Assembly (NCBI GenBank): GCA_028819845.1
Contig: JAPPKS010000027.1
Location: 124,001 to 188,000 of the forward strand
Reading direction: 5' to 3'
From: Candidatus Poribacteria bacterium
GTDB lineage: Bacteria; Poribacteria; WGA-4E; PCPOR2b
Length of the DNA stretch: 64,000 bases
In this document: one piece after another, positions 1-64,000 of the stretch
How the letters are laid out: every line of letters starts with the position of its first letter
How positions within the stretch are numbered: position 1 is the stretch's first letter
The notes under the pieces: generated by a model
Databases searched by the model: none
Told to the model about the DNA's origin: nothing
What the model saw: only the letters and a program-made list of their open reading frames with translations
Made by a program: the position numbers and the translations under genes

Positions 1-1548
1 CCGAGACACCGCTATTTCGCTCTTGATAAGAACACTGGCGATGTCGTGTGGGTGGCGGCGCCGGGCGGGCGGCCGCTGGATACTACCTACTCCACGCCTA
101 TTGTTGCGGCGATTAAAGGGCAATTCCTCTTGATAGCGGGCAACGCGGATGGATCTGTCTATGCAATGGATGTCCGCACTGGCGAGACCGTGTGGGGCTT
201 TAAATTGAGCAAACGCGGCATCCAGAGTTCAGTTGTGGTAGACGGCACAAAAGTCTACGCATGTCAGGGCGAAGAGAATGTCGACAGCACGGCGATGGGG
301 CGTGTCGTTTGCATTGACGCTACTGGCACGGGGGATGTTACATCAACGCATGAAATCTGGCGGTATGACGAGTGTCAGGTCGGTTATGCCTCGCCAGCAA
401 TACACGAAGGAAGGCTTTACGTCGTGGACAATTCGGCGAATCTGCATAGCCTTGATGCCGAAACAGGAGCGGTACACTGGCAGCACAGCCTCGGCACCGT
501 TGGTAAAGGTTCGCCCGTTTGTGCGGACGGAAAGATATATGTTACCGAGGTGAACGGACACTTTCATATTCTGCGTCCAAGCGGAGATGCCTGCCAATCC
601 CTCGACACAAAGCGGATTGAAAGACAGCCGGGGCATTACGCAGAAATCTACGGATCGCCAGCGATTGCCAACGGCCGCATCTATTTCACGACGGAGGAAG
701 GGCTTTACTGTCTAGGTGCGAAAAATGTCAATTCAATCAGAATTGTGCCTGCAGACGTTTTAACCCGGCCGGGAAATACGGTTCAGTTCACGGTTCGAGC
801 CTTCGACAATAGCGGAAAATTTAATACTGCAGAGGCGGCGGAATGGTCACTTAACGGATTGGTAGGAACAATTGGTTCCAACGGTGTATTAACTCTCAAT
901 GAAAACGGGGGCGGCCAAGCCGGAACCGTGTCGGCGCGAGTCGGACATTTACAAGATGCTGCGCGTGTCCGTGTCGTTCCCGAATTTCCCTGGGTCGAAG
1001 ATTTTGAGTCGATTGAAGACGGGAAAAACCCGCCGCACTGGGTTGGGGCAGGCTCAAAATATGTCGTCCGCGCCAAAGATGGGAACAAAGTCCTAGTAAA
1101 ATCGCCTGTCAAGCGCGGGTTGAACCGGTCCAATGTCTATATTGGTCTGCCCGCCATGAGAGGCTACACCGTTCAAATTGACGCGATGGGCACGAAGCCT
1201 AAACGCAATCTGCCGGACATGGGGCTAATCGCTAACCGGTATACCTTGGATCTCATGGGTAACCACCAGCGATTGCAAATCCGCTCTTGGGCTTCAGACC
1301 TCAGAATGGCGAAGCATATTGATTACACGTGGGAACCGTACGTCTGGTATACCATAAAGTTGACGGTAAACATTGCCGATGATAAAGCGATGGTAAAAGG
1401 AAAGGTGTGGCGAACCGGCGAACCAGAACCGGCATCTTGGACGATTACGGTAGAAGATCCGCTGCCAAATCGTGAAGGAAGTCCGGGAATCTATGGGTAT
1501 TCCCCATCCGAAATATATTACGATAACCTTAAAGTTTGGGGTGATTGA
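1..1548 (+). CDS. PQQ-like beta-propeller protein with Ig-like and LamG-like C-terminus (5' partial)
   Basis: The frame is open from base 1, so the true start lies upstream. A GTG at 46 is only an internal codon, because the residues before it (YFALDKNTGDVVW) already form a PQQ-type blade. Several blades follow with the repeat pattern YAMDVRTGETVW, LYVVDNSANLHSLDAETGAVHW and GLYCLGAKN. After about window-residue 240 comes an Ig-like stretch (NTVQFTVRAFDNSGK), then a jelly-roll-like region of about 180 residues (FESIEDGKNPPHW to YYDNLKVWGD) resembling concanavalin/LamG folds. It is probably a secreted or cell-surface protein of the BamB/quinoprotein-like propeller class. No PQQ-binding catalytic residues are evident, so I do not claim enzyme activity. 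A similar propeller gene follows 165 bp downstream in the same orientation. Confidence 0.8.
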   Translation, partial: PRHRYFALDKNTGDVVWVAAPGGRPLDTTYSTPIVAAIKGQFLLIAGNADGSVYAMDVRTGETVWGFKLSKRGIQSSVVVDGTKVYACQGEENVDSTAMGRVVCIDATGTGDVTSTHEIWRYDECQVGYASPAIHEGRLYVVDNSANLHSLDAETGAVHWQHSLGTVGKGSPVCADGKIYVTEVNGHFHILRPSGDACQSLDTKRIERQPGHYAEIYGSPAIANGRIYFTTEEGLYCLGAKNVNSIRIVPADVLTRPGNTVQFTVRAFDNSGKFNTAEAAEWSLNGLVGTIGSNGVLTLNENGGGQAGTVSARVGHLQDAARVRVVPEFPWVEDFESIEDGKNPPHWVGAGSKYVVRAKDGNKVLVKSPVKRGLNRSNVYIGLPAMRGYTVQIDAMGTKPKRNLPDMGLIANRYTLDLMGNHQRLQIRSWASDLRMAKHIDYTWEPYVWYTIKLTVNIADDKAMVKGKVWRTGEPEPASWTITVEDPLPNREGSPGIYGYSPSEIYYDNLKVWGD

Positions 1549-1585
1549 AAAGACTTCAAAATCTAGGACTTTGCCATTTCCGTTT

Positions 1586-1607
1586 GTAGTGGCGCAATTC
1601 GTTGCGC
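1586..1607 (+). repeat. GTAG-type REP hairpin
   Basis: GTAG (1586-1589) is followed by a perfect 6-bp stem GCGCAA/TTGCGC closing a TTCG tetraloop (1592-1607). It has the same architecture as the other GTAG hairpins in this window, which carry unrelated stem sequences. Confidence 0.6.
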
Positions 1608-1713
1608 GTGCGGCAGGTCGCTCAGTTCCTTGACCTGAAAAATTGGTTTGTGTACGAACGTGCAATAAATTATCCTGTCGCGAACCTTTGAACGTTCAAC
1701 TGAACGAAGTTGT

Positions 1714-3177
1714 ATGAATATGAACACCAGGAGAATATTAAGATCGATGAACAACAGCATTTGCCGCATTATTATTGGAATAATCCTTTTTGCTACATTT
1801 GATGCTCGCGCTGAAGAGACAAGTATGTGGGGGTTCACACCGTCTCGAAATCTGGTATCGGACGAGACGAATTTGCCGGAAAAGTGGGATCCCGAGACCG
1901 GGTTAAACATCAAGTGGCGGGCGTCTCTCGGCTCACAAACCTATGCGGGACCTATTCTCATCGGCGGCAAGGTGTTCGTCGGAACGAACAACCAAGGATT
2001 GCGCAATCCAAAACTCACCGGCGACCGCGGCGTAATCATGGCGTTCCGAGAATCGGACGGCGAGTTTCTCTGGCAATCAACACATACTAAACTCCCTTCC
2101 GGTAGAGTCAACGACTGGCCGCAGCAGGGCGTCTGCTCAGCACCTTATATTGAAGGAGATAAGCTGTACTACGTCTCAAACCGCTGCGAGGTTGTCTGCA
2201 TCGACACGGAAGGATTCTTGGATGGCGAAAACGATGGCCCTTACGTGGAAGAAACCGATGCCAGCAATATTGACGGCGATATAATCTGGATATACGATAT
2301 GATGGATGAACTCGACGTGTTCCCTCATAACCTCGCCACCTGTTCCCCAGTTGGCGCCGGAGGCCTGCTTTTTGTAATTACCAGCAACGGTGTTGATGAA
2401 GGGCACATCCATATCCCTTCGCCGTTTGCACCTAGCTTCATCGCCCTAAACAAAAAAACAGGCGAACTTGTCTGGGAAGACGCATCGCCCGGAGAGGACA
2501 TTCTTCACGGCCAGTGGTCCAATCCCGCCTACGGGGTAATCGCCGGAAAACCGCAGGTAATCATGCCGGGCGGTGACGGTTGGATCTACTCCCTTCAACC
2601 TGAAACTGGGGAACTGATTTGGAAATTTGACTGCAATCCGAAGGATTCTGTTTGGGAACTCGGCGGGAGAGGCACACGCAACAGCATTATCTCGACCCCT
2701 GTCATTTATGCTGACCGGATTTACGTCGGTGTGGGTCAAGACCCGGAACACGGCGAGGGGGTTGGACATTTATGGGCGATTGACGCCGCAGGTGAAGGCG
2801 ATGTCACCGAGAGCAACGCTGTCTGGCATTTTGGGAATCAAGATTATAACCGTACGATGTCCACGGTAGCCATCCATGACGATTTACTCTATACGGCGGA
2901 TTTGAGCGGATTTGTGTACTGCTTGAATGCCCACACTGGTGAACACTACTGGACGTATGATACGTATGCCGCGATTTGGGGGTCGCCGTTTGTTGCCGAC
3001 GGGAAGGTCTATATCGGCGACGAAGACGGAGATGTTGCCGTCCTAAAAGCCGGCAAAAAGATGGAGCTGATTTTTGAGGTCAACATGGGCAGCGCGGTCT
3101 ACACCACCCCAGTCGCCAAGGACAGCGTGCTATACATTGCCAGCCGCAATGTACTTTTTGCAATCGCCGGTGAGTAA
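1714..3177 (+). CDS. secreted PQQ-like beta-propeller protein
   Basis: 487 residues. The N-terminus carries a hydrophobic signal peptide (CRIIIGIILFATFDARAEE), so the mature protein is exported. The rest is a BamB-like/outer-membrane quinoprotein-type propeller whose blades share the pattern of an IALNKKTGELVW-like strand followed by GWIYSLQPETGELIWKF, FVYCLNAHTGEHYW and KVYIGDEDGDVAVL. I annotate the first ATG at 1714. The ATG at 1747 is a real alternative: an AGGAG lies at 1729-1733, 13 nt before it, and it would leave a more usual signal peptide. The gene follows the partial propeller gene after 165 bp that contain a REP hairpin, so the two may be paralogous neighbours rather than a tight operon. 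Substrate and role are unknown. Confidence 0.8.
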   Translation: MNMNTRRILRSMNNSICRIIIGIILFATFDARAEETSMWGFTPSRNLVSDETNLPEKWDPETGLNIKWRASLGSQTYAGPILIGGKVFVGTNNQGLRNPKLTGDRGVIMAFRESDGEFLWQSTHTKLPSGRVNDWPQQGVCSAPYIEGDKLYYVSNRCEVVCIDTEGFLDGENDGPYVEETDASNIDGDIIWIYDMMDELDVFPHNLATCSPVGAGGLLFVITSNGVDEGHIHIPSPFAPSFIALNKKTGELVWEDASPGEDILHGQWSNPAYGVIAGKPQVIMPGGDGWIYSLQPETGELIWKFDCNPKDSVWELGGRGTRNSIISTPVIYADRIYVGVGQDPEHGEGVGHLWAIDAAGEGDVTESNAVWHFGNQDYNRTMSTVAIHDDLLYTADLSGFVYCLNAHTGEHYWTYDTYAAIWGSPFVADGKVYIGDEDGDVAVLKAGKKMELIFEVNMGSAVYTTPVAKDSVLYIASRNVLFAIAGE

Positions 3178-3195
3178 ACGGCTGGGCATGGCAAA

Positions 3196-6135
3196 TCAAT
3201 CCTCCAATGCAATCCGATACACTCCGCTCTCTCCCATGCCGGCGTATAACGTCCCGTCCGCAATCGTCAGTGCACCCGACAACATATTTGAAACCGACGG
3301 TTTAACGAATTCCCAAGTATCCCGGCCATCCTTAAATCGATAGATACCTTGAGCACTGTCCGTTGCATACAGCGCATTCCCAATCGCGTGAAGTTCCGAA
3401 GAATACCCCTGCGGCAACCCGCCGTTGACCGCTTCCCAACTCTTGCCCCCGTTTCTTGACCGTAACACGCCCGATTCGCGAGACGAGACGAAGACAGCCC
3501 TCCCCAAAACCTCAGCCCCCGTAATTTGGGTAAGGTAGCGCGAAGAAGGTGCCGCTCGAATTTCAAGTCTCGACCATGTGTCTCCGCTATTGCGCGAGCG
3601 ATAGAGGTCCATGTCAGCAACAATATAAATAGTCTCTTTTGCTACAGCAAGGCCCGTTATTTCATTCTCCCCCATATATATCCAATCTTCAGGATGAGGA
3701 CTGATATCCGTCCAATACCGCTCGCCGCTCCGCCATCGAAACAGTCGGGAACCTCTTCCCATTTGGGCAATGATGTAGAAGGTTTCTCCGGAAATTACAA
3801 GCACGTCAACGCTGTACATTTGGTTATAACCTCTGCGCCGTTCGTTCTCTACGTAAGCCGTGCGCATCTCCGTCTGCACCGGAATCCATGAATTCCGGTC
3901 ATCTCCTAAACGATAGATGCCTCCGGTAGTTGGATCGTCCGTTCCGGTGAAGTTTTCTTCATTCACTCCGAGATAGAGCGACCCGCCCGATACGGCGAGT
4001 GCCCCCACATCTGTCGTCGGCAAGCCGCCATGAATCGGCATCCACCGGTTTCCGCCGTCTACAGACTTGAAAACACTGTTGCAATTATATGTCGAGGCAT
4101 ACAGCGCGTTCTTGAAAGACACGAGACTCCGCACCATCGTACCGATGAATCCATTGTTAATTCGTTTCCACGACGAGTCGCCGTCCGTCCACCGAAATAT
4201 TCCCGCGGAGTTGCCGATACATACCGTACCTTCCGATAGCGCCGCCATGCTGTCAATTGAGATGGAATTACTGGACAATCCTGATGCTTGCGTTATACGC
4301 CAAAATCCATTTTCTGTTGAGCGCAACAACCTGCCGTCGTTTAGCAGGAGGTAGATTGTATCACCGACCGCAGAGACGTATAGAATTGTGAGAGATTGAA
4401 TCTTCAATCCAGGTGTCTCGGGCATCGAAGTCTTACCTGCGCTGGTAAAGAGAATCGAACCAAGGTTTCCAAGCTGCAATTCCTTTTTTCCAGCAGTCGC
4501 AAGCACGAAAACGTCCTGCAAGTAATCAGTTTTCCCTACGGTTTCTGCCGACCAAGATTTGCGGCCTTTCATTATGTTTGCTGTAGACGTCCAAGTTTCG
4601 CCTTCGTCAACCGAACGTCGCAAATCGATCTGACTTCCAATAATCAAAGCCTGCTCTTCGGCGATGAAAAATCGGAGATCGGGAAGGTTTGTGATTTTCG
4701 TCCACGACGTTTCGCCTTCTCTTAACCGAAAAATGACATTGTCCACCCTAGCGAATAGCGTTGTTCCAACTGTCACAAATTTGTCGGGCGGTTGAGCCGG
4801 TAAACCGTCTTGAATGGAGTTCCACGATTCGCCGTAATCATCGGAGTAAGCAACGCCATCTTTAGCTCGACTGATGAAGATCCGATATCCGATGACGCTG
4901 AACGTCCTGATTTCTCTGTTTGCCGCGTACGGGTAGTTTATCTGTTGCCACGATTCGCCGCGGTTATCCGAATATAAAATGGTCGCGGCTGTATTTATGT
5001 ACAATACGCCGTTCGCGTCCGTGATTGTTCCGGATAGCCACGAATCGGCAGGATTGGCAGCTACCCCGTTGTAGACTTGAACCCATGAGTCGCCATCGTC
5101 GCTAGAACGGAACACTTGCATATCTGTTAATGCATATAACGATCCATCTGACGCCCGGTATAGTGTGTTAGTTCTTCCACCGAAAGGCCCGTTTGTCTGC
5201 GTCCATTCGCTGCCGTTGCGTTCTTTTCCCATTTCGGCCCTTGCAGCCGCAGAGAAAGATGTTCCGTTCGGTCCGATACCTTTCTTGTCGTCTCGAGGGT
5301 TCAATTGCCCCGGACGATTGATCAGATCGGGTTTTGTCTCTGGTATGGGAAGCATCGCTGCGTCAATGAGTTCAACCCGGTTCACTGGTTCGGTTGCGTC
5401 GAGACTGTACGGTTGCTGAAACCGCGTCATTGACTGTTGCCCCAGTCCGAAAAATAGGGCAAGGACAAGCGTTGCCGTCACAGCAATCCACGGCAAGATT
5501 GGTTTACCTTGGGGCGCGGTTGTTGGGGGTGTGCGGTGAATTTGATTCATCATCTGTTGGGTAAAGGTCGGTGGCAACTGAAATGCTCCCAATGTATTCT
5601 CCATCATCGGTATCATCTCCTTTTTCAATTGGCGTCGGGCATGATACAGCCGGTTAAGGACCGCACCGCGCGACGTGCCGATAAACCGCGCAATCTCCTC
5701 GCACGTCATCCCGCCGAGATAGTGTAGTGTTAAGACCGTGCGTTGGCTCTCCGGCAGCGCTTCCAGCCCGTCGCGTACCGATTGTCGGGTTTGTTGGTCG
5801 GTGTGCTTAGCCCGCGCCAGGGCATCCATGTGACCGCTTGCAACCTTATCAAGCGGTTGCGGCACGGCCCGCCGATTGCGATGCCACATCAAGCAGTGCC
5901 GTGACGCTATTCTGTAGAGCCAACCGGGAAAATGCCGCCAATCCTTGAGCGTGTGAAGTTTTTGGTAGGCTTTGAGAAAGGTGTCTTGCGTAATGTCTTC
6001 TGCCGTGTGGAAGTTCCCGGTTTTACGGTAGGCGAGGGCGTGGACTGCGCCTTTGTATTTGTCGACCAGGAACCCGAACGCTGTTTCATCGCCATCCAAG
6101 GTGCGTTGGATTAGTTCGGCATCGCTGTTAGCCAT
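3196..6135 (-). CDS. ECF RNA polymerase sigma factor fused to a transmembrane helix and BNR-repeat beta-propeller
   Basis: 979 residues from the chosen ATG at 6135, which has a GGGAG 8 nt upstream; the frame is open upstream to 6213 but the extra residues look non-coding. Residues about 20-87 are sigma region 2 (TAEDITQDTFLKAYQKL, FPGWLYRIASRHCLMWHR). Residues about 121-174 are sigma region 4 (LPESQRTVLTLHYLGGMTCEEIA, then a TSRGAVLNRLYHARRQL recognition helix). Residues about 213-231 form one membrane helix (PWIAVTATLVLALFFGLG). From about 310 to the end there are a dozen or so BNR/Asp-box-like repeats (VFRSSDDGDSWVQV, LRSRNGGKSWEAVNGG). Predicted topology is sigma domains inside and propeller outside. 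That suggests a membrane-tethered transcription factor controlled by the propeller or by proteolysis; this is inference. No anti-sigma gene is adjacent. The 3' end faces the PQQ gene with an 18-bp gap. Confidence 0.85.
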   Translation of the reverse strand: MANSDAELIQRTLDGDETAFGFLVDKYKGAVHALAYRKTGNFHTAEDITQDTFLKAYQKLHTLKDWRHFPGWLYRIASRHCLMWHRNRRAVPQPLDKVASGHMDALARAKHTDQQTRQSVRDGLEALPESQRTVLTLHYLGGMTCEEIARFIGTSRGAVLNRLYHARRQLKKEMIPMMENTLGAFQLPPTFTQQMMNQIHRTPPTTAPQGKPILPWIAVTATLVLALFFGLGQQSMTRFQQPYSLDATEPVNRVELIDAAMLPIPETKPDLINRPGQLNPRDDKKGIGPNGTSFSAAARAEMGKERNGSEWTQTNGPFGGRTNTLYRASDGSLYALTDMQVFRSSDDGDSWVQVYNGVAANPADSWLSGTITDANGVLYINTAATILYSDNRGESWQQINYPYAANREIRTFSVIGYRIFISRAKDGVAYSDDYGESWNSIQDGLPAQPPDKFVTVGTTLFARVDNVIFRLREGETSWTKITNLPDLRFFIAEEQALIIGSQIDLRRSVDEGETWTSTANIMKGRKSWSAETVGKTDYLQDVFVLATAGKKELQLGNLGSILFTSAGKTSMPETPGLKIQSLTILYVSAVGDTIYLLLNDGRLLRSTENGFWRITQASGLSSNSISIDSMAALSEGTVCIGNSAGIFRWTDGDSSWKRINNGFIGTMVRSLVSFKNALYASTYNCNSVFKSVDGGNRWMPIHGGLPTTDVGALAVSGGSLYLGVNEENFTGTDDPTTGGIYRLGDDRNSWIPVQTEMRTAYVENERRRGYNQMYSVDVLVISGETFYIIAQMGRGSRLFRWRSGERYWTDISPHPEDWIYMGENEITGLAVAKETIYIVADMDLYRSRNSGDTWSRLEIRAAPSSRYLTQITGAEVLGRAVFVSSRESGVLRSRNGGKSWEAVNGGLPQGYSSELHAIGNALYATDSAQGIYRFKDGRDTWEFVKPSVSNMLSGALTIADGTLYAGMGESGVYRIALED

Positions 6136-6294
6136 ATTCATCGCTCCCGAAGTTGTGCGGCTTAAGGCGGCAATGACTCCAGCATTATTGCCTCCTATTA
6201 TATTATGATGCACTTGCGGAGCAAATGATTAGATCGGATGGCGATTTTTTTCAGAATTGGAGGGATTGGGGTAAGAATTAACGTGTTTGCCGTG

Positions 6295-7401
6295 TTAGTT
6301 ATCGTACAGAATGACACCCCTAGCATTCTTGCCAGATTCCATGTCGGCGAAGGCGTCGTTAATCTGTTCAAGGCGGTAGGTCTGCGTAATCAATTCATCG
6401 AGTTTGAGCTTGCCGTTTTCGTAAAGTTTTAGCAGTTTAGGCATAGCGGCGCGGGGGCTGGATGAACCGTAAAACGACCCAATAAGCCGTTTTTCTTTCA
6501 TAACGATACTCTGAGCCGGTATGCTTATATGTACATCCTGATTGCAAGCGCCGATGACGACAGCCGTTCCGCCGGGGCGAATCATCGCATAAGCCTGCTC
6601 AATCGTCTTCGGGTAGCCGATGACTTCAAATGCGTAATCGACGTACTTGCCGTCCGTCAATTCGAGAACCGCTTCCACGGGATCGCACGTCGACGCATTC
6701 ACCAAATCCGTTGCGCCGAAACTTTTTGCGAAGTCGAGCTTGTTCTCAATAAGGTCTATCGCGATGATGCGTTCCGCCGAAGCGAGCACAGCCCCTTGAA
6801 TCACATTCAATCCGACTCCGCCGGTGCCGATTACCGCAACCGAACTTCCCGCTTCGACCTTTGCGGTGTTTAACACCGCGCCAACGCCGGTTGTTACGCC
6901 GCATCCGACCAAGACTGCCTTTTCAAGCGGATAATGTGCATCAATTTTGACCAAGCTCTGCTCTGGAACAACGGTATACTCCGACATGGTAGCGATCCGC
7001 GCCATTTGAAGGATAGGTTGTCCGGATTTATTGTGTAATCGGCAAGTGCCGTCCAGCAAATGGGCGCGCGGTGCGCGGAAACCCTCACATAGCCTAACGA
7101 GATTATTCTGGCACATACGGCAATTCCCGCAGAAGGTGACGAATGAGAGCACAACGTTATCGCCGGGGTTTACGTAGCTAACTCCTTCGCCGACCTGCTC
7201 AATTACCCCTGCCCCTTCATGCCCTATCGCGATCGGCGGATCGTAATAGATGGTGCCGTTCACAATGGACAAATCCGAATGGCATACACCAGTCGCGGCC
7301 ATACGAATGAGCACTTCGTTCGCTTTCGGTTCATCTAATTCTAAATCGTCGACAATAACCGGTTTGTTGTGTTCGTAGACAACTGCAGTTCTCGTCCGCA
7401 T
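6295..7401 (-). CDS. zinc-dependent alcohol dehydrogenase (MDR superfamily)
   Basis: 368 residues of the medium-chain dehydrogenase/reductase type, oxidising an alcohol or reducing an aldehyde with NAD(P). The catalytic-zinc ligands are visible as C40 (GVCHSD) and H61-E62 (GHEGAG). Structural-zinc cysteines are C91, C94, C97 and C105 (CGNCRMCQNNLVRLC). The cofactor-binding Rossmann motif is GTGGVGLN near residue 190. The start at 7401 is chosen because GAGGAG lies 9 nt upstream; an in-frame ATG at 7431 would add ten poorly conserved residues. The substrate cannot be read from the sequence; the class resembles aryl/benzyl-alcohol and S-(hydroxymethyl)glutathione-type dehydrogenases. It stands alone between the sigma fusion gene and the group 2 sigma factor, all on the minus strand. 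Confidence 0.88.
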   Translation of the reverse strand: MRTRTAVVYEHNKPVIVDDLELDEPKANEVLIRMAATGVCHSDLSIVNGTIYYDPPIAIGHEGAGVIEQVGEGVSYVNPGDNVVLSFVTFCGNCRMCQNNLVRLCEGFRAPRAHLLDGTCRLHNKSGQPILQMARIATMSEYTVVPEQSLVKIDAHYPLEKAVLVGCGVTTGVGAVLNTAKVEAGSSVAVIGTGGVGLNVIQGAVLASAERIIAIDLIENKLDFAKSFGATDLVNASTCDPVEAVLELTDGKYVDYAFEVIGYPKTIEQAYAMIRPGGTAVVIGACNQDVHISIPAQSIVMKEKRLIGSFYGSSSPRAAMPKLLKLYENGKLKLDELITQTYRLEQINDAFADMESGKNARGVILYDN

Positions 7402-7909
7402 TTTAATCGCTCCTCGTCTTTTGTTCTTCAAACCGAAACAGGAATGGCGTTAGTTGACTGTGCGATGCCCAATCTATCCGTGTAAACCAACCGATTGGTC
7501 AACATGCTCTAAAGTTCGCCTAGACCTTGCCTCAAGTATATCACAAAATGGAGTGAGATAGATTATTTTTCCGATGGTGGCCGTTAATTTCGCGGTGAGA
7601 GAATAAACCAGATTGATACGCATGTCATATTGAGCGGTTTGTCCCAGCAAAATTACATGTGGAAACGTCGGAATTCCTTGAAGGCCGGTGAGGACAGAAA
7701 GGGTAAACGGGAAAAACTAGTTTCAGATAAAATTGGTTTCGGGGCAAAGTTGTATGCCGCAAAAAAACCGGGGTAGGCAGAGTGATTGGTATAAGTTAGT
7801 TTCGCTAGGTGGCAAAAGCCGATTTAGGAGGGTGCGGATGGCACGACTTCGGCTGTGCAGCGGCGCTGTCAAACGAGTAAAGTCACAATAGGACGCCGAA
7901 GTCACCGCA
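7402..7909. other. intergenic region, no gene supported
   Basis: About 500 bp between the sigma-70 gene and the dehydrogenase. I see a short palindrome (ACCAA CCGA TTGGT near 7478) and an AGGAGG followed by a 17-codon frame at 7838-7891. I could not support either as a gene or a defined regulatory site. Confidence 0.4.
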
Positions 7910-9118
7910 TTACGAAAAGAGGAAATCGTTCAGTCTATCGCTTCGAGAGGGATGGCGCAGCCGACTCAACGCCCTAGCTTCCAATTGCCGAACCCGTTCT
8001 CGTGACAGGTTCAACATCATCCCTATTTCCTGTAAACTGTGTTCTTCGCTGTTTTCTAGACCGTATCTCAAAAAGACAATCTGTTTCTCACGGGGCGGCA
8101 ATGCGCCGATTGCCAGATTAACCTCTTCAATTAGGCTTTTCGTAATCACGCCTGTTAGGGGATCCGATGCCTGTTCGCATGGAACTAGCGCTTCAACCTC
8201 ACCGCCCGTGTCTGGACTAATGCAGTCTTCCAGCGACATGGAATCCGCCGAAATCCGATTCAGTTCCGTTATCTTTTTGGCTGAAAGCCCGGTTGCTTCT
8301 GAGATTTCTTTTGGATTGGGTTCACGGTTGGTGTTTTGAAAAAAACGTGCTTTCGCACGATTCACTTTACTAATGTCGCTGAGTAGGTGCGACGGGATGC
8401 GAATCGTCCGCCCATGATTTGCAATGCTGCGCCCGATGGCTTGCTGAATCCACCAAGAAGCGCACGCGCTAAACTTCACACCGCGCCGCCAATCAAAGCG
8501 ATCGACAGCGTTAATTAACCCGATGTTTGCCTCCTGAATGAGATCAGGCAAATCTAGTCCGCGCTCTTGGTATTTCTTGGCAATACAGACGGCTAATCTC
8601 AGGTTCGCCTCGACAACACGGTTTTTAGCGGTGTGGATTTCCGCTTGCAGAAATTGGATATGTCCCACCAGTTCCAAAAGGAACTCTTGTGTGGGCGGAA
8701 CGAAAGATTTAGCGGCAATCAATTTTTTCAAGTAATGGGGGCTAGGCAAATCTTCCGAATCAATCTCAAGCGGAAATGTCATCAATTCTTCATAGCATTC
8801 ATTGATTCGCTTGCGGTACTTCTCAATCTTTAAAAAGATGCTTAATTCTTCGTCTTGCGTCAAACGTGTAAAATCTCCCATCTGGGAAAGATACGTGTGC
8901 AGAACGCCGCCGCGCGCGTCTTTCTCGCAGTCGGAATCCAAGGGTGGTCTAATGGCCCCATCCGCATCCTCCGTTGCAACGGCGTCTTGCTCCGGACTTA
9001 TATTTGATGCTTTTGCAAAAGATTCCGGATGTATACCCAAATCTGCGGGCACAGATTCAAATTGTGGTGACCAATTTTTAACGGACGCTTCAGCGGAGAT
9101 TTGAGATGATTGATTCAT
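7910..9118 (-). CDS. RNA polymerase sigma factor, sigma-70 group 1/2 (RpoD/RpoS-like)
   Basis: 402 residues directing RNA polymerase to promoters. Region 1.2 is at about 73-105 (GVLHTYLSQMGDFTRLTQDEE). Region 2 is at about 165-235 (ANLRLAVCIAKKYQERGLDLPDLIQEANIGL then FSACASWWIQQAIGRSIANHGRTIRIP). Region 3 follows, and region 4 ends the protein (LPPREKQIVFLRYGL, SLQEIGMMLNLSRERVRQLEARALSRLR). It lacks the long non-conserved insert of housekeeping RpoD, and the first 70 residues are low-complexity, so I favour an alternative group 2 factor; a primary SigA cannot be excluded. An AGGAG lies 12 nt before the ATG. The residues WWIQQAIGRSIANHGR, normally WWIRQAITRAI.., are slightly divergent. Confidence 0.92.
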   Translation of the reverse strand: MNQSSQISAEASVKNWSPQFESVPADLGIHPESFAKASNISPEQDAVATEDADGAIRPPLDSDCEKDARGGVLHTYLSQMGDFTRLTQDEELSIFLKIEKYRKRINECYEELMTFPLEIDSEDLPSPHYLKKLIAAKSFVPPTQEFLLELVGHIQFLQAEIHTAKNRVVEANLRLAVCIAKKYQERGLDLPDLIQEANIGLINAVDRFDWRRGVKFSACASWWIQQAIGRSIANHGRTIRIPSHLLSDISKVNRAKARFFQNTNREPNPKEISEATGLSAKKITELNRISADSMSLEDCISPDTGGEVEALVPCEQASDPLTGVITKSLIEEVNLAIGALPPREKQIVFLRYGLENSEEHSLQEIGMMLNLSRERVRQLEARALSRLRHPSRSDRLNDFLFS

Positions 9119-9785
9119 CTATCGAGCCGCTCCTGTATCAATGATGATATTCGGTCATAATTTCTGGTAGGAGAAGGATTTCATTGAATTACATAGGCAA
9201 GATGTGTGCCAGCGATAGACGGCGGCCTCGAAAATGAACAAAAAAAAGTGAAGTTAGGTTGGATGTTCTACATTAAGCGCAAAACTGGGATTGCACACGA
9301 ACTTCAACCTCCCGTCATCAAACCGGCGCAATTGCAATTTTCGTCCCATTTTTGTCACTCAAATTCAACACTGTCACTCTGAGGCGACAGTGTGGGCGGG
9401 ATAAGGAAGTCATGCAGACTAATTCCTTTAACACCGCCCTATCTTCGTTTTAAATGCAATAGAGCACTCTAAAAAAATCACATGAACGGTTTTGTAAGCC
9501 AACGAATTGGAATTTTTTGTATTAGACATCTTCCCAAAATTATTCCACCGCCCGATAGCCCCAAAGGGGCGACAGGTATATAGAAGTCACTGTTACACAT
9601 CAACATCTAACCCCAGCGGGGCGGCAGGTGTAAAACGACTACCCTCACGTTGGGCTAATACGCTGTAGGGGCAACCCTTGTGGTTGCCCGTAACGCTTCG
9701 GTTTTGTCAACCACATTGAGTAAATTAGGAATGATGTCTATTGTCGTAGCGTCCTAGATGGTGGTCAATAATGCATCGCCTGGGC
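9119..9785. other. intergenic region with hairpin repeats
   Basis: About 670 bp without a credible gene. It holds two copies of a small palindromic element: GCCCC AAA GGGGC followed by GACAGGT at 9558-9577, and CCCC AGC GGGG followed by a GGCAGGT variant at 9611-9630. A third copy is at 53274-53293. A GTAG hairpin is at 9665-9689. The upstream part (9119-9540) is AT-rich and is the likely promoter region of the sigma gene, but no convincing -35/-10 pair was identified. Confidence 0.5.
9665..9689 (+). repeat. GTAG-type REP hairpin
   Basis: GTAG is followed by an 8-bp perfect stem GGGCAACC/GGTTGCCC with a CTTGT loop. A related sequence in opposite orientation (CAACC CTTGT GGTTG in the minus strand) occurs at 38944-38966. 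Confidence 0.65.
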
Positions 9786-11231
9786 TTACGTCTGATTTTC
9801 GTTTCGCTTCAGACCGAGTTCCTTAATTTTGCGGTGCAATGACTGGCGCTTGATTCCAATTTGTAGGGCAGTTGCCCGGACGTTCCAGTTATTCTGTTTG
9901 AGTTTGTGTTCCAGAAAGATTTTCTCGAAGCCTTGGGTGGCATCCTTAATTGTTGGGACGTTGAGTAAGCTGCGTATAGGAGTAGTGTCCCGGTCTGGGA
10001 GCAACCCGAGCGTTTCTACTTCTGGCGCACTGAAGATTTCAGGGGGTAAATCTTCTTGCGATATCTGATTTCCTGTACAAGTGACAACCGCATATTGAAC
10101 GGCTTTCTCCAATTCACGGACATTGCCTGGCCATTGATACCGCTCAAACGCCGACAAGACAGTCTCGTCAAATCCGCGGATTTGCCCCGATTCCGGCAGG
10201 CGCAGAAACTTATTCAGGAAATACGATGCAAGCATCCGAATGTCGCCCTCGCGCTCACGCAGCGGAGGTAAAGTAATCATGAATTTCAGGCGATAATAGA
10301 GATCGCTTCGAAAGCTACCTGCTTCCACTGCCGCGCGGAGATCTCGATTGGTAGCGGCGATAACGCGCACATTGACACGGTGAACATCCATCCCGATTCC
10401 TTGAAGTTCCTTAGAATCTAACACGCGCAACAGCTTGGGTTGCATGGCAAGGTCCAAATCACCAATCTCATCGAGCAAAATTGTGCCGCCATCCGCCTGC
10501 TGAAATTTCCCCGGACGTTGGTCAACGGCTGTTGCAACCCGTTTCCCTATCCCGAATAATTCCGCTTCGATTAATTCCGCCGGAATGGCGCTGCAGTTCA
10601 TAACTATGAATGGCCCTTTCGCGCGAGGGCTGAGCGCATGAATGGCGTGCGCTACGGATTCCTTACCGGTACCGCTCTCTCCATAGATTAAGACATCAAC
10701 GTCCGAAAGCGCAACTTTCCCTACCTTTTTCATCACCTCAATCATCGCGTTACTGCTGCCGACGATTTCGTGGGCATCGGTTTCTTCTGAATGCGCGGTA
10801 GAGGAAGGCTCCCAATCAAGCGCATCGCTGTTGCTTTGATTTAACGCCCCCTTGATGATGTTAATTAGGTGGGTGTAGTCAATTGGCTTGCTGATGTAGT
10901 CGTAGATGCCTAAACCGCTCGCTTCAAGCGCAGTCTTCGACGAAATGTTCGCGGTGATGACGATTGCCTGCGGTGCCGGGTGCCGAGATTTACTGTGTTT
11001 AAGGATTTTCAACCCCGCTTCTCTATCTAAAATGCCTCCTGCATCCGGCATCCAGAGATCGACTATAATTAGATTATAGTTGGAATTGCCTGTCAATAGC
11101 GCCATTGCCTCGTCCCGGTCGTAGGCAAAGTCCACCGTAACATCAATCGACGATTCCATTTTGATTTGTTTGTCGATGTAGCTGCAGGTTGCGTGTTCGT
11201 CGTCTGCAATTAAAATGCGTGATGGATTCAT
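9786..11231 (-). CDS. NtrC-family response regulator lacking the GAFTGA motif
   Basis: 481 residues. The receiver domain (1-130) has acidic residues D10-D11, phospho-acceptor D58 (VDLWMP) and K115 (SKP). The AAA+ domain (about 155-395) has Walker A at 184-191 (GESGTGKE), Walker B near 250-255 (TILLDE) and a good arginine-finger region (ATNRDL, FRSDLYYRL). The C-terminal FIS-type helix-turn-helix is WNVRATALQIGIKRQSLHRKI. At 231-236, where sigma-54 activators have GAFTGA, the residues are RVATAV with no gap, so the loop that contacts sigma-54 is not conserved. It may therefore act on sigma-70 promoters or by another mechanism. It lies 77 bp downstream of the histidine kinase gene in the same orientation and is very likely its partner. 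Confidence 0.9.
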   Translation of the reverse strand: MNPSRILIADDEHATCSYIDKQIKMESSIDVTVDFAYDRDEAMALLTGNSNYNLIIVDLWMPDAGGILDREAGLKILKHSKSRHPAPQAIVITANISSKTALEASGLGIYDYISKPIDYTHLINIIKGALNQSNSDALDWEPSSTAHSEETDAHEIVGSSNAMIEVMKKVGKVALSDVDVLIYGESGTGKESVAHAIHALSPRAKGPFIVMNCSAIPAELIEAELFGIGKRVATAVDQRPGKFQQADGGTILLDEIGDLDLAMQPKLLRVLDSKELQGIGMDVHRVNVRVIAATNRDLRAAVEAGSFRSDLYYRLKFMITLPPLREREGDIRMLASYFLNKFLRLPESGQIRGFDETVLSAFERYQWPGNVRELEKAVQYAVVTCTGNQISQEDLPPEIFSAPEVETLGLLPDRDTTPIRSLLNVPTIKDATQGFEKIFLEHKLKQNNWNVRATALQIGIKRQSLHRKIKELGLKRNENQT

Positions 11232-11308
11232 GTAACGTTAAACGCGAAGCGCAAGTCCAAGGATCCATAGCTCAAACGGTACATTTTGAACGCTATGAAC
11301 CGATGCAC

Positions 11309-13327
11309 TCATGTCCCCACTGACGTTTTCTCCTTTTCTTGAACTGCAGGTAGTTGGATCGAGAATGTCGTTCCGGTGCCGACTACGCTTTCCACACGTA
11401 CCTCTCCCCCATGTCCCTCGACAATATTCTTAACATTAACCAATCCGAGCCCCAATCCACGCGGTTTTGTTGTGTAAAAAGGCTCAAAAATCCGCTCTAG
11501 TTCATCGGGGGGGATGCCAGCCCCGGTATCCCTGATTTGGACGGAGGTTACGGATTTTGAGGAAGATTCGTACGGTGTTTCAATGGCGATTTCTAATTCG
11601 CCGCCCTTCGTCATAGCTTGGCAAGCGTTTTTTATTAGGTTCGCGAAGACGATTCGCATTTTGTCAGCGTCAACGGAGAGTTTCCGCGTGTCACTTGGAT
11701 AATTCCACTGTACATTAATTTGTTTGTCGGTAATCAACGGTTCCACCATCTCCGACGCAGATTTCAGAATCGGCCCTAGTTCTTGCTGTTGAAGATTGTA
11801 CTGTGTGTTTTGAAAGAAGCTGAGTTCATTTTCAATCATTTCATCCAGTTTTGTAACCCGGTCAATGATTCCATCCATTTCGCCGATGATTTCTTCAGGG
11901 CGGTCCCGTAATTTCAAGGGATCTTGTTTCTGGAAATTGTTTCGAATCATCTCTGCAGGTGCACGAACTAGGTTCAGGGCATTTCGCAGTTCGTGCCGTA
12001 CCCGCGCGGACATCACTCCAAAAACTGCTTCTTTTTCGGCTCTGACAAGTTCTTCCCGCGTCGTCTGTAACTGCGAGAAAAGCTGCCGCAGTCGAAAATG
12101 CGCTAGGAAAAAGCTGCTCCCTACACCGCACAGGATAAGGGCGAGGCTGGTTCCAGTTAACTCAATCCAAATGTTGTATAGCACAATCATTGCAAAAGCA
12201 ATAATGAAATGCAGGAACAACAATCCACATGCGATGAGTAACATCAATCTGTAGCTCTGTCGGGTTTTGCTGATAAGGACTGTTGTTATAGCGGCAGCGA
12301 TGCCAAAACATGCAAGATAGAGAAGGTTTGCCTTGCCGCTCAACCGCCAGATAAAATTTTGATTCAGCAGGGCGTTAAGCAAATTAGCGCGGAGTGCGAG
12401 CGCAGACATTTTTCCGAATGGCGTCGAAGCCTGCGGGGCGCTAGCCGTTGTAATGCCGATTAGGACAGATTTCCCCTCAAATTTCTGCCGGAATCCCGGC
12501 ATGTCTGATTCAGACTGGGTTAATGCTTTAATGAACGAGGTGGGTTGAAAATCGGAAATGTCTCCGGCAAATCTCAGGAACAGCCTGCCTTGCAAATCAA
12601 TAGGAATCCGAATTGGTGCGCCGGACGGACGTGACAATTGTAGAAATTTACCGCTCCAAAAATCTTCTTTGACCTTTATTGATGTTACTGGAACGCCATG
12701 GATTTGACACAGAATTAACATTTCGAGAGAGTAGCGGTATTCCTCTTCCGCGGCCTGTTTGACGACGAGTTGGGCTGAACGGTAGATACCATCGGAACGG
12801 TTCAAGGCAAACTCGCTGAAACTTGAGTCTTGCGCGTTTTGCAAGCTGGGAGGCAACTGGTTCCAATTCGTGACCTCCGGAAAAGCACGTCGATTTCCGG
12901 TGTTGCTTACTGATGTATAAGGTCGGATGGCGAACAATTTATCACGGGGGATGTGTTGATCCCCCGGCCATTCGCGGTTGAACCAAGCGATTAAGCCAAT
13001 TGCCTTGGGATTCGCTTCTTGAAGGTAGTTTAGCAGCGAAGCATAAATGGGAGGCGGCCACGGGAGCGGCTGAATAATTTCTTCGCTTTCAGCATCAATC
13101 GTAATGAGCGAAATTTGGCGAGAAATTTGCGGTCGTTGTATAGACGGCAAGCGTAACCGTCCATCTAGTGTTTGTAGTTCTATAAACTCAAATAGTTCAA
13201 ACTCGCGCAACAGCCCCATTACCATAAACGGCAAGAGGCTCACGGACGCGATGAGCAGATATGTTTTCTGTACACGAACCCATTTGAAGGACATAAATTG
13301 ATGCGTATCGGGGAAAACGCGGAACAA
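11309..13327 (-). CDS. CHASE2-domain sensor histidine kinase
   Basis: 672 residues. One membrane helix at about 24-40 is followed by an extracytoplasmic CHASE2 domain (about 50-320; LQTLDGRLRLPS, ISLITIDAESEE). Three hydrophobic helices follow (about 330-415). The cytoplasmic part has a dimerisation/phospho-acceptor domain with H-box RHELRNALN and an HATPase domain with N-box NLIKNACQAM, G1 DTGAGIP, F-box FEPFYTTK and G2 GLGLGLVNV. The start is a TTG at 13327 preceded by GGAGG about 6 nt upstream; the internal ATG at 13294 has no such site. The usual proline of HExxxP is replaced by alanine. The FecR-like gene ends 72 bp upstream and the regulator follows 77 bp downstream. CHASE2 receptors next to FecR-domain proteins are a recurring arrangement. 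Confidence 0.92.
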   Translation of the reverse strand: MFRVFPDTHQFMSFKWVRVQKTYLLIASVSLLPFMVMGLLREFELFEFIELQTLDGRLRLPSIQRPQISRQISLITIDAESEEIIQPLPWPPPIYASLLNYLQEANPKAIGLIAWFNREWPGDQHIPRDKLFAIRPYTSVSNTGNRRAFPEVTNWNQLPPSLQNAQDSSFSEFALNRSDGIYRSAQLVVKQAAEEEYRYSLEMLILCQIHGVPVTSIKVKEDFWSGKFLQLSRPSGAPIRIPIDLQGRLFLRFAGDISDFQPTSFIKALTQSESDMPGFRQKFEGKSVLIGITTASAPQASTPFGKMSALALRANLLNALLNQNFIWRLSGKANLLYLACFGIAAAITTVLISKTRQSYRLMLLIACGLLFLHFIIAFAMIVLYNIWIELTGTSLALILCGVGSSFFLAHFRLRQLFSQLQTTREELVRAEKEAVFGVMSARVRHELRNALNLVRAPAEMIRNNFQKQDPLKLRDRPEEIIGEMDGIIDRVTKLDEMIENELSFFQNTQYNLQQQELGPILKSASEMVEPLITDKQINVQWNYPSDTRKLSVDADKMRIVFANLIKNACQAMTKGGELEIAIETPYESSSKSVTSVQIRDTGAGIPPDELERIFEPFYTTKPRGLGLGLVNVKNIVEGHGGEVRVESVVGTGTTFSIQLPAVQEKEKTSVGT

Positions 13328-13399
13328 AACGAACCTCCAAACAGACCTAGTGTATCTGTTTTTCCTAGCATGTCCATATCAACCGATTATTTTCCACTA

Positions 13400-14299
13400 C
13401 TATAGTCCGTCCTCCAGGTTCCGTCCGGCTGTATACCATGCGGTTGTGAAATTATGTCGACGAGGCGTAATCTGAAGAGGAATCCAAACGGTATCTGTCC
13501 CCGATTTATGGTGAATGAGCTGATGATTGGCGGTAATCTGTTTACTCCCATTGACGGGAACACCGCTATCAAACACAACGAAAAGGTCGCCCTTGCCGTT
13601 CACGACGAGATCTGCACCAATCTCAATCCGGCCAAGCAGTTGGGCGTACAAGAGCGAACGATTTGAAGCCGCTTCCGTTTTCGCTTCAATTTCTCTGAGC
13701 GTGTCGCGATAAAGGGTAAGCGCGCTAGATAGATTGGTGCTGGGATACGCATCTGTCGTCGCATGATTATCCGGCAGGAGACTTCGAGAGATGAAAGGCA
13801 CAAATTCTTCAGGAAGCGAGTCGAGTTCGCGGCGAAGCGCTTCCAGTTCACCCCGCATTAGCGGCGTTGGTTGAGCTGCGGCAGGCGCCTCGAAGCGGTT
13901 TTCCCCTTTTGGTCTGTTGCCAAGCGGCAGCACATCAATTGCAGGGCGGCTGTCAAATGGCGCACTAACACGCTTGCCTTTGAATTCATTCCTACGTAGG
14001 CGCCCCTCCTCGATTAAAACGCTGATAGGCAGTTCACGCCCGCCCGGAAGCGTCGGTAAAAGCATCTCGTCCGCATCCTTTAGCCGAATTAACGAGTACG
14101 GCGGCATACGCACGAGATCACTGTTGTTCAAGACCGCACCTTTTTCCAAAAAAGCCCATTCCCGTTCACCGGATTTAAGCACCTCAATCTTTCCAAAGGT
14201 GAATGTGGCGGTTACCGTATCTTCTGCCTGCGAATCGGGATTAGCCGCAATCACGAACAAGCAGCAAATTGTGAGAAGAATAGGGTATTTTCGCTTCAT
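13400..14299 (-). CDS. secreted FecR-domain-like protein
   Basis: 299 residues. A signal peptide (KRKYPILLTICCLFVIAANPDSQA) is followed by a beta-rich segment typical of FecR folds: TATFTFGKIEVLKSGEREW, then FLEKGAVLNNSDLVRMPP and SLIRLKDADEMLLP. The C-terminal 200 residues have no domain I recognise; one part (DLVVNGKGDLFVVFDSGVP) looks like a second beta unit. In classical FecR the protein is an anti-sigma/sensor. Here there is no N-terminal cytoplasmic helix, so it is more likely a periplasmic partner of the adjacent CHASE2 kinase (inference). It lies between the PorV/transglutaminase protein (226 bp upstream) and the kinase. Confidence 0.75.
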   Translation of the reverse strand: MKRKYPILLTICCLFVIAANPDSQAEDTVTATFTFGKIEVLKSGEREWAFLEKGAVLNNSDLVRMPPYSLIRLKDADEMLLPTLPGGRELPISVLIEEGRLRRNEFKGKRVSAPFDSRPAIDVLPLGNRPKGENRFEAPAAAQPTPLMRGELEALRRELDSLPEEFVPFISRSLLPDNHATTDAYPSTNLSSALTLYRDTLREIEAKTEAASNRSLLYAQLLGRIEIGADLVVNGKGDLFVVFDSGVPVNGSKQITANHQLIHHKSGTDTVWIPLQITPRRHNFTTAWYTAGRNLEDGL

Positions 14300-14525
14300 G
14301 GTAGTTGTCCTCCTTTGGTGTAAAAAAATGTATGGCTAACGTAACGCCACATTGAAATCAACAATCACCCGCAGTTCTGCTGGGGGATAGACAATTTATG
14401 GTAGTCTTTGTGAGTTGGCTAGAGCGGGTAATTCAAAAACTGTTCGTACGGTGTTAACCGTTCCGGGCGCCGCACATCAACTTGGCCAAAAATCAACCTA
14501 CAAACCAATTGCACCCGATTGTGTT

Positions 14526-16607
14526 CTATGGCGGCGCCTGCGAGAAAAATTCCAAAAAACCCTGAAACCACGGATGTGCTAAATCGCCGTCTATCCGCGA
14601 TCTAATTCGAGTTTCAGGAACAGAAAAGTGTCTTTCCGCTCCGCGCAAGGAACTCGCTCCGTATTTCGCCCAGGCGTCTTCAACCGTAGACGAGTCAATA
14701 ACCCCTTTTGCTCGAATTTCTTCAATTGCCGTTTGCCACGCCGCGATGAATCCGTCTTTGATAAGCGTTGTCTCAATGGGAATCCAAACCTGTCCGTTAA
14801 TGGGCTGATAGTAACTATCAGGCAAATCCACCGCTTCCGCCCAATCGAGAGAAACTTGCCCCAAATCGAACGCCATCATCACATGGTTAGGAAGCTGGAT
14901 GAGTGCTGTCTGTATCCCGGCCGATTCTAGCAGCGAACAATATAGCGCCGTACTGTCGTCGCAATCTCCGAAAGCATGAACTCCGCCATCCCCTCTGAAT
15001 TGCCCCTTGAGGCGTTCGAGCATCTCGAAGGGGTATTTGATCTCGTCTATGCTGCCGCTGTCACCCGGAATATTTGGATCGGTCGCATAAGACACCCCAT
15101 GCAAGGCGTTAAACAATAGCATAGCCGTATACAAATTGCGCGGAACCGTGTTTGATGCAATCCTGTCGTTAAATACAGTACGAATGGAATTTATAAAGGC
15201 TTGAATTGCCGCATCTTCAGAGGAGATGAATGATCCGAGTTTGGCGACATCATCCAGCCGTGTTGTATGGTTGCCGTGTAACGTTAAAGTGACAGTGTCA
15301 GTCCGGTATGCACTTCCACCACTCTCAATGACTTTGACTCTCGCTTCGACAGGCTGTGCTTGGGTTAACGCTAGGGCGTCGCGTGATAAAACGAGCTGGC
15401 GCATTGGCACAGAAACCCGCTTTAAGGGTTCCAATTCAATATCAGATGCAACTACCGTGCCATCATCGGCGACAAACTGTGGTATGAACAATTCAATCCT
15501 GACAGTCACCGGTTTGTTACTCTCATTTTTTAGCCAGATCCTGCCGATTGAATCTAGCGGCATTAGTGGATAGTACCGATCCCGGTCGGCGTCAGTGAAA
15601 ACCGGCGGCGTGATAGGCTCCTCCAAAAAAATGATTTCCACCTCCCTATTTGGCGAAGCGTAGTAATTATAATGGACCGGATAGAGGTCTTTTATACGAA
15701 CCTGCTCAATCCGCACCGGCAACCGCCGAAAATCTATGTTGAGCGAAAGACCAACATAAACTGTTGGCGGCAGGGTTGGGGGAATGAGATACGCGGCGTT
15801 GAAATCCAACCATCGATATGTTACGCGTCCACCCAACGAATAACTCGGCCATTCAAGCGATGCCAAATCTTTTTGGATTCCGGCGCGAATAGCAAAATTG
15901 GCGTATGGCAGAAACTCTGCACCCACATGGATGCGGTCCGTGACATCCGCGGCAATGAGCCAATTGGGTATGGGCCGATAAGCCGCTCCCAGTTTATACC
16001 TTGTCGGGAATACTCTTTCGCTTACCCCGGTGTCGTGGCGCATCCATGTGTCGCGGCTAAAGCCATGTCCAGCTCCAAAACCGATAAAATCCTGCACCAA
16101 GAATCCAAATGTCCAACTGCGGTTTGGTTGAAGAAGTACGCCAACGTCCGTTCCCCATCCGGTGGCGTTGCCTTCAGATTGCTTATCGAGCGTAATGCCC
16201 CATGTCAGGTATTTCAGGTTTGCCCCAATCGACAGTAGGGACAATGGAGAGTAGCTGTAGGAGAAGTTGAAACTGCTGCGCCTTGAATCGAGTTCTTCAT
16301 CCACAATCCCAACTTGGGTCCAATCCATACCCAACGCAATTTTTTCCGACGCTGGCAAGACTGCGCTGAGACAGTTGGTTTCCAACACACCGAACAACTT
16401 CGATGGCGTCTGTTCAAATCCGAGGGCGTATCTGTCCAATCGGACAAGTCCCGCGGGATTTCTGCGAACACTGTTCTCATCGTCGGCGACACCGATAAAC
16501 GCTTCTCCCATGCCGATGGCACGCACGCCGGTCGACGCTCTTTCTTCGAGGGCGTAAATTGCACTCGCCGACGTGAACATGAAGATTATAAAAAAACAGC
16601 ATCGCAT
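14526..16607 (-). CDS. PorV/UPF0164-like outer-membrane barrel protein with C-terminal transglutaminase-like domain
   Basis: 693 residues from the ATG at 16607, chosen because it opens directly into a signal peptide (RCCFFIIFMFTSASAIYA). In-frame ATG 16667 and GTG 16682 would add 20-25 residues, and none has a clear ribosome site. The mature N-terminus STGVRAIGMGEAFIGVADDENSVRRNPAGL is the hallmark of PorV/PorQ/UPF0164 barrels, and beta-strand-like repeats run to about residue 300. After a linker domain, the C-terminal third has a transglutaminase-like core: the nucleophile cysteine in FGDCDDSTALYCSLLESAGI and a histidine in LPNHVMMAFDLG. This combination suggests a surface barrel carrying a protease/cross-linking-type papain-fold domain. 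It starts right after the 1807-residue propeller gene and is probably co-transcribed. Confidence 0.8.
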   Translation of the reverse strand: MRCCFFIIFMFTSASAIYALEERASTGVRAIGMGEAFIGVADDENSVRRNPAGLVRLDRYALGFEQTPSKLFGVLETNCLSAVLPASEKIALGMDWTQVGIVDEELDSRRSSFNFSYSYSPLSLLSIGANLKYLTWGITLDKQSEGNATGWGTDVGVLLQPNRSWTFGFLVQDFIGFGAGHGFSRDTWMRHDTGVSERVFPTRYKLGAAYRPIPNWLIAADVTDRIHVGAEFLPYANFAIRAGIQKDLASLEWPSYSLGGRVTYRWLDFNAAYLIPPTLPPTVYVGLSLNIDFRRLPVRIEQVRIKDLYPVHYNYYASPNREVEIIFLEEPITPPVFTDADRDRYYPLMPLDSIGRIWLKNESNKPVTVRIELFIPQFVADDGTVVASDIELEPLKRVSVPMRQLVLSRDALALTQAQPVEARVKVIESGGSAYRTDTVTLTLHGNHTTRLDDVAKLGSFISSEDAAIQAFINSIRTVFNDRIASNTVPRNLYTAMLLFNALHGVSYATDPNIPGDSGSIDEIKYPFEMLERLKGQFRGDGGVHAFGDCDDSTALYCSLLESAGIQTALIQLPNHVMMAFDLGQVSLDWAEAVDLPDSYYQPINGQVWIPIETTLIKDGFIAAWQTAIEEIRAKGVIDSSTVEDAWAKYGASSLRGAERHFSVPETRIRSRIDGDLAHPWFQGFLEFFSQAPP

Positions 16608-16685
16608 CGTGGATATTATGCGAAGTGTCCCCGGTTTTGTCAAGACAGTTTTGGAAGTCCATATCATTGAAACGGATGTCACTCG

Positions 16686-19600
16686 CTAATTGTTCTGTAC
16701 GATAACGGCTTTTCGCGCTAACGCTCCTTCAGCTTCAACCGTGACAATGTAAAAGTTGCTGACAACCCGCCGCATATCGTCGTCGCGCCCATCCCACCAA
16801 AAGACATGCCGCCCCGTTGAAAGCTGTTCTGATTCTCTTAGATTCCGCCGCAGCCGTCCTGCCTCATTGTAGATTCGCACCGTGACATTGCTTGGTTGAT
16901 TTAATCGAAACGAGATTGATGTTGATTCGTTTTTGTTTGGCGAAAAGAGGCGCGGTTGGCAGGTTAAGTCGGCGATGATTACGTCGCCGTCAACTTCCAC
17001 GGGAGGTGCTGTTGTTACGGCGTACTGCCCTAAACCTGATACAACAGTCGAAATCGTGCCCTGCCGCTCATTGATTGTGCCGCCGATGGGTTTCCACCGA
17101 TCGCCATCCCAGTGAGAAATTGTTAATGCTTCATTTCGCATGGCCGGTGTAAGTTCTTGCACGGCAAACTCTATCGTTGCAGGTTTGAGGCGGTGAAGCT
17201 GCAAATTTGCCGGTTCAAAATTGTAGATTGTATCGAAGCGCGGAATGACATTCGGCGATCCGCCGCCGTTCAACATCTCATCGCTGGAGGCTGAGGACGG
17301 CCCATTCGCAGATTGAACTGGATTTATAGTCACGTACGTCGATTCTGGCAAGCTGTTTGGCGGGAAAACAATTCTGGCGATTCCATCTTCACTCTGCACA
17401 ACACTATTATTTTGGCGCTCCACGCGCTCGCGGAAAAACACCTTGACAGACGTGGCGCTCTCATGGCCGGCGCCATCCTCTACACGCAACCGCAAAGAAT
17501 ACTCGCCAGACGATAATTCCGGGACACTCCATTCTGCCAGGAGCCCTTCGTTCACCGGCTTCAAAAACCCCGTTTTGGATATCGGCCGCCAGATATCGGG
17601 TGATTGCCCGCCGCTGTATTCGATAACGTATCCATTGAAATTCAGATCGTCCGCTGTTCCCAGAATGTCAACCCTTCGGGGTAGCTGTTGATTCACCGTA
17701 GGAGAGTGTATTTCGGCTTGCGGCGGCAACCTATCGACGAGGACCTGTACGATTGACTCACTCGGCTGCCTTGACCCATCAAAGTCGAAAGCGCGCAAGC
17801 GGATTTCATACCCGCCGTCTACCATCGGGGGTTCCCATTCTCCCAATACCGCTGCTTCCTTGGGATGGGTAGCGCGAATTATCTGCTGCCACTCGGCGGT
17901 CCCCTCTGCTCTGAAATCTAGTTGATAGGCTTCGAGATATTTATCGCTCGCCGTACCGATAATTTCAATGGTGGTGAACACCAACTGGCGATGACTAGGC
18001 TGAGAGATTTCAACAATCGGAGATTGGTTGTCAATTTCAACGCGCATAAAAGCCGGATTTGACTTGCCCGATTTATCCTCAACTTCCAAGCGAATTTCGT
18101 ACTCGCCGTCAATTTGGGGCGTATTCCTCCAAATAGCGAGCGTCGTGTTCCGTCGAGGTCTTGTGGAATTCAGCACGGGAATCGGTTGCCAATCGCCGCT
18201 GTAATCGGTAGGGCGAAAATCTAGGCGAAAGTCTTTGAAGTGGACATCGGTTGCTTCACCGAAAATTTCGATTTCACCCGATAGTATCCCCGAAGCTTGA
18301 GATTCCGCATGTCGCGATTGAACCTTGATAATGTGTGCGCTTGGCTTAAGATTATCAACATGCACCGGAACGATGTGGGTTTCACTCTTTCCCGAATCGT
18401 CGAAAGCCGTCAATCGGACTTCGAAGTTCTCATCGAGCTGAGGCGTATTCCAATCTGCGAGAGGTTCGTTTTCTTTCGGTTTATCGGGACTGAATAGGTC
18501 TGGAATTGGCCGCCATGCACCATTTACGCCTGCAAGCCGATATTCCAAATGAAATCGATTAAAATTTGGATCGTTAGCTGTGCCCGTAATTCTTACTTGA
18601 CCGCTGACGTATGCATCTTGCTTAGGTGAGGTAATTAACGAAATAACATCCGAGTCATCAAGTACCACGCTTACCTCTGTCGTTGTTTCTAGACCCGCCT
18701 TGTCGACGACTGTGAGACGCAGCAGATAAGCGCCGCCGGGTAAGGCTGCCGCGTTCCAGCTTCCCAGTCGTTCCGATTCAACCGAGGTGTTCAATCCTGG
18801 AATCAGTATCCATGTTTCGCCATTTACAGAATATTCTAGCTCGAAGCCTTCGAAATTTTCATCCGTCGCCGTACCAATTACGTCTATACGTTCGGCTTTT
18901 CGAACATCCCCATCTTGCGGGAATCTGATGATGCCCGTCGGCGGCGTATTATCCAAAAACACCTTCCGTTCGAAATTTGACGAATATCCATTGCTGTCCT
19001 TTGCGGATAGTCGTAACAGATATTCGCCGTCAGGGAGCGCAGTAGTGTCCCATCGTGTAATCTCTTCGTTATTCAAAGTTAGACGGCCGCCGCGCAGCGG
19101 CTTCCAACCCTGGAGGTCATCTATACGTCGGTAATCGAGGCTTATGTTTTCAATAAAAGTGTCGGGCGCTGTGCCAACGCCGACTGTTGCGGTAACGGCT
19201 GTTTCCTTCGAGATCGGATTAATTCCATTCGGCCGATGAATCTCAACAACTGGCTTAGCGCCTTCATTGTCGAGGAAAATGGGAACAACTTCTGACACCC
19301 CTTCGTTTCCGGCTGCATCTGCAACTGCTGCCCGAAGCATTACATGGCCATACACGGTTGATGAATTCCACGGTACCTGTTTCACAATAGATAATGGGCT
19401 GTCGGAGATTGAACCCGATGTAATCTCTTCCGGCGTGTCAGTTTTCGATGCCGCACGTGTGAATTCTAACCGATAGCTCATCAGATGAAGGTCGGTCAGT
19501 TCAATTTCAACCTCGGTTTCTCCGGAAACTGTAGCTTCAGGTAACGGCTGCTTAATTTTTGCACCGGGTAAGGTGTTGTCTACTTCGACGGATATCATCT

Positions 19601-22109
19601 CCTCGGCGCGATGTTCGCGGTCATAGTCGCCGTTTGGTGTATCTCTCGCTGTGAGCCGAATATTGTATGTGCCGTCAGGTACGGTTTGCGTATCCCACCG
19701 ATAGAGCGTATTTCTGTCCACAGGTTGGTTTGAGGTGAACACAGATTGACCCGAAATCTGAATCTCGTAATCGTGAAAATCCATATCGGTCGCGCTACCC
19801 TCGATTCCATAAACTCCCTTGATGACCGCGCCGCGCTTCGGATTGGTTATTAGAACAGTTGGCGGTTTCGAATCGATAATAAACTCTGCCTGCGCACCGA
19901 GCAGATCCAGGTTTTCCTCTCGATCTATCGCTTGAACGATGAATCGATGGCCGCCTTCCGCCAGGCCTGTCAGCGAAACACGATTCGAAAAACCGTCGTC
20001 ATCGGTAGGCATTGGTAGGTTGCCATCAAGTTTGTATTGATAGCGTAGTTCTCGGGTTGGCGTGCTAAGATCTCCTCCTTCAAACTTAAAGATAACGCTC
20101 GTATCTCCAACAATTTCACCGTTTGTGGGACCTTCGATTATGCGCGTGGTTGGCGGTATCATCTCCTGATTAAAATGGCTGACGCCGCCGTTATCCTTAC
20201 TCCCAAACCAGAGCACGCCATCAGCCGGTTTGATGATGACGGAGATGTTATTGCTGTTTAAACCGTCGCTTGCCGTGATTGAGCGCGCAAATCGATTGGT
20301 CTGAAACAGACTGACCCCATCAACCGTGCCAATCCACATTCTATCGGGTTCATCCCGGAATAGCGCTTGTACACGGTTATCTACCAATCCATCATCAGTC
20401 GTCAGTCGATTCGTCTGCTGCAGCGCTTCTCCATCTAAAATTAGGATGCCATCACTTGTCCCAATCCATATGCTGCCGTCGGAAGATTCCATAATAGCAT
20501 TGATGGATCCGCTAATATTAGGGCTGATCCGGTTCAAAATTCCTCCATGGTAAACCCACAACTCGCCATCGCTTGCAGCGTCGCCAACAGTGCCAAAAAA
20601 CAGACGCCCTCGTGAATCTGAATACATCACGGCGACTATTTCGCCGAATTCCTCAAAAATGTCTTCTTCAGCATGCCATTGGTCACCATCAAATCGATCT
20701 AGACCGGGGAAGAAGCCCGGTTCATCGGCAAGCAAAATTCCTGTACCCACCCAAACATCACCCGCTGCGTCAACGGCCAAAGATTGAACGCTGTCATTTT
20801 TTAGCCCATCCGCTCTCCGAAAATGCCGCCATATGGAAGGCTCATCCGCAATTATTGGACTAAATACCACAATGCCCGAGTCTGTACCGACCCAAAGGCG
20901 GTCCTCGGCGTCTTCGGCGAGCACGCGTATGTCGCGTCCCAGTAGTTCTTCTACCGATTCGATTTTCCTGCCGCTATACCGAACCAATCCGTTGCGAGTG
21001 CCTACCCACGTTGTCCCGCCGCCATCCGTCAACATTGATGTCACTTGGTTATCACTCAATCCGTCATTTGTCGTAATCGATCTCCACAATCTATCGGTGA
21101 AACTGACACCGTTATCTCGTGTGCCCACCCAAATTCCACCTTCCCGTGATTCAAACAGCGTCTGGATATTGTTGCTCGCCAACCCGTGTCCTTTTGTCAA
21201 ATGCCTCCATCTTCCGCGGCTGAACAGGCTGATTCCCACGCTGGTGCCAATCCACACTGTTTCTTCAACGTCAATTTTTATGGACTGGACTCTGTTGCCG
21301 ATTAGTTCCGGCGAAGTTATAATCTGCCAAGTTGTACCGTCGTAAATCGCTGCCCCCTCAGTCGTTCCGACCCAAATGTTGTTCAAGGGATCGGATGTAA
21401 TCGCTTCTACATCGCCGTTCGGCAATCCGTCCTCAATACGGAAAACCTCCCACTCGGCGCCGTCAAAACGGCTAACTAAGTAAGGGCGGTTTGGCCGTGA
21501 AAGCCCAAACCACAAATTACCCATTTTATCTTCATAAACGACACGTACGCCTTTGTTAACACTGCCTTCTTCAGCATTTGGCGCAGCACGCCACCTGTTC
21601 CCATCGAACCAGTTGGCGCCAGAAGGCGTTCCAACCCAAATCTCGCCATTCTGGCGCCGCACGGCTGCCGTAATCGAATTGTCGATTAACCCATCAGCCG
21701 TAGTGTAGTGATGCACCCAATCCATCCCGCCATTGCGCGGCATCCCTTGAAAGACGCCCCCACTAGTCATCACCCAGATGAACCCATCTATATCGCTAAA
21801 AATATGATTAATATCACTACTGCTCGAATCGCCGATTGAAACTTCAATTACATGCCAGAAACCATTGAAACAACTCAAACCGCTGCTCGTCGCAAGCCAA
21901 ATCTGTCCGAAGCTGTCTTCTGCGATCGACCGAACATTGTTGCTGCTGAGTCCATCGTGGATTCGTGTGAAGCTGCGCCATTGGAAGGTCTGTTGGGCGG
22001 GCGCGGGCAAAAGGCAAAACTCGAAGAAGTTCAAAAGCCAAACTGCGTATAAGGTATATTTGATAGATTGTCGCCGTAACCTATAATACATGGAGCATCG
22101 TCCCGTCAT
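16686..22109 (-). CDS. giant secreted Reg_prop beta-propeller protein with tandem Ig-like domains and FlgD-type C-terminus
   Basis: 1807 residues. A signal peptide/hydrophobic segment is at about 18-39 (YTLYAVWLLNFFEFCLLPAPAQ). Residues about 45-640 are a double or extended propeller of two-component-regulator (Reg_prop) repeats, each with DGLxxNxVxxIxxDxxGxxWVGT. About 650-1560 hold roughly nine Ig-like modules of the form PPTVxIxxPxxGxxVxGxxxIxGxAxDxxFxxYxLxY. About 1570-1660 is a ZU5-like segment (RIVFPPNSLPESTYVTI). The last 90 residues form a FlgD-like Ig unit (SISFRLNQPSNVTVRIYNEAGRLRR) typical of surface attachment. Reg_prop propellers normally form the periplasmic sensor of hybrid kinases; here the propeller is free-standing and the kinase is encoded four genes down the same operon. 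The start is the first ATG; 22091 is an alternative. Confidence 0.85.
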   Translation of the reverse strand: MTGRCSMYYRLRRQSIKYTLYAVWLLNFFEFCLLPAPAQQTFQWRSFTRIHDGLSSNNVRSIAEDSFGQIWLATSSGLSCFNGFWHVIEVSIGDSSSSDINHIFSDIDGFIWVMTSGGVFQGMPRNGGMDWVHHYTTADGLIDNSITAAVRRQNGEIWVGTPSGANWFDGNRWRAAPNAEEGSVNKGVRVVYEDKMGNLWFGLSRPNRPYLVSRFDGAEWEVFRIEDGLPNGDVEAITSDPLNNIWVGTTEGAAIYDGTTWQIITSPELIGNRVQSIKIDVEETVWIGTSVGISLFSRGRWRHLTKGHGLASNNIQTLFESREGGIWVGTRDNGVSFTDRLWRSITTNDGLSDNQVTSMLTDGGGTTWVGTRNGLVRYSGRKIESVEELLGRDIRVLAEDAEDRLWVGTDSGIVVFSPIIADEPSIWRHFRRADGLKNDSVQSLAVDAAGDVWVGTGILLADEPGFFPGLDRFDGDQWHAEEDIFEEFGEIVAVMYSDSRGRLFFGTVGDAASDGELWVYHGGILNRISPNISGSINAIMESSDGSIWIGTSDGILILDGEALQQTNRLTTDDGLVDNRVQALFRDEPDRMWIGTVDGVSLFQTNRFARSITASDGLNSNNISVIIKPADGVLWFGSKDNGGVSHFNQEMIPPTTRIIEGPTNGEIVGDTSVIFKFEGGDLSTPTRELRYQYKLDGNLPMPTDDDGFSNRVSLTGLAEGGHRFIVQAIDREENLDLLGAQAEFIIDSKPPTVLITNPKRGAVIKGVYGIEGSATDMDFHDYEIQISGQSVFTSNQPVDRNTLYRWDTQTVPDGTYNIRLTARDTPNGDYDREHRAEEMISVEVDNTLPGAKIKQPLPEATVSGETEVEIELTDLHLMSYRLEFTRAASKTDTPEEITSGSISDSPLSIVKQVPWNSSTVYGHVMLRAAVADAAGNEGVSEVVPIFLDNEGAKPVVEIHRPNGINPISKETAVTATVGVGTAPDTFIENISLDYRRIDDLQGWKPLRGGRLTLNNEEITRWDTTALPDGEYLLRLSAKDSNGYSSNFERKVFLDNTPPTGIIRFPQDGDVRKAERIDVIGTATDENFEGFELEYSVNGETWILIPGLNTSVESERLGSWNAAALPGGAYLLRLTVVDKAGLETTTEVSVVLDDSDVISLITSPKQDAYVSGQVRITGTANDPNFNRFHLEYRLAGVNGAWRPIPDLFSPDKPKENEPLADWNTPQLDENFEVRLTAFDDSGKSETHIVPVHVDNLKPSAHIIKVQSRHAESQASGILSGEIEIFGEATDVHFKDFRLDFRPTDYSGDWQPIPVLNSTRPRRNTTLAIWRNTPQIDGEYEIRLEVEDKSGKSNPAFMRVEIDNQSPIVEISQPSHRQLVFTTIEIIGTASDKYLEAYQLDFRAEGTAEWQQIIRATHPKEAAVLGEWEPPMVDGGYEIRLRAFDFDGSRQPSESIVQVLVDRLPPQAEIHSPTVNQQLPRRVDILGTADDLNFNGYVIEYSGGQSPDIWRPISKTGFLKPVNEGLLAEWSVPELSSGEYSLRLRVEDGAGHESATSVKVFFRERVERQNNSVVQSEDGIARIVFPPNSLPESTYVTINPVQSANGPSSASSDEMLNGGGSPNVIPRFDTIYNFEPANLQLHRLKPATIEFAVQELTPAMRNEALTISHWDGDRWKPIGGTINERQGTISTVVSGLGQYAVTTAPPVEVDGDVIIADLTCQPRLFSPNKNESTSISFRLNQPSNVTVRIYNEAGRLRRNLRESEQLSTGRHVFWWDGRDDDMRRVVSNFYIVTVEAEGALARKAVIVQNN

Positions 22110-22212
22110 ACTGGCATGTGTTGCTGCGCTAATCCACCGGACCCCGCTAAAATGGAGAGGAAGTACTGAATTTCTATGTGAAAACCTGCGAATCGGAAGT
22201 TCGCGAGCAGAG

Positions 22213-24600
22213 TTATTTCACAATCGTCATAGCCCGAGTAGCCTTGAATGACCGCGTTGAGATGGTGTAGAAATATACACCGCTGGCGGCAGGTTCACCC
22301 CATCGATCCCTCCCATCCCAATAGGCCGCATCAGTTCGCCTGATGTACGAACTAGCTTCGACATGGCCCAACGCAAGTTTACGGACTAGTGTTCCATTAA
22401 CATCGTGAATTATGATTGTCACATCCCCGTCTGCGGCAAGCTGGAAAGGAATCCATGTTTCCGGATTGAACGGATTCGGATAGTTTTGAAATAATATATC
22501 TTGGCTAGGCGAAACCGATGACAGCAGATGACGTAAAACCTGTCTTGTTCGAACAAATGGTAAAGAATTATCAGGACTGTGCTGCAAAATTGTGTAGATA
22601 CGTTCTAGCGCATTGCGTGTTTTTGGTAATAAAATCGGTCGATGGCGGGATGCTATGTACACTTCCTTCGTTTGGTGGAAATGCGGTGCAGCAGAGGTTC
22701 CTTGTCCGTCCATCAGATAGGATTCACCAATGTAGTTTCCAACAAGAACTATGTCCTTGAGATCGACAACTCCGTCACTGTTGACGTCAGGATTCAGCCC
22801 CAAATCCACAGTAATTTCTTTTCCAAAGTATTTTGCAACCGTGCTGAGATCGAAAACGTCAACAATTCCGTCTCCATTGACATCCCACGGTCTTGCTGGA
22901 TCTGCGACCTCAATCTGTGAGTTGTAAATATTACAGTGAATCTGTTCCCCTGCCGAGTTGACAAGTTTGAGATTATTCAATCGAATGGTACTTGTGCCGA
23001 TGCCTTTGCCACTGAACAACATTTTTAACAGCGTGCCGCTTCCGCTCACACCACCGGCGCCAAGTTTGGTTGCAACAACATCTCTGAACACGCCCAAATC
23101 CCGATTAATATCAACGGCTTTGCCACGCCCAAATTCACCAAAAATATTCCTGAATTCGGTAACCGTGACTAGATTGAGAACATTGGGATTCGTCCATTGA
23201 AGATCAAACTGAAATCCTGCGAGATCTATTGCAGAATGAATTTTAACTTCTATATGAAACTCCTCCCCCAAATTTACTTGGCGGCGCGGCGGCAGGATTA
23301 AAACGTCGCAGGTAAGGGGTGGTTCAAACGGTATGCTAAACGACCTAGGTTCAGACCATTCGCCGACCTGTCCGAGGCTGCCCGCACGGACACGCCACCA
23401 ATAGGCTGGTGTTTCTCCGTTGACTTCAAAGTCAAACTGGCTTTCTGTAACCGTTTTTAGTTTAGTCTCCTCCATAAAGTCTGGATTGTCGGAGATTTCA
23501 ACATCGTAATAAACCGAGTCTTCGACTGCCTCCCAACTTAGGGTAATTTGCGCCGTTTCAATGAGATCGCCGTCATCGGGATGGTTAAGCGTAGGGGTCA
23601 AATGGCTGGAGTTCCATATGATTATTGTGCCATCAACTGCTCCCGCGGTGGCCAATCGAAATCCATCGAAACTAAAGTCCAATGCATGCCGCGATTTCGA
23701 GTCGAACGATCTGAGTGTGCTGCCCGATGTGAAGTCCAACAGTTTTAGCGGGTTGTCGTTCTCGACGTGGCGCAACCCTACCGCTAGCAATCTCCCTTCC
23801 GGACTAAAGCCAAGCGAAAGTACTTCGCGATTGTACATTGCGAAGGGGGACTGAAAGACAGCTTCCTCGCTGCTTGCATTAGCATCCCAAACGCGCACTG
23901 TGTGGTCCCATGACCCTGAAGCAACCAGATTTTTATTAGGGTGAAATGCCAGAGACCAAACGCGGTTTGTATGACCGGTAAAGATATTGGTCGGTGTTTG
24001 ATTTATCAGGTTTCCATCGCTGTCCGGAGCATTCCAAAGACGAACAGTTCGGTCTTCTGACGCGGATGCTATCCTTTCGCCATCGGGACTGAATGCTACG
24101 GCCCAGATGGTAGCGCCATGTCCTTCTAAAGTCGAAATTAGCCGGCCAGTATCAACTTCCCATAATCTGAGCACCTTATCAATCGAACCCGCAGCCAGCC
24201 ATTTTCCCTCAGAGCAAAAAGCTACTGATGTCAACCCGTCCTGTTGTCCATAAAACTGGCGAATCTCTTCTTGCGCGCCAACGTCCCATAACCGCAGACT
24301 TCCGTCTACAGAAGCCGATGCAAGATTGCCATTATTCCGGAAAGCAAGGTCCATTATTTGGCCGGTGTGCCCGTTAAGCGTATAGATGTGGTCGCCTGTC
24401 GCGGCATCCCAAATGTAAATTTCATATTTGTTATTTTCACCATCGCCGCCGGAGGCAAGCCACTGCCCATCTGGGCTGAAATCAATCGCAAGCACGCGAT
24501 GTGTATGCCCAAACAGAAACTGGTGAGGCAATTCGGAACGGCCATCTATGCAAATAATCAGTGAAACAAAAAATGGAAACAGTAAAATTAAGCGTTTCAT
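22213..24600 (-). CDS. secreted WD40 propeller with FN3, cohesin, dockerin and C-terminal sorting domains
   Basis: 795 residues. A signal peptide (RLILLFPFFVSLIICIDG) precedes about seven WD40 blades (about 25-340; GHTHRVLAIDFSPDGQWLASGG, HTVRVWDANA). An FN3-like module follows (about 345-430; ITLSWEAVEDSVYYDVEISD). Then comes a cohesin-like domain (about 435-570; VNLGEEFHIEVKIHSAIDLAGFQFDL). A dockerin pair follows (about 578-640) with two Ca-binding loops, DVNGDGIVDVFDL and DVNSDGVVDLKDI. The C-terminal 100 residues start with NYPNPFNPETWIPFQLA and end with an FlgD-like unit (YWDGRDRWGEPAASGVYFY). Cohesin and dockerin in one chain outside cellulosomes implies self-assembly or scaffold formation on the surface (inference). 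It lies just upstream (103 bp) of the Reg_prop gene on the same strand. Confidence 0.88.
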   Translation of the reverse strand: MKRLILLFPFFVSLIICIDGRSELPHQFLFGHTHRVLAIDFSPDGQWLASGGDGENNKYEIYIWDAATGDHIYTLNGHTGQIMDLAFRNNGNLASASVDGSLRLWDVGAQEEIRQFYGQQDGLTSVAFCSEGKWLAAGSIDKVLRLWEVDTGRLISTLEGHGATIWAVAFSPDGERIASASEDRTVRLWNAPDSDGNLINQTPTNIFTGHTNRVWSLAFHPNKNLVASGSWDHTVRVWDANASSEEAVFQSPFAMYNREVLSLGFSPEGRLLAVGLRHVENDNPLKLLDFTSGSTLRSFDSKSRHALDFSFDGFRLATAGAVDGTIIIWNSSHLTPTLNHPDDGDLIETAQITLSWEAVEDSVYYDVEISDNPDFMEETKLKTVTESQFDFEVNGETPAYWWRVRAGSLGQVGEWSEPRSFSIPFEPPLTCDVLILPPRRQVNLGEEFHIEVKIHSAIDLAGFQFDLQWTNPNVLNLVTVTEFRNIFGEFGRGKAVDINRDLGVFRDVVATKLGAGGVSGSGTLLKMLFSGKGIGTSTIRLNNLKLVNSAGEQIHCNIYNSQIEVADPARPWDVNGDGIVDVFDLSTVAKYFGKEITVDLGLNPDVNSDGVVDLKDIVLVGNYIGESYLMDGQGTSAAPHFHQTKEVYIASRHRPILLPKTRNALERIYTILQHSPDNSLPFVRTRQVLRHLLSSVSPSQDILFQNYPNPFNPETWIPFQLAADGDVTIIIHDVNGTLVRKLALGHVEASSYIRRTDAAYWDGRDRWGEPAASGVYFYTISTRSFKATRAMTIVK

Positions 24601-24908
24601 AACTTAGTCCGAATTTTGATAGATCGAAACGTAAGATGTAGTCACTATATTCTTTAACATGTCTAAAAGTAACACGCATATTTCATGCCAACACATCGAA
24701 ATTTCACCTAAAAACCGCTCTCCGCGCATTCTATCACACGTTCACGGTATTATCCAAATCAAAATCGAAATGCCCGCTGGCGGCTGTTTCCGGGCTTTTC
24801 CTGCCAATGATTCACAATTGCGGGCGTTGTTACACACACAGGGGTACCAAAAAAAAGGGCATAGAATCTGGAGTGAAGGCTCGCAACTATCAGGACGACA
24901 GCTTTCAA
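24601..24908. other. intergenic region, nothing recognised
   Basis: 308 bp between the WD40 gene and the MEMO1-family gene. It contains an A8 tract followed by GGG near 24850 but no hairpin, repeat or credible reading frame that I can support. Confidence 0.35.
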
Positions 24909-25808
24909 TCAACAATAGATAGCAGCCGCCATATAACTGACCACCTGATCTCGCCGTCCGTCGCGAACATCTCCCGAATTCGCAGCTTCAAGCACTTCTA
25001 TCCGTGTTCCACCGAGTCGCCTCCCCGCTTCCAGAGTCGCATAAACCGCGCCAGTGCTGCACATCATGCAGTGGAGTCTGGATACGGCATGAGTTCGCAG
25101 ATAGTCCGCTATCTGCTTGCGTAACTCATCAGCGTCGAAGCGCTGTATTGCTTCAATGACCACCTGATCCGATTGCACTGCCTCATCATACGATGGATAG
25201 TGGCAGATATCCGTACTACAAATCAAGAGCGCAGAGCGTCCGCGCATCGCCTCGGCGATTGCCTTGCCCAACGTGATGACGTTTTTGGGCGAGTCGTCTT
25301 GCACCAAGTATGGGACGATGCGGAAGTCGGTAATCGCCCCTTGCAAAAACGGCAACTGTACCTCCAAACTGTGCTCGTAAACATGTGCTTCGGGTAGATG
25401 GACAACCCTCCGGTTTCGCCGCAATATCTCACCCGCTAATTCGCCGTCAATCTCAATCTCCCCAAGCGGCGTTCGGAACCGGCCGCGGCCGTAGATTGCT
25501 GCACCCTGCACGGGATGGCGGTGGCTTAAACCGATAAGAATTACGGAATCGAAAGACTTTCCCGCCAACTGCCTGTAGGCGTGTCCCGCAACGCGGCCAG
25601 AAAAATGGTAGCCCGCATGGGGCGAGATAAGTCCGATGAGTTCACCATCCATAAATCTTGGTTCCGCATTGTCAATGAGCCCTCGTACCTGTGTTGACAG
25701 AATCTCTGGAGAATTTGGATAGAAACTGCCGGCGAACACGGGCGGTCGCACCGCTGTTTTCTGGGGCTCAACAACTTCAGCAAATGTCGGTTGGCTTCTC
25801 CGCTGCAA
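24909..25808 (-). CDS. AmmeMemoRadiSam system protein B (MEMO1 family)
   Basis: 299 residues. Family hallmarks are RPPVFAGSFYPNSPE near the N-terminus, LIGLISPHAGYHFSGRVAGHAY, ILIGLSHRHPVQGAAIY, HEHSLEVQLPFLQ-like EHSLEVQLPFLQ, and STDICHYPSYDEA, with metal-binding histidines equivalent to those of MEMO1. The start is a TTG at 25808 with GGAG 9-10 nt upstream; the next ATG would delete the conserved N-terminus. MEMO1 proteins bind iron or copper and are related to class III extradiol dioxygenases. In prokaryotes they often sit with an AMMECR1 protein and a radical SAM enzyme, but neither partner is adjacent here, so the biochemical role is open. Confidence 0.88.
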   Translation of the reverse strand: MQRRSQPTFAEVVEPQKTAVRPPVFAGSFYPNSPEILSTQVRGLIDNAEPRFMDGELIGLISPHAGYHFSGRVAGHAYRQLAGKSFDSVILIGLSHRHPVQGAAIYGRGRFRTPLGEIEIDGELAGEILRRNRRVVHLPEAHVYEHSLEVQLPFLQGAITDFRIVPYLVQDDSPKNVITLGKAIAEAMRGRSALLICSTDICHYPSYDEAVQSDQVVIEAIQRFDADELRKQIADYLRTHAVSRLHCMMCSTGAVYATLEAGRRLGGTRIEVLEAANSGDVRDGRRDQVVSYMAAAIYC

Positions 25809-26120
25809 TGTGATAATCTCCGGCTAGCCCTTTCCCGTTCGTCGTCGTGTCGTATGCAGACGGCCAGACGCTAATCAGCGTAGGCTGCTATCTAACCGGT
25901 GGGATTTGTCTTGAGCAAGTGATTCAACTCGGCAGGTGCATGGTCAATGCTAACGTCTTGGACCGTGCGTCGATTATTTTTTTTGGCAGTGACTTTCGTC
26001 TCTTGCGTTGAGGGAAAGTTGTAAAGTAGAATAGAAAGGTCGGGAGGTTTGATATCGGGGAATGCCATTCCTAGAGATAAAGTTCAGCAAAAAAACCGGT
26101 ATCGCCGCGGCATACTGCAA
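25809..26120. other. intergenic region, nothing recognised
   Basis: 312 bp between two minus-strand genes. It includes a T-rich run near 25975-25984. No supported gene, repeat or regulatory site. Confidence 0.35.
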
Positions 26121-27413
26121 TCAGGAATCAATTAAAATAGGAACCCTATGAATTACATTTCCGAGATATCCTCCGGGGTTCCAAGGTTGCCTGAAAGGTT
26201 GTGCGTTGCCCTTATTGTCAAACGCACGCGCCCATATTTCATAGTATCCTCTTTTCTCAAAGGCGGTTTCGGTCTCCCAATGATACCAAGCGTACCGATT
26301 CGACGGTTTGATCAGCCTGGTCTCTTGCCACTTGATGCCGTAATCAGTTGAAATTTGAACTTTATCGACTTTGTTTTCTCCCGACCATGCGTGGCCCCCA
26401 ACCTGAACAGGCGACCCTGCACTGATTTCCAGTCTATCAGAGTCCGTGGCGGCGTTCGATTTAGGTCTGGTGATGAGCGACTTGATTAACGCTGACGTGG
26501 CAATTTCCATCTCGTTTTCGGGCGATGTGATTCCTGGCACCGGAGGATGTGCCGGTATGCGGTAAGAGTACCCGCTCATTTTCTTCGAGTCATGAACTCG
26601 ATCTCTAATCAATATGCGGTTCAACCACTTCTGCATCGCACTGCCAATCCAACCCGGCACAATCAGTCTCGCGGGAAATCCGTGTGCCGCCGGCAAATCC
26701 TCTCCGTTCATCTTGAAAGCAATCAACGTATGCTCATCCATTGCCTTCTCAATCGGAATCCCCCGAGAAAACGCTTCCCCCGAATCAACCGGTAGGTCTT
26801 CGCCGTAGTTACCGGTGTAAACGGCGGTATTTTTTAAGCCCGCGGCTTTCAAGACATCGCGCAAGCGCACCCCGGTCCATTTGCTGCAGCCGACCGCACC
26901 ACGAATCCACTGCGTTCCGTCAACTCTCGGTGTGAATAGACTCCTGCCATTTCCTGCACATTCCACCACCGCATGCGCTGTCACGTTTGGGAAACGCATT
27001 AGGTCGTCCATCGAAAGCGTGAGTTTTCTATGAACCTCCCCATCAATCGTCAATTTCCAACCATGTAAATCGCCGAACTTGGCGCGTTTCGGTATGCTGC
27101 TGTTGTTGCGCACGAAATGCCGAATAGTGGGCGTTACGTCCGCGTCAAGCAGGTGCGGCGGAAACTCACCGTTAAATGGATTCTGCGAGTGAACAATCAT
27201 ATCCGGTTTCGGGAGTAAATTCGGTGCAATCTCCCCCCAAGCGTTGGGGATGAGTCCTCCGCCAAACAGTCCTGGCACGGCAACTTCCGAACCTGCGCCA
27301 AAAACGCCCAGTCCCGCAAGCACAGCCCCTTTGCTTAACGTTGCAAGGAACCGCCGCCGCGTATAACGACTGCGTGAAGAACGGTTAGTAAAGGTATGCT
27401 TATGTTCCATCAT
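26121..27413 (-). CDS. Tat-exported sulfite-oxidase-family molybdopterin oxidoreductase (SoxC/SorA-like)
   Basis: 430 residues. The N-terminus has a twin-arginine signal (YTRRRFLATLSKGAVLAGLG, residues about 17-36), so the protein folds with cofactor before export. The molybdenum-ligating cysteine is C152 in VVECAGNGRS. Other family marks are TRVDGTQWIRGAVGC-like RVDGTQWIRGAVG, HGFPARLIVPGWIGSAMQKWL and a C-terminal Mo-co dimerisation domain (VQVGGHAWSGENKVDKVQIS, WARAFDNKGNAQPFRQPWNPGGY). There is no haem domain. The likely reaction is oxidation of sulfite or a related sulfur compound; a SoxC role would need soxD and the other sox genes, which are not in the window. It stands divergent from the selenoprotein peroxiredoxin, 618 bp away. 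Confidence 0.9.
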   Translation of the reverse strand: MMEHKHTFTNRSSRSRYTRRRFLATLSKGAVLAGLGVFGAGSEVAVPGLFGGGLIPNAWGEIAPNLLPKPDMIVHSQNPFNGEFPPHLLDADVTPTIRHFVRNNSSIPKRAKFGDLHGWKLTIDGEVHRKLTLSMDDLMRFPNVTAHAVVECAGNGRSLFTPRVDGTQWIRGAVGCSKWTGVRLRDVLKAAGLKNTAVYTGNYGEDLPVDSGEAFSRGIPIEKAMDEHTLIAFKMNGEDLPAAHGFPARLIVPGWIGSAMQKWLNRILIRDRVHDSKKMSGYSYRIPAHPPVPGITSPENEMEIATSALIKSLITRPKSNAATDSDRLEISAGSPVQVGGHAWSGENKVDKVQISTDYGIKWQETRLIKPSNRYAWYHWETETAFEKRGYYEIWARAFDNKGNAQPFRQPWNPGGYLGNVIHRVPILIDS

Positions 27414-27690
27414 TCAATATCCATCTAACACGCAGGTAGCAAGCAATAACGACGAATTGAGGTATTCGCGCGCAAACTCTCATTACATGTAATTTATACC
27501 ATATAGAGAAAATTATTTTGGTTGGCTCTGCACTTCCACCGGATGAAGAATGCTTAATATCTAAAATTCGATTCCTGGATTTACCGCAAGCCAAGCATTA
27601 ATTTCCTCTTGCAAGCACAACGCCGTTTTGGACATTCTACGAAAATAACCACCTAATATTGCAAATATTTTGGTTTGCACGCTAACCTCT

Positions 27691-27716
27691 GTTTGATGTT
27701 TTATCAAACATCAAAC
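27691..27716. promoter_or_regulatory. 11-bp perfect inverted repeat
   Basis: GTTTGATGTTT and AAACATCAAAC flank a TATC centre, giving a perfect 11-bp arm palindrome. There is no adjoining T-tract, so it looks more like an operator or a cruciform/RNA hairpin than a rho-independent terminator. It lies about 270 bp upstream of the peroxiredoxin promoter. Confidence 0.4.
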
Positions 27717-27962
27717 GAAATAGTCCAATTGAAGCATTTCGGATTAATAACCGGGAATGCTGCACAATGCGGGATTTACACGACAGTCTCGCTTCTAACC
27801 GTGCCGATTATTCTACACTTTTTCGTGGATTGTGTCTATTAATTTACGGCTTCAATCCCAACGCAACAATCCGGTTTCGCGGTGCAGCGGGCACAACCGG
27901 AGAATCTGCGGATGCTCCTCCATGAGTAACAGCGTATTACGGTTGTGCGTTTTGAATCGGTC

Positions 27963-27991
27963 TTGACGGCTGCGGTGCGGATTGATATAAT
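27963..27991 (+). promoter_or_regulatory. sigma-70 promoter of the peroxiredoxin gene
   Basis: TTGACG (27963-27968), a 17-nt spacer and a perfect TATAAT (27986-27991). Expected transcription start is near 27998, leaving a leader of about 34 nt with AGGAG at 28021-28025 before the ATG at 28032. Confidence 0.7.
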
Positions 27992-28031
27992 GCTGGCTTA
28001 AAATAAACTCGCAAATACACAGGAGAATCGG

Positions 28032-28493
28032 ATGACAGACTTAAAATCGCTGGAAGTTGGTATGGATGCGCCAGATATTGAAATGGAAGATGCGGACGGC
28101 GTTGTGCATCGCCTGCGCGGTTACGTTGGGAGTAAAAACGTCGTTCTGGCTTTTTATCCGAAAGACTTTACCAGCGGGTGAACGGCGGAGGTTTGCTCGC
28201 TCCGGGATGAGTCGAGCCAATTTTCAGCACGCGATGTACAAGTTTTCGGTGTCAGTGTGCAGGACGCTGAGACTCACCGAAGGTTTGCCGAACGCTACGG
28301 CTTGAACTTTCCGCTTCTTGTGGACACGGACCGCACCCTAAGTTTGCTATTCGGTGCCACTGACCAACCGGACGGCATGAGTAGCCGCACGACGGTTGCA
28401 ATTGATAAAGCTGGAACCATTGTAAAAATTGACAAGCAGGTAAACGCGGCTGTGCACGGCAAGGATTTAATCGACTTTTTCGACGCAATGTAA
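28032..28493 (+). CDS. bcp: selenocysteine-containing peroxiredoxin (BCP/PrxQ type), TGA 28179-28181 read as Sec
   Basis: 153 residues if the in-frame TGA is read through. The frame starts at ATG 28032 (AGGAG 6 nt upstream, near-consensus promoter) and reads to TAA at 28491-28493. The upstream part ends VVLAFYPKDFTSG, the TGA is residue 50, and the chain continues TAEVCSLRDESSQFSARDV. In BCP/PrxQ peroxiredoxins this site is FYPKDxTPGCTxE, so TGA stands exactly at the peroxidatic cysteine; C55 matches the resolving cysteine of the C-x4-C motif. The remainder is standard BCP (NFPLLVDTDRTLSLLFGA, SSRTTVAIDKAGTIVKI). Expected role: thiol-dependent reduction of hydroperoxides in the cytosol, with faster chemistry through selenium. 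A bacterial SECIS candidate follows the TGA at the right distance. The alternative is a nonsense mutation of a Cys codon; intact flanks and signals argue against it. Confidence 0.85.
28193..28220 (+). promoter_or_regulatory. bacterial SECIS element candidate
   Basis: Immediately 3' of the in-frame UGA the mRNA can form an 8-bp stem: 28195-28202 (GCUCGCUC) with 28209-28217 (GAG, bulged U, CGAGC). The apical loop is CGGGAU, and weaker U-A pairs extend the base. The loop begins 21 nt after the UGA and has a G at its second position. Both match the described bacterial SECIS pattern: loop 16-37 nt downstream and a G among the first two loop bases. It is inside the coding frame, as required for SelB recruitment. 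Confidence 0.75.
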
Positions 28494-28753
28494 ACTGAAG
28501 ACGCGGTCGAACACCCAACATTTGTGCGCCATCGGGCGGCAGTACCTATCAATACGAATTCGCACACTGTTATGTGTGCCAAACGTCAGTTAGCCTACCG
28601 GCCCCCGAAATTCCCGTTATTGATTTTCTGTTGAGAATGACTGAATACTGCGCAGGAAAAGCAAAAATTACCGGCGCTGACTTCTCCTTGACAACGGCCG
28701 CAATCTCTAGGATTCAAGGTGAGGTTGGACAATCTTACTCGCAGGACTGACGT

Positions 28754-29716
28754 TTAGTCATTTGTGGAATCTCTGTCCGGCTCAAAAAACGGATCTATCT
28801 CGGACTCCTCGCGATTAAGTTCAGCAAGTCGTTGCCGCAATCGCTTCCGGCGGTAGAGAAAAATCAGAACGAATACTGTCGTAATAACCCCCCAAAGGAT
28901 ATAAGGGTTGGCAAATATCGCCGCTCGGTGATAACGCCGCGGAAGCGAGGCGCGCCATTCTGAATCAAATGTGCTCAGATTCCAACCGAGCGTTTGTTCG
29001 TAAGCGCTGTTTAAATCATCGCCGTTTTCAAGTCGTGCGATAATCTCCCACAGCGTATTGATTCCTCTGAGTTCCACGAGCCACGCAACGGCGTTCAAGC
29101 TTTCCGCGTACGCGAGTTGAGCCTGAATTTCGGACCGAGGAAATGCCGAGGCGAGGTCCGATAGTGGGATAATCGAGTTTGAGAATATATTTTTGAGCAA
29201 GAGTTTGTGGTGATTAGGCGTCCATTCCTCCGATAGATACATCGCAATTCCTTCCACAAACCACAAAGGAATGGATTTCATTGCCTTTTGCGTGCGTTGT
29301 CCAAAAATAACGTGCACAATTTCATGGCGGACAATTTGCGACAATTGGAACTTTCGTTCAATGATTACACGAGGGTTCTGTATGACAATACGCCGGCTCA
29401 ACGGGAAGGCGCAACCGATTGCCCAGTCATGAATTGGTGCGTGGACGGCCGATTGGAACTGCGCTTCCGTATCGCAAATCCAAATCTCTATCTTACCTAT
29501 CGCCATCCCGTTAATCAAGCGATCTAGTTGCGAATAAAAAATTTCAGCGATGTCGGCAACTTCTTGCGCTGATTTGGCATGAGATTGGAAATGGATTCGG
29601 AAATGTGTCGTATCTAGCGTGTTCGATGATGTGCCGGTATTCCCCGGTGTTACGGGAACACTAAGCGGTATGAATATGAAAAAGCAGACAAAGCAGATGT
29701 AGAAAAGTTGTCTCAT
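28754..29716 (-). CDS. membrane-anchored gluzincin peptidase (peptidase MA-like)
   Basis: 320 residues. An N-terminal signal/hydrophobic segment (YICFVCFFIFIPLSVPV) is followed by the MA-type domain. The zinc motif HEIVH is at 131-135, and the third ligand is probably E155 in PLWFVEGIAMYLSEEW, the gluzincin arrangement. A C-terminal membrane helix at about 270-290 (PYILWGVITTVFVLIFLY) is followed by a short basic cytoplasmic tail. It is likely an extracytoplasmic metallopeptidase tethered at both ends; its substrate is unknown. It precedes nothing obvious: leuB lies upstream on the same strand with a 71-bp gap, so the two may be co-transcribed. Confidence 0.8.
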   Translation of the reverse strand: MRQLFYICFVCFFIFIPLSVPVTPGNTGTSSNTLDTTHFRIHFQSHAKSAQEVADIAEIFYSQLDRLINGMAIGKIEIWICDTEAQFQSAVHAPIHDWAIGCAFPLSRRIVIQNPRVIIERKFQLSQIVRHEIVHVIFGQRTQKAMKSIPLWFVEGIAMYLSEEWTPNHHKLLLKNIFSNSIIPLSDLASAFPRSEIQAQLAYAESLNAVAWLVELRGINTLWEIIARLENGDDLNSAYEQTLGWNLSTFDSEWRASLPRRYHRAAIFANPYILWGVITTVFVLIFLYRRKRLRQRLAELNREESEIDPFFEPDRDSTND

Positions 29717-29787
29717 GAGGGAATCTCTTGCCGAATTTAAGAGTAATTGGAAAAAATCCTATCTTCCCCCGTAACCTGCGCCATGTT

Positions 29788-30846
29788 TCATGTCGACACG
29801 GAGTCGGCAATCATGTCCCCGACTTGGGTGGTTGTATATCCCATTTTTCCCGCGGCCAGATCTCGTAGCTTTTTGCTCCCAAGAAGGTCGCTCGCTGCTC
29901 CATCTACTAATCCAGCCGCCTCGGTTTCCCCTAGGTATTCAAGCATCATACCGGCCGCAAATATCGCGGCGATGGGGTTGATTTGGTTCTTGTTGGTGTA
30001 ACGCGGAGCGGACCCGTGGATGGGCTCAAACATCGCCATGCTCCCGGGGTGGAGATTCCCGGATGCGGCGACGCCCATTCCGCCTTGAATCATCGCGCCA
30101 AGGTCCGTAATAATGTCTCCGAACATGTTGCATGTCACAATAACATCGAACCACTCGGGGTTTTTCACCATCCACATCGTTGTCGCATCAACGAACGCGA
30201 ATTCTGTCTCAATGTCGGGATATTCAACCGCTACTTCCTCAAACACGCGGCGCCAGAGATCGTGTGCATAGGTAAGTACGTTTGCTTTATCGCATGAAGT
30301 CAACTTCTTCGCTTTGTCCCTCTTCCTTGCCAACTCAAATGCGTAGCGGATACAGCGTTCTGTTCCCTTGCGTGTGGCGATGAGTTCTTGAATCGCCACT
30401 TCATCTGGCGTTCCCTGTTTCAAGAAGCCGCCTCCTCCAACGTATAATCCCTCGGTATTCTCACGAACGATGACGAAATCGATATCTTCCGGCCCTTTGT
30501 CCTTTATGGGTGTCCACACGCCTGGGTACAGCTTTACCGGGCGCAGGTTGATGTACAGGTCCAATTCAAAACGGGTTCTTAATAAGATTCCTTTCTCCAA
30601 TATCCCCGGCTGAACATCTGGGTGTCCAATTGCTCCTAAAAAAATTGCGTCCATCTGTCGAAATTCATTTAGCGCAGAGTCCGGTAAGATTTCGCCCGTC
30701 TCAAGATAGCGGTCGCCGCCAAAATCGTATTCGACTGTTTCGTACTGGAAGTTTGTTTTTTCGGCTGCTGCCCCGACGACCTTCATGGCTTCTCTCGTAA
30801 TTTCGGGACCAATTCCGTCGCCGGGAATTAAGCCAATTTTATACAT
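29788..30846 (-). CDS. leuB: 3-isopropylmalate dehydrogenase
   Basis: 352 residues of the isocitrate/isopropylmalate dehydrogenase family, catalysing NAD-dependent oxidative decarboxylation of 3-isopropylmalate in leucine synthesis. Motifs are [13 protein letters not shown] at the N-terminus, the substrate arginines in [31 protein letters not shown], the Mg-binding [13 protein letters not shown] and the NAD-contact [20 protein letters not shown]. The run RTRFELDxYINLRPxxLYPG resembles actinobacterial LeuB more than the E. coli form. A tartrate/malate dehydrogenase specificity remains possible. No other leu genes are in the window. Confidence 0.85.
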
Positions 30847-31658
30847 TGAGTTCCTCCGATGATAAAGTTGAGCGGTTTCTATACGGTGGTGCTGCTTCAG
30901 TGTCGTTTAGAACCTGTTTGAAAATTCCATTTATACAGTTCGACGCCACGCCATGTAGGCGGGGCATCTTGCCTCACGTTCGCCGCCACACGCTGTAGGC
31001 GGGTCATTTTGCCCCGCGTTCGCCACCACACCTTGTAGTCGTGGCATCTTGCCCCGCGTTAGCCGCCACACCTTGTAGGCGGGGCATCTTGCCCCGCGTT
31101 AGCCGCCACACGCTGTAGGCGGGGCATCTTGCCCCGCGTTAGCCACCCCACCCTGTAGTCGTGGCATCTTGCCCCGCGTTAGCCACCCCACCCTGTAGGC
31201 GGGGCATCTTGCCCCGCCCCATGCTGGAGTAAGGTATTTGGCGGGATTAAGCGACTGAATATAATCAATTGAGCGAATAGCGAAGGCGATAGTAAAATGC
31301 CGTGCGATAGAAGTTCCAACGGTTATTAGCACCTGAAACGCCCTAAATTAGCTTTGACACGTATTGTTCAAACAGGTTGGTAGAAATTAACGGTTGTGCT
31401 TTTAAAGTCACATTCATTTTTGCAAATTATATTTTAGCATGACACTGAATGACAGGCAATTTTTTTCTCGGTGTCAATCTGCAATGCCCGATGTCGCTGT
31501 CCATTTTCTGTTCGGTTCCACTCCATATCCGCAATACGTAATTGACGCGGCTAACTGCTTGATTGAGGAATTACTCCCTTTATCGCTTGCTCACTTCTCA
31601 GATACATGATAAAATTACCAATCGCATTGACTTCAGACGGCGTTAGGAGGCTTATGTT
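30847..31658. other. intergenic region carrying a tandem hairpin array
   Basis: About 810 bp between divergent leuB and bioB. The centre is the 280-bp tandem repeat at 30941-31220. The flanks contain no credible frame; bioB is served by an AGGAGG at 31645-31650. Confidence 0.5.
30941..31220. repeat. seven tandem copies of a 40-bp GTAG hairpin unit
   Basis: The TGTAG motif recurs at 30954, 30994, 31034, 31074, 31114, 31154 and 31194, an exact 40-bp period over 280 bp. The canonical unit contains GTAG followed by the perfect stem GCGGGGCA/TGCCCCGC around a TCT loop. Units 3 and 6 share the variant GTAGTCGTGGCA, which breaks the stem, suggesting that multi-unit blocks were duplicated. There are no unique spacers, so it is not a CRISPR. 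Confidence 0.9.
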
Positions 31659-32726
31659 ATGGGCATTGACTATGAAGCATGGACGCAAACTGCACTTCGC
31701 GGCGCTGAATTTCCACGGATGGACACGGAAATGATGTTGGCGGATCCGCGTGTCGATGTTTTACGCATGGCCGCCGCCGCGGGCGATGTGCGTATGGCGG
31801 CATTCGGGAAAAAGGTCAAAATTCACAAAATCAACAATATCCAAAATGGTCTGTGTCCCGAAGATTGCGGGTATTGCGGCCAATCTAAGGTGTCTAAAGC
31901 CCCAATAAAGCAGTACGCAATGAAAAACGAAGATGACATCCTTCAAGAGGCGCATGATGCTAAAGAGAACGGCGTCTACCGCTACTGCATGGTGTCCAGT
32001 GGACGAGGGCCAACCCAAAAAAGAACCAAACAACTTGCTCATATTATCAAGCGCATCAGTCATGAAGTTGGAATTAAGACCTGTCTTTCTGCCGGAATTG
32101 TTGATTTAGAGAAAGCGAAGATACTCAAAGCGGCTGGGTTGGACCGTCTCAATCACAACCTGAATACGAGCGAAACACACACGCCGAACATTGTCAGTTC
32201 ACACACCTACCAAGATCGGGTCGATACGCTTAACGCGGCAAAAGAGGCGGGTTTGCAAACCTGCAGCGGTATGATAGTTGGAATGGGTGAATCCGATGAA
32301 GACATTCTGGACGTTGCTCATGCCCTTCGCCGTATGAAGGTCCCATCCATCCCAATCAATTTCCTAGTCCCCATCGGCGGAAATCCAATCTACGATTTCA
32401 ACCAATTGACACCGGAACGCTGCTTGAGGATTCTCTGTATGTTCCGATTCGTCAATCCAACTGCCGAGATTCGCATCGGCGGCGGTCGTGAGGGGCATCT
32501 ACGTGGACTCCAGTCGATCGCGCTGTATCCAGCCAACTCACTTTTTGTCGATGGTTATCTCGTAACGCGGGGGGATCAGAAAAACAAAGTTTACCAGATG
32601 GTAAAGGACGCGGGGTTTGAACTTGAAGGTGCCGGTGATGACGATTGGACATCAAACGAATCTGAAAAGTTCACCCTGGATGATGACCCAAATATCATGA
32701 ACCCCAAGACTGCATGGGTGGGATGA
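31659..32726 (+). CDS. bioB: biotin synthase
   Basis: 355 residues. This radical SAM enzyme inserts sulfur into dethiobiotin to make biotin. The SAM-cluster cysteines are C66, C70 and C73 in GLCPEDCGYCGQS. The conserved segments YCMVSSGRGP, CLSAGIVD, LDRLNHNLNTS (the YNHNLDT region), CSGMIVGMGESDED and the cluster-2 arginine region EIRIGGGREGHLR are all present. The ATG has AGGAGG 8 nt upstream. The N-terminus is about 20 residues longer than the core family, and the C-terminus carries an acidic tail. No bioA, bioD or bioF is adjacent, so biotin genes are dispersed here. Confidence 0.95.
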   Translation: MGIDYEAWTQTALRGAEFPRMDTEMMLADPRVDVLRMAAAAGDVRMAAFGKKVKIHKINNIQNGLCPEDCGYCGQSKVSKAPIKQYAMKNEDDILQEAHDAKENGVYRYCMVSSGRGPTQKRTKQLAHIIKRISHEVGIKTCLSAGIVDLEKAKILKAAGLDRLNHNLNTSETHTPNIVSSHTYQDRVDTLNAAKEAGLQTCSGMIVGMGESDEDILDVAHALRRMKVPSIPINFLVPIGGNPIYDFNQLTPERCLRILCMFRFVNPTAEIRIGGGREGHLRGLQSIALYPANSLFVDGYLVTRGDQKNKVYQMVKDAGFELEGAGDDDWTSNESEKFTLDDDPNIMNPKTAWVG

Positions 32727-32852
32727 TATGATGCATTCACATATGCTTGCATCAGTACGGTAATTGGCGTGCCTTCACAACATACAACTCCGCTTCGTGG
32801 TTAGCGTGTTAACTCACGCTGGCTCAAGGTCCGCGGCATCACTGCTAATACC

Positions 32853-34439
32853 CTAGGAAGCGGTTGCGCGTGCTTGAATTGCATCTCTGACTTTAGAAGG
32901 TGTTTGAACCGCAATATCCTCCGATTTGAGATAAGCGTTGGGGTCATGATGCAGTCCTCCGTCCGGAAGCCATTCCCACAGTGATCCAAGGTCTCTGCGC
33001 ACGCGATCGACATAGAATTGTGGAAGTTCGGTAGTCTCGCCTTCGAAATAGGATCGAAACTGCTTATCCGTGTCTAGCCGTTGGCGCACCTCGGTAAAAT
33101 ACTTAATTCGGCCAAATCCTTCCGAAGACACAGCCCTGACAACGTTCAGCCATCGCGGGATAGTATCCTTAATCACACGATATCGGTTGATTATTGCATG
33201 GCGTGAAAACGAATGCTTGCTCACATCGACCACCTGATCATAAAATTCCGGCCAAACATAGTGCTTCGGCTTGACGTTCATCGCGTGGTTGTTGTTCAAG
33301 AAGTGAAATGGGAACGGGAGTACACGATCGGAGCGCTGGTATTCGAGATTGAGCGGAGCAGCTTGTCCAAACGACGAAATCAGCGAATAGGCGGGAAATG
33401 CACCCGGCGTCATATCTAAAAATCGCTTTGTGAGTTCAAAGGGTTCCGCGCCTTCGTCAACGTCAAGGCCAAACACGAAGTTCGTTTGCACGTAAGGGAT
33501 ATACCGTAACATGGTATTCACATGATCCGAGACTTGCCGGACTTTGTCAATGCCTTTCGTTTTGCCGGTCTTCGACTTATTTCCCATATCGTACCACGAC
33601 TCAATTCCGGGCAAGATAGCTTTGAATCCATTGTATTTGAGCCGCTTCAAATGCGGCTCTGACAAGAGAGCGAGACTGCTCTCCGCGATGAAATCAATGC
33701 TGTCGGGCGGCACCGCTTCCTCTATGGCATCCATATAATCGTTGAACCGCACGCCAAAGTTCGGATCGTGCCAACCGACGCGCGGCCGCCTAAACTTCCG
33801 CATCAGGAACCGCAAATCATCCTTGATGACATCAAAACTCAATTGCTGATACGGTACGACCGAATCAATGCAGAAACTACAGGTGTAGGGACAACCGAGG
33901 CTGCCGATCATTGGTACAATCTTGATGAGCGGCGCTTTGTGGAGCGTCTGTTCGATAAATTTCCATCGTTCGCGGACTCCCGGCAGCGTTCTTGGCTGCT
34001 GCTTGGCTGCGATGTGCACGCCGACGGGTCGGTGCTGCGAACAGTCGCGCAGGACATCATGAATCAATGCTTTATCTGTGAAACCGAGGACGTAGTCGAA
34101 ATACTTTTGCGCATCCTGCGGGTAACAACGAGCGTGGGGCCCGCCGAGTACAGTAACAGCGCCTTTTGACCGAAACAGGTTGCTTAACGCATACGCCAAT
34201 TGTCCAGCCTGTGAGAACGCGCCGATAAAGACTAAATCAACGTCCTGCGGCAACTCCTCCGTTAAGTTCTCAAAACCGGTATAGCACACAAGTGTGACAT
34301 CGTGCCCTTCCTCTTCGCACCATGCGCCAATGACTTGCGGCATAATGCTGGCAAAATTGGCGTGCATTACGCGCCCCCACAATGCTTTCGTCGGACCTTT
34401 AGTCACAAGGTCGATAATCCCGATTCGGAGTTTTCGCAT
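32853..34439 (-). CDS. B12-binding-domain radical SAM protein
   Basis: 528 residues from the ATG at 34439, which has a G5 run 4 nt upstream; 20 further residues are possible from 34499. The N-terminal 135 residues look like a cobalamin-binding Rossmann domain (GHDVTLVCYTG, DVDLVFIGAFSQAGQLAYALSNLFR, VTVLGGPHARCYP). The radical SAM cysteines are C183, C187 and C190 in GCPYTCSFC. A TIM-barrel-like region follows (WHDPNFGVRFNDYMDAIE, GFKAILPGIESW, YVQTNFVFGLDVDEG). Family members methylate or rearrange unactivated carbons or act in cofactor and lipid synthesis; the substrate here is unknown. It is convergent with bioB with 126 bp between stops. Confidence 0.85.
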   Translation of the reverse strand: MRKLRIGIIDLVTKGPTKALWGRVMHANFASIMPQVIGAWCEEEGHDVTLVCYTGFENLTEELPQDVDLVFIGAFSQAGQLAYALSNLFRSKGAVTVLGGPHARCYPQDAQKYFDYVLGFTDKALIHDVLRDCSQHRPVGVHIAAKQQPRTLPGVRERWKFIEQTLHKAPLIKIVPMIGSLGCPYTCSFCIDSVVPYQQLSFDVIKDDLRFLMRKFRRPRVGWHDPNFGVRFNDYMDAIEEAVPPDSIDFIAESSLALLSEPHLKRLKYNGFKAILPGIESWYDMGNKSKTGKTKGIDKVRQVSDHVNTMLRYIPYVQTNFVFGLDVDEGAEPFELTKRFLDMTPGAFPAYSLISSFGQAAPLNLEYQRSDRVLPFPFHFLNNNHAMNVKPKHYVWPEFYDQVVDVSKHSFSRHAIINRYRVIKDTIPRWLNVVRAVSSEGFGRIKYFTEVRQRLDTDKQFRSYFEGETTELPQFYVDRVRRDLGSLWEWLPDGGLHHDPNAYLKSEDIAVQTPSKVRDAIQARATAS

Positions 34440-34598
34440 AGCGCCCCCTTTAGCTGTTTTCGTATGCTCGCTTCTAGTGAAATCACGGTCGGTAATCAAT
34501 GAATTCAGGTGGTCTCCATTGACTATATCCGCTACCGGTTTTCAATCTTATCAGTTTTCCAATTCTAGGTCAAGATGTATCTAGGTATTTGAATTCAA

Positions 34599-35840
34599 CT
34601 ACTCGCGTGATTCCAGGTCTTTAATGTAGTTCTCACTGATGTTATTCGATGGGTGACGTGCAACGCGGTGGGGTTCTAAGAAGTTCTTTAACAGTTTTTT
34701 ATATTCCGCCACAGCTTGATTCACATCGTCCGTCTCTTCATAAATCCAACCAATCCAATATTGTGCAGATCGTCTCGCATCGTAATCAAACGTGGAGTTG
34801 TCAGCAACCTTCCGGTAAGCCTGAATTGCCCCATCCGCATCATTCTTCTTGAAATAAATCTGAGCAACATAAAATTGGTTGTTCTGGGTAGCCTCGTTGT
34901 GCGGATATTTCTCGATCGCGGTCTCAAGCTGGATAATGGCTTCGTCATACTTTTCCAACTTGTCAAAAGCCCAACCAATGTAAAAATGGGCGTCTTCCGC
35001 AGAATCTGATTCGGGGTAGGAGTCAATGACATCCTGATATGTCTTGATTGCGTCCTCAAACCTCTTTTCCGCAAACTGTGTCTGAGCGATGCCAAACTTC
35101 GCAAGCGGCGCTAATTCCGTATGCGCGGACAGCACGACTCTTTCGAAATATTTTCGGGCTTTGTCGTAATCTTGCTTTTCAGTGTATATGTGCCCAATCC
35201 GATATTCAATCCTGATGTAGAGATCGTAATTATCTCTAAAGTCCTCTATTATTCTTTGGAGCCCTTCGAGTGCAAGCTCTAAGTTGCCTTTTCCGTAATG
35301 GCACAATTCTAAATTCAGACGGGATTCATCGACAAGCGTGCTGCCGGGATAATCTCGAATCAGTTGAGAGAATAGCGCGTAAGCGCGTTCATAATGCAGG
35401 TCTGCAGAACCTGACTTACCTCCCGTTCGAATGCTCTCCGCAGTTCGATACGAGCCCATGGCGATTAGGTATAACGAGTCATCTGCCCATTCGCTGTGCG
35501 AATAGTCGTTAATGAGACGCCGGTAGAGAACAAATGCCTCTTCATCAGTTCGTGCAATCTCCGCTGCCATGTGGTACATCGCATCATCCGCCCAACGGCT
35601 ATCAGGGTAATCATCAAAAACGGTCCGATATGCGGCTCTGACCTGCCGGATACGGTCCACATCAGGGTCGTCCAGTGTAACGGGCGGCGTATTCAATTTC
35701 TCAGCTGCTGTCCATGCCGCGTCGGCTCGTTTATAGTAATTTTGATAACTTTCGTCCGGTTTGAACCACAGATACCCGACGAAAACTCCAATCACAAAAG
35801 TGATGATGACGACGATTTCGAGAATAACGAATTTTTTCAT
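34599..35840 (-). CDS. membrane-anchored tetratricopeptide repeat protein
   Basis: 413 residues from the ATG at 35840 (AGGAG 8 nt upstream); an in-frame GTG at 35849 is less likely. A single N-terminal membrane anchor (KFVILEIVVIITFVIGVFVGYLWF) is followed by about nine TPR/Sel1-like helical pairs of the BamD/YbgF type (FDDYPDSRWADDAMYHMA, IRDYPGSTLVDESRLNLEL, IEKYPHNEATQNNQFYVAQIYF). Such proteins are periplasmic scaffolds in outer-membrane or Tol-Pal assembly. No tol/pal gene is nearby, so the partner is unknown. Confidence 0.85.
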   Translation of the reverse strand: MKKFVILEIVVIITFVIGVFVGYLWFKPDESYQNYYKRADAAWTAAEKLNTPPVTLDDPDVDRIRQVRAAYRTVFDDYPDSRWADDAMYHMAAEIARTDEEAFVLYRRLINDYSHSEWADDSLYLIAMGSYRTAESIRTGGKSGSADLHYERAYALFSQLIRDYPGSTLVDESRLNLELCHYGKGNLELALEGLQRIIEDFRDNYDLYIRIEYRIGHIYTEKQDYDKARKYFERVVLSAHTELAPLAKFGIAQTQFAEKRFEDAIKTYQDVIDSYPESDSAEDAHFYIGWAFDKLEKYDEAIIQLETAIEKYPHNEATQNNQFYVAQIYFKKNDADGAIQAYRKVADNSTFDYDARRSAQYWIGWIYEETDDVNQAVAEYKKLLKNFLEPHRVARHPSNNISENYIKDLESRE

Positions 35841-36063
35841 GGTATTCACTCCTACACTGAAGCGAGATTGTAATTGTCTATAAAATTATGTGCATGAAAA
35901 TCAACGAATTTTATCACGTTTTTTCTAACGGTGTCAAGCAATCATCGAAGTTGCATAAATAGCGGTGTTCTGCAAAGATTAGACTGTTGCTGCCTTCGGT
36001 TCGTTTATGGCGCCTTAACTTTTGCTAGACATCATGCGGTTCGGACACGGGCATTTGGCGTTA

Positions 36064-38796
36064 TTACTCCATACGTAACGCATCAGCAGGCGGCGTTCTT
36101 CCTAATCGCCACGCCGGGTAAATGCCTGCCAACAGCGCGGCAGCTAGCGCAACCGCGAACGCCTGTATGAATTGTACCGCCTGAAGTTGCATCTGAAGCG
36201 TCCAGCCAAACGAACGGAGGTTGATAACATAGATAAGAATCACGCTCAAAAGAATCCCCGTCGGTATAGCAATCAGCCCCGCACTGCCTCCGATCAGTCC
36301 TGTTTCGAAAAAGGTCAATTTCCACAGTTGTTGCCGTGTCATGCCGATGGCTCGCAATGTGCCGATTTCTCGGCTGCGCTCAAGTTGCAGACTCATCAAC
36401 GTGCTGAGAACACCAATAAATGCCACCACCGTGGCAAGCATTTGCAATGCTGCCGTTGTGCTGAATGCTCGATCGAAAATTGCAAGGCTGTTTTCTCGAA
36501 GCCGGCGGTTAGATTGAATCGTCAAGTTAAGGCTGCCGGAAAACGTCTTTCTCAAAGCATCAATCTTGGCGTCAATTTCGACATCGGGTTCCACAAAGAG
36601 CGCTACAGAGGAAAGGTGGGTATCCGTCCAAAATTTGCGGTAGATGGAATCGTATATCAACACCCGGTGTTGGACATCAAAATCATAGTCAACAGCCACA
36701 ATTGGGAATCGCTGTTCGCCGTAATCCGTGAACAATGTAATTTCATCGCCCACACCCAAATCAAACCGATTCGCCATCGGCTCGTTCACAATAAGTCCTC
36801 CGCCTTCCAGCGCATGCCATGTAGCCTCATGATTCCCCATAGCGGTTTTGTAGTGTCGTTTGGCGCCGGCAATGTCCATATTAACTGCAACCAGTTGGAT
36901 TACGCCATATTCACTCGTGTGTACGTCCACAACGCGGCTCGTAGCAAATTGAGCCACACCGGGGAACGATGCCAACTTCTTTGCCGCCGCGGGATCAAGC
37001 GGCGCTGCCGTACGGCCTAACGCCGGCGGAGAAACAAAAATATCTGCATGCAGCAAATCTGTCAGCCACCGATCTACTGTCAAGCGGAAACTGCTAATCA
37101 TCACGCTTACGCCAATTATCGTGCTGACCGCGACCATCAACGCGCCAATGGCGACTGAGGTGCGGCTTAGCGAACGTTTAATGTTTCGGGTCGCCATACG
37201 CACCAGGGCATGAAACGCAAAACGCGATTCCTTCAAGGACTCGAAATTGATGGGTTGTGTATTGGGGTTCGGCTTGGGTAAATCGCCTTCACCGCAATTG
37301 GTATCCGGTAAGGCAATGCGAGGCGTTGTGGTTTTCGTTGTGTCGGGAAGTCGAATTGAAACTATCGCACGGTTAACGAATTCGATGACACGCATCAGCC
37401 CTAAGGTCATTATCGGTGCAAGTAGTGCGATGCCGATAATTACGGCAAATACGCCGGCAAGCGTAACACTCAAATCCCATTCTGGAATGAGCAGAAACAC
37501 GCCCAACAGTAGCACGCCTACCCCTGCCCCGCAGACCCAAGGCAAAACGGCGGAAGTCCGTTCTTCAATGTTGCTGCGGCGTATAGCTCCAGCGGGGGGT
37601 ACACGGGACGCCTCGTAAGCTGGCAGCATCGCCGCTGTTAATGCCGCGCCAATACCGCTCACAACACCTTTGACCAGCGTGTGCAGCGGGACATCAATCT
37701 GACGTACAGTGACTACAAAAAAGATGTCGTTGAGCGTCTGTGTAACCAGTTGCACGGCGCCGCGGCTCAAGAATATCCCTAATCCGATGCCTATTAAAGT
37801 TCCAATAATGCTAAGCACACCCGCCTCAATCAGAACAATCGTGAAAATCTCGCCTCGAGTCATGCCCAAAGCACGTAGACTGCCCAATACTGGGCGGCGC
37901 TGGACGACACTGAAGGCGACGGTATTATAAATCAGGAATACGCCAACCAGCAACGCCAGTAGACTGAGAGCGGTGAGATTTAGTTGGAATGCGGAGGTCA
38001 TTTCCGAGACCGACTCGCTGCGTGCATCGGGTCTCTCAATACGGGCGCCGGGCGGGAGGATTGCGGCGATTTTTTTGAGAATTGCTGCGCCTGTATCGCC
38101 GTCAGGGACAATTAGGTCAATTCGATCCAGCATGCCAATCTTGCCCAAAACTTCTTGCGCAGTCGCAATGTCCGCAATTAGCAGGCCGTCCAGGGCACGC
38201 CGACTTCGTTCCTCCGCTGGACGTAGCAGACCGATAATCTCCACCGCAGCATTCCGGCTGCCAACCTGCACATGGAGTTTCTCCCCTTTTACCAAATTGT
38301 ATCGGAGAGCGGTTTCCGCGCTCATCAAAACCGTTCGCGGTTGAGTCACAAAAGCCTTGAGCGTTTCAGTGTCTCCAAAACCGATATGCTCATCGACCAG
38401 ATAACTTCGAAATGGAGATTCGGCAAAACTGTCCACCCCAAACAGTTGCATCGGTTGCGCATCCAATTCGTCGACCGTGACGTATGCTGTTACGGCCGGT
38501 GCACTAAGCCGATAGCCCAACTGGCGCCGTAGCCCAACATAAACCTCCTCGTTCAGACCGTTAGGCCCGCCGACTATCCGATGAGTGGCTTTACCGGCTA
38601 CAGCTTCAGTGCTCAGGGTGAAAGCGCGATTCGCCGCATTGTTGGCGAGATCCATTGCAACAATTATCCCTACCCCCAATGCAACTCCGATGATGAGAAA
38701 AGCACTCTGAAGAGGGCGCCGCCAAGCGTGTCCCAGTGCCAAGTGGAACAACGTGTCAACGATTCCAATACGGCGTCTTTTTCTGTCGATTTCCAT
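36064..38796 (-). CDS. ABC transporter permease of the FtsX/LolC-MacB type
   Basis: 910 residues with two FtsX-type repeats. The first membrane helix is at about 28-50 ([23 protein letters not shown]), followed by a large MacB_PCD-like periplasmic domain. Three helices follow near 270-380 ([48 protein letters not shown] is the signature FtsX segment). The second half repeats the plan ([17 protein letters not shown], then [25 protein letters not shown] near the C-terminus). Likely role: ATP-driven extraction or export of lipoproteins, lipids or peptides. The ATPase gene lies upstream on the same strand, separated by 334 bp that contain a REP doublet. Confidence 0.88.
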
Positions 38797-39130
38797 CAGT
38801 CAACTTGTGGAAATTGCGATGTATGCTGTCCCTTTCCCTTTTGCAGTTATTAGGGCGTATTATCATATTGGTGCCGCTAATGCAACATACGACCGTTTGA
38901 TTCGCCAAAAACCCAAATCGGAGGATGTGTCTGACTTAAAAGAGCAACCACAAGGGTTGTTCCTACAAGGATTATGTAGGGGCAGGTCCTGTGTCTGCCC
39001 AAAAACACGCGGCGCAAAGATTGATTCAATTTTCCAAATGTCAACAGAACCTACCAAGTTTCTTATCTATTCCGCCTTACGCCGAGGAAGAGTTCGTGCT
39101 TCAAAGATTTGGGCGGGGTGTTCTCCAATT
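38797..39130. other. intergenic spacer with inverted REP doublet inside an ABC transporter locus
   Basis: 334 bp between the ATPase and permease genes. It contains two GTAG hairpins in opposite orientation (38944-39000) and the 17-mer AAATGTCAACAGAACCT at 39036-39052, whose reverse complement recurs at 43896-43912. No gene is supported. Confidence 0.5.
38944..39000. repeat. head-to-head pair of GTAG REP hairpins
   Basis: The minus-strand element reads GTAG then an imperfect stem closing on CAACC CTTGT GGTTG. The plus-strand element is GTAG at 38976-38979 followed by the stem GGGCAG/CTGCCC (38980-39000). Opposite orientation with a short linker is the BIME-like arrangement of REP elements. 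Confidence 0.6.
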
Positions 39131-39856
39131 TTAATCGCCCACGAGCTTTCCGTTTTGAATATGTAAAACCCGGTCTGCGCGCTGCGCTATTTCAGGCGCA
39201 TGCGTGGCAATCAACAACATCTTATTTGCTTTGACACTCATCTCAAGCAATAGAGATAGAACGGTTTCGCTGGATTCTGCGTCTAGATTCCCCGTCGGTT
39301 CATCGGCTAGCAGCAGCAGAGGATTATGAATGAGAGCACGCGCAATCGCTACCCGCTGTTGTTCCCCGCCGCTCAGCTTGTCTGGATAGGTATTGAGGCG
39401 GTCCCCTAACCCAACTTGCTTAAGCAGAGCGCGCGCACGGGCGAGTGCGTTGCGTGCGGTTAGGCCGGCAAGTTCTAGCGGTAATTTTACATTTTCAAAC
39501 GTGGTGAGCGTTGGAATGAGGTTAAAAAACTGGAAAACAATGCCGATGTGGCAACGTCGGAAGCGGGTTCGCTGGTATTCGGTCAGTCCGGTGATGGCGA
39601 TTTCACGATTGCCATGCCGTATGAATACATGTCCGCTGCTGGGGGTATCAATTCCGGAGATAAGGTTTAGTAACGTGCTTTTCCCACTGCCTGATTTCCC
39701 CAAAAGGCAGACAAACTCGCCTTCGTATAATGCGCCGCTCAACTCATCTATAACTGTTCGGCGCAGGTTGCCTTCTTTGTAAACTTTGCTCAAGCAATCT
39801 AGGCGCACGAGTGCTGATGGCGGACTCGCCTCGGGAGGGGTTTGGGATGTCAACAT
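39131..39856 (-). CDS. ABC transporter ATP-binding protein (LolD/MacB type)
   Basis: 241 residues from the ATG at 39856; a TTG at 39883 would add nine residues and neither start has a good ribosome site. Motifs in order are Walker [11 protein letters not shown]-loop [14 protein letters not shown] signature [15 protein letters not shown], Walker [14 protein letters not shown] and the switch histidine in IATHAPE. The [10 protein letters not shown] form and short size are typical of LolD/MacB/FtsE ATPases that pair with FtsX-type permeases, and the permease gene is the next one on this strand. Confidence 0.92.
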
Positions 39857-39949
39857 AGTCGGTTCAGGCTGTGAGTCAACCAAAGACTAATAACCCTAAT
39901 CCGGTTTTTTTTGGGGTTTGAGCGCAAGACCTGTTTCCGCCACTGGGCT

Positions 39950-41590
39950 TCAAAAACCTCTCGAAAACACGATGCCTTCTTCACACGTAATTATTTCGAG
40001 TAGGGCGGGTTTGCCATCTTCAAGCGCTTTCTGGCAGCGATGGATAGCCGGGATTATTTCGGCGGGGCTTTCTACCTTTTCACTATAGCCGCCTAAGCCT
40101 TCCGCCACCTTCGCATAGTCCCCGGTGAGGAATTTCGTGCCGTAGCGTTCTGTCGCCACCGGCATGTGTTTCTCATAGCCGCCGAGTGCAGAGTTGTTGA
40201 GGAGAATTGTAAGGACAGGAATGCGTTCTCGTGCCGCAGTTTCAAAATCCAGCCCGGCCATGCCAAACGCCGCATCGCCCATGACATTGAGGGCAAGTTT
40301 TTCTGGTGCCGCTAGTTTTGCGCCCATTGTTAACCCCAACCCGTATCCCAACTGTGTGGATTTCCCCCAACCAATGTAGCTGCGCGGGGCAATCGTCTCG
40401 TAAAAGGGGAGCATCTGATCCCGTGGATTTCCGGAATCATGCGTGGCGATCGACTGTGTTCTATCCACAGCGTGCATTAAGTCCCAGATGACGCGATACG
40501 GATTGATTGGAATTTCGTCCGACGTTAGCTTCGGCATCCACTCTGACAACCAATTTGCCTTCACCGTTTTAATCTCATCTACGACCTCTTTTCTATCCCG
40601 CGGCGCCTCGTCTCCCAGTTGTTTTTTTGCTTCTTCGATAAGTTGATTCAACACAATCCTGGAGTCGCCGAGAATGGCGTGGTCGACAGCGTAATCCTTG
40701 TTAATGTCGAGTTCATCGATTGAATTCTGAACCAGCACCTTGCCGCTAGGAATCGGTGTTGCCATAATGGACTTTGAAAAGCTGCACCCAATCCCAAATA
40801 CGAGATCGGCTTTATTCAAAAAGTGCTTGACCATACCCGTGCCGCTGTAGCCGCTCGCGCCGATTGACAAGGGATGATTTTCCGGAAACACACTCTTCCC
40901 TGCCATCGTTGTCATCACCGGCACCTGTAACATTTCAGCGAATTTCATCAACTCTTCCGACGCGTCTGCGTAGAGGGCGCCCTGCCCTACATGCAGCATA
41001 GGGTGCTCCGCAGCCAGTAGCGCTTTGACCGCTCCTTCAATATCCTGTAAATCTCCGGCGGGTTTGACGGGCTTCGGGGGTGTGTAGGCGAAATCATCGT
41101 CAATTTCCTCATCCTCTACATCTTGAAGTGTTTCAAGCATCACAGGTCCCGGGTGTCCCATTCGTAGCAAACTGAACGCCCGCCGCATCATTTCCGGTAT
41201 GCGGTCCGCAACATTTACTTGGGCGACCCACTTGGTCACGCCCGTATAATTCCTTACCGCCTCAAAATTGGTGGGAATGCCGAGACTCCGTCGGCTGAGT
41301 CCGCCCGGAAGCACCAAAATGGGAACGGAATCAGAGTACGCTTGCGCTACCCCGCCGAAAGCGTTTTCGCTTCCCGGCCCTCGCTGTACCACGGCAACGC
41401 CGATGCATTCGCCGTTGGATATGCGGCTAAATCCGTCTGCCATGTTGATTAGGGTTCGCTCCGTACGCGCCATAATCGGTCGAATCCCAATCTTAGCCGA
41501 AGCGTCGATGAGCGTGTTCGCCGGAAAACAGAACAGATATTCAACGCCTTCAATTTTCAATACTTTTGCAACTGCATCAATTCCTTTCAT
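39950..41590 (-). CDS. thiamine-diphosphate-dependent enzyme (acetolactate-synthase-like)
   Basis: 546 residues with the three-domain plan of the pyruvate oxidase/acetolactate synthase family. E44 in MARTERTLINMADGFSR is at the position of the catalytic ThDP-activating glutamate. The ThDP/Mg motif near residue 430-460 is GDAAFGMAGLDFETAARERIPV followed by LLNNSALGG. The middle FAD-like domain is present (LHVGQGALYADASEELMKFAEMLQVPV). The substrate is unknown; acetolactate synthase, glyoxylate carboligase, sulfopyruvate or oxalyl-CoA-type chemistry are all possible, and no small subunit (ilvH) is nearby. The GSA-type aminotransferase gene lies 77 bp upstream on the same strand, suggesting one pathway. 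Confidence 0.85.
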   Translation of the reverse strand: MKGIDAVAKVLKIEGVEYLFCFPANTLIDASAKIGIRPIMARTERTLINMADGFSRISNGECIGVAVVQRGPGSENAFGGVAQAYSDSVPILVLPGGLSRRSLGIPTNFEAVRNYTGVTKWVAQVNVADRIPEMMRRAFSLLRMGHPGPVMLETLQDVEDEEIDDDFAYTPPKPVKPAGDLQDIEGAVKALLAAEHPMLHVGQGALYADASEELMKFAEMLQVPVMTTMAGKSVFPENHPLSIGASGYSGTGMVKHFLNKADLVFGIGCSFSKSIMATPIPSGKVLVQNSIDELDINKDYAVDHAILGDSRIVLNQLIEEAKKQLGDEAPRDRKEVVDEIKTVKANWLSEWMPKLTSDEIPINPYRVIWDLMHAVDRTQSIATHDSGNPRDQMLPFYETIAPRSYIGWGKSTQLGYGLGLTMGAKLAAPEKLALNVMGDAAFGMAGLDFETAARERIPVLTILLNNSALGGYEKHMPVATERYGTKFLTGDYAKVAEGLGGYSEKVESPAEIIPAIHRCQKALEDGKPALLEIITCEEGIVFSRGF

Positions 41591-41667
41591 CTAAATCTCC
41601 TAATTTTTGCACTGGTCAATTGCAATTCGAGACCTCCGTAAGCAGCCAGGCCTCAATATCTGCAATC

Positions 41668-43029
41668 TTAATCCAAAAGCCCGTCTGCCTTCATCCATTC
41701 AACGGTCTGATTGAACGCTGTGCACGTTTTTTGTATGTCTGATTCTGTGTGGGATACCATTGTCATGCCTCCCGATTCGGCAATGTCAACCCCGTTGAGC
41801 AGCAGACCGCATCGCAGGTTCATGAGTAATACTTGATTGCCGCCCTCTTTAAGAGTGCGGTAATCCCACTCGCTAGGTTTGAAATCTGCAGTACGCATTT
41901 CACGAACGCCGTGTCCGGTGAGAAACCTGATTTCTGAAAACTCGCCGTAAACTGCCCAATCAAGGCGGTGCTGGTCGATAACATCGTTCAAGCCACTCCT
42001 TAACGTCGCCGCGGTGCGGTTAACCTGTTTTTGCGGGACGCCCGTCCGAGCGGCTTTCAGCATGGCGGTGCCTGCCGACGCAGAAAGCGGATTGGCGTTA
42101 AAGGTGCCCGGATGGGGCATTTTCTTGCCGCGCTTTGCAATCCTTTCTTCTTTAATTGAGATAAGATTAATAATCTCCCGCTTTCCAACAACCGCACCGC
42201 CGGGCAGACCGCCAGCTAAAATCTTCGCGAGCGTTGTCAAATCCGGTGTGATATTATAATACTGTTGAGCGCCGCCCGGAGCAACCCGAAAACCGGTAAT
42301 CACTTCGTCAAAGATTAACAGCACACCGTAATCACGGGTCAGTGCGCGTAACTGTTGAAGAAATGCCGCGCCTGTTGGAATTGTGCCGAAGGAGCCGCCG
42401 GTCGGCTCCAGAATGACACAAGCGATATCTGAATCACTTCGCAAACAGTCCTCGACTGCGTCAATATCATTCGGTGGACAAATCACCGTTGTATCAAGGA
42501 CGCCTTGCGGAATTCCTGCAACTCGCGCCTCAAAAGGCGGATTTGCCGCCAATATAACGGCATCGTGCCAGCCGTGGAAATGTCCCGCAAATTTCAACAG
42601 CTTGCTCTTGCCGGTAAAAGTGCGCGCAAGTCGAATCGCCATCAGGGTCGCCTCTGTTCCGGAACTGACGAATCGAACACGTTCTGCAGAGGGAATCAAC
42701 TCCATCACTAAACTCGCCCACTCCAGTTCGAGCAGATGGCTAGCCCCATAATGCGTACCCCGTTGCATCTGTTGGGTGACTGCCGCGACAATGTCGGGAT
42801 GATTGTGTCCCCACAATAGCGCGCCGTGTCCCGCCCAATAATCGATAAATTCCTTCCCGTCAACTCCCCATTTCTTCGACCCTTGCGCGTGGTCGATGTA
42901 GACCGGGAATGGATCTACAAACCGGCTGTCATGTGTAACACCGTCCGGAAAAGTGTGGTTTGCACGTTGCGCTAATTCCCTGTCTTTTGAAAATACCTTC
43001 TGATACCGTTCCAGAATTGAATGTGCCAT
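41668..43029 (-). CDS. class III PLP-dependent aminotransferase, glutamate-1-semialdehyde aminomutase-like
   Basis: 453 residues. Conserved features are the GSA-type N-terminus (DGKEFIDYWAGHGALLWGHNHP), the PLP-phosphate site VSSGTEATLMAIRLAR, the stacking segment FAGHFHGWHD, the D of LIFDEVITGFR and the Schiff-base lysine in LAKILAGGLPGGAVVG. Overall it matches the HemL-like branch, but the pairing with a ThDP enzyme instead of haem genes makes a dedicated catabolic or biosynthetic transaminase or aminomutase more likely, so I give no gene symbol. The first ATG at 43029 is used. Confidence 0.85.
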   Translation of the reverse strand: MAHSILERYQKVFSKDRELAQRANHTFPDGVTHDSRFVDPFPVYIDHAQGSKKWGVDGKEFIDYWAGHGALLWGHNHPDIVAAVTQQMQRGTHYGASHLLELEWASLVMELIPSAERVRFVSSGTEATLMAIRLARTFTGKSKLLKFAGHFHGWHDAVILAANPPFEARVAGIPQGVLDTTVICPPNDIDAVEDCLRSDSDIACVILEPTGGSFGTIPTGAAFLQQLRALTRDYGVLLIFDEVITGFRVAPGGAQQYYNITPDLTTLAKILAGGLPGGAVVGKREIINLISIKEERIAKRGKKMPHPGTFNANPLSASAGTAMLKAARTGVPQKQVNRTAATLRSGLNDVIDQHRLDWAVYGEFSEIRFLTGHGVREMRTADFKPSEWDYRTLKEGGNQVLLMNLRCGLLLNGVDIAESGGMTMVSHTESDIQKTCTAFNQTVEWMKADGLLD

Positions 43030-43126
43030 GTATCCTCCCTACGCGCGAAATTAGGGATTTGGGACGCCTCGTGTTTCAATTCAATGGCGATGGCGCCGTA
43101 TTCTTGTTGCCTCTCGAAGAGTTTAT

Positions 43127-43687
43127 TTAACGCGTCACCATTTCTGTTCTATTATGCTCTTGAGTTTTTGAAAACAAATCCGTCAATATGTCGTAGTCGT
43201 GGTCGAATGCTAGTATCGGCAAATCTTGAAGATCAAATAACCGTGCGTCTAATGCCTCTGCACCAGCCGCTGGGTTGCCGGCACCAATCGTACCGGTATA
43301 GATGACAAGAACGACAGTGCGCCGCTTGTCGGAATAAACCCCGAGTAAGCTATTGAGTTGTACGTCAACATTTGCCTCTTCCTTTGCCTCCCGGATTGCC
43401 GTTTCTTCGGGAGAATCACCAACATCAATGTAACCTGTCGGAAAACTCCACCGGCCGCGCTTCGGTTCATTGCCGCGTTGTACCAGTAACAAATTTCCGT
43501 CTCGCACCGCAAGGACGCCCGCGACAGGCTTCGGGTCTTGGTAGAATACAAAATCACATGCCGTACATGCTCGGCGCGCTTTGTCTTCTATGATTCTGTC
43601 CTCAAGCCGGCCTGCGCATTTCAGGCAATACTTTGCCTTTGACTTAAAGCCGTCCGTCTCATCAGATGCGTGAACGCCCGTGCCCAT
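43127..43687 (-). CDS. Nudix hydrolase with N-terminal zinc ribbon
   Basis: 186 residues. Cysteines C21, C24, C41 and C44 (CLKC, CTAC) form a zinc-ribbon like that of NudC and related NAD/ADP-ribose pyrophosphatases. The Nudix box is GYIDVGDSPEETAIREAKEEA with the canonical GX5EX7REUXEE spacing. The enzyme should hydrolyse a nucleoside diphosphate linked to another moiety; the SQPWPFPxS motif of true NudC is absent. It lies about 100 bp upstream of the aminotransferase gene on the same strand and may be co-transcribed. Confidence 0.88.
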   Translation of the reverse strand: MGTGVHASDETDGFKSKAKYCLKCAGRLEDRIIEDKARRACTACDFVFYQDPKPVAGVLAVRDGNLLLVQRGNEPKRGRWSFPTGYIDVGDSPEETAIREAKEEANVDVQLNSLLGVYSDKRRTVVLVIYTGTIGAGNPAAGAEALDARLFDLQDLPILAFDHDYDILTDLFSKTQEHNRTEMVTR

Positions 43688-44239
43688 TGTTCAATTCCAT
43701 TCCGTAAGAAAAAGTTCAATGATGTGATCATAATCGAATACGGCTTGGTGACGGGCAAATGATACACCATTTCGCCTGAAGATGTCAATCAGTGATAATC
43801 AAAAAAGTAGGGGCAGGTTTTTAACCTGCCCCTTTGGTTTGAGAGGAGGATTGGAGATAAGCAAGATACATCCAGCTGATTTATCGGCAAACGTTAGGTT
43901 CTGTTGACATTTCATCGCAACCGGACAATCAAGAACGGTGCGCAGACACATGACCCTTCGTACGGGTTGGGTTCCCCAACCCTTTTTTCACAATCAGATA
44001 CGATTTCGGACTGCTGTAGGTTGTTTGACCAAACTCGACTCAATCTGTATGGTTGGAAGTTCCCTGCCCGCGTTGGTCAATGGGCGAGGTGGCCTGATAA
44101 ACACTATCGCCCTCGCTATTCAATCGGTTCATCCCCTACGATTACAGGCAGCTTTACACAAATGTCAACACGCCTTGGTAAGTGTGGAGGTTGAATCTTT
44201 CCACGATTCTCCGGAGCATCGTAAACGGTAAGAATCTGT
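43688..44239. other. intergenic region with REP hairpin and possible mobile-element relic
   Basis: About 550 bp. It holds a strong GTAG hairpin (43807-43832) and the 17-mer AGGTTCTGTTGACATTT (43896-43912), which recurs inverted at 39036-39052. Two overlapping plus-strand frames of 96-97 codons between 43904 and 44231 have no ribosome site or recognisable composition, and I do not call them genes. Confidence 0.45.
43807..43832 (+). repeat. GTAG REP hairpin with 10-bp stem
   Basis: GTAG runs into a perfect 10-bp stem GGGGCAGGTT/AACCTGCCCC with a TTT loop, followed by TTTGGTTT. It lies upstream of the Nudix gene and could also stop transcripts, but the following T-tract is interrupted. Confidence 0.7.
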
Positions 44240-45394
44240 TCAATTTTGGGGTTGCGTTAGTTCTGTTTTCAACGATTCAATGGACTGGCTGAGAACTAAA
44301 TCTCCCTGGAGAAGTGAATTGATTCGTTGGCAACTCCGGATAACAGTAGTATGATGGCTTTGGCCAAAACCTAGGCTGATTTGCGAATGGGAAAGTTTGG
44401 TTAGCTCGCGGGCAAGGTACATCCCGACTTGACGCGGAAGCACGAATCGCCGTGCACGCTTTCGCGAACATAAATCGGATAGGGTAAGATTGAAGTATCG
44501 AGCGACTGCCTCTTGTATCGTTTCAAGCGTGATTGCGCCCGAGAGATTCAAGTTTGACCGCTTCTCCAAGACGCGGCGTGCAATTTCAAGATCCAATTTC
44601 GAACCCAAACCCGCTTCCGCCATGAGACGATTCAACGCGCCTTCGAGCTGGCGAACGTGTTGTGTCAGATGCTTGGCTAAATAATCTAGCACTTTTGACG
44701 GCACAGGTCCCCAATTCCGTTCCCGTAGCTTCCGCTTTAGAATCGAAACCCGTAAATCGAATTCAGGCGGTGAAATTTCAACGATTAAGCCGTTATTGAG
44801 GACATTTGAAGACGCTAAGTGGTCTTTGAGAAACCGGGGCAGTCGATCGCACGTACAGACAATTCGCTGGTTTTGCTGGCTCAAGTGGTCGAGTAAATGA
44901 AAAAACTCCGCCTGAATTTTCGAGTGCTTGGATAAATAGTGAATGTCGTCAATCAATAACAAATCAATGGTGTGGTACCGCTGTCGTAACATATTTGATT
45001 TCTGCGGACTTGCTATCGACTGAATCCATTCGCCCACGTATTTTTCAGCGGATGGGCAGTACATGGTATGATTCAGATTTTTTTGTCGAAAGTGGTTCCC
45101 GATGGCGTGCAGCAAATGGGTTTTGCCAAGTCCAACGCCGCCGTGGACAATTAACTTGTTTACGTCGGCGGTTTGGTCGGTCAAAGCTAGCGCAGCTTCG
45201 TAAGCCTTTTGGTTGCTTTCCCCTACGACAAATCGATCGAAAGTTAATGCCTGATTCAATCCTGAATTGTGAGGTGTGCGTACGGCTGAAGTTGGGGCGG
45301 ACGATGGAAATTCGGGCGGCTGGTGCGGTGCGGATGGGTCGGATGAGTCGGGTGAATCGCCGCTAACTCTGTCCGAAGTCATTACTGTCTTCAT
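44240..45394 (-). CDS. dnaA: chromosomal replication initiator DnaA, short form lacking domain I
   Basis: 384 residues against about 450 usually. The first 45 residues are Ser/Pro-rich with no domain I helices, so the DnaB/DiaA-interaction domain is missing. Domain III is intact: Walker A GGVGLGKTH at 85-93, Walker B LLLIDDIHYLS near 145-154, and the CDRLPRFLKDHLASSNVLNNGLIVEISPPEFDLR arginine region in diverged form. Domain IV has the replication-origin-binding helix, but the signature usually written GGRDHTTV reads FGQSHHTTV, with His replacing the DNA-contacting Asp. It could be the sole DnaA or a second, specialised paralogue. No dnaN or recF is adjacent, and I see no cluster of TTATCCACA-type boxes nearby. 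Confidence 0.88.
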   Translation of the reverse strand: MKTVMTSDRVSGDSPDSSDPSAPHQPPEFPSSAPTSAVRTPHNSGLNQALTFDRFVVGESNQKAYEAALALTDQTADVNKLIVHGGVGLGKTHLLHAIGNHFRQKNLNHTMYCPSAEKYVGEWIQSIASPQKSNMLRQRYHTIDLLLIDDIHYLSKHSKIQAEFFHLLDHLSQQNQRIVCTCDRLPRFLKDHLASSNVLNNGLIVEISPPEFDLRVSILKRKLRERNWGPVPSKVLDYLAKHLTQHVRQLEGALNRLMAEAGLGSKLDLEIARRVLEKRSNLNLSGAITLETIQEAVARYFNLTLSDLCSRKRARRFVLPRQVGMYLARELTKLSHSQISLGFGQSHHTTVIRSCQRINSLLQGDLVLSQSIESLKTELTQPQN

Positions 45395-45629
45395 TTGGTA
45401 TCAAGGGATGGATATTGCTAAAGTAATGCTGGTGATGTCTAAGGCTATAATTATGATATTTCAAAACGGACACGTACCCAGATATGGATGATAGTCTAGC
45501 AAAAAATCAAAATCGGATCAAGCATTTTTTGTGCTTATTTTTCACCGCTGATTTCAAGATTTTGAATGATTGGCAACGGGAAACCGCGCTATTCCTCAAA
45601 CTCGTTTAAATAATTTGGGGTAAAATTTA

Positions 45630-46526
45630 TTACGAATATCCCACATCTCTGAGTTTCTTTTCATCTTGCCGCCAGTTTTTCTTGACCGAAACATGCAAGT
45701 CCAGAAATACCGAAGCATTCAAGAATTTTTGTATTTCAATTCGCGCTAGTTGCCCAATGATTTTAATCATTTCCCCTCCTTTCCCAATCAATATTCGCTT
45801 TTGGGATGGCCGTTCGGAATAAATCGTAGCACTAATGAAAATTGTCCCATTTGCCCGTTGATTGAATTCTGTGATGGCGACGCTTGAAGCGTAAGGAATT
45901 TCTTGCTGGGTTTTAAGGAGTATCTTTTCTCGTATCGTTTCCGCCGCAAAGAATCGCTCCGGCAAATCGCTTATTTGGTCGGCGGGGAAATAGAGTTGCC
46001 CTTCAGGAAGGAATTTAACGATAAGCCGCAGAAGTTGTCCAACGCCGTCCCTAGTCTTCGCGGAAATCGGGACAATCTCCGCGAACAGAGGCTCTTTTTT
46101 ATACGTTTCGATAATTGGCAACAGCGCCTGCTTTGGCGCCAAATCTATCTTGTTTATCACTAAAATCGATTTCTGCCCATTTTTCCTTATCGCGGCGAGA
46201 ATTTGTTCCGCGGCGGGCGTGGATATATGGTGTACGTCAACCAAATACAGCGTAAGATCGGCGTCTTTGAGTGCACTGTATGCTGCGTCCAACATACGGT
46301 TATGAAGGCGGTATTTTGGCTTGAGTATACCGGGCGTATCCAGAAATACAATCTGATATTCATCTGTGGTGACAATGCCCGTGATTCGATTGCGGGTCGT
46401 CTGCGGCTTGGGCGTGACGATGGCTAATTTTTCTTGCATCACCGCGTTCAACAGGGTTGATTTCCCGACATTCGGTTCGCCTATAATGGAGACGTAACCA
46501 GATTTGAAGTCGCCATGCTTTTCCAT
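45630..46526 (-). CDS. era: GTPase Era
   Basis: 298 residues, the usual Era length. G1 is GEPNVGKST, G2 lies in the KPQTTRNRITGIV switch, G3 is DTPG, and G4 is NKID. The C-terminal KH domain contains KRILIGKGGEMIKIIGQLARIEIQKFLNASVFLDLHVSVKKNWR. Era binds 16S rRNA near its 3' end and helps assemble the 30S subunit at the inner membrane side. It is a single gene between dnaA and the Ldh2-family gene on the minus strand. Confidence 0.95.
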   Translation of the reverse strand: MEKHGDFKSGYVSIIGEPNVGKSTLLNAVMQEKLAIVTPKPQTTRNRITGIVTTDEYQIVFLDTPGILKPKYRLHNRMLDAAYSALKDADLTLYLVDVHHISTPAAEQILAAIRKNGQKSILVINKIDLAPKQALLPIIETYKKEPLFAEIVPISAKTRDGVGQLLRLIVKFLPEGQLYFPADQISDLPERFFAAETIREKILLKTQQEIPYASSVAITEFNQRANGTIFISATIYSERPSQKRILIGKGGEMIKIIGQLARIEIQKFLNASVFLDLHVSVKKNWRQDEKKLRDVGYS

Positions 46527-46661
46527 GTTCGTATTCCTTTGGAACGATTCTACGTCAAATTCTTGGTATTTGGCCGAATCCGCATTACCGTGAGTGGAGC
46601 CGCGTCAATAAGGGCTTGATAATAGTCCTCATATAAGTAATTCGTCCGCCTTTATTCCAAA

Positions 46662-47714
46662 TCAATAATTGAGTTGCGATATGCCGACATTTGCCGCCGT
46701 TTCCTGAATCTGGCGCCATGTTTCGTCATCGACCGGTATCCCTTCACTCAAACGCTGCTGCTTCTGGCGAGACTCGATTTCACCGGGCATCAACACTTCA
46801 TCAAAACCTGGGGCTAATTGTGAACATTTCATGAACGTCACAAGTTTATCTATATGGCGGTCGTAATCTTCAAGTGGAATAAACTTAGCGATGTCAATGA
46901 CAATCATCAACGTGGCGTTGCAGACCCGGGTATTATTTGAACCGCTGCAGCCGCTGCCGGACAGTGTACCTGCTAACACGTCAACGATCAAACCTAGCCC
47001 GAATCCCTTGTGTCCCGCCAAGCCGCCGAGCGGCAGTATCGAACCGGGAGACGGACTGTCGAAATCGCGAGGATCTGTTGTTGGCTCGCCTGTGCCGTCA
47101 ATCAGCCAACCAAGCGGAACAGAATCGCCGCGGTTAACAGCAACATCAATCTTCCCCTGTGCCACAACGCTGCTAGTGATATCTAAAACAATCGAATCCG
47201 CATCTCCAGCCGGCACCGCGACAGAAATTGGGTTTGTGCCAAGTCGTCTATCGATGCCGCCGTACGCAGCCACCGATAACGCCGCGCCGCCGGCATTCAA
47301 CATTGTTATACCAATCAGTCCCTGGTCCGCCGCCATCATGGTATAGCTGGCAAGTCGTCCGATGTGGTTACAGTCGTAAATGCTTACGGCGCTTATGACA
47401 CTGGATTGCGCTTTGCGGATTGCGAGCGACATCGCCTTTGTGGCGATAACTTGTCCAAACCCCCAGTTGCCGTTAATTACGGCATGTGATGGAGACTCGC
47501 GTTCAATCTCCATCGGCGCGCCCGGCTGGATATCACCATTCCTGAGCCGCTTGATATACTGCGGAATACGAATTACGCCGTGCGAGTCATGTCCCACTAG
47601 GTTCGCGTCAACAAGCAGTTCACTGATAATTTGCGCTTCTTCCGGCGGCACCGACGCTGCTTCAAAAATCTCGGTAGAAATCCGATTCAATTGGTCGTGC
47701 GAAAATATTGGCAT
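46662..47714 (-). CDS. Ldh2-family malate/L-lactate/ureidoglycolate dehydrogenase
   Basis: 350 residues of the NAD(P)-dependent YlbC/Mdh2 fold, which is unrelated to classical Rossmann malate dehydrogenases. Recognisable segments are DANLVGHDSHGVIRIPQYI near the N-terminus (the catalytic HDSHG motif), INGNWGFGQVIATKAM, RRLGTNPISVAVPAG, LDITSSVVAQGKIDVA and LAGHKGFGLGLIVDVLAGTLSG. The family reduces 2-oxoacids or oxidises 2-hydroxyacids; the substrate cannot be assigned. It stands alone and divergent from miaB. Confidence 0.9.
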   Translation of the reverse strand: MPIFSHDQLNRISTEIFEAASVPPEEAQIISELLVDANLVGHDSHGVIRIPQYIKRLRNGDIQPGAPMEIERESPSHAVINGNWGFGQVIATKAMSLAIRKAQSSVISAVSIYDCNHIGRLASYTMMAADQGLIGITMLNAGGAALSVAAYGGIDRRLGTNPISVAVPAGDADSIVLDITSSVVAQGKIDVAVNRGDSVPLGWLIDGTGEPTTDPRDFDSPSPGSILPLGGLAGHKGFGLGLIVDVLAGTLSGSGCSGSNNTRVCNATLMIVIDIAKFIPLEDYDRHIDKLVTFMKCSQLAPGFDEVLMPGEIESRQKQQRLSEGIPVDDETWRQIQETAANVGISQLNY

Positions 47715-48096
47715 TAATTTCTCCTTTGATGAATCCGAAGTTCTTTCGTGTCAACGGGCTGCTGTCGTTTAATTTGAGGTTTGCGTTTTCTCGGCAATCT
47801 TTTGAGGAAAGTTGCAGATTTTACGCCGGTTGTTCTGGAATGACGAGTTGTATATGGTACGGCAATATGTGTTTTGAAGTGATATTATACACAATATTTC
47901 AACTTCTGCAAAATTCTTTAACCGCATCTATCCGCGGTTCAATTTCCATGCTGCGGAGTTCATCGAATCATATCTGAAAAACTCGTGAATTCGCTTGCAT
48001 AATGCCTGCTTTCATGAGTATAATATCACTTGGCGAGATGCTTCTACGTGGCGCATTACCTACCGTAGTTTATGTCGTGTCGAACAGGATAAAACC
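47715..48096. other. divergent promoter region between the Ldh2-family gene and miaB
   Basis: About 380 bp with no gene. It contains a good sigma-70 promoter for miaB at 47995-48024. Confidence 0.5.
47995..48024 (+). promoter_or_regulatory. sigma-70 promoter of miaB
   Basis: TTGCAT at 47995-48000, an 18-nt spacer and TATAAT at 48019-48024. It overlaps the in-frame TTG at 47995 and so supports the downstream GTG start at 48097. Confidence 0.6.
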
Positions 48097-49485
48097 GTGA
48101 ACTCGAAAATTCCAATTGAATCCCAACTTCCAATATACACAGCTGCGCCGGCAGTCGAATCGGCGATTCAACTACACGCCTCAAGACGTGTCTACATAGA
48201 GACGTATGGGTGTCAGATGAATGTGAGCGACAGCGAGTTGCTGGCTGGTATCTTGGTGCAAAACGGTTACGAAACTGCCGATGGGTTAGAGGACGCTGAT
48301 GTAGTACTCCTCAACACCTGTGCCATACGCGAAAATGCCGAAACCAAGGTACTCAATCGCCTCAAACAACTCAATCATCGGAAGCGGCTGCAACCCAACC
48401 TTATTCTGGGTGTCTGCGGTTGCATGGCGCAGCATACCCGGTCAAAAATGCTTGACGCCGCGCCGTACTTGGATCTGGTCCTAGGTCCCGACGCCTATCG
48501 CAGCCTTCCCGCGGCGCTCCGCTCGGTGGCGGCAGGTGATGCGTTTGTAAATTTGAAGCTCGACCAAGACGAAGACTACGCCGACATCGCGCCAATTCGT
48601 AAGGACGGAATACGGGCGTGGTTGACCGTGCAACGAGGCTGTGACAAGATGTGCACCTTTTGCATTGTGCCGTTCGTGCGCGGCCGCGAACGCAGTGTTC
48701 CTGCAAAGCTGTTAGTCAGTGAGGTTAAACGGTTAGTCAATGAAGGGTTTAAAGAGGTTGTCCTCCTTGGCCAGACGGTGAACTCCTACCACGATGGAGC
48801 GCACGATTTTGGAGATTTGCTCTTTGCAATTAACGATATAGAAGGCATCGAACGCATACGATTTACATCGCCGCATCCAAGTGACGCAACAGACGGCATG
48901 ATTGAAGCCATTGCAGGCGGCGATAAAGTCTGTAAACAAATACATCTTCCCCTGCAATCCGGTTCAACGAAAACGCTTAAAGCCATGCGGCGGACATACA
49001 CGGCCGAAACCTACCGCGAGCTTGTGGCGAATATGCGCCGCCGCATTCCGAATCTCGCGATTTCAACTGATATTATTGTCGGCTTCTGCGGCGAGACGGA
49101 GGACGATTTCATGGAAACCTACCACCTCATGGATGAAATCCGATTCGATTCCGCATTCATGTTCAAATACTCGCCGCGTGAAGGTACGCTTGCTTACAAG
49201 TCGCTAAATGACGATGTGACCAGCACGGAAAAGGGAAGACGATTACGGGAGATTATTTCGTTGCAAGAGAAAATTTCGCTTGAAATCAATCAGGAGTTGG
49301 TTGGCTGCAACACGAATGTGTTGGTCGAAGGACAGTCTCGCCGCAACGCGGATGAATACCACGGTAGAACTAACAGCTTTAAAACGATTGTATTTCCGAA
49401 AGAAAATTCAAAAATTGGCGACGTCGTGCAGGTGAATATCAATTCAGCGACTGCGCACACGTTGCGTGGCGAGATTGTTGCTTAG
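48097..49485 (+). CDS. miaB: tRNA-2-methylthio-N6-dimethylallyladenosine synthase
   Basis: 462 residues from the GTG at 48097 (AGGA about 8 nt upstream; promoter just before). This radical SAM methylthiotransferase modifies A37 of tRNAs reading UNN codons. The N-terminal UPF0004 domain has cluster cysteines C39 (ETYGCQMN), C75 (LLNTCAIRENAE) and the GVCGCMAQ cysteine. The radical SAM triad is QRGCDKMCTFCIVP, followed by GRERSVP, LLGQTVNSY and PLQSGSTKTLKAMRR. The TRAM domain ends the protein (VLVEGQSRRNADEYHGRTNSFKTIVF). The cluster VxGCxAQ form and RxNAxxxxGRT match MiaB rather than MtaB or RimO. Confidence 0.95.
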   Translation: MNSKIPIESQLPIYTAAPAVESAIQLHASRRVYIETYGCQMNVSDSELLAGILVQNGYETADGLEDADVVLLNTCAIRENAETKVLNRLKQLNHRKRLQPNLILGVCGCMAQHTRSKMLDAAPYLDLVLGPDAYRSLPAALRSVAAGDAFVNLKLDQDEDYADIAPIRKDGIRAWLTVQRGCDKMCTFCIVPFVRGRERSVPAKLLVSEVKRLVNEGFKEVVLLGQTVNSYHDGAHDFGDLLFAINDIEGIERIRFTSPHPSDATDGMIEAIAGGDKVCKQIHLPLQSGSTKTLKAMRRTYTAETYRELVANMRRRIPNLAISTDIIVGFCGETEDDFMETYHLMDEIRFDSAFMFKYSPREGTLAYKSLNDDVTSTEKGRRLREIISLQEKISLEINQELVGCNTNVLVEGQSRRNADEYHGRTNSFKTIVFPKENSKIGDVVQVNINSATAHTLRGEIVA

Positions 49486-49596
49486 CTTACTGAATCCCTT
49501 TTGCGGAATCAATCGTTATATCATACCGTAGATTTGGCGCCATGTGCTCGGCGTGAAGGATTACTATTTTTGAGATTTATTTGGGAATAGCGTCAA

Positions 49597-50394
49597 ATGA
49601 ATAAAGTCAGAATTAAGTCCCGGTCTGAAATCGAGACAATGCGGCGCAGCGGAAAAGCCGCGTCGATTGTGCTTCAAACAATCGGAGAAGCTGTAAGTCC
49701 CGGTATTTCAACTTACGAATTGGATCAAATCTCCCGGGAAGCCATTAAGAAACTTGGCGGTATTTCATCGTTTTTGGGGTATCAACTTCCGCATCACCCG
49801 CCATATCCAGCGACAATTTGCGTTTCAATTAACGAGGAAATTGTTCATGGCATTCCAAGGAAGGACTGTATTCTAAAAGAGGGCGACATTATTGGAATTG
49901 ACACCGCAGTCTATCTCAATGGATTTCATGGGGATAATGCGTACACGTTTCCTGTCGGAGACATTGAACCGGAAGCGCAAAGTCTACTGGAAGTCTCCAA
50001 AAACGCACTCTATAAAGCAATTGACGCCGCAAAGCCGGGAAGTCGGCTCGGCGACGCCTGTTCCGCATTGCAAACCCATGTGGAAAGTCACGGATTCTCA
50101 GTAGTTCGAGATTTTGTTGGTCACGGGATTGGGCGAAATTTACACGAGGAGCCTCAGGTTCCCAATTACGGAGAACCCGGCAGAGGCGTTCGATTAAGGC
50201 CCGGTACAGTCCTCGCCATCGAAGCCATGACCAACGCAGGTACACACGAATCTGAAACGCTCGAAGATGGCTGGACAGCAGTCACGGCCGATCGGCGCAT
50301 TTCTGCGCTATTCGAACATACCGTCGCAATTCTCCCCGAAGGCCCGGAAATTCTTACAGATAATCATGACCTCTGGGGATCAAATTCTCACTAA
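49597..50394 (+). CDS. map: type I methionine aminopeptidase
   Basis: 265 residues, removing the initiator methionine from nascent proteins. The pita-bread fold is intact: substrate-side histidine in NEEIVHGIP, metal ligands D in IIGIDTAVYLNGFHGD (two Asp), H in VGHGIGRNLHEEP, E in VLAIEAM and E in ALFEHTVAI. No N-terminal zinc-finger extension is present. It follows miaB by 111 bp in the same orientation, and the ftsB-like gene follows, so the three may be one transcription unit interrupted by a tandem repeat. Confidence 0.95.
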   Translation: MNKVRIKSRSEIETMRRSGKAASIVLQTIGEAVSPGISTYELDQISREAIKKLGGISSFLGYQLPHHPPYPATICVSINEEIVHGIPRKDCILKEGDIIGIDTAVYLNGFHGDNAYTFPVGDIEPEAQSLLEVSKNALYKAIDAAKPGSRLGDACSALQTHVESHGFSVVRDFVGHGIGRNLHEEPQVPNYGEPGRGVRLRPGTVLAIEAMTNAGTHESETLEDGWTAVTADRRISALFEHTVAILPEGPEILTDNHDLWGSNSH

Positions 50395-50401
50395 CCACGA
50401 T

Positions 50402-50485
50402 CATTACGCCTTACTCATTACGCCTTACTTATTACGCCTTACTCATTACTCATTACTCATTACGCATTACGCGTTACTCATTATT
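50402..50485. repeat. twelve-copy 7-bp tandem repeat
   Basis: Twelve consecutive heptamers with consensus CATTACT or CATTACG run from 50402 to 50485; variants such as CCTTACT and TATTACG differ by one or two bases. The tract begins 8 bp after the map stop and ends 14 bp before the ATG of the next gene, so copy-number change would alter the leader of that gene. Confidence 0.85.
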
Positions 50486-50498
50486 CTAAACCATCCTC

Positions 50499-50795
50499 AT
50501 GCGATTTCTTCAATCTTGGCTGTTAATCATCACATTTCCCGTCTTAATCATCAGTGCTTATCGGTTCGTCGGCGAATATCAGAATTGGCAGAAAGCGCGT
50601 CAGATTAAACAGGAGTATTTAGACGAGTTAAGCGCGCTTGAATTGAAAAGGGATCGCCTGAGAACGAGAGTCGAAAAACTCCAGACCGACGAACTCGACC
50701 AAGAGCGCCTCGTACGGCGATTCGGTTTTATCAAACCCGGTGAAACTGTCTATAAAGTTGTTCGGCCTCGAACGACATCCTTTACCGAAGATTAA
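50499..50795 (+). CDS. FtsB/DivIC-like septum formation initiator protein
   Basis: 98 residues. An N-terminal membrane helix (FLQSWLLIITFPVLIISAYRFV) is followed by a coiled coil of about 45 residues (QKARQIKQEYLDELSALELKRDRLRTRVEKL). It ends with the DivIC/FtsB signature RLVRRFGFIKPGETVYKVV. Family members form the FtsBLQ divisome complex in the inner membrane. Size and layout fit well. Its leader is a heptamer repeat tract, which is unusual for a cell-division gene. Confidence 0.85.
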   Translation: MRFLQSWLLIITFPVLIISAYRFVGEYQNWQKARQIKQEYLDELSALELKRDRLRTRVEKLQTDELDQERLVRRFGFIKPGETVYKVVRPRTTSFTED

Positions 50796-51241
50796 TACGG
50801 TGTTTCTTTGTAACCTGCGATTTTTGGATGAATCCGCGCTACCCAACTTACCAGAACTGAACCCGTCGTCGAGAATTGGAATTCCCTCCAACCTAAAATA
50901 ACCACACAACCCTCTTTAGGAGCAATCTCCGAATCGCGGTCGCTTCCGCTATCGTAGGTTGGGTAGAGCGGATAACGCCAACACCGTCACTTCACCCAAT
51001 CGTTGTCCAATTTCCTTACGATGACCTTCACAGTGTTGGCATAGCCAAACCCAACGATCAACCGACCGAATAGGGAGGGCGGTAGTTTTCCTATAGCCCT
51101 CTCTGTGAACCAAATTCACCCCGCCCTTACACCCTAATGGACAATCATGAATGTTTCAACATTGGGAGTACATTCAACCTTGTAGACTAGCAACGTCTAT
51201 GATAGAATTTACGATTGCCGGGTGGCAATTGCATGTAGAAA
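50796..51241. other. intergenic region with one copy of the long dispersed repeat
   Basis: About 450 bp. The central part, 50917-51056, is copy A of the repeat family that fills 52557-53832. The remainder has no supported gene. Confidence 0.5.
50917..51056 (+). repeat. dispersed REP-composite repeat, copy A
   Basis: It begins with TAGGAGCAATCTCCGAATCGC, a decayed version of the GTAG-GAGCGAT...ATCGC hairpin. Then GTAGGTTGGGTAGAGCGG (50954 on) opens a 103-bp segment that ends in CCCAACG; the outer GTTGGGT and ACCCAAC are inverted repeats. Copies B (52676-52778), C (53088-53190) and D (53452-53554) match almost base for base. Confidence 0.85.
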
Positions 51242-52486
51242 ATGGTGAGAGTTTGGCATCTGCAGGATCGGGATTTAACGGAGGTATTTCACGTGGATAT
51301 TGAGTCAAGCCCATTCAGTCCGGGAGTGCCAGTACCGTTCGAGTTTTTTGTTGGCCGCAACGGAGAAGTTGAACATTTGCGCGGGCTGGCGCAAGCAAGT
51401 GCGGGTCAAACGCGGTTAAAAATTGCATTCATTAGCGGTGAACGCGGTATCGGTAAAAGTTCAATAGCTGATGTAGTGCGAATACTATTGGACCGCGAAC
51501 ACAATATCGTTGGGTGCCATACGTTACTTGGCGGCGTTAATGCGTTAGATGAGATGATGAAAAAGATACTCAATGAGTTGGTTAACGAAAGCATAAAAAC
51601 CCCCTGGCATCAGACAATCCGTAATTTCGTTGACAATAAAATCAAGAAGGTAGGCGCTTTCGGTCTCTCGCTGGAGTTAAATTTAGGGGATGATGAAATA
51701 TCATCAATTACCGAGCATTTTGTAACAAACATGACGGGTTTGTTGGAAGCGCTAAATCGGCACGCGAAAGGGCTGCTGCTTATTTTGGACGACATTAACG
51801 GTCTCGCCTCGTCCACACAATTCGCGCATTGGTTAAAGAGCACAGTGGACAAATTTGCGCTCGCGAAAAGCCCCATTCCTCTTTGTATTTTTATAGTCGG
51901 ATTAGAGGAGAGACGCCAAGAGATGATTGCGAATAATCCTTCCATAGCCCGCATTTTTGACATTGTTGATATTTCTCGCTGGTCGGATGCAGAGGCTAGA
52001 GAGTTTTACGAACGCGCATTCGATTCCACTAAAGCCAGAATTGAAACCGAGCAATTAAATAGGCTTGTATCTTTTACGGGCGGGCATCCCGTATTGGCGC
52101 ATGAAATTGGTCATGCTATATGGCGCGCTGCGCCGACTTTGGAACTTGACGAAGAAGCGGTAAGTGATGGCATATTCGATGCCGCCGATGTTGTTGGGAC
52201 AAAATGGATAGAACCGCAAATTTTTCGCGGCATTCAAAATGACACATACCGCTCTATTCTGCGAAAACTGGCGGACAAACGCAGGCTACTTTTTACACGA
52301 AAAGAGATAATCGATAACTTAGGATTGTCGAACGGCGAATTAAATGTCCTTGACTCTTTTCTTAAACGCATGAGACAGCTCGGTGCGCTTACTACTACCC
52401 AGAATCGGGGAGAATACAAATTCCCGAATTTTCTCTATAGCCTTTACTTTCTTATTGAATCCACACGGGCAAAAAGATCGGCGTGA
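51242..52486 (+). CDS. P-loop ATPase of the AAA/STAND-like class with winged-helix C-terminus
   Basis: 414 residues. After FFVGRNGEVEHLRGLA (a typical entry into AAA/Orc-like NTPases), Walker A is GERGIGKSS at 66-74. The Walker B is LLLILDDINGL near 180-190, and a sensor-like segment is CIFIVGLEERR. The C-terminal 110 residues look helical with a winged-helix pattern (LRKLADKRRLLFTRKEIIDNLGLSNGELNVLDSFLKRMRQLG). It resembles standalone ATPases of the archaeal-ATPase/Cdc6-like type found in accessory regions, including defence loci, but there is no partner effector gene next to it. No good ribosome site precedes the ATG. Its place between repeat copies suggests recent acquisition (inference). 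Confidence 0.75.
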   Translation: MVRVWHLQDRDLTEVFHVDIESSPFSPGVPVPFEFFVGRNGEVEHLRGLAQASAGQTRLKIAFISGERGIGKSSIADVVRILLDREHNIVGCHTLLGGVNALDEMMKKILNELVNESIKTPWHQTIRNFVDNKIKKVGAFGLSLELNLGDDEISSITEHFVTNMTGLLEALNRHAKGLLLILDDINGLASSTQFAHWLKSTVDKFALAKSPIPLCIFIVGLEERRQEMIANNPSIARIFDIVDISRWSDAEAREFYERAFDSTKARIETEQLNRLVSFTGGHPVLAHEIGHAIWRAAPTLELDEEAVSDGIFDAADVVGTKWIEPQIFRGIQNDTYRSILRKLADKRRLLFTRKEIIDNLGLSNGELNVLDSFLKRMRQLGALTTTQNRGEYKFPNFLYSLYFLIESTRAKRSA

Positions 52487-52556
52487 TTGATGAGAGGACG
52501 TGTAGCCAGGCGTTAGATTCACGAGAGTGCAGTCTTTTTAGGTTGGGTAGAGCAGG

Positions 52557-53832
52557 TAATCATAGCCCATCATTAAATCACACGAATCACAATTCAGACA
52601 TCAATCCTACCGCCGGCATTCTAGAATTCAATCCCTTGTAGGAGCGATCTCCGAATCGCGACCGCTTCCACTCTTGTAGGTTGGGTAGAGCGGATAACGC
52701 CATCACCGTCGCTTCACCCAATCGTTGTCCAATTCCCTTACGATGATCTTCACAATATTGGCATAGCGAAACCCAACGCTTTTGAAACCTCTAGATTTTA
52801 GAAAAGCGTCGGGTTTCGTTACACTCGTTGGCTGTTGGATGCGGTTGGTTGGCACTGAGGTTTTTTGACTGGTCAATTCAAGTATGAATCCGCTCTACCC
52901 AACCTACAGCAGCTTAAGCGACAGCCAATCGCCTTCCCCGCTCGCACCGACTGCTTTTATGCTCCCTTAATCATAGCCCATCATTTAATCACACCAATCA
53001 CAGTTCAGACATCAAATCCTATCGCCGGCATTCTAGAATTCAATCCCTTGTAGGAGCGATCTCCGAATCGCGACCGCTTCCACTCTTGTAGGTTGGGTAG
53101 AGCGGATAACGCCAACACCGTCACTTTGCCCAATCGTTGTCCAATTTCCCTACGATGACCTTCACAATATTGGCATGGCGAAACCCAACGTTTTTAAGGT
53201 ATTTGGCTGATTTCGCAGCGCAAATCAACCGGAGAGCTGCCGTGTCATGGTGAACCCAACCCCAGTTGCAAAAGCGCCAGCGGGGCGACAGGTAAATCAC
53301 TCTGGAATGAATCCATCGCTATAAGGGGGATTTGAGGGGTGTGGTATACCGTAGTTGTGAGTAGCGGTATGGAGATCGTCCCAACGAGGAGATGAGTTCT
53401 GGTAGGAGGGAATTCCGATTCCCGACGATGCATTCAGTTCTTGTAGTTTTTGTAGGTTGGGTAGAGCGGATAACGCCAACACCGTCACTTTGCCCAATCG
53501 TTGTCCAAATTCCCTACGATGACCTTCACAATATTGGCGTAGCGAAACCCAACGCTTTTGAAACCTCTAGATATTTGAAAAGCATCGGGTTTCGTTACAC
53601 TCGTTGACTGTTGAATGCGGTTAGGTTGGCATTGAAATTTTTTGACTGGGCAATTCTTGTATGAATCCGCTCTACCCAACCTACATCAGCTTCAGCGATA
53701 GCCAATCGCCTTCCGTACCAACAAGTAAGGATTATGCGCGCCCTTAATCATAGCCCATCATTTAATCACACCAATCACAGTTCAGACTAAAAATCCAATC
53801 CCCGTAGGAGCGATCTCCGAATCGCGACACTT
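52557..53832. repeat. nested direct and inverted repeat block
   Basis: A sequence starting TAATCATAGCCCATCA occurs at 52557, 52968 and 53745, giving a first unit of 411 bp, a second of 777 bp with an insertion of about 260 bp, and a third truncated copy. Each unit carries a GTAG-GAGCGAT hairpin (near 52638 and 53050; a further one near 53800) and the 103-bp GTAGGTTGGGTAGAGCGG segment (52676, 53088, 53452). Inverted relatives ending CCGCTCTACCCAACCTAC lie at 52806-52907 and 53582-53684. A further hairpin GTAGGAGGGAAT/ATTCCC is at 53402-53423. No protein-coding frame is supported between 52487 and 53875. Confidence 0.88.
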
Positions 53833-53875
53833 GTCGAATCTACTATTTTTTCCGTTCTGCCCATCCTCCAAAAAC

Positions 53876-54880
53876 CTACCATCCTCTTGCTGCTACCCGT
53901 TTCTGTAAGTCTTCCAAGGTAGTCTCTCTATCCCACACGTCATGAAAGCTATACGACCCCATCGGTCCTATCTTTCCCTGATCACGCGCATCCTGTTTCT
54001 CCTTGACGCGGCGGTCCGCCGCCCGATCTTTTTCATAAAACGCCTCTAACTCGTTTAACTCGTCGCGGTTGGAAGGCTTCGGTAGCATCGTCCATTGTGG
54101 GACCCCATCCGGTACAAGTAACAAATCGGTGAGGTCATATTCCCCGGACGCCTTCCTGAGTTTCATCTCTGCTTTGATTTTAGGTTGCACTATTTTAACC
54201 TGCTCGTTAACCTCCGGTTCTAATTCTTGCAGTATATTATTGGCAACTTCAACCGAACGCGGAATGTCCCTCTCAAGGCAAGGCCAGGGGAGATAACACT
54301 TAAACCAACACTCCTGAACTAAAATCTCGGTGGATTTACCGAATTCCGCGATGTGAGCTGTCGCGCGGTGATACGCTTTGCGATATATCAGTCGGACAGC
54401 AAGGTTTTCACGTTCCCTTTCCTCAACCACGGGAATGTGCTCCTCCCTGAACTTCCTCTCATTAAATGCGTACGGGTTCAACCCGTATCTTTCTAGATGA
54501 CGCTTGTTAGGATCGCCATACCAACCCCCGCCATCCTTTTCAACACACTCCCTGAAAAAGCCCGTCTCAATATCCGTCAGGATGATTATATTATCGTCAA
54601 TCTTGCGTCCAATCCAACTTCCGTCAAAATACTTCCTTCCGTTTTCAACTTCTATCACATCGGCGCGGTCCGGAGCATTGATACCATTAATCCTCAAAGT
54701 CCGGAACTCTTCCGCGTCGGATGCTGTTGTGTCCGCATCCTCCCACGGCGGCATTGACCCGGCTTCGATGTCTTTTGTTTCCGCTGTTGGTGTTCCGGAC
54801 GGCGCTGTATCCGCATTTCGGCCATTCGATACCCTTTTTTGCGGGTAGCGCACCTCATGAAACTTCTTTCGCTTTCTCAT
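53876..54880 (-). CDS. phage-associated protein of unknown function
   Basis: 334 residues from the ATG at 54880. That ATG overlaps the stop of the upstream gene in an ATGA arrangement and has GAGGAGG about 10 nt before it, so the two are translationally coupled; the longer frame to 55012 would overlap the neighbour. The protein is charged and has no signal peptide or membrane helix. A stretch at about 75-150 reads ENGRKYFDGSWIGRKIDDNIIILTDIETGFF, and the C-terminus is ARDQGKIGPMGSYSFHDVWDRETTLEDLQ. I recognise no family. By position next to a terminase-small-subunit-like gene it may be a phage DNA-packaging or morphogenesis accessory. Confidence 0.7.
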   Translation of the reverse strand: MRKRKKFHEVRYPQKRVSNGRNADTAPSGTPTAETKDIEAGSMPPWEDADTTASDAEEFRTLRINGINAPDRADVIEVENGRKYFDGSWIGRKIDDNIIILTDIETGFFRECVEKDGGGWYGDPNKRHLERYGLNPYAFNERKFREEHIPVVEERERENLAVRLIYRKAYHRATAHIAEFGKSTEILVQECWFKCYLPWPCLERDIPRSVEVANNILQELEPEVNEQVKIVQPKIKAEMKLRKASGEYDLTDLLLVPDGVPQWTMLPKPSNRDELNELEAFYEKDRAADRRVKEKQDARDQGKIGPMGSYSFHDVWDRETTLEDLQKRVAARGW

Positions 54881-55311
54881 TGCTGTATGTCCTCCTCTAG
54901 CGCGCCCGTGAGCTCCATCATCCATAGCCGCGCCTCTTTGTAAGTTAATACCAGTTGGCGTAGTTCGCCAATATCCGTTTCGGTTTCCAGCGCTTGAAGT
55001 TGATTGAGGCACAACGCCTGAACCCGCGACGCAATTTTCATATCCGTTTCAATAAACGCTTCGATTTCAGACGCCCGGCGCCTTAATAATGCGTCTGCAG
55101 CGCGCCGTGCTACCGATGCATCGAATGCCGCAACGCGATCGCCCCAATCATATTGCACCGACCACTTCTTAATCATCGAAACCGACCTTCTTTTCCCGGT
55201 TACCTCTTGGCCGCTCAGCGCATCTAACGAGCGCTCATCCCCCGCATCACGATACATCTCAAAATAGGTGTACGCCAGCACCGTCTCCCCCGGCAATCGT
55301 CCATTTTCCAT
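54877..55311 (-). CDS. terminase small-subunit-like phage protein
   Basis: 144 residues. The N-terminal third has a helix-turn-helix-like segment ending SVSMIKKWSVQYDWGDRVAAFDA, the pattern seen in terminase small subunits and other phage DNA-binding proteins that recognise a site through a TI..WS.Ky.W..Ra.a motif. The rest is helical and Ala/Arg-rich. AGGAGG precedes the ATG by 8 nt, and the gene overlaps the next by 4 bp. No large terminase, portal or integrase is present, so this is a phage remnant or a domesticated pair, not a complete prophage. Similarity is by eye only. Confidence 0.6.
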   Translation of the reverse strand: MENGRLPGETVLAYTYFEMYRDAGDERSLDALSGQEVTGKRRSVSMIKKWSVQYDWGDRVAAFDASVARRAADALLRRRASEIEAFIETDMKIASRVQALCLNQLQALETETDIGELRQLVLTYKEARLWMMELTGALEEDIQQ

Positions 55312-55337
55312 TGCTTTACCCTCCTAATTTTAACAGC

Positions 55338-55375
55338 AAAAAAAAAGGGAGAGACACCTCGCGGATGTCGCTCCC
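55338..55375 (-). terminator. rho-independent terminator
   Basis: In the minus strand a 29-nt near-perfect hairpin (55347-55375; outer stem GGGAG/CTCCC, inner pairs broken by two mismatches) is followed by nine T (55338-55346). It stands 26 bp upstream of the phage-like gene pair and would end incoming minus-strand transcripts or attenuate the pair. A direct repeat GCGGATGYCGCTCCC overlaps it. Confidence 0.65.
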
Positions 55376-55761
55376 CCGCGGATGCCGCTCCCTCGCATAT
55401 TTGAATTGTTCAATTATTATACGCAACCTAATGCCGAATGTCAAACAAAAAAGTCTGCTTGGCACAAATTATTTGTAATTGGTCTTCACGGACACCAAAA
55501 CTATCGCGAGCGAACGATTTCGCCCTCACCATTCGTTAGGTTGATCGTTCCCTACTCGCACGCTTAATCATACCCAAAAACCAATAAATTGAAAATCCCT
55601 GAACTCCAGCTTTTTCCGTGAAATGCTTCACCTGTTCGCCTCTCGATTGCCTTAACATTGTATTCGATTCACCGCCTGTGAAAGTCGTAAATCTCTACTA
55701 TAATGACTGCTAAATTATTAGCATAACAATCCGATCGAAAGACGTAAAGATCTTTTTTCTT

Positions 55762-55838
55762 GGTTACCTTTTGGTTACCTTACGATTTCAATGAACCCGC
55801 ACCACAAGCGGGCCGGTGCAATTCCATAAAAGGTAACC
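55762..55838. promoter_or_regulatory. GGTTACC heptamer cluster
   Basis: GGTTACC occurs at 55762-55768 and 55773-55779, 11 nt apart (one helical turn, same face). Its reverse complement GGTAACC is at 55832-55838. Such spacing is typical of a dimeric regulator site. It lies 180-260 bp upstream of the permease promoter. Confidence 0.35.
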
Positions 55839-56017
55839 ACCAACACCGGATCACCGGTAAATCGCCAATTTCCGTTTCGTTGCCATCCTCAATCATCAAA
55901 TGAAATCATAGACATCCCGTAGCTTTTGTGCCGTGGTTTTCTCCGCTTAGAAACACCTATGTACCCGACCTACAGTCACCGTGTTTTTTTACCGGATTTA
56001 CACCTGTAAATTAACGC

Positions 56018-56046
56018 TTGCAATCTAAATTTTAATCGAATACAAT
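56018..56046 (+). promoter_or_regulatory. sigma-70 promoter of the NCS2 permease gene
   Basis: TTGCAA (56018-56023), a 17-nt spacer and TACAAT (56041-56046). The start codon at 56120 is preceded by AAGGTG. Confidence 0.5.
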
Positions 56047-56119
56047 TTAGGGAATTCAAAACGAATCTATTTTGGAGATTTCTACACTGTCAGATGAATT
56101 CTATTTAAAAAGGTGATGC

Positions 56120-57448
56120 ATGCTTGAAAGATTGTTTCGGTTACAAGAATCCGGGACGACTGTCAAACGCGAAATTGTTGCGGGCTGTACGACGTTCATG
56201 ACACTTTCGTACATTATTTTCGTCCAACCCGCAGTGCTTTCAGCCGCGGGAATGGATTCCGGCGCCGTGATGGCGGCGACGTGCATTACCAGCGCGCTGG
56301 CGATGCTATTGATGGCATTCCTCGCCAACTATCCCATTGCGCTCGCACCGGGCATGGGACATAACTTCTATTTCACCTACACGGTTTGTCTTACGCTCGG
56401 TGTGGCGTGGCAACAAGCGCTCGGCGCAGTTTTCATTGCGGGAGCGTTGTTTGTCCTGCTCTCCTTTGTCGGGTTGCGCGAAAAGGTGATGGGGGTTCTG
56501 CCGGTTTCGTTAAGGAACGCCATTCCCGCTGGGATTGGGTTATTGATTGCACTTGTGGGTTTGGAGTGGGCAGGGCTTATCGTCGACCACCCGGCGACCT
56601 ATGTCACGCTCGGAAACCTGAAATCGGCGCCCGTGATGTTGTCGCTGTTCGGACTAGTCGTGATTGCGATTCTATTCGCTCGCAATGTCGGCGGCGCTAT
56701 CTTGATAGGTATTCTGGCTACGTCTGTTGTCGGGCTCATTGCGGGGCAGGTGAAGTTCGAGGGCGTTGTTTCGGCACCGCCTTCAATTGCGCCGACCTTC
56801 TTCAAGCTCCAGATTCCCAACATTTTCGTGAATCCTGAGCTTATAGCTATAATCTTCATCTTTATCTTCTTGGATCTCTTCGATACCGTCGGAACGCTGG
56901 TCGGCGTCGGCGAGCAAGCCGGTTTAATGGTTGATGGAAAGCTGCCGAGGGCGCGGCGCGCCCTGTTTTCCGATGCGGTCGCCACCAGCACCGGTGCGCT
57001 TCTCGGTACATCTACCGTCACCAGTTATATTGAGAGTGCGTCAGGGATTTCAGCCGGCGGACGAACCGGCTTAACCAACGTCGTTACTGCAATTCTAATG
57101 CTGTTCGCGCTGTTTTTCAACCCGCTAATAAAGATGGTAGGGGCTGGACACGCAATTGGAGAAAATACAATTCTGTATCCGGTGGTCGCGCCGGCGCTAA
57201 TTATCATCGGATGTCTGATGCTGAAGAATGTGGTGTCTATAGATTGGGACGATTTCACCGAATCCATCCCCGCCTTTCTGACACTGTTGATGATGCCCCT
57301 AACCATAAGCATCACGGAAGGCATTGCATTCGGGTTTATCTCGCATGCGTTGTTAAAACTCGTCAGCGGCCGTGGTCGGCAGGTGCACTGGCTGATTTAT
57401 CTGTTCGCAGTGCTTTTTGTAGCGCGGTATATATGGCTCGTCGGCTAA
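56120..57448 (+). CDS. NCS2-family purine permease (AzgA-like)
   Basis: 442 residues with about 12-14 membrane helices. Family marks are the N-terminal REIVAGCTTFMTLSYIIFVQPAVLSAAGM, ALAPGMGHNFYFTYTV (AzgA equivalent APGMGLNAFFAY), LRNAIPAGIGLLIALVGLE and DLFDTVGTLVGVGEQAGL, and the conserved GTSTVTSYIESASGISAGGRTGLTNVVTA. It should import adenine, guanine or hypoxanthine by proton symport. In APGMGxNA the usual Asn-Ala-Phe is N-F-Y, a modest divergence. It is a single gene with its own promoter. Confidence 0.92.
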   Translation: MLERLFRLQESGTTVKREIVAGCTTFMTLSYIIFVQPAVLSAAGMDSGAVMAATCITSALAMLLMAFLANYPIALAPGMGHNFYFTYTVCLTLGVAWQQALGAVFIAGALFVLLSFVGLREKVMGVLPVSLRNAIPAGIGLLIALVGLEWAGLIVDHPATYVTLGNLKSAPVMLSLFGLVVIAILFARNVGGAILIGILATSVVGLIAGQVKFEGVVSAPPSIAPTFFKLQIPNIFVNPELIAIIFIFIFLDLFDTVGTLVGVGEQAGLMVDGKLPRARRALFSDAVATSTGALLGTSTVTSYIESASGISAGGRTGLTNVVTAILMLFALFFNPLIKMVGAGHAIGENTILYPVVAPALIIIGCLMLKNVVSIDWDDFTESIPAFLTLLMMPLTISITEGIAFGFISHALLKLVSGRGRQVHWLIYLFAVLFVARYIWLVG

Positions 57449-57534
57449 GGTCGGAAAAATAGCACAAATTTAGGACTCACAAGCGGTGGCACGCTGTAAA
57501 ATAATCGAAGCATTCTTCATCGCGGAGGTAACAT

Positions 57535-58488
57535 ATGGTCAGTTTGGGTAGCGGGAGTTTTACGTACGAAGTCTCAGGCAAAAACTGGGGCAATATGCCG
57601 GAGGATTGGACGTACAAAGAAGCCACGGCTGTCGCTGTGGACTCGAAGGACAACGTCTATGTGTTTAACCGGGGGACGCACCCGATGATTGTCTTCGATC
57701 CAGGTGGAAATGTGGTGCGAACTTGGGGAGACGGAATTTTCACTAATCCGCACGGTGTCACCATAGGGCCCGACGATTCGGTTTATTGCGTGGACAACTT
57801 CGATCATACCGTTCGAAAATTTACACCCGACGGAAAACTCCTGATGACCCTCGGTGCTGAAAACCAGCACTCCCCGGCGATGAGCGGCATCCCCTTCAAC
57901 GAACCGACGCACCTCGCTGTAGATTCCCAAACCGGCGACCTGTATGTTGCCGATGGGTATGCAAATGCCCGCGTTCACAAATTTTCGCCCGACGGACGCC
58001 TGCTGTTTTCCTGGGGTGAGTCCGGTACCGATCCGGGCCAGTTCAATATTGTGCATAACATCGTGACGGACAAAGAGGGCTGGGTCTACGTCGCTGATCG
58101 CGAAAACCACCGAATCCAAGTGTTTGATTCCAACGGGAAGTATGAGGCGCAGTGGGTCAACTTGTCGAGGGCAGCCTGCATTCATGTAGACCATCGGAGC
58201 GACCAGTTAGTCTACGTCGGCGAATACTATGGGGGTATCCAGACAAACGTCGCCGGAAAGCGCCTTGGGCCGCGAGTCTCTGTGCTAGACCTCAAAGGGA
58301 ACGTTCTGGCAAGGGTGGGCGACCTTTCCTACGGCGATGAGCCGGGCAGGTTTTATTCGCCTCACGGCATTGCCGCCGACTCTAAAGGAGACATCTACGT
58401 CGCTGAGGTGTCTTGGAGCGACTACGGCAGCCGCATGGATCCTCCGAGAGAATTGCGTTCGCTCCAGAAACTGGTCAGGCAGAGTTGA
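57535..58488 (+). CDS. NHL-repeat six-bladed propeller protein
   Basis: 317 residues without a signal peptide, so cytosolic unless exported by an unknown route. NHL blades repeat as TAVAVDSKDNVYVFNRGTHPMIVFDPGGNVVRTWG, GVTIGPDDSVYCVDNFDHTVRKFTPDGKL, HLAVDSQTGDLYVADGYANARVHKFSPDG and NIVTDKEGWVYVADRENHRIQVFDSNG. The closest enzymatic relatives are peptidyl-alpha-hydroxyglycine amidating lyase-like and gluconolactonase-like proteins; the metal ligands of those enzymes cannot be assigned safely. The PhyH gene follows 128 bp downstream in the same direction. Confidence 0.85.
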   Translation: MVSLGSGSFTYEVSGKNWGNMPEDWTYKEATAVAVDSKDNVYVFNRGTHPMIVFDPGGNVVRTWGDGIFTNPHGVTIGPDDSVYCVDNFDHTVRKFTPDGKLLMTLGAENQHSPAMSGIPFNEPTHLAVDSQTGDLYVADGYANARVHKFSPDGRLLFSWGESGTDPGQFNIVHNIVTDKEGWVYVADRENHRIQVFDSNGKYEAQWVNLSRAACIHVDHRSDQLVYVGEYYGGIQTNVAGKRLGPRVSVLDLKGNVLARVGDLSYGDEPGRFYSPHGIAADSKGDIYVAEVSWSDYGSRMDPPRELRSLQKLVRQS

Positions 58489-58616
58489 GGTGTTCGATTT
58501 TATCGAACGGCTATCCGCTAATAGTTTCCCAGTTGCCCCGCCGGAAACCAGTAGTCCCTGTTGCCATTTGAAGCGGCGGTTCAGCGCTTCAATCATAATA
58601 TTCGGAGGGTGGTGTT

Positions 58617-59381
58617 TTGGCCGATAATCGCTCAATTATCCCGGATCAGTGGGAAATTCACGAGAGCCACCGTGACGCGGATCCTAGTCTGGAACGCGAT
58701 GTTGCTTTTTTCCTGAACTGGGGCTACCTCATCGTGGAAAACGCAATCTCCATGGAACAGGTCGAGTCGTTGCGCCTAGCCCTGGACGAAAGTTTTGAAC
58801 GCCGCCAAGATCAGTTTATTGGCGAGCTTCTGGAAGAGGACGATCGTTTTAGTTTTCTGCTAGATAACCCGCCCGTGTTCAACCGCATGCGCGCACTATT
58901 GGGGAGTTGCGTTCAACTTCACAGTGCAACCGGAAGAGTGACCGATCCCGGTGCGCCCGACCAGAATTGGCATCGTGACAATCCATGGCCCATGGAACCC
59001 GCTTTATCACCGTATGGTAGCCAGCCGCCGGGCCATATCAACTGCGGATACTATCTTGACGAAATCACCATGGATAACGGTCCAATCGTTATCGTGCCCG
59101 GGAGCAACAGGGCGCCTTTTCGGCCGCCAGGTGGAAGTGTGCAGTTGCCTGACGAGAAATATGTGCTCGCAAAACCCGGTCAAGCGGTGATGTTTGACGG
59201 ATGGACTTGGCACCGGGGTGCGGAGAACAAATCATCGGAAAGGCGCCGCGTCTGTCTAATGTGCTATCAAAACGCTTGGATGAAGTCACGCGAACCCTTT
59301 GGCGGTCCTCGTGTGGCGCGATTGCGTGAAGAAGGTTCGTCAGTACGCAAGCTGCTGCTCGGCGGTATTGGAGCATGGTAA
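58617..59381 (+). CDS. phytanoyl-CoA dioxygenase (PhyH) family protein
   Basis: 254 residues of the Fe(II)/2-oxoglutarate-dependent hydroxylase fold. The iron triad is H119-x-D121 (WHRDNP) and H199 (WTWHRGAENKS), with the 2-oxoglutarate arginine near 210 (SSERRRVCL). The DSBH core includes MDNGPIVIVPGSN and AKPGQAVMFDGWTW. The start is a TTG at 58617 with GGAGG about 8 nt upstream; no ATG precedes the conserved region. Substrates of this family range from lipids to antibiotics and phosphonates. PhyH proteins are reported as abundant in Poribacteria. It sits between the NHL protein and a small transporter. Confidence 0.9.
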   Translation: MADNRSIIPDQWEIHESHRDADPSLERDVAFFLNWGYLIVENAISMEQVESLRLALDESFERRQDQFIGELLEEDDRFSFLLDNPPVFNRMRALLGSCVQLHSATGRVTDPGAPDQNWHRDNPWPMEPALSPYGSQPPGHINCGYYLDEITMDNGPIVIVPGSNRAPFRPPGGSVQLPDEKYVLAKPGQAVMFDGWTWHRGAENKSSERRRVCLMCYQNAWMKSREPFGGPRVARLREEGSSVRKLLLGGIGAW

Positions 59382-59465
59382 ATTTGGGTGCTATAGTACA
59401 TGATTGTCAACCTCTCCGGCACCCAAACTAGAGCAGACCGAGAAATTTGGAGATGCGCTCAAATC

Positions 59466-59891
59466 ATGGGCTGGATCCACTATGCACTCATTACCGCTTT
59501 GGCGCTGGCAAGCGCTGACTTTTTCGTAAAACTCGCGGCAGGCAGACTTTCGAATAGCTTAGGATTGTTGCTGTACGGGAGTTGTACTTTCCTCACGGGG
59601 ATAGTCTGGGTTGCGTGGCAGTGGGCTCGCGGCGTACCGCAACACGCTCAAACATCAGGTGTCTTGGCGGCTTTGGGCGTGGGCGTCGCATTTAGCGCCG
59701 TTACCTTGGGGCTATACGCCACGTTCAGCGCAGGGGCGCCAATTTCTGTGGGGGCGCCGGTTATTCGGCTTGGAGGGTTGGTGTTAGCGAGTTTAGCTGG
59801 TTTAGTGCTGCTTGGCGAACCGCTCACCGTCCGATACGTCGTTGGCATGTTTCTCGTCTGGTGCGGCGTTTATCTGATTGTCACAAGATAG
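59466..59891 (+). CDS. EamA-domain small drug/metabolite transporter
   Basis: 141 residues from ATG 59466; an ATG at 59400 would add 22 hydrophilic residues. Four or five hydrophobic helices (ALITALALASADFFVKLA, GLLLYGSCTFLTGIVWVAW, VLAALGVGVAFSAVTLGLYATF, LGGLVLASLAGLVLLGEPLTVRYVVGMFLVWCGVYLI) form one EamA repeat with the LLGEPLT...GMFLVWCGVYL signature. Full-size members have two such repeats, so this one probably works as a homodimer. The substrate is unknown. It follows PhyH by less than 100 bp. Confidence 0.85.
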   Translation: MGWIHYALITALALASADFFVKLAAGRLSNSLGLLLYGSCTFLTGIVWVAWQWARGVPQHAQTSGVLAALGVGVAFSAVTLGLYATFSAGAPISVGAPVIRLGGLVLASLAGLVLLGEPLTVRYVVGMFLVWCGVYLIVTR

Positions 59892-59974
59892 GCGTTAACT
59901 GAATAGATTGCGTTGAAGCAGAATTTCAATTTGCCATGTACAATAAATACCGTTGAAAATCACTAGAAGTTCAT

Positions 59975-60469
59975 ATGCCTTACAAAACCTTCTTTAAAAT
60001 ACCGAATTCGGCCAATGATGCCAACTCCGATACCTTTAAATCTTTTCATGATATTGACGCAACGGGAATGACGCGCGTTCAGTTGCTCATCTTAATCGGG
60101 TTAACATTGCTCATCGCGGCGCTCGCCCTGCGCCCGTGGCTGCAATACCGCAAAGTCAGCCAAGCGGACGGGCATGTCGAAGAGATTTCGATCGCCATCC
60201 AAAAGTACCACAGACATACCAATGAATACCCCAAGGCATTGGACGACCTTATCGCTGATCCGGGGATTGAGGGTTGGCGCGCGAGTTTGCTTGAATCCCT
60301 CCCCGAGACGCCTTGGGGCGGCGTTTATCAACTACGCGCCGATTCCTACAAAGTTTGTATCCCGGCAAACCATCCGAGCGCTCCCGAAAAGTACTGTCTC
60401 GGCGGCATTGCTGAGATTAGCCGCGTTTACCACGTAAAACGAGAGAAAGCAGAGCAGTATTTCTGGTAA
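59975..60469 (+). CDS. pseudopilin-like protein (GspG/type IV pilin-like)
   Basis: 164 residues. A hydrophilic leader of 31 residues ends at G31, and the next segment MTRVQLLILIGLTLLIAALALRPWL has the pseudopilin pattern, with Gln at the position where the conserved Glu5 is expected. Downstream, QKYHRHTNEYPKALDDLI and LPETPWGGVYQLR are the GspG-like alpha-beta core. The long leader and the Q5 replacement are unusual, so processing by a prepilin peptidase is uncertain. No other secretion gene lies nearby. It precedes the phosphofructokinase gene by 44 bp. Confidence 0.65.
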   Translation: MPYKTFFKIPNSANDANSDTFKSFHDIDATGMTRVQLLILIGLTLLIAALALRPWLQYRKVSQADGHVEEISIAIQKYHRHTNEYPKALDDLIADPGIEGWRASLLESLPETPWGGVYQLRADSYKVCIPANHPSAPEKYCLGGIAEISRVYHVKREKAEQYFW

Positions 60470-60513
60470 GCGGGATATCGTGTGTTTGGGATATACCATG
60501 TAAAGGAGTTAAA

Positions 60514-61713
60514 ATGGCTAAGCGCATTGGTGTTTTAACTGGCGGTGGAGATACGAGTGCGCTGAACGCTACACTTGAAGGCGTGGCGCTCAAGGCAGAA
60601 GAACTCGGTTTTGAATTAATCGGGTTTATGAAGGGATGGCGCGGTGTTCTCAATGGCGGATCTTATTTTACGCTCACTCCCGATTTAATAGACGAAAACC
60701 AAGGCGGCACGCTGCTCAAAAGTTCGCGTACCAATCTCATCGCCGAAAACAAAATGGATGAGGCTATCGACAATCTCCGAAAATTTCGCATTGATGGACT
60801 TATCCCAATCGGCGGCGATGATACGTTAAGCATTGGTGCTGCGCTGTCGGAGATTTTCACGACGACATTCGTCGCAAAAACCATAGATAACGATGTCGGC
60901 CTTAATGCACCCAACGGGGACTCTATCGATTATTCGCAGATTGTCAACTACTTCTGCCTCGGATTCCCGACAGCCGCCAGCCGCCTAATAAATTGTGTAC
61001 GCGATCTACGCACAACTGCATATTCGCATGACAGAATTTTCTTTGTTGAAACCATGGGGCGCGATGCGGGTTGGCTAACGCTTTCAGCCGCTTATGGAAA
61101 CGCAGATCTGATTGTCGTTCCAGAGGTGCGTTACGACGCTGATCGGCTTGCCGCGGCAATCGAAAAAAAGTATGCGGAGATAGGCAACGTTGTCGTAGTA
61201 ATTGCCGAAGGGATTAGAAACCGGAAGGGCGAATTGATGATTAGTTCTCAGGAAGAAATTGACGCATTCGGCCATACCACACCGGGCGGCTGTTCAGAAC
61301 TTATCGCCGCCGCCATGAAAAGGCGCCTTTCACCCGCAATTCCGGTTTCAAGCTTTCGTCATCTCATTCTCGCACATCTGCAGCGGTGCGGGGCGCCGAT
61401 ACAGATAGATCGGGATTCCGCCGTCAGAGCGGGATGGTTAGCGGTAGATGCATTTGCCAAAGGGCAAGCCAACCATGTCGCAGCCATTACCCGCACCGAA
61501 GTCGGGCTTCAACCAAAGTTATTCCCTTTAGATGAGATCATAAAATTTGACGATGCCGGCAAGGTCATCCCCCGTAATATTGATCTCCGGTTTTACGATA
61601 CGGAAAACCTCCAGATTTCACGCGCTGGCATCGGATATTTCCGCCCAATTTTCGGCGATCTTCCGAAACCATATTATGTACCCTTGACGGAATTGGATAT
61701 CCATCAGATTTAG
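60514..61713 (+). CDS. 6-phosphofructokinase, diphosphate-dependent type
   Basis: 399 residues. Group motifs: GVLTGGGDTSALNA at the N-terminus (usually GGGDAPGLNA), GLIPIGGDDTLSIG, VAKTIDNDVG, ETMGRDAGWLTL and PEVRYD. In E. coli ATP-PfkA the residues at GGDG104 and GTIDND (G124) are glycines, while PPi-dependent enzymes carry Asp and Lys. Here they are D (GGDDT) and K (KTIDND), so I predict pyrophosphate as phosphoryl donor, making the glycolytic step reversible. The replacement of the usual proline-glycine in GGGDAPG by TSA is notable. AAGGAG lies 8 nt before the ATG. Confidence 0.9.
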   Translation: MAKRIGVLTGGGDTSALNATLEGVALKAEELGFELIGFMKGWRGVLNGGSYFTLTPDLIDENQGGTLLKSSRTNLIAENKMDEAIDNLRKFRIDGLIPIGGDDTLSIGAALSEIFTTTFVAKTIDNDVGLNAPNGDSIDYSQIVNYFCLGFPTAASRLINCVRDLRTTAYSHDRIFFVETMGRDAGWLTLSAAYGNADLIVVPEVRYDADRLAAAIEKKYAEIGNVVVVIAEGIRNRKGELMISSQEEIDAFGHTTPGGCSELIAAAMKRRLSPAIPVSSFRHLILAHLQRCGAPIQIDRDSAVRAGWLAVDAFAKGQANHVAAITRTEVGLQPKLFPLDEIIKFDDAGKVIPRNIDLRFYDTENLQISRAGIGYFRPIFGDLPKPYYVPLTELDIHQI

Positions 61714-61797
61714 GTCGAGACATACGTGAGTTACCAGCCGGAAATGGATAAGTATCCGGCGTATTTGGTACTGGAAATTGTCCTCTGAGAATTTGTT

Positions 61798-62640
61798 ATG
61801 AAGTTTGGTGAATTTGAGTTGTCTGTTATTAACGCCGGCACATTTCGTTTGGATGGCGGCGCCATGTTCGGCATCATCCCGAAAGTGATATGGGAAAAAG
61901 ACAATCCGGCGGACGCGCGAAATCGAATTCTGCTTGGGCTAAATTGCCTGCTAATCCGATATGCGGCGGACACCATCTTGGTCGACACGGGCATGGGGTC
62001 GATTTACGACGATAAATTCGCCTCTCTTTACGACTTGGACAGGTCACAGACCGATCTGGTAAAATGCCTTGAAGGCGTGGATGTAAAAGCGGCGGATGTC
62101 ACCAAAGTCATTCTCACACACATGCATTTCGACCACTCCGGCGGGAACTGTTTCAAGGATAGCAGCGGAGAACTGAAACCGACATTTTCCAACGCTGAAT
62201 ATTACATCAATCGGGGCGAACTTGCATACGCCGAGCAGCCGGACCCGCGTAGCAAACCCAGTTATCTCCCGTACACTTGGGAGCCGCTCATAAAGCGCGG
62301 GCAGGTGGTGCTTACGTCTCATGACCAAGAGATAGCGCCCGGCGTGTCAGTGCAGTCCGCGCCAGGCCACACGGAAAATCATCAGGTCGTGGTCGTGCGG
62401 TCTGAAGGTAAAATTGCCTGTTTTCTTGCCGATCTAGTTCCCACGCCGTCGCACCTAAAAACTCACTATGTCATGGGTTACGATCTGTTTCCGATGACTA
62501 CGATGGAGACCAAGGAACGAATGCTCAAGCAGGCCCGGCAGGAAAACTGGTTGCTTATCTTTGAACATTCAGCGGAGATTACGGCAGGCTATCTGACGCC
62601 AGAGTTGACACTTGATTCGGTTGAATTTGCTTCACTCTAA
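61798..62640 (+). CDS. metallo-beta-lactamase-fold hydrolase
   Basis: 280 residues. The zinc site is HMHFDHSGG with H108, H110, D112 and H113. The later ligands are in SAPGHTENHQVV, CFLADLVPT (Asp) and FEHSAEI (His). Other family marks are ILVDTGMGS and VTKVILTHMHFDHSGGN. The closest function by shape is an N-acyl-homoserine-lactone lactonase/AiiA-like or glyoxalase II-like hydrolase; substrate not assignable. It follows the PFK gene by 85 bp. Confidence 0.85.
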   Translation: MKFGEFELSVINAGTFRLDGGAMFGIIPKVIWEKDNPADARNRILLGLNCLLIRYAADTILVDTGMGSIYDDKFASLYDLDRSQTDLVKCLEGVDVKAADVTKVILTHMHFDHSGGNCFKDSSGELKPTFSNAEYYINRGELAYAEQPDPRSKPSYLPYTWEPLIKRGQVVLTSHDQEIAPGVSVQSAPGHTENHQVVVVRSEGKIACFLADLVPTPSHLKTHYVMGYDLFPMTTMETKERMLKQARQENWLLIFEHSAEITAGYLTPELTLDSVEFASL

Positions 62641-62723
62641 ACTTGGCTAAAATACCCTAAAGTGTATCAAATTTCAATGCAATACACGTCGAGATTGTAT
62701 TCAAAGCGGGGGTAAAAATTAGA

Positions 62724-64000
62724 ATGGTATCGGATAAACCGGTTAGAGTCCGCTTCGCACCGTCTCCAACCGGATCCCTCCACATCGGGGGAGCGCGCAC
62801 CGCGCTATTTAACTGGCTTTTTGCAAGACATTTTGGCGGAAAATTTATCCTCCGAATTGACGATACTGATGAATCCAGATCTTCGGACGAATCCACGCGG
62901 TCAATCTATGAGTTGTTAGAATGGCTGGGACTCACTTGGGACGAAGGTCCCATTGCGGGCGGGGATTGTGGGTCGTATATCCAATCCGAACGCCAAAACC
63001 TCTATCAAGAATACGTACATATGTTGCTTGACAGTGGTGATGCTTATTGTTGCTATTGCACCGCTGACGAATTGAAGCAGATGCGCGAAAACGCCTTCGC
63101 TGAAGGACGTCAGCCTCACTATGCTGGAATATGTAGACACTTGACAGAGCAGGATCGAAGCAGGCTAAACGCAGCTGGTCGAAAACCGACGGTTAGGCTA
63201 AAAATATCGGACAGCGCAATAATCGTGCGCGATTTGGTTCAAGGCGATGTTACATTTGAAGCCGATGCCCTCGATGACTTCATTATTGTCAAATCCAACG
63301 GTTATCCTTTGTATAATTTCACGTCGGCAATTGATGACCACGAGATGGGGATTTCCCATGTTATTCGCGGTAAAGATCACCTATCCAATACCCCGAAACA
63401 AATCTTAATCTGTCACGCCCTCGGATTTGAATTGCCGGTTTTTGCGCACTTGCCGCTGGTGCTTGGAAGCAGCAAAGGTGAAAAACTCAGTAAACGGCGC
63501 CACGGAGATTTGGTTGCTGTGGGAAAATACCGCGAAGATGGTTATTTGCCGGAGGCAATGATAAACTTCCTCGTTCGGCTGGGCTGGTCTTACGACGACA
63601 AATCGGAAATATTCTCTCTGGACGAACTGGTTGAGAAATTCAACGTCGAGCGAATCGGGAGAAGTGAGGGTGTCTTCGACATTAACAAACTCCAATGGCT
63701 GAATAAAACGTACATTATGAACCTTGACTTGACTGAGCGGACCAATGCGGTTCTCCCTTTTCTGCGGAAGAGCGGGTTGTTGGAAACCGACGTAACGAAA
63801 GATTGCCAAGCTCGGTTAGAGAAGATTGTCGAGTCGGTTGGGGATCGAATGACAACTTTGGCGGATATTGCCGACTACGGCTACTTCTTCACGGACAACT
63901 TTGACTATGACCCGCGGGCAATCAAGAAGTGGTGGAAAGGCGGCCCTGCCGCAATTCTGCAAGGTTTGCGTGAGGTCTTAAAGTCAATCGAAGTGTTTGA
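62724..64000 (+). CDS. gltX: glutamyl-tRNA synthetase (3' partial)
   Basis: 425 codons visible and still open at the window edge. Class I synthetase charging tRNA-Glu. The HIGH motif is SLHIGGARTALFNWLFAR preceded by RFAPSPTG, and the KMSKS motif is GEKLSKRRHGD. The glutamate-binding and discriminating residues lie in the region LRIDDTDESRSSDES. The second half has YNFTSAIDDHEMGISHVIRGKDHLSNTPKQ and the helical C-terminal domain has begun (LQGLREVLKSIEVF). The ATG at 62724 is the first with the conserved N-terminus; a GGGGG run lies 10 nt upstream. Whether the enzyme is discriminating cannot be decided from this part. Confidence 0.95.
   Translation, partial: MVSDKPVRVRFAPSPTGSLHIGGARTALFNWLFARHFGGKFILRIDDTDESRSSDESTRSIYELLEWLGLTWDEGPIAGGDCGSYIQSERQNLYQEYVHMLLDSGDAYCCYCTADELKQMRENAFAEGRQPHYAGICRHLTEQDRSRLNAAGRKPTVRLKISDSAIIVRDLVQGDVTFEADALDDFIIVKSNGYPLYNFTSAIDDHEMGISHVIRGKDHLSNTPKQILICHALGFELPVFAHLPLVLGSSKGEKLSKRRHGDLVAVGKYREDGYLPEAMINFLVRLGWSYDDKSEIFSLDELVEKFNVERIGRSEGVFDINKLQWLNKTYIMNLDLTERTNAVLPFLRKSGLLETDVTKDCQARLEKIVESVGDRMTTLADIADYGYFFTDNFDYDPRAIKKWWKGGPAAILQGLREVLKSIEVF

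Follow-up and report, generated by a model that had tools for sequence, protein, structure and literature searches.

A gene in a Candidatus Poribacteria genome (assembly GCA_028819845.1) almost certainly encodes a selenocysteine (Sec) peroxiredoxin, as judged from sequence comparison: its single in-frame UGA would be decoded through a bacterial SECIS hairpin, and the gene would derive, by loss, from a two-domain ancestor carrying two Sec residues. It lies in a 64,000-nucleotide stretch of contig JAPPKS010000027.1, called here the window, and TGA is kept at the same codon by its orthologues in some 65 further genomes of Poribacteria. An earlier note, made from the letters of the window, had described a hidden selenoprotein with Sec at the peroxidatic position of a BCP/PrxQ-type peroxiredoxin. 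This interpretation is supported, and each of its predictions that could be checked here held. It missed, however, that the usual form in the order is a fusion of two domains with two Sec, of which this gene appears to keep a single domain.

When the locus is re-read with TGA as Sec, the frame contains one TGA, at residue 50 (MTDLKSLEVG...FYPKDFTSG-U-TAEVCSLRD...FFDAM, then stop). In agreement with the earlier description of a BCP/PrxQ frame broken at its catalytic residue, the protein, with Cys put at residue 50, matches the Pfam family AhpC-TSA (PF00578) with an E-value of 6.1e-34 and 117.1 bits for a gathering score of 26. The peroxiredoxin active-site motif PxxxT/SxxC(U) and the conserved arginine are present as P43, T47, U50 and R119, and C55 stands five residues past the peroxidatic residue, where BCP/PrxQ proteins (COG1225) have their resolving cysteine. 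An AlphaFold model of the window protein has a confident peroxiredoxin fold (pLDDT 89.5, pTM 0.87), to which the closest solved structures are BCP, Sulfolobus Bcp1 and mycobacterial AhpE. The window gene, UGA codon included, is confirmed as a real peroxiredoxin gene with an interrupted frame. As the earlier note had stated, a standard listing of open reading frames (ORFs) gives only a 78-aa fragment from 28257. The promoter and ribosome binding site that it had proposed were also located, the former on suggestive grounds (Table 1). A heuristic scan of the 64-kb window for other selenoprotein frames returned nothing convincing except the TGA at 28179.

Table 1. Features of the Sec-peroxiredoxin locus (positions are those of the window)
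Feature	Position	Strand	Basis
Promoter-like TTGACG-N17-TATAAT, TG before the second hexamer	27963..27991	+	Consensus scan, 11/12 matches; suggestive only
Ribosome binding site AGGAG, 6 nt 5' of ATG	28021..28025	+	Sequence
Single-domain Sec-peroxiredoxin gene, BCP/PrxQ type, 153 aa with UGA = Sec (predicted)	28032..28493	+	Pfam, predicted fold, orthologues
UGA codon, Sec50, peroxidatic residue	28179..28181	+	TGA in 67/67 domain-2 copies; aligns with the AhpE peroxidatic Cys
Cys55 codon, presumed resolving cysteine, five residues past Sec	28194..28196	+	Invariant in domain 2
Bacterial SECIS hairpin	28195..28217	+	8/8 pairs in 47/50 distinct sequences; compensatory changes; codon-level constraint

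Two neighbouring genes of the window deserve mention. Upstream, a divergent sulfite-oxidase-like molybdopterin enzyme with a twin-arginine-like N-terminus is encoded on the minus strand at 26121-27413, and the roughly 618 bases between it and the window gene show no detectable coding. On the same strand, 32853-34499 encodes a 548-aa protein that looks like a radical-SAM protein (CPYTCSFC motif) and has no Pfam match at E 1e-5.

The hairpin downstream of the UGA has the features described for bacterial SECIS elements (PMC1088965), namely a stem-loop just 3' of the UGA with a G in a small apical loop. Its stem pairs 28195-28202 with 28209-28217, with one bulge at 28212 or 28213, and the six-nucleotide loop CGGGAU (28203-28208; CG[GU]GAU across copies) starts 21 nt past the UGA. 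Folded singly, the window hairpin has an unremarkable energy compared with dinucleotide shuffles (z about -0.4 to -0.9), and the case for the element therefore rests on comparison. The full stem arose in only 0.5% of trials in which synonymous codons drawn from the rest of these genes were used to encode the same protein. One pair shows a two-sided change from C-G to U-A. In sequences that have A or U for the G at position 20, a one-base displacement of the partner mostly preserves pairing. Codon choice in this region is frozen: the Leu codon at +7 is CTC in 66/66 copies and the Ser codon at +12 is AGT in 59/65, whereas the top codon reaches only 37-64% at invariant Leu columns elsewhere. An Rfam scan of the locus gave chance matches only.

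In nearly all relatives, one open frame encodes a signal-like N-terminus followed by two peroxiredoxin domains, the second of which is the counterpart of the window protein. UGA is found in both active sites in 63 of the 66 two-domain frames. Two of the three exceptions (L034 and L072) appear to be interrupted where a contig ends or the assembly has a gap, and in the third, a second copy in genome G045 (L032), Ser replaces Sec in domain 1. The domain 1 motif of this copy is degenerate and its domain 2 still has UGA; perhaps it represents a step towards the single-domain state. The tandem two-Sec form, that is two fused peroxiredoxin domains each with its UGA, is not found in the window gene, which has domain 2 only, and no remnant of domain 1 was detected upstream, at 27401-28031. 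In a phylogenetic tree, the two domains form separate, well-supported clades (98/98 for domain 1 and 98/99 for domain 2), and it is within the latter that the window protein falls, on a long branch (0.55). The fusion is therefore old, and the window lineage has most simply lost domain 1. Given the long branch, some relaxation of the window gene may have followed this loss.

Judged by eye from their hydrophobic N-termini, the two-domain relatives are probably exported; the window protein is probably cytoplasmic, because the signal peptide has been lost together with domain 1. In a collection with organism names, the carriers of the two-domain form are Candidatus Poribacteria. Outside this phylum the tandem two-Sec form was not found in the collection and the relatives are single-domain proteins only, some with UGA (Planctomycetota, Myxococcota and Blastocatellia) and some with Cys.

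In a search of 85 Poribacteria genomes, almost all members of the order gave orthologues with 47-68% identity and exactly one TGA each. The comparison of residue 50 between homologues, called for in the earlier note, gave a uniform answer: the catalytic position is U in all 67 aligned domain-2 copies and Cys in none of them. Cys occupies it in homologues outside, such as L162 and L164, and the UGA is thus placed at a redox position conserved as UGA or Cys. Standing at the homologous codon in every domain-2 copy aligned, the TGA is not there by chance. Compared with the nearest copy, identity is 71% after the TGA and 54% before it, and the differences are mostly at third codon positions, with a dN of about 0.2 after the TGA and a saturated dS. 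Together with the conserved TGA, this higher identity and third-position bias exclude a pseudogene and indicate that the product beyond the UGA is under selection. In parallel, a more distant peroxiredoxin-like match (28-32% identity, one TGA) was observed in genomes of family f4 (e.g. G048:C150:1417-1797 and G065:C67:28426-28806); matches of this type recur in many genomes, where the open frames that contain them are mostly about 370-410 aa long.

UGA decoding in general competes with release factor 2, and the codon could on this ground be seen as a regulated stop that mostly terminates, with a short peptide as the main product and Sec read-through only when selenium is plentiful. Such a reading is very unlikely, since the greater conservation of the downstream half argues that selection acts on the full-length product. 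Less probable still is a decaying gene, a peroxiredoxin pseudogene that would have acquired the TGA by sporadic nonsense mutation. The long branch and the disappearance of domain 1 and of the signal-like N-terminus relative to the family would agree with decay, but the same-codon TGA in all aligned copies, the otherwise intact frame, the better conserved portion past the TGA and the retention of both the SECIS and the peroxiredoxin catalytic residues do not. The earlier note had named a sporadic mutation of this kind, or a genome devoid of selB and tRNA-Sec, as findings that would overturn its view; neither was encountered.

The genome that contains the window (4.61 Mb, 35 contigs, 96.6% complete) has the complete bacterial set of selA, selB, selC and selD, whose existence the earlier note had deduced from the gene. 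The tRNA-Sec at C21:5473-5562 scores 77.5 bits for a cut-off of 47 and is called SeC, with anticodon TCA, by ARAGORN. It is adjoined by selB (373.8 bits, cut-off 242), itself adjoined by selA (ORF C21:7547-9058, recognised by sequence and position only), and the three form one cluster. Finally, selD was found at C10:184709-185632 (377 bits) and carries its own UGA (KCAG-U-ASKL), as is known for many SelD proteins. A reassigned UGA (as in code 4 or 25), read as Trp or Gly with no selenium, has the in-frame TGA and nothing further in its favour, is at odds with this canonical machinery, would leave the SECIS unexplained, and is of negligible probability, being ruled out by the large ORFs of the window, 12 of 34 of which (at least 200 aa) end in TGA, including the 500-aa ORF whose stop at 1546-1548 had already been cited.

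Across the 85 genomes, tRNA-Sec was above its cut-off in 75 and selB in 76. In two genomes of family f5 (G003 and G004), selB stays below its cut-off (best E about 1e-33 to 1e-34), the tRNA-Sec matches are no better than borderline and Sec-peroxiredoxin is absent; the Sec trait was likely lost there within the phylum. The window genome contains four further likely selenoproteins, on contigs C22, C10, C30 and C10 respectively: a TlpA-like protein (L090, FWTTS-U-GPC), two peroxiredoxin-like proteins (L091, GQF-U-PFC; L092, GTW-U-PNS) and SelD (L100). In the TlpA-like and the first peroxiredoxin-like protein, the UGA is followed by a clean hairpin whose loop is 3 nt long.

With the UGA taken as a Sec codon, the steps can be proposed by analogy with established systems. 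As in bacterial Sec decoding, SelB and Sec-tRNA-Sec would bind the hairpin, and Sec would be inserted at codon 50. Following peroxiredoxin chemistry, Sec50 would attack the peroxide to give a selenenic acid, which Cys55 would presumably resolve into a selenenylsulfide, and a thioredoxin-like protein may then serve as the reductant of this bond. In evolutionary terms, a two-domain, probably exported, two-Sec ancestor would have lost its signal peptide and domain 1 to give the window gene.

The two heads of the fused form are not alike. Domain 1 has TGGU, with the catalytic Thr kept, in 64/64 copies, and Cys at +5 in 24/64 only, the position being otherwise occupied by Q, R, N, K or S; it is thus without a resolving Cys in about 60% of genomes. 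In contrast, all 67 copies of domain 2 carry Cys at +5, and 52 of them have Gly for the catalytic Thr. This complementary retention of Thr and Cys suggests a division of labour in which one head would reduce the peroxide and the other would resolve or relay. It is rather likely that this double-headed peroxiredoxin of Poribacteria, which is probably exported and has unlike heads and two Sec per chain, each decoded independently, is a selenoprotein architecture not described before. The window gene would be a natural dissection of this double-headed form, with domain 2 alone and both the catalytic Thr and the Cys at +5 present.

Poribacteria are a largely uncultured phylum, mainly known from sponges, and they very probably use selenium for peroxide defence. 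Enrichment of SelA and SelB has been reported in sponge symbiont bins (PMC5649159). Sec genes of such a kind would be missed or split by standard gene callers, and the tandem form would require two Sec insertions per chain. The asymmetry of the heads offers a direct test of the splitting of peroxidatic and resolving roles, for which the window genome provides a natural single-domain comparison. In addition, the set of hairpins (67 copies at one site and 64 at the other) is of use for comparative studies of how SelB recognises its targets.

The Sargasso Sea survey, which counted 43 genes, already made single-domain Sec-peroxiredoxins of COG1225 (BCP group) known (PMC1088965), and another study reported 253 genes and a fusion of peroxiredoxin with a phosphatase domain (PMC2398784). 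No peroxiredoxin fused to a second one was seen in the latter, and a further inventory lists Sec-peroxiredoxin with one Sec (PMC13188914). Neither selenoprotein, peroxiredoxin and Poribacteria together nor Poribacteria with peroxiredoxin was found in the open-access literature. Likewise, neither a tandem two-Sec peroxiredoxin nor any selenoprotein of Poribacteria was found described in this literature, and an earlier description may exist elsewhere. The earlier note over-rated the novelty of the gene, given the long-known COG1225 proteins (PMC1088965).

The window gene resembles several known systems. The Sec-peroxiredoxin family (TxxU, PF00578/COG1225; PMC1088965, PMC2398784, PMC13188914) shares with it a BCP-group peroxiredoxin, a peroxidatic Sec and a SECIS just past the UGA; that family has one Sec, whereas the ancestral poribacterial form would have two domains in tandem with two Sec, the window copy having one of each. 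BCP/PrxQ, a thioredoxin-dependent thiol peroxidase, has the same fold, length and five-residue spacing (C-T-x-E-x-C for U-T-A-E-V-C in the window), with Cys where the window protein has Sec. The latter scores under the NCBIfam equivalog cut-offs for BCP/PrxQ (NF006960, 82.7 for 140; NF053650, 92.5 for 260) and is therefore named PrxQ-type and not filed under these equivalogs. PrxU of Eubacterium acidaminophilum is also a bacterial Sec-peroxiredoxin; compared through NCBIfam NF040737 (peroxi_PrxU), it is represented by a larger model of 233 positions, against which the window protein reaches 50.5 bits for a cut-off of 270. No NCBIfam model accepts the window protein. Double selenoproteins such as MbdU, MduS and the UxxU peroxiredoxin-like proteins have two Sec per chain, as do the two-domain relatives, but none, in the parts of that inventory consulted (PMC13188914), is described as a tandem of two peroxiredoxin domains in which either domain has a UGA and a SECIS of its own. 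Taken alone, the window gene would simply add one member to a known family, and the novelty lies in its two-domain lineage.
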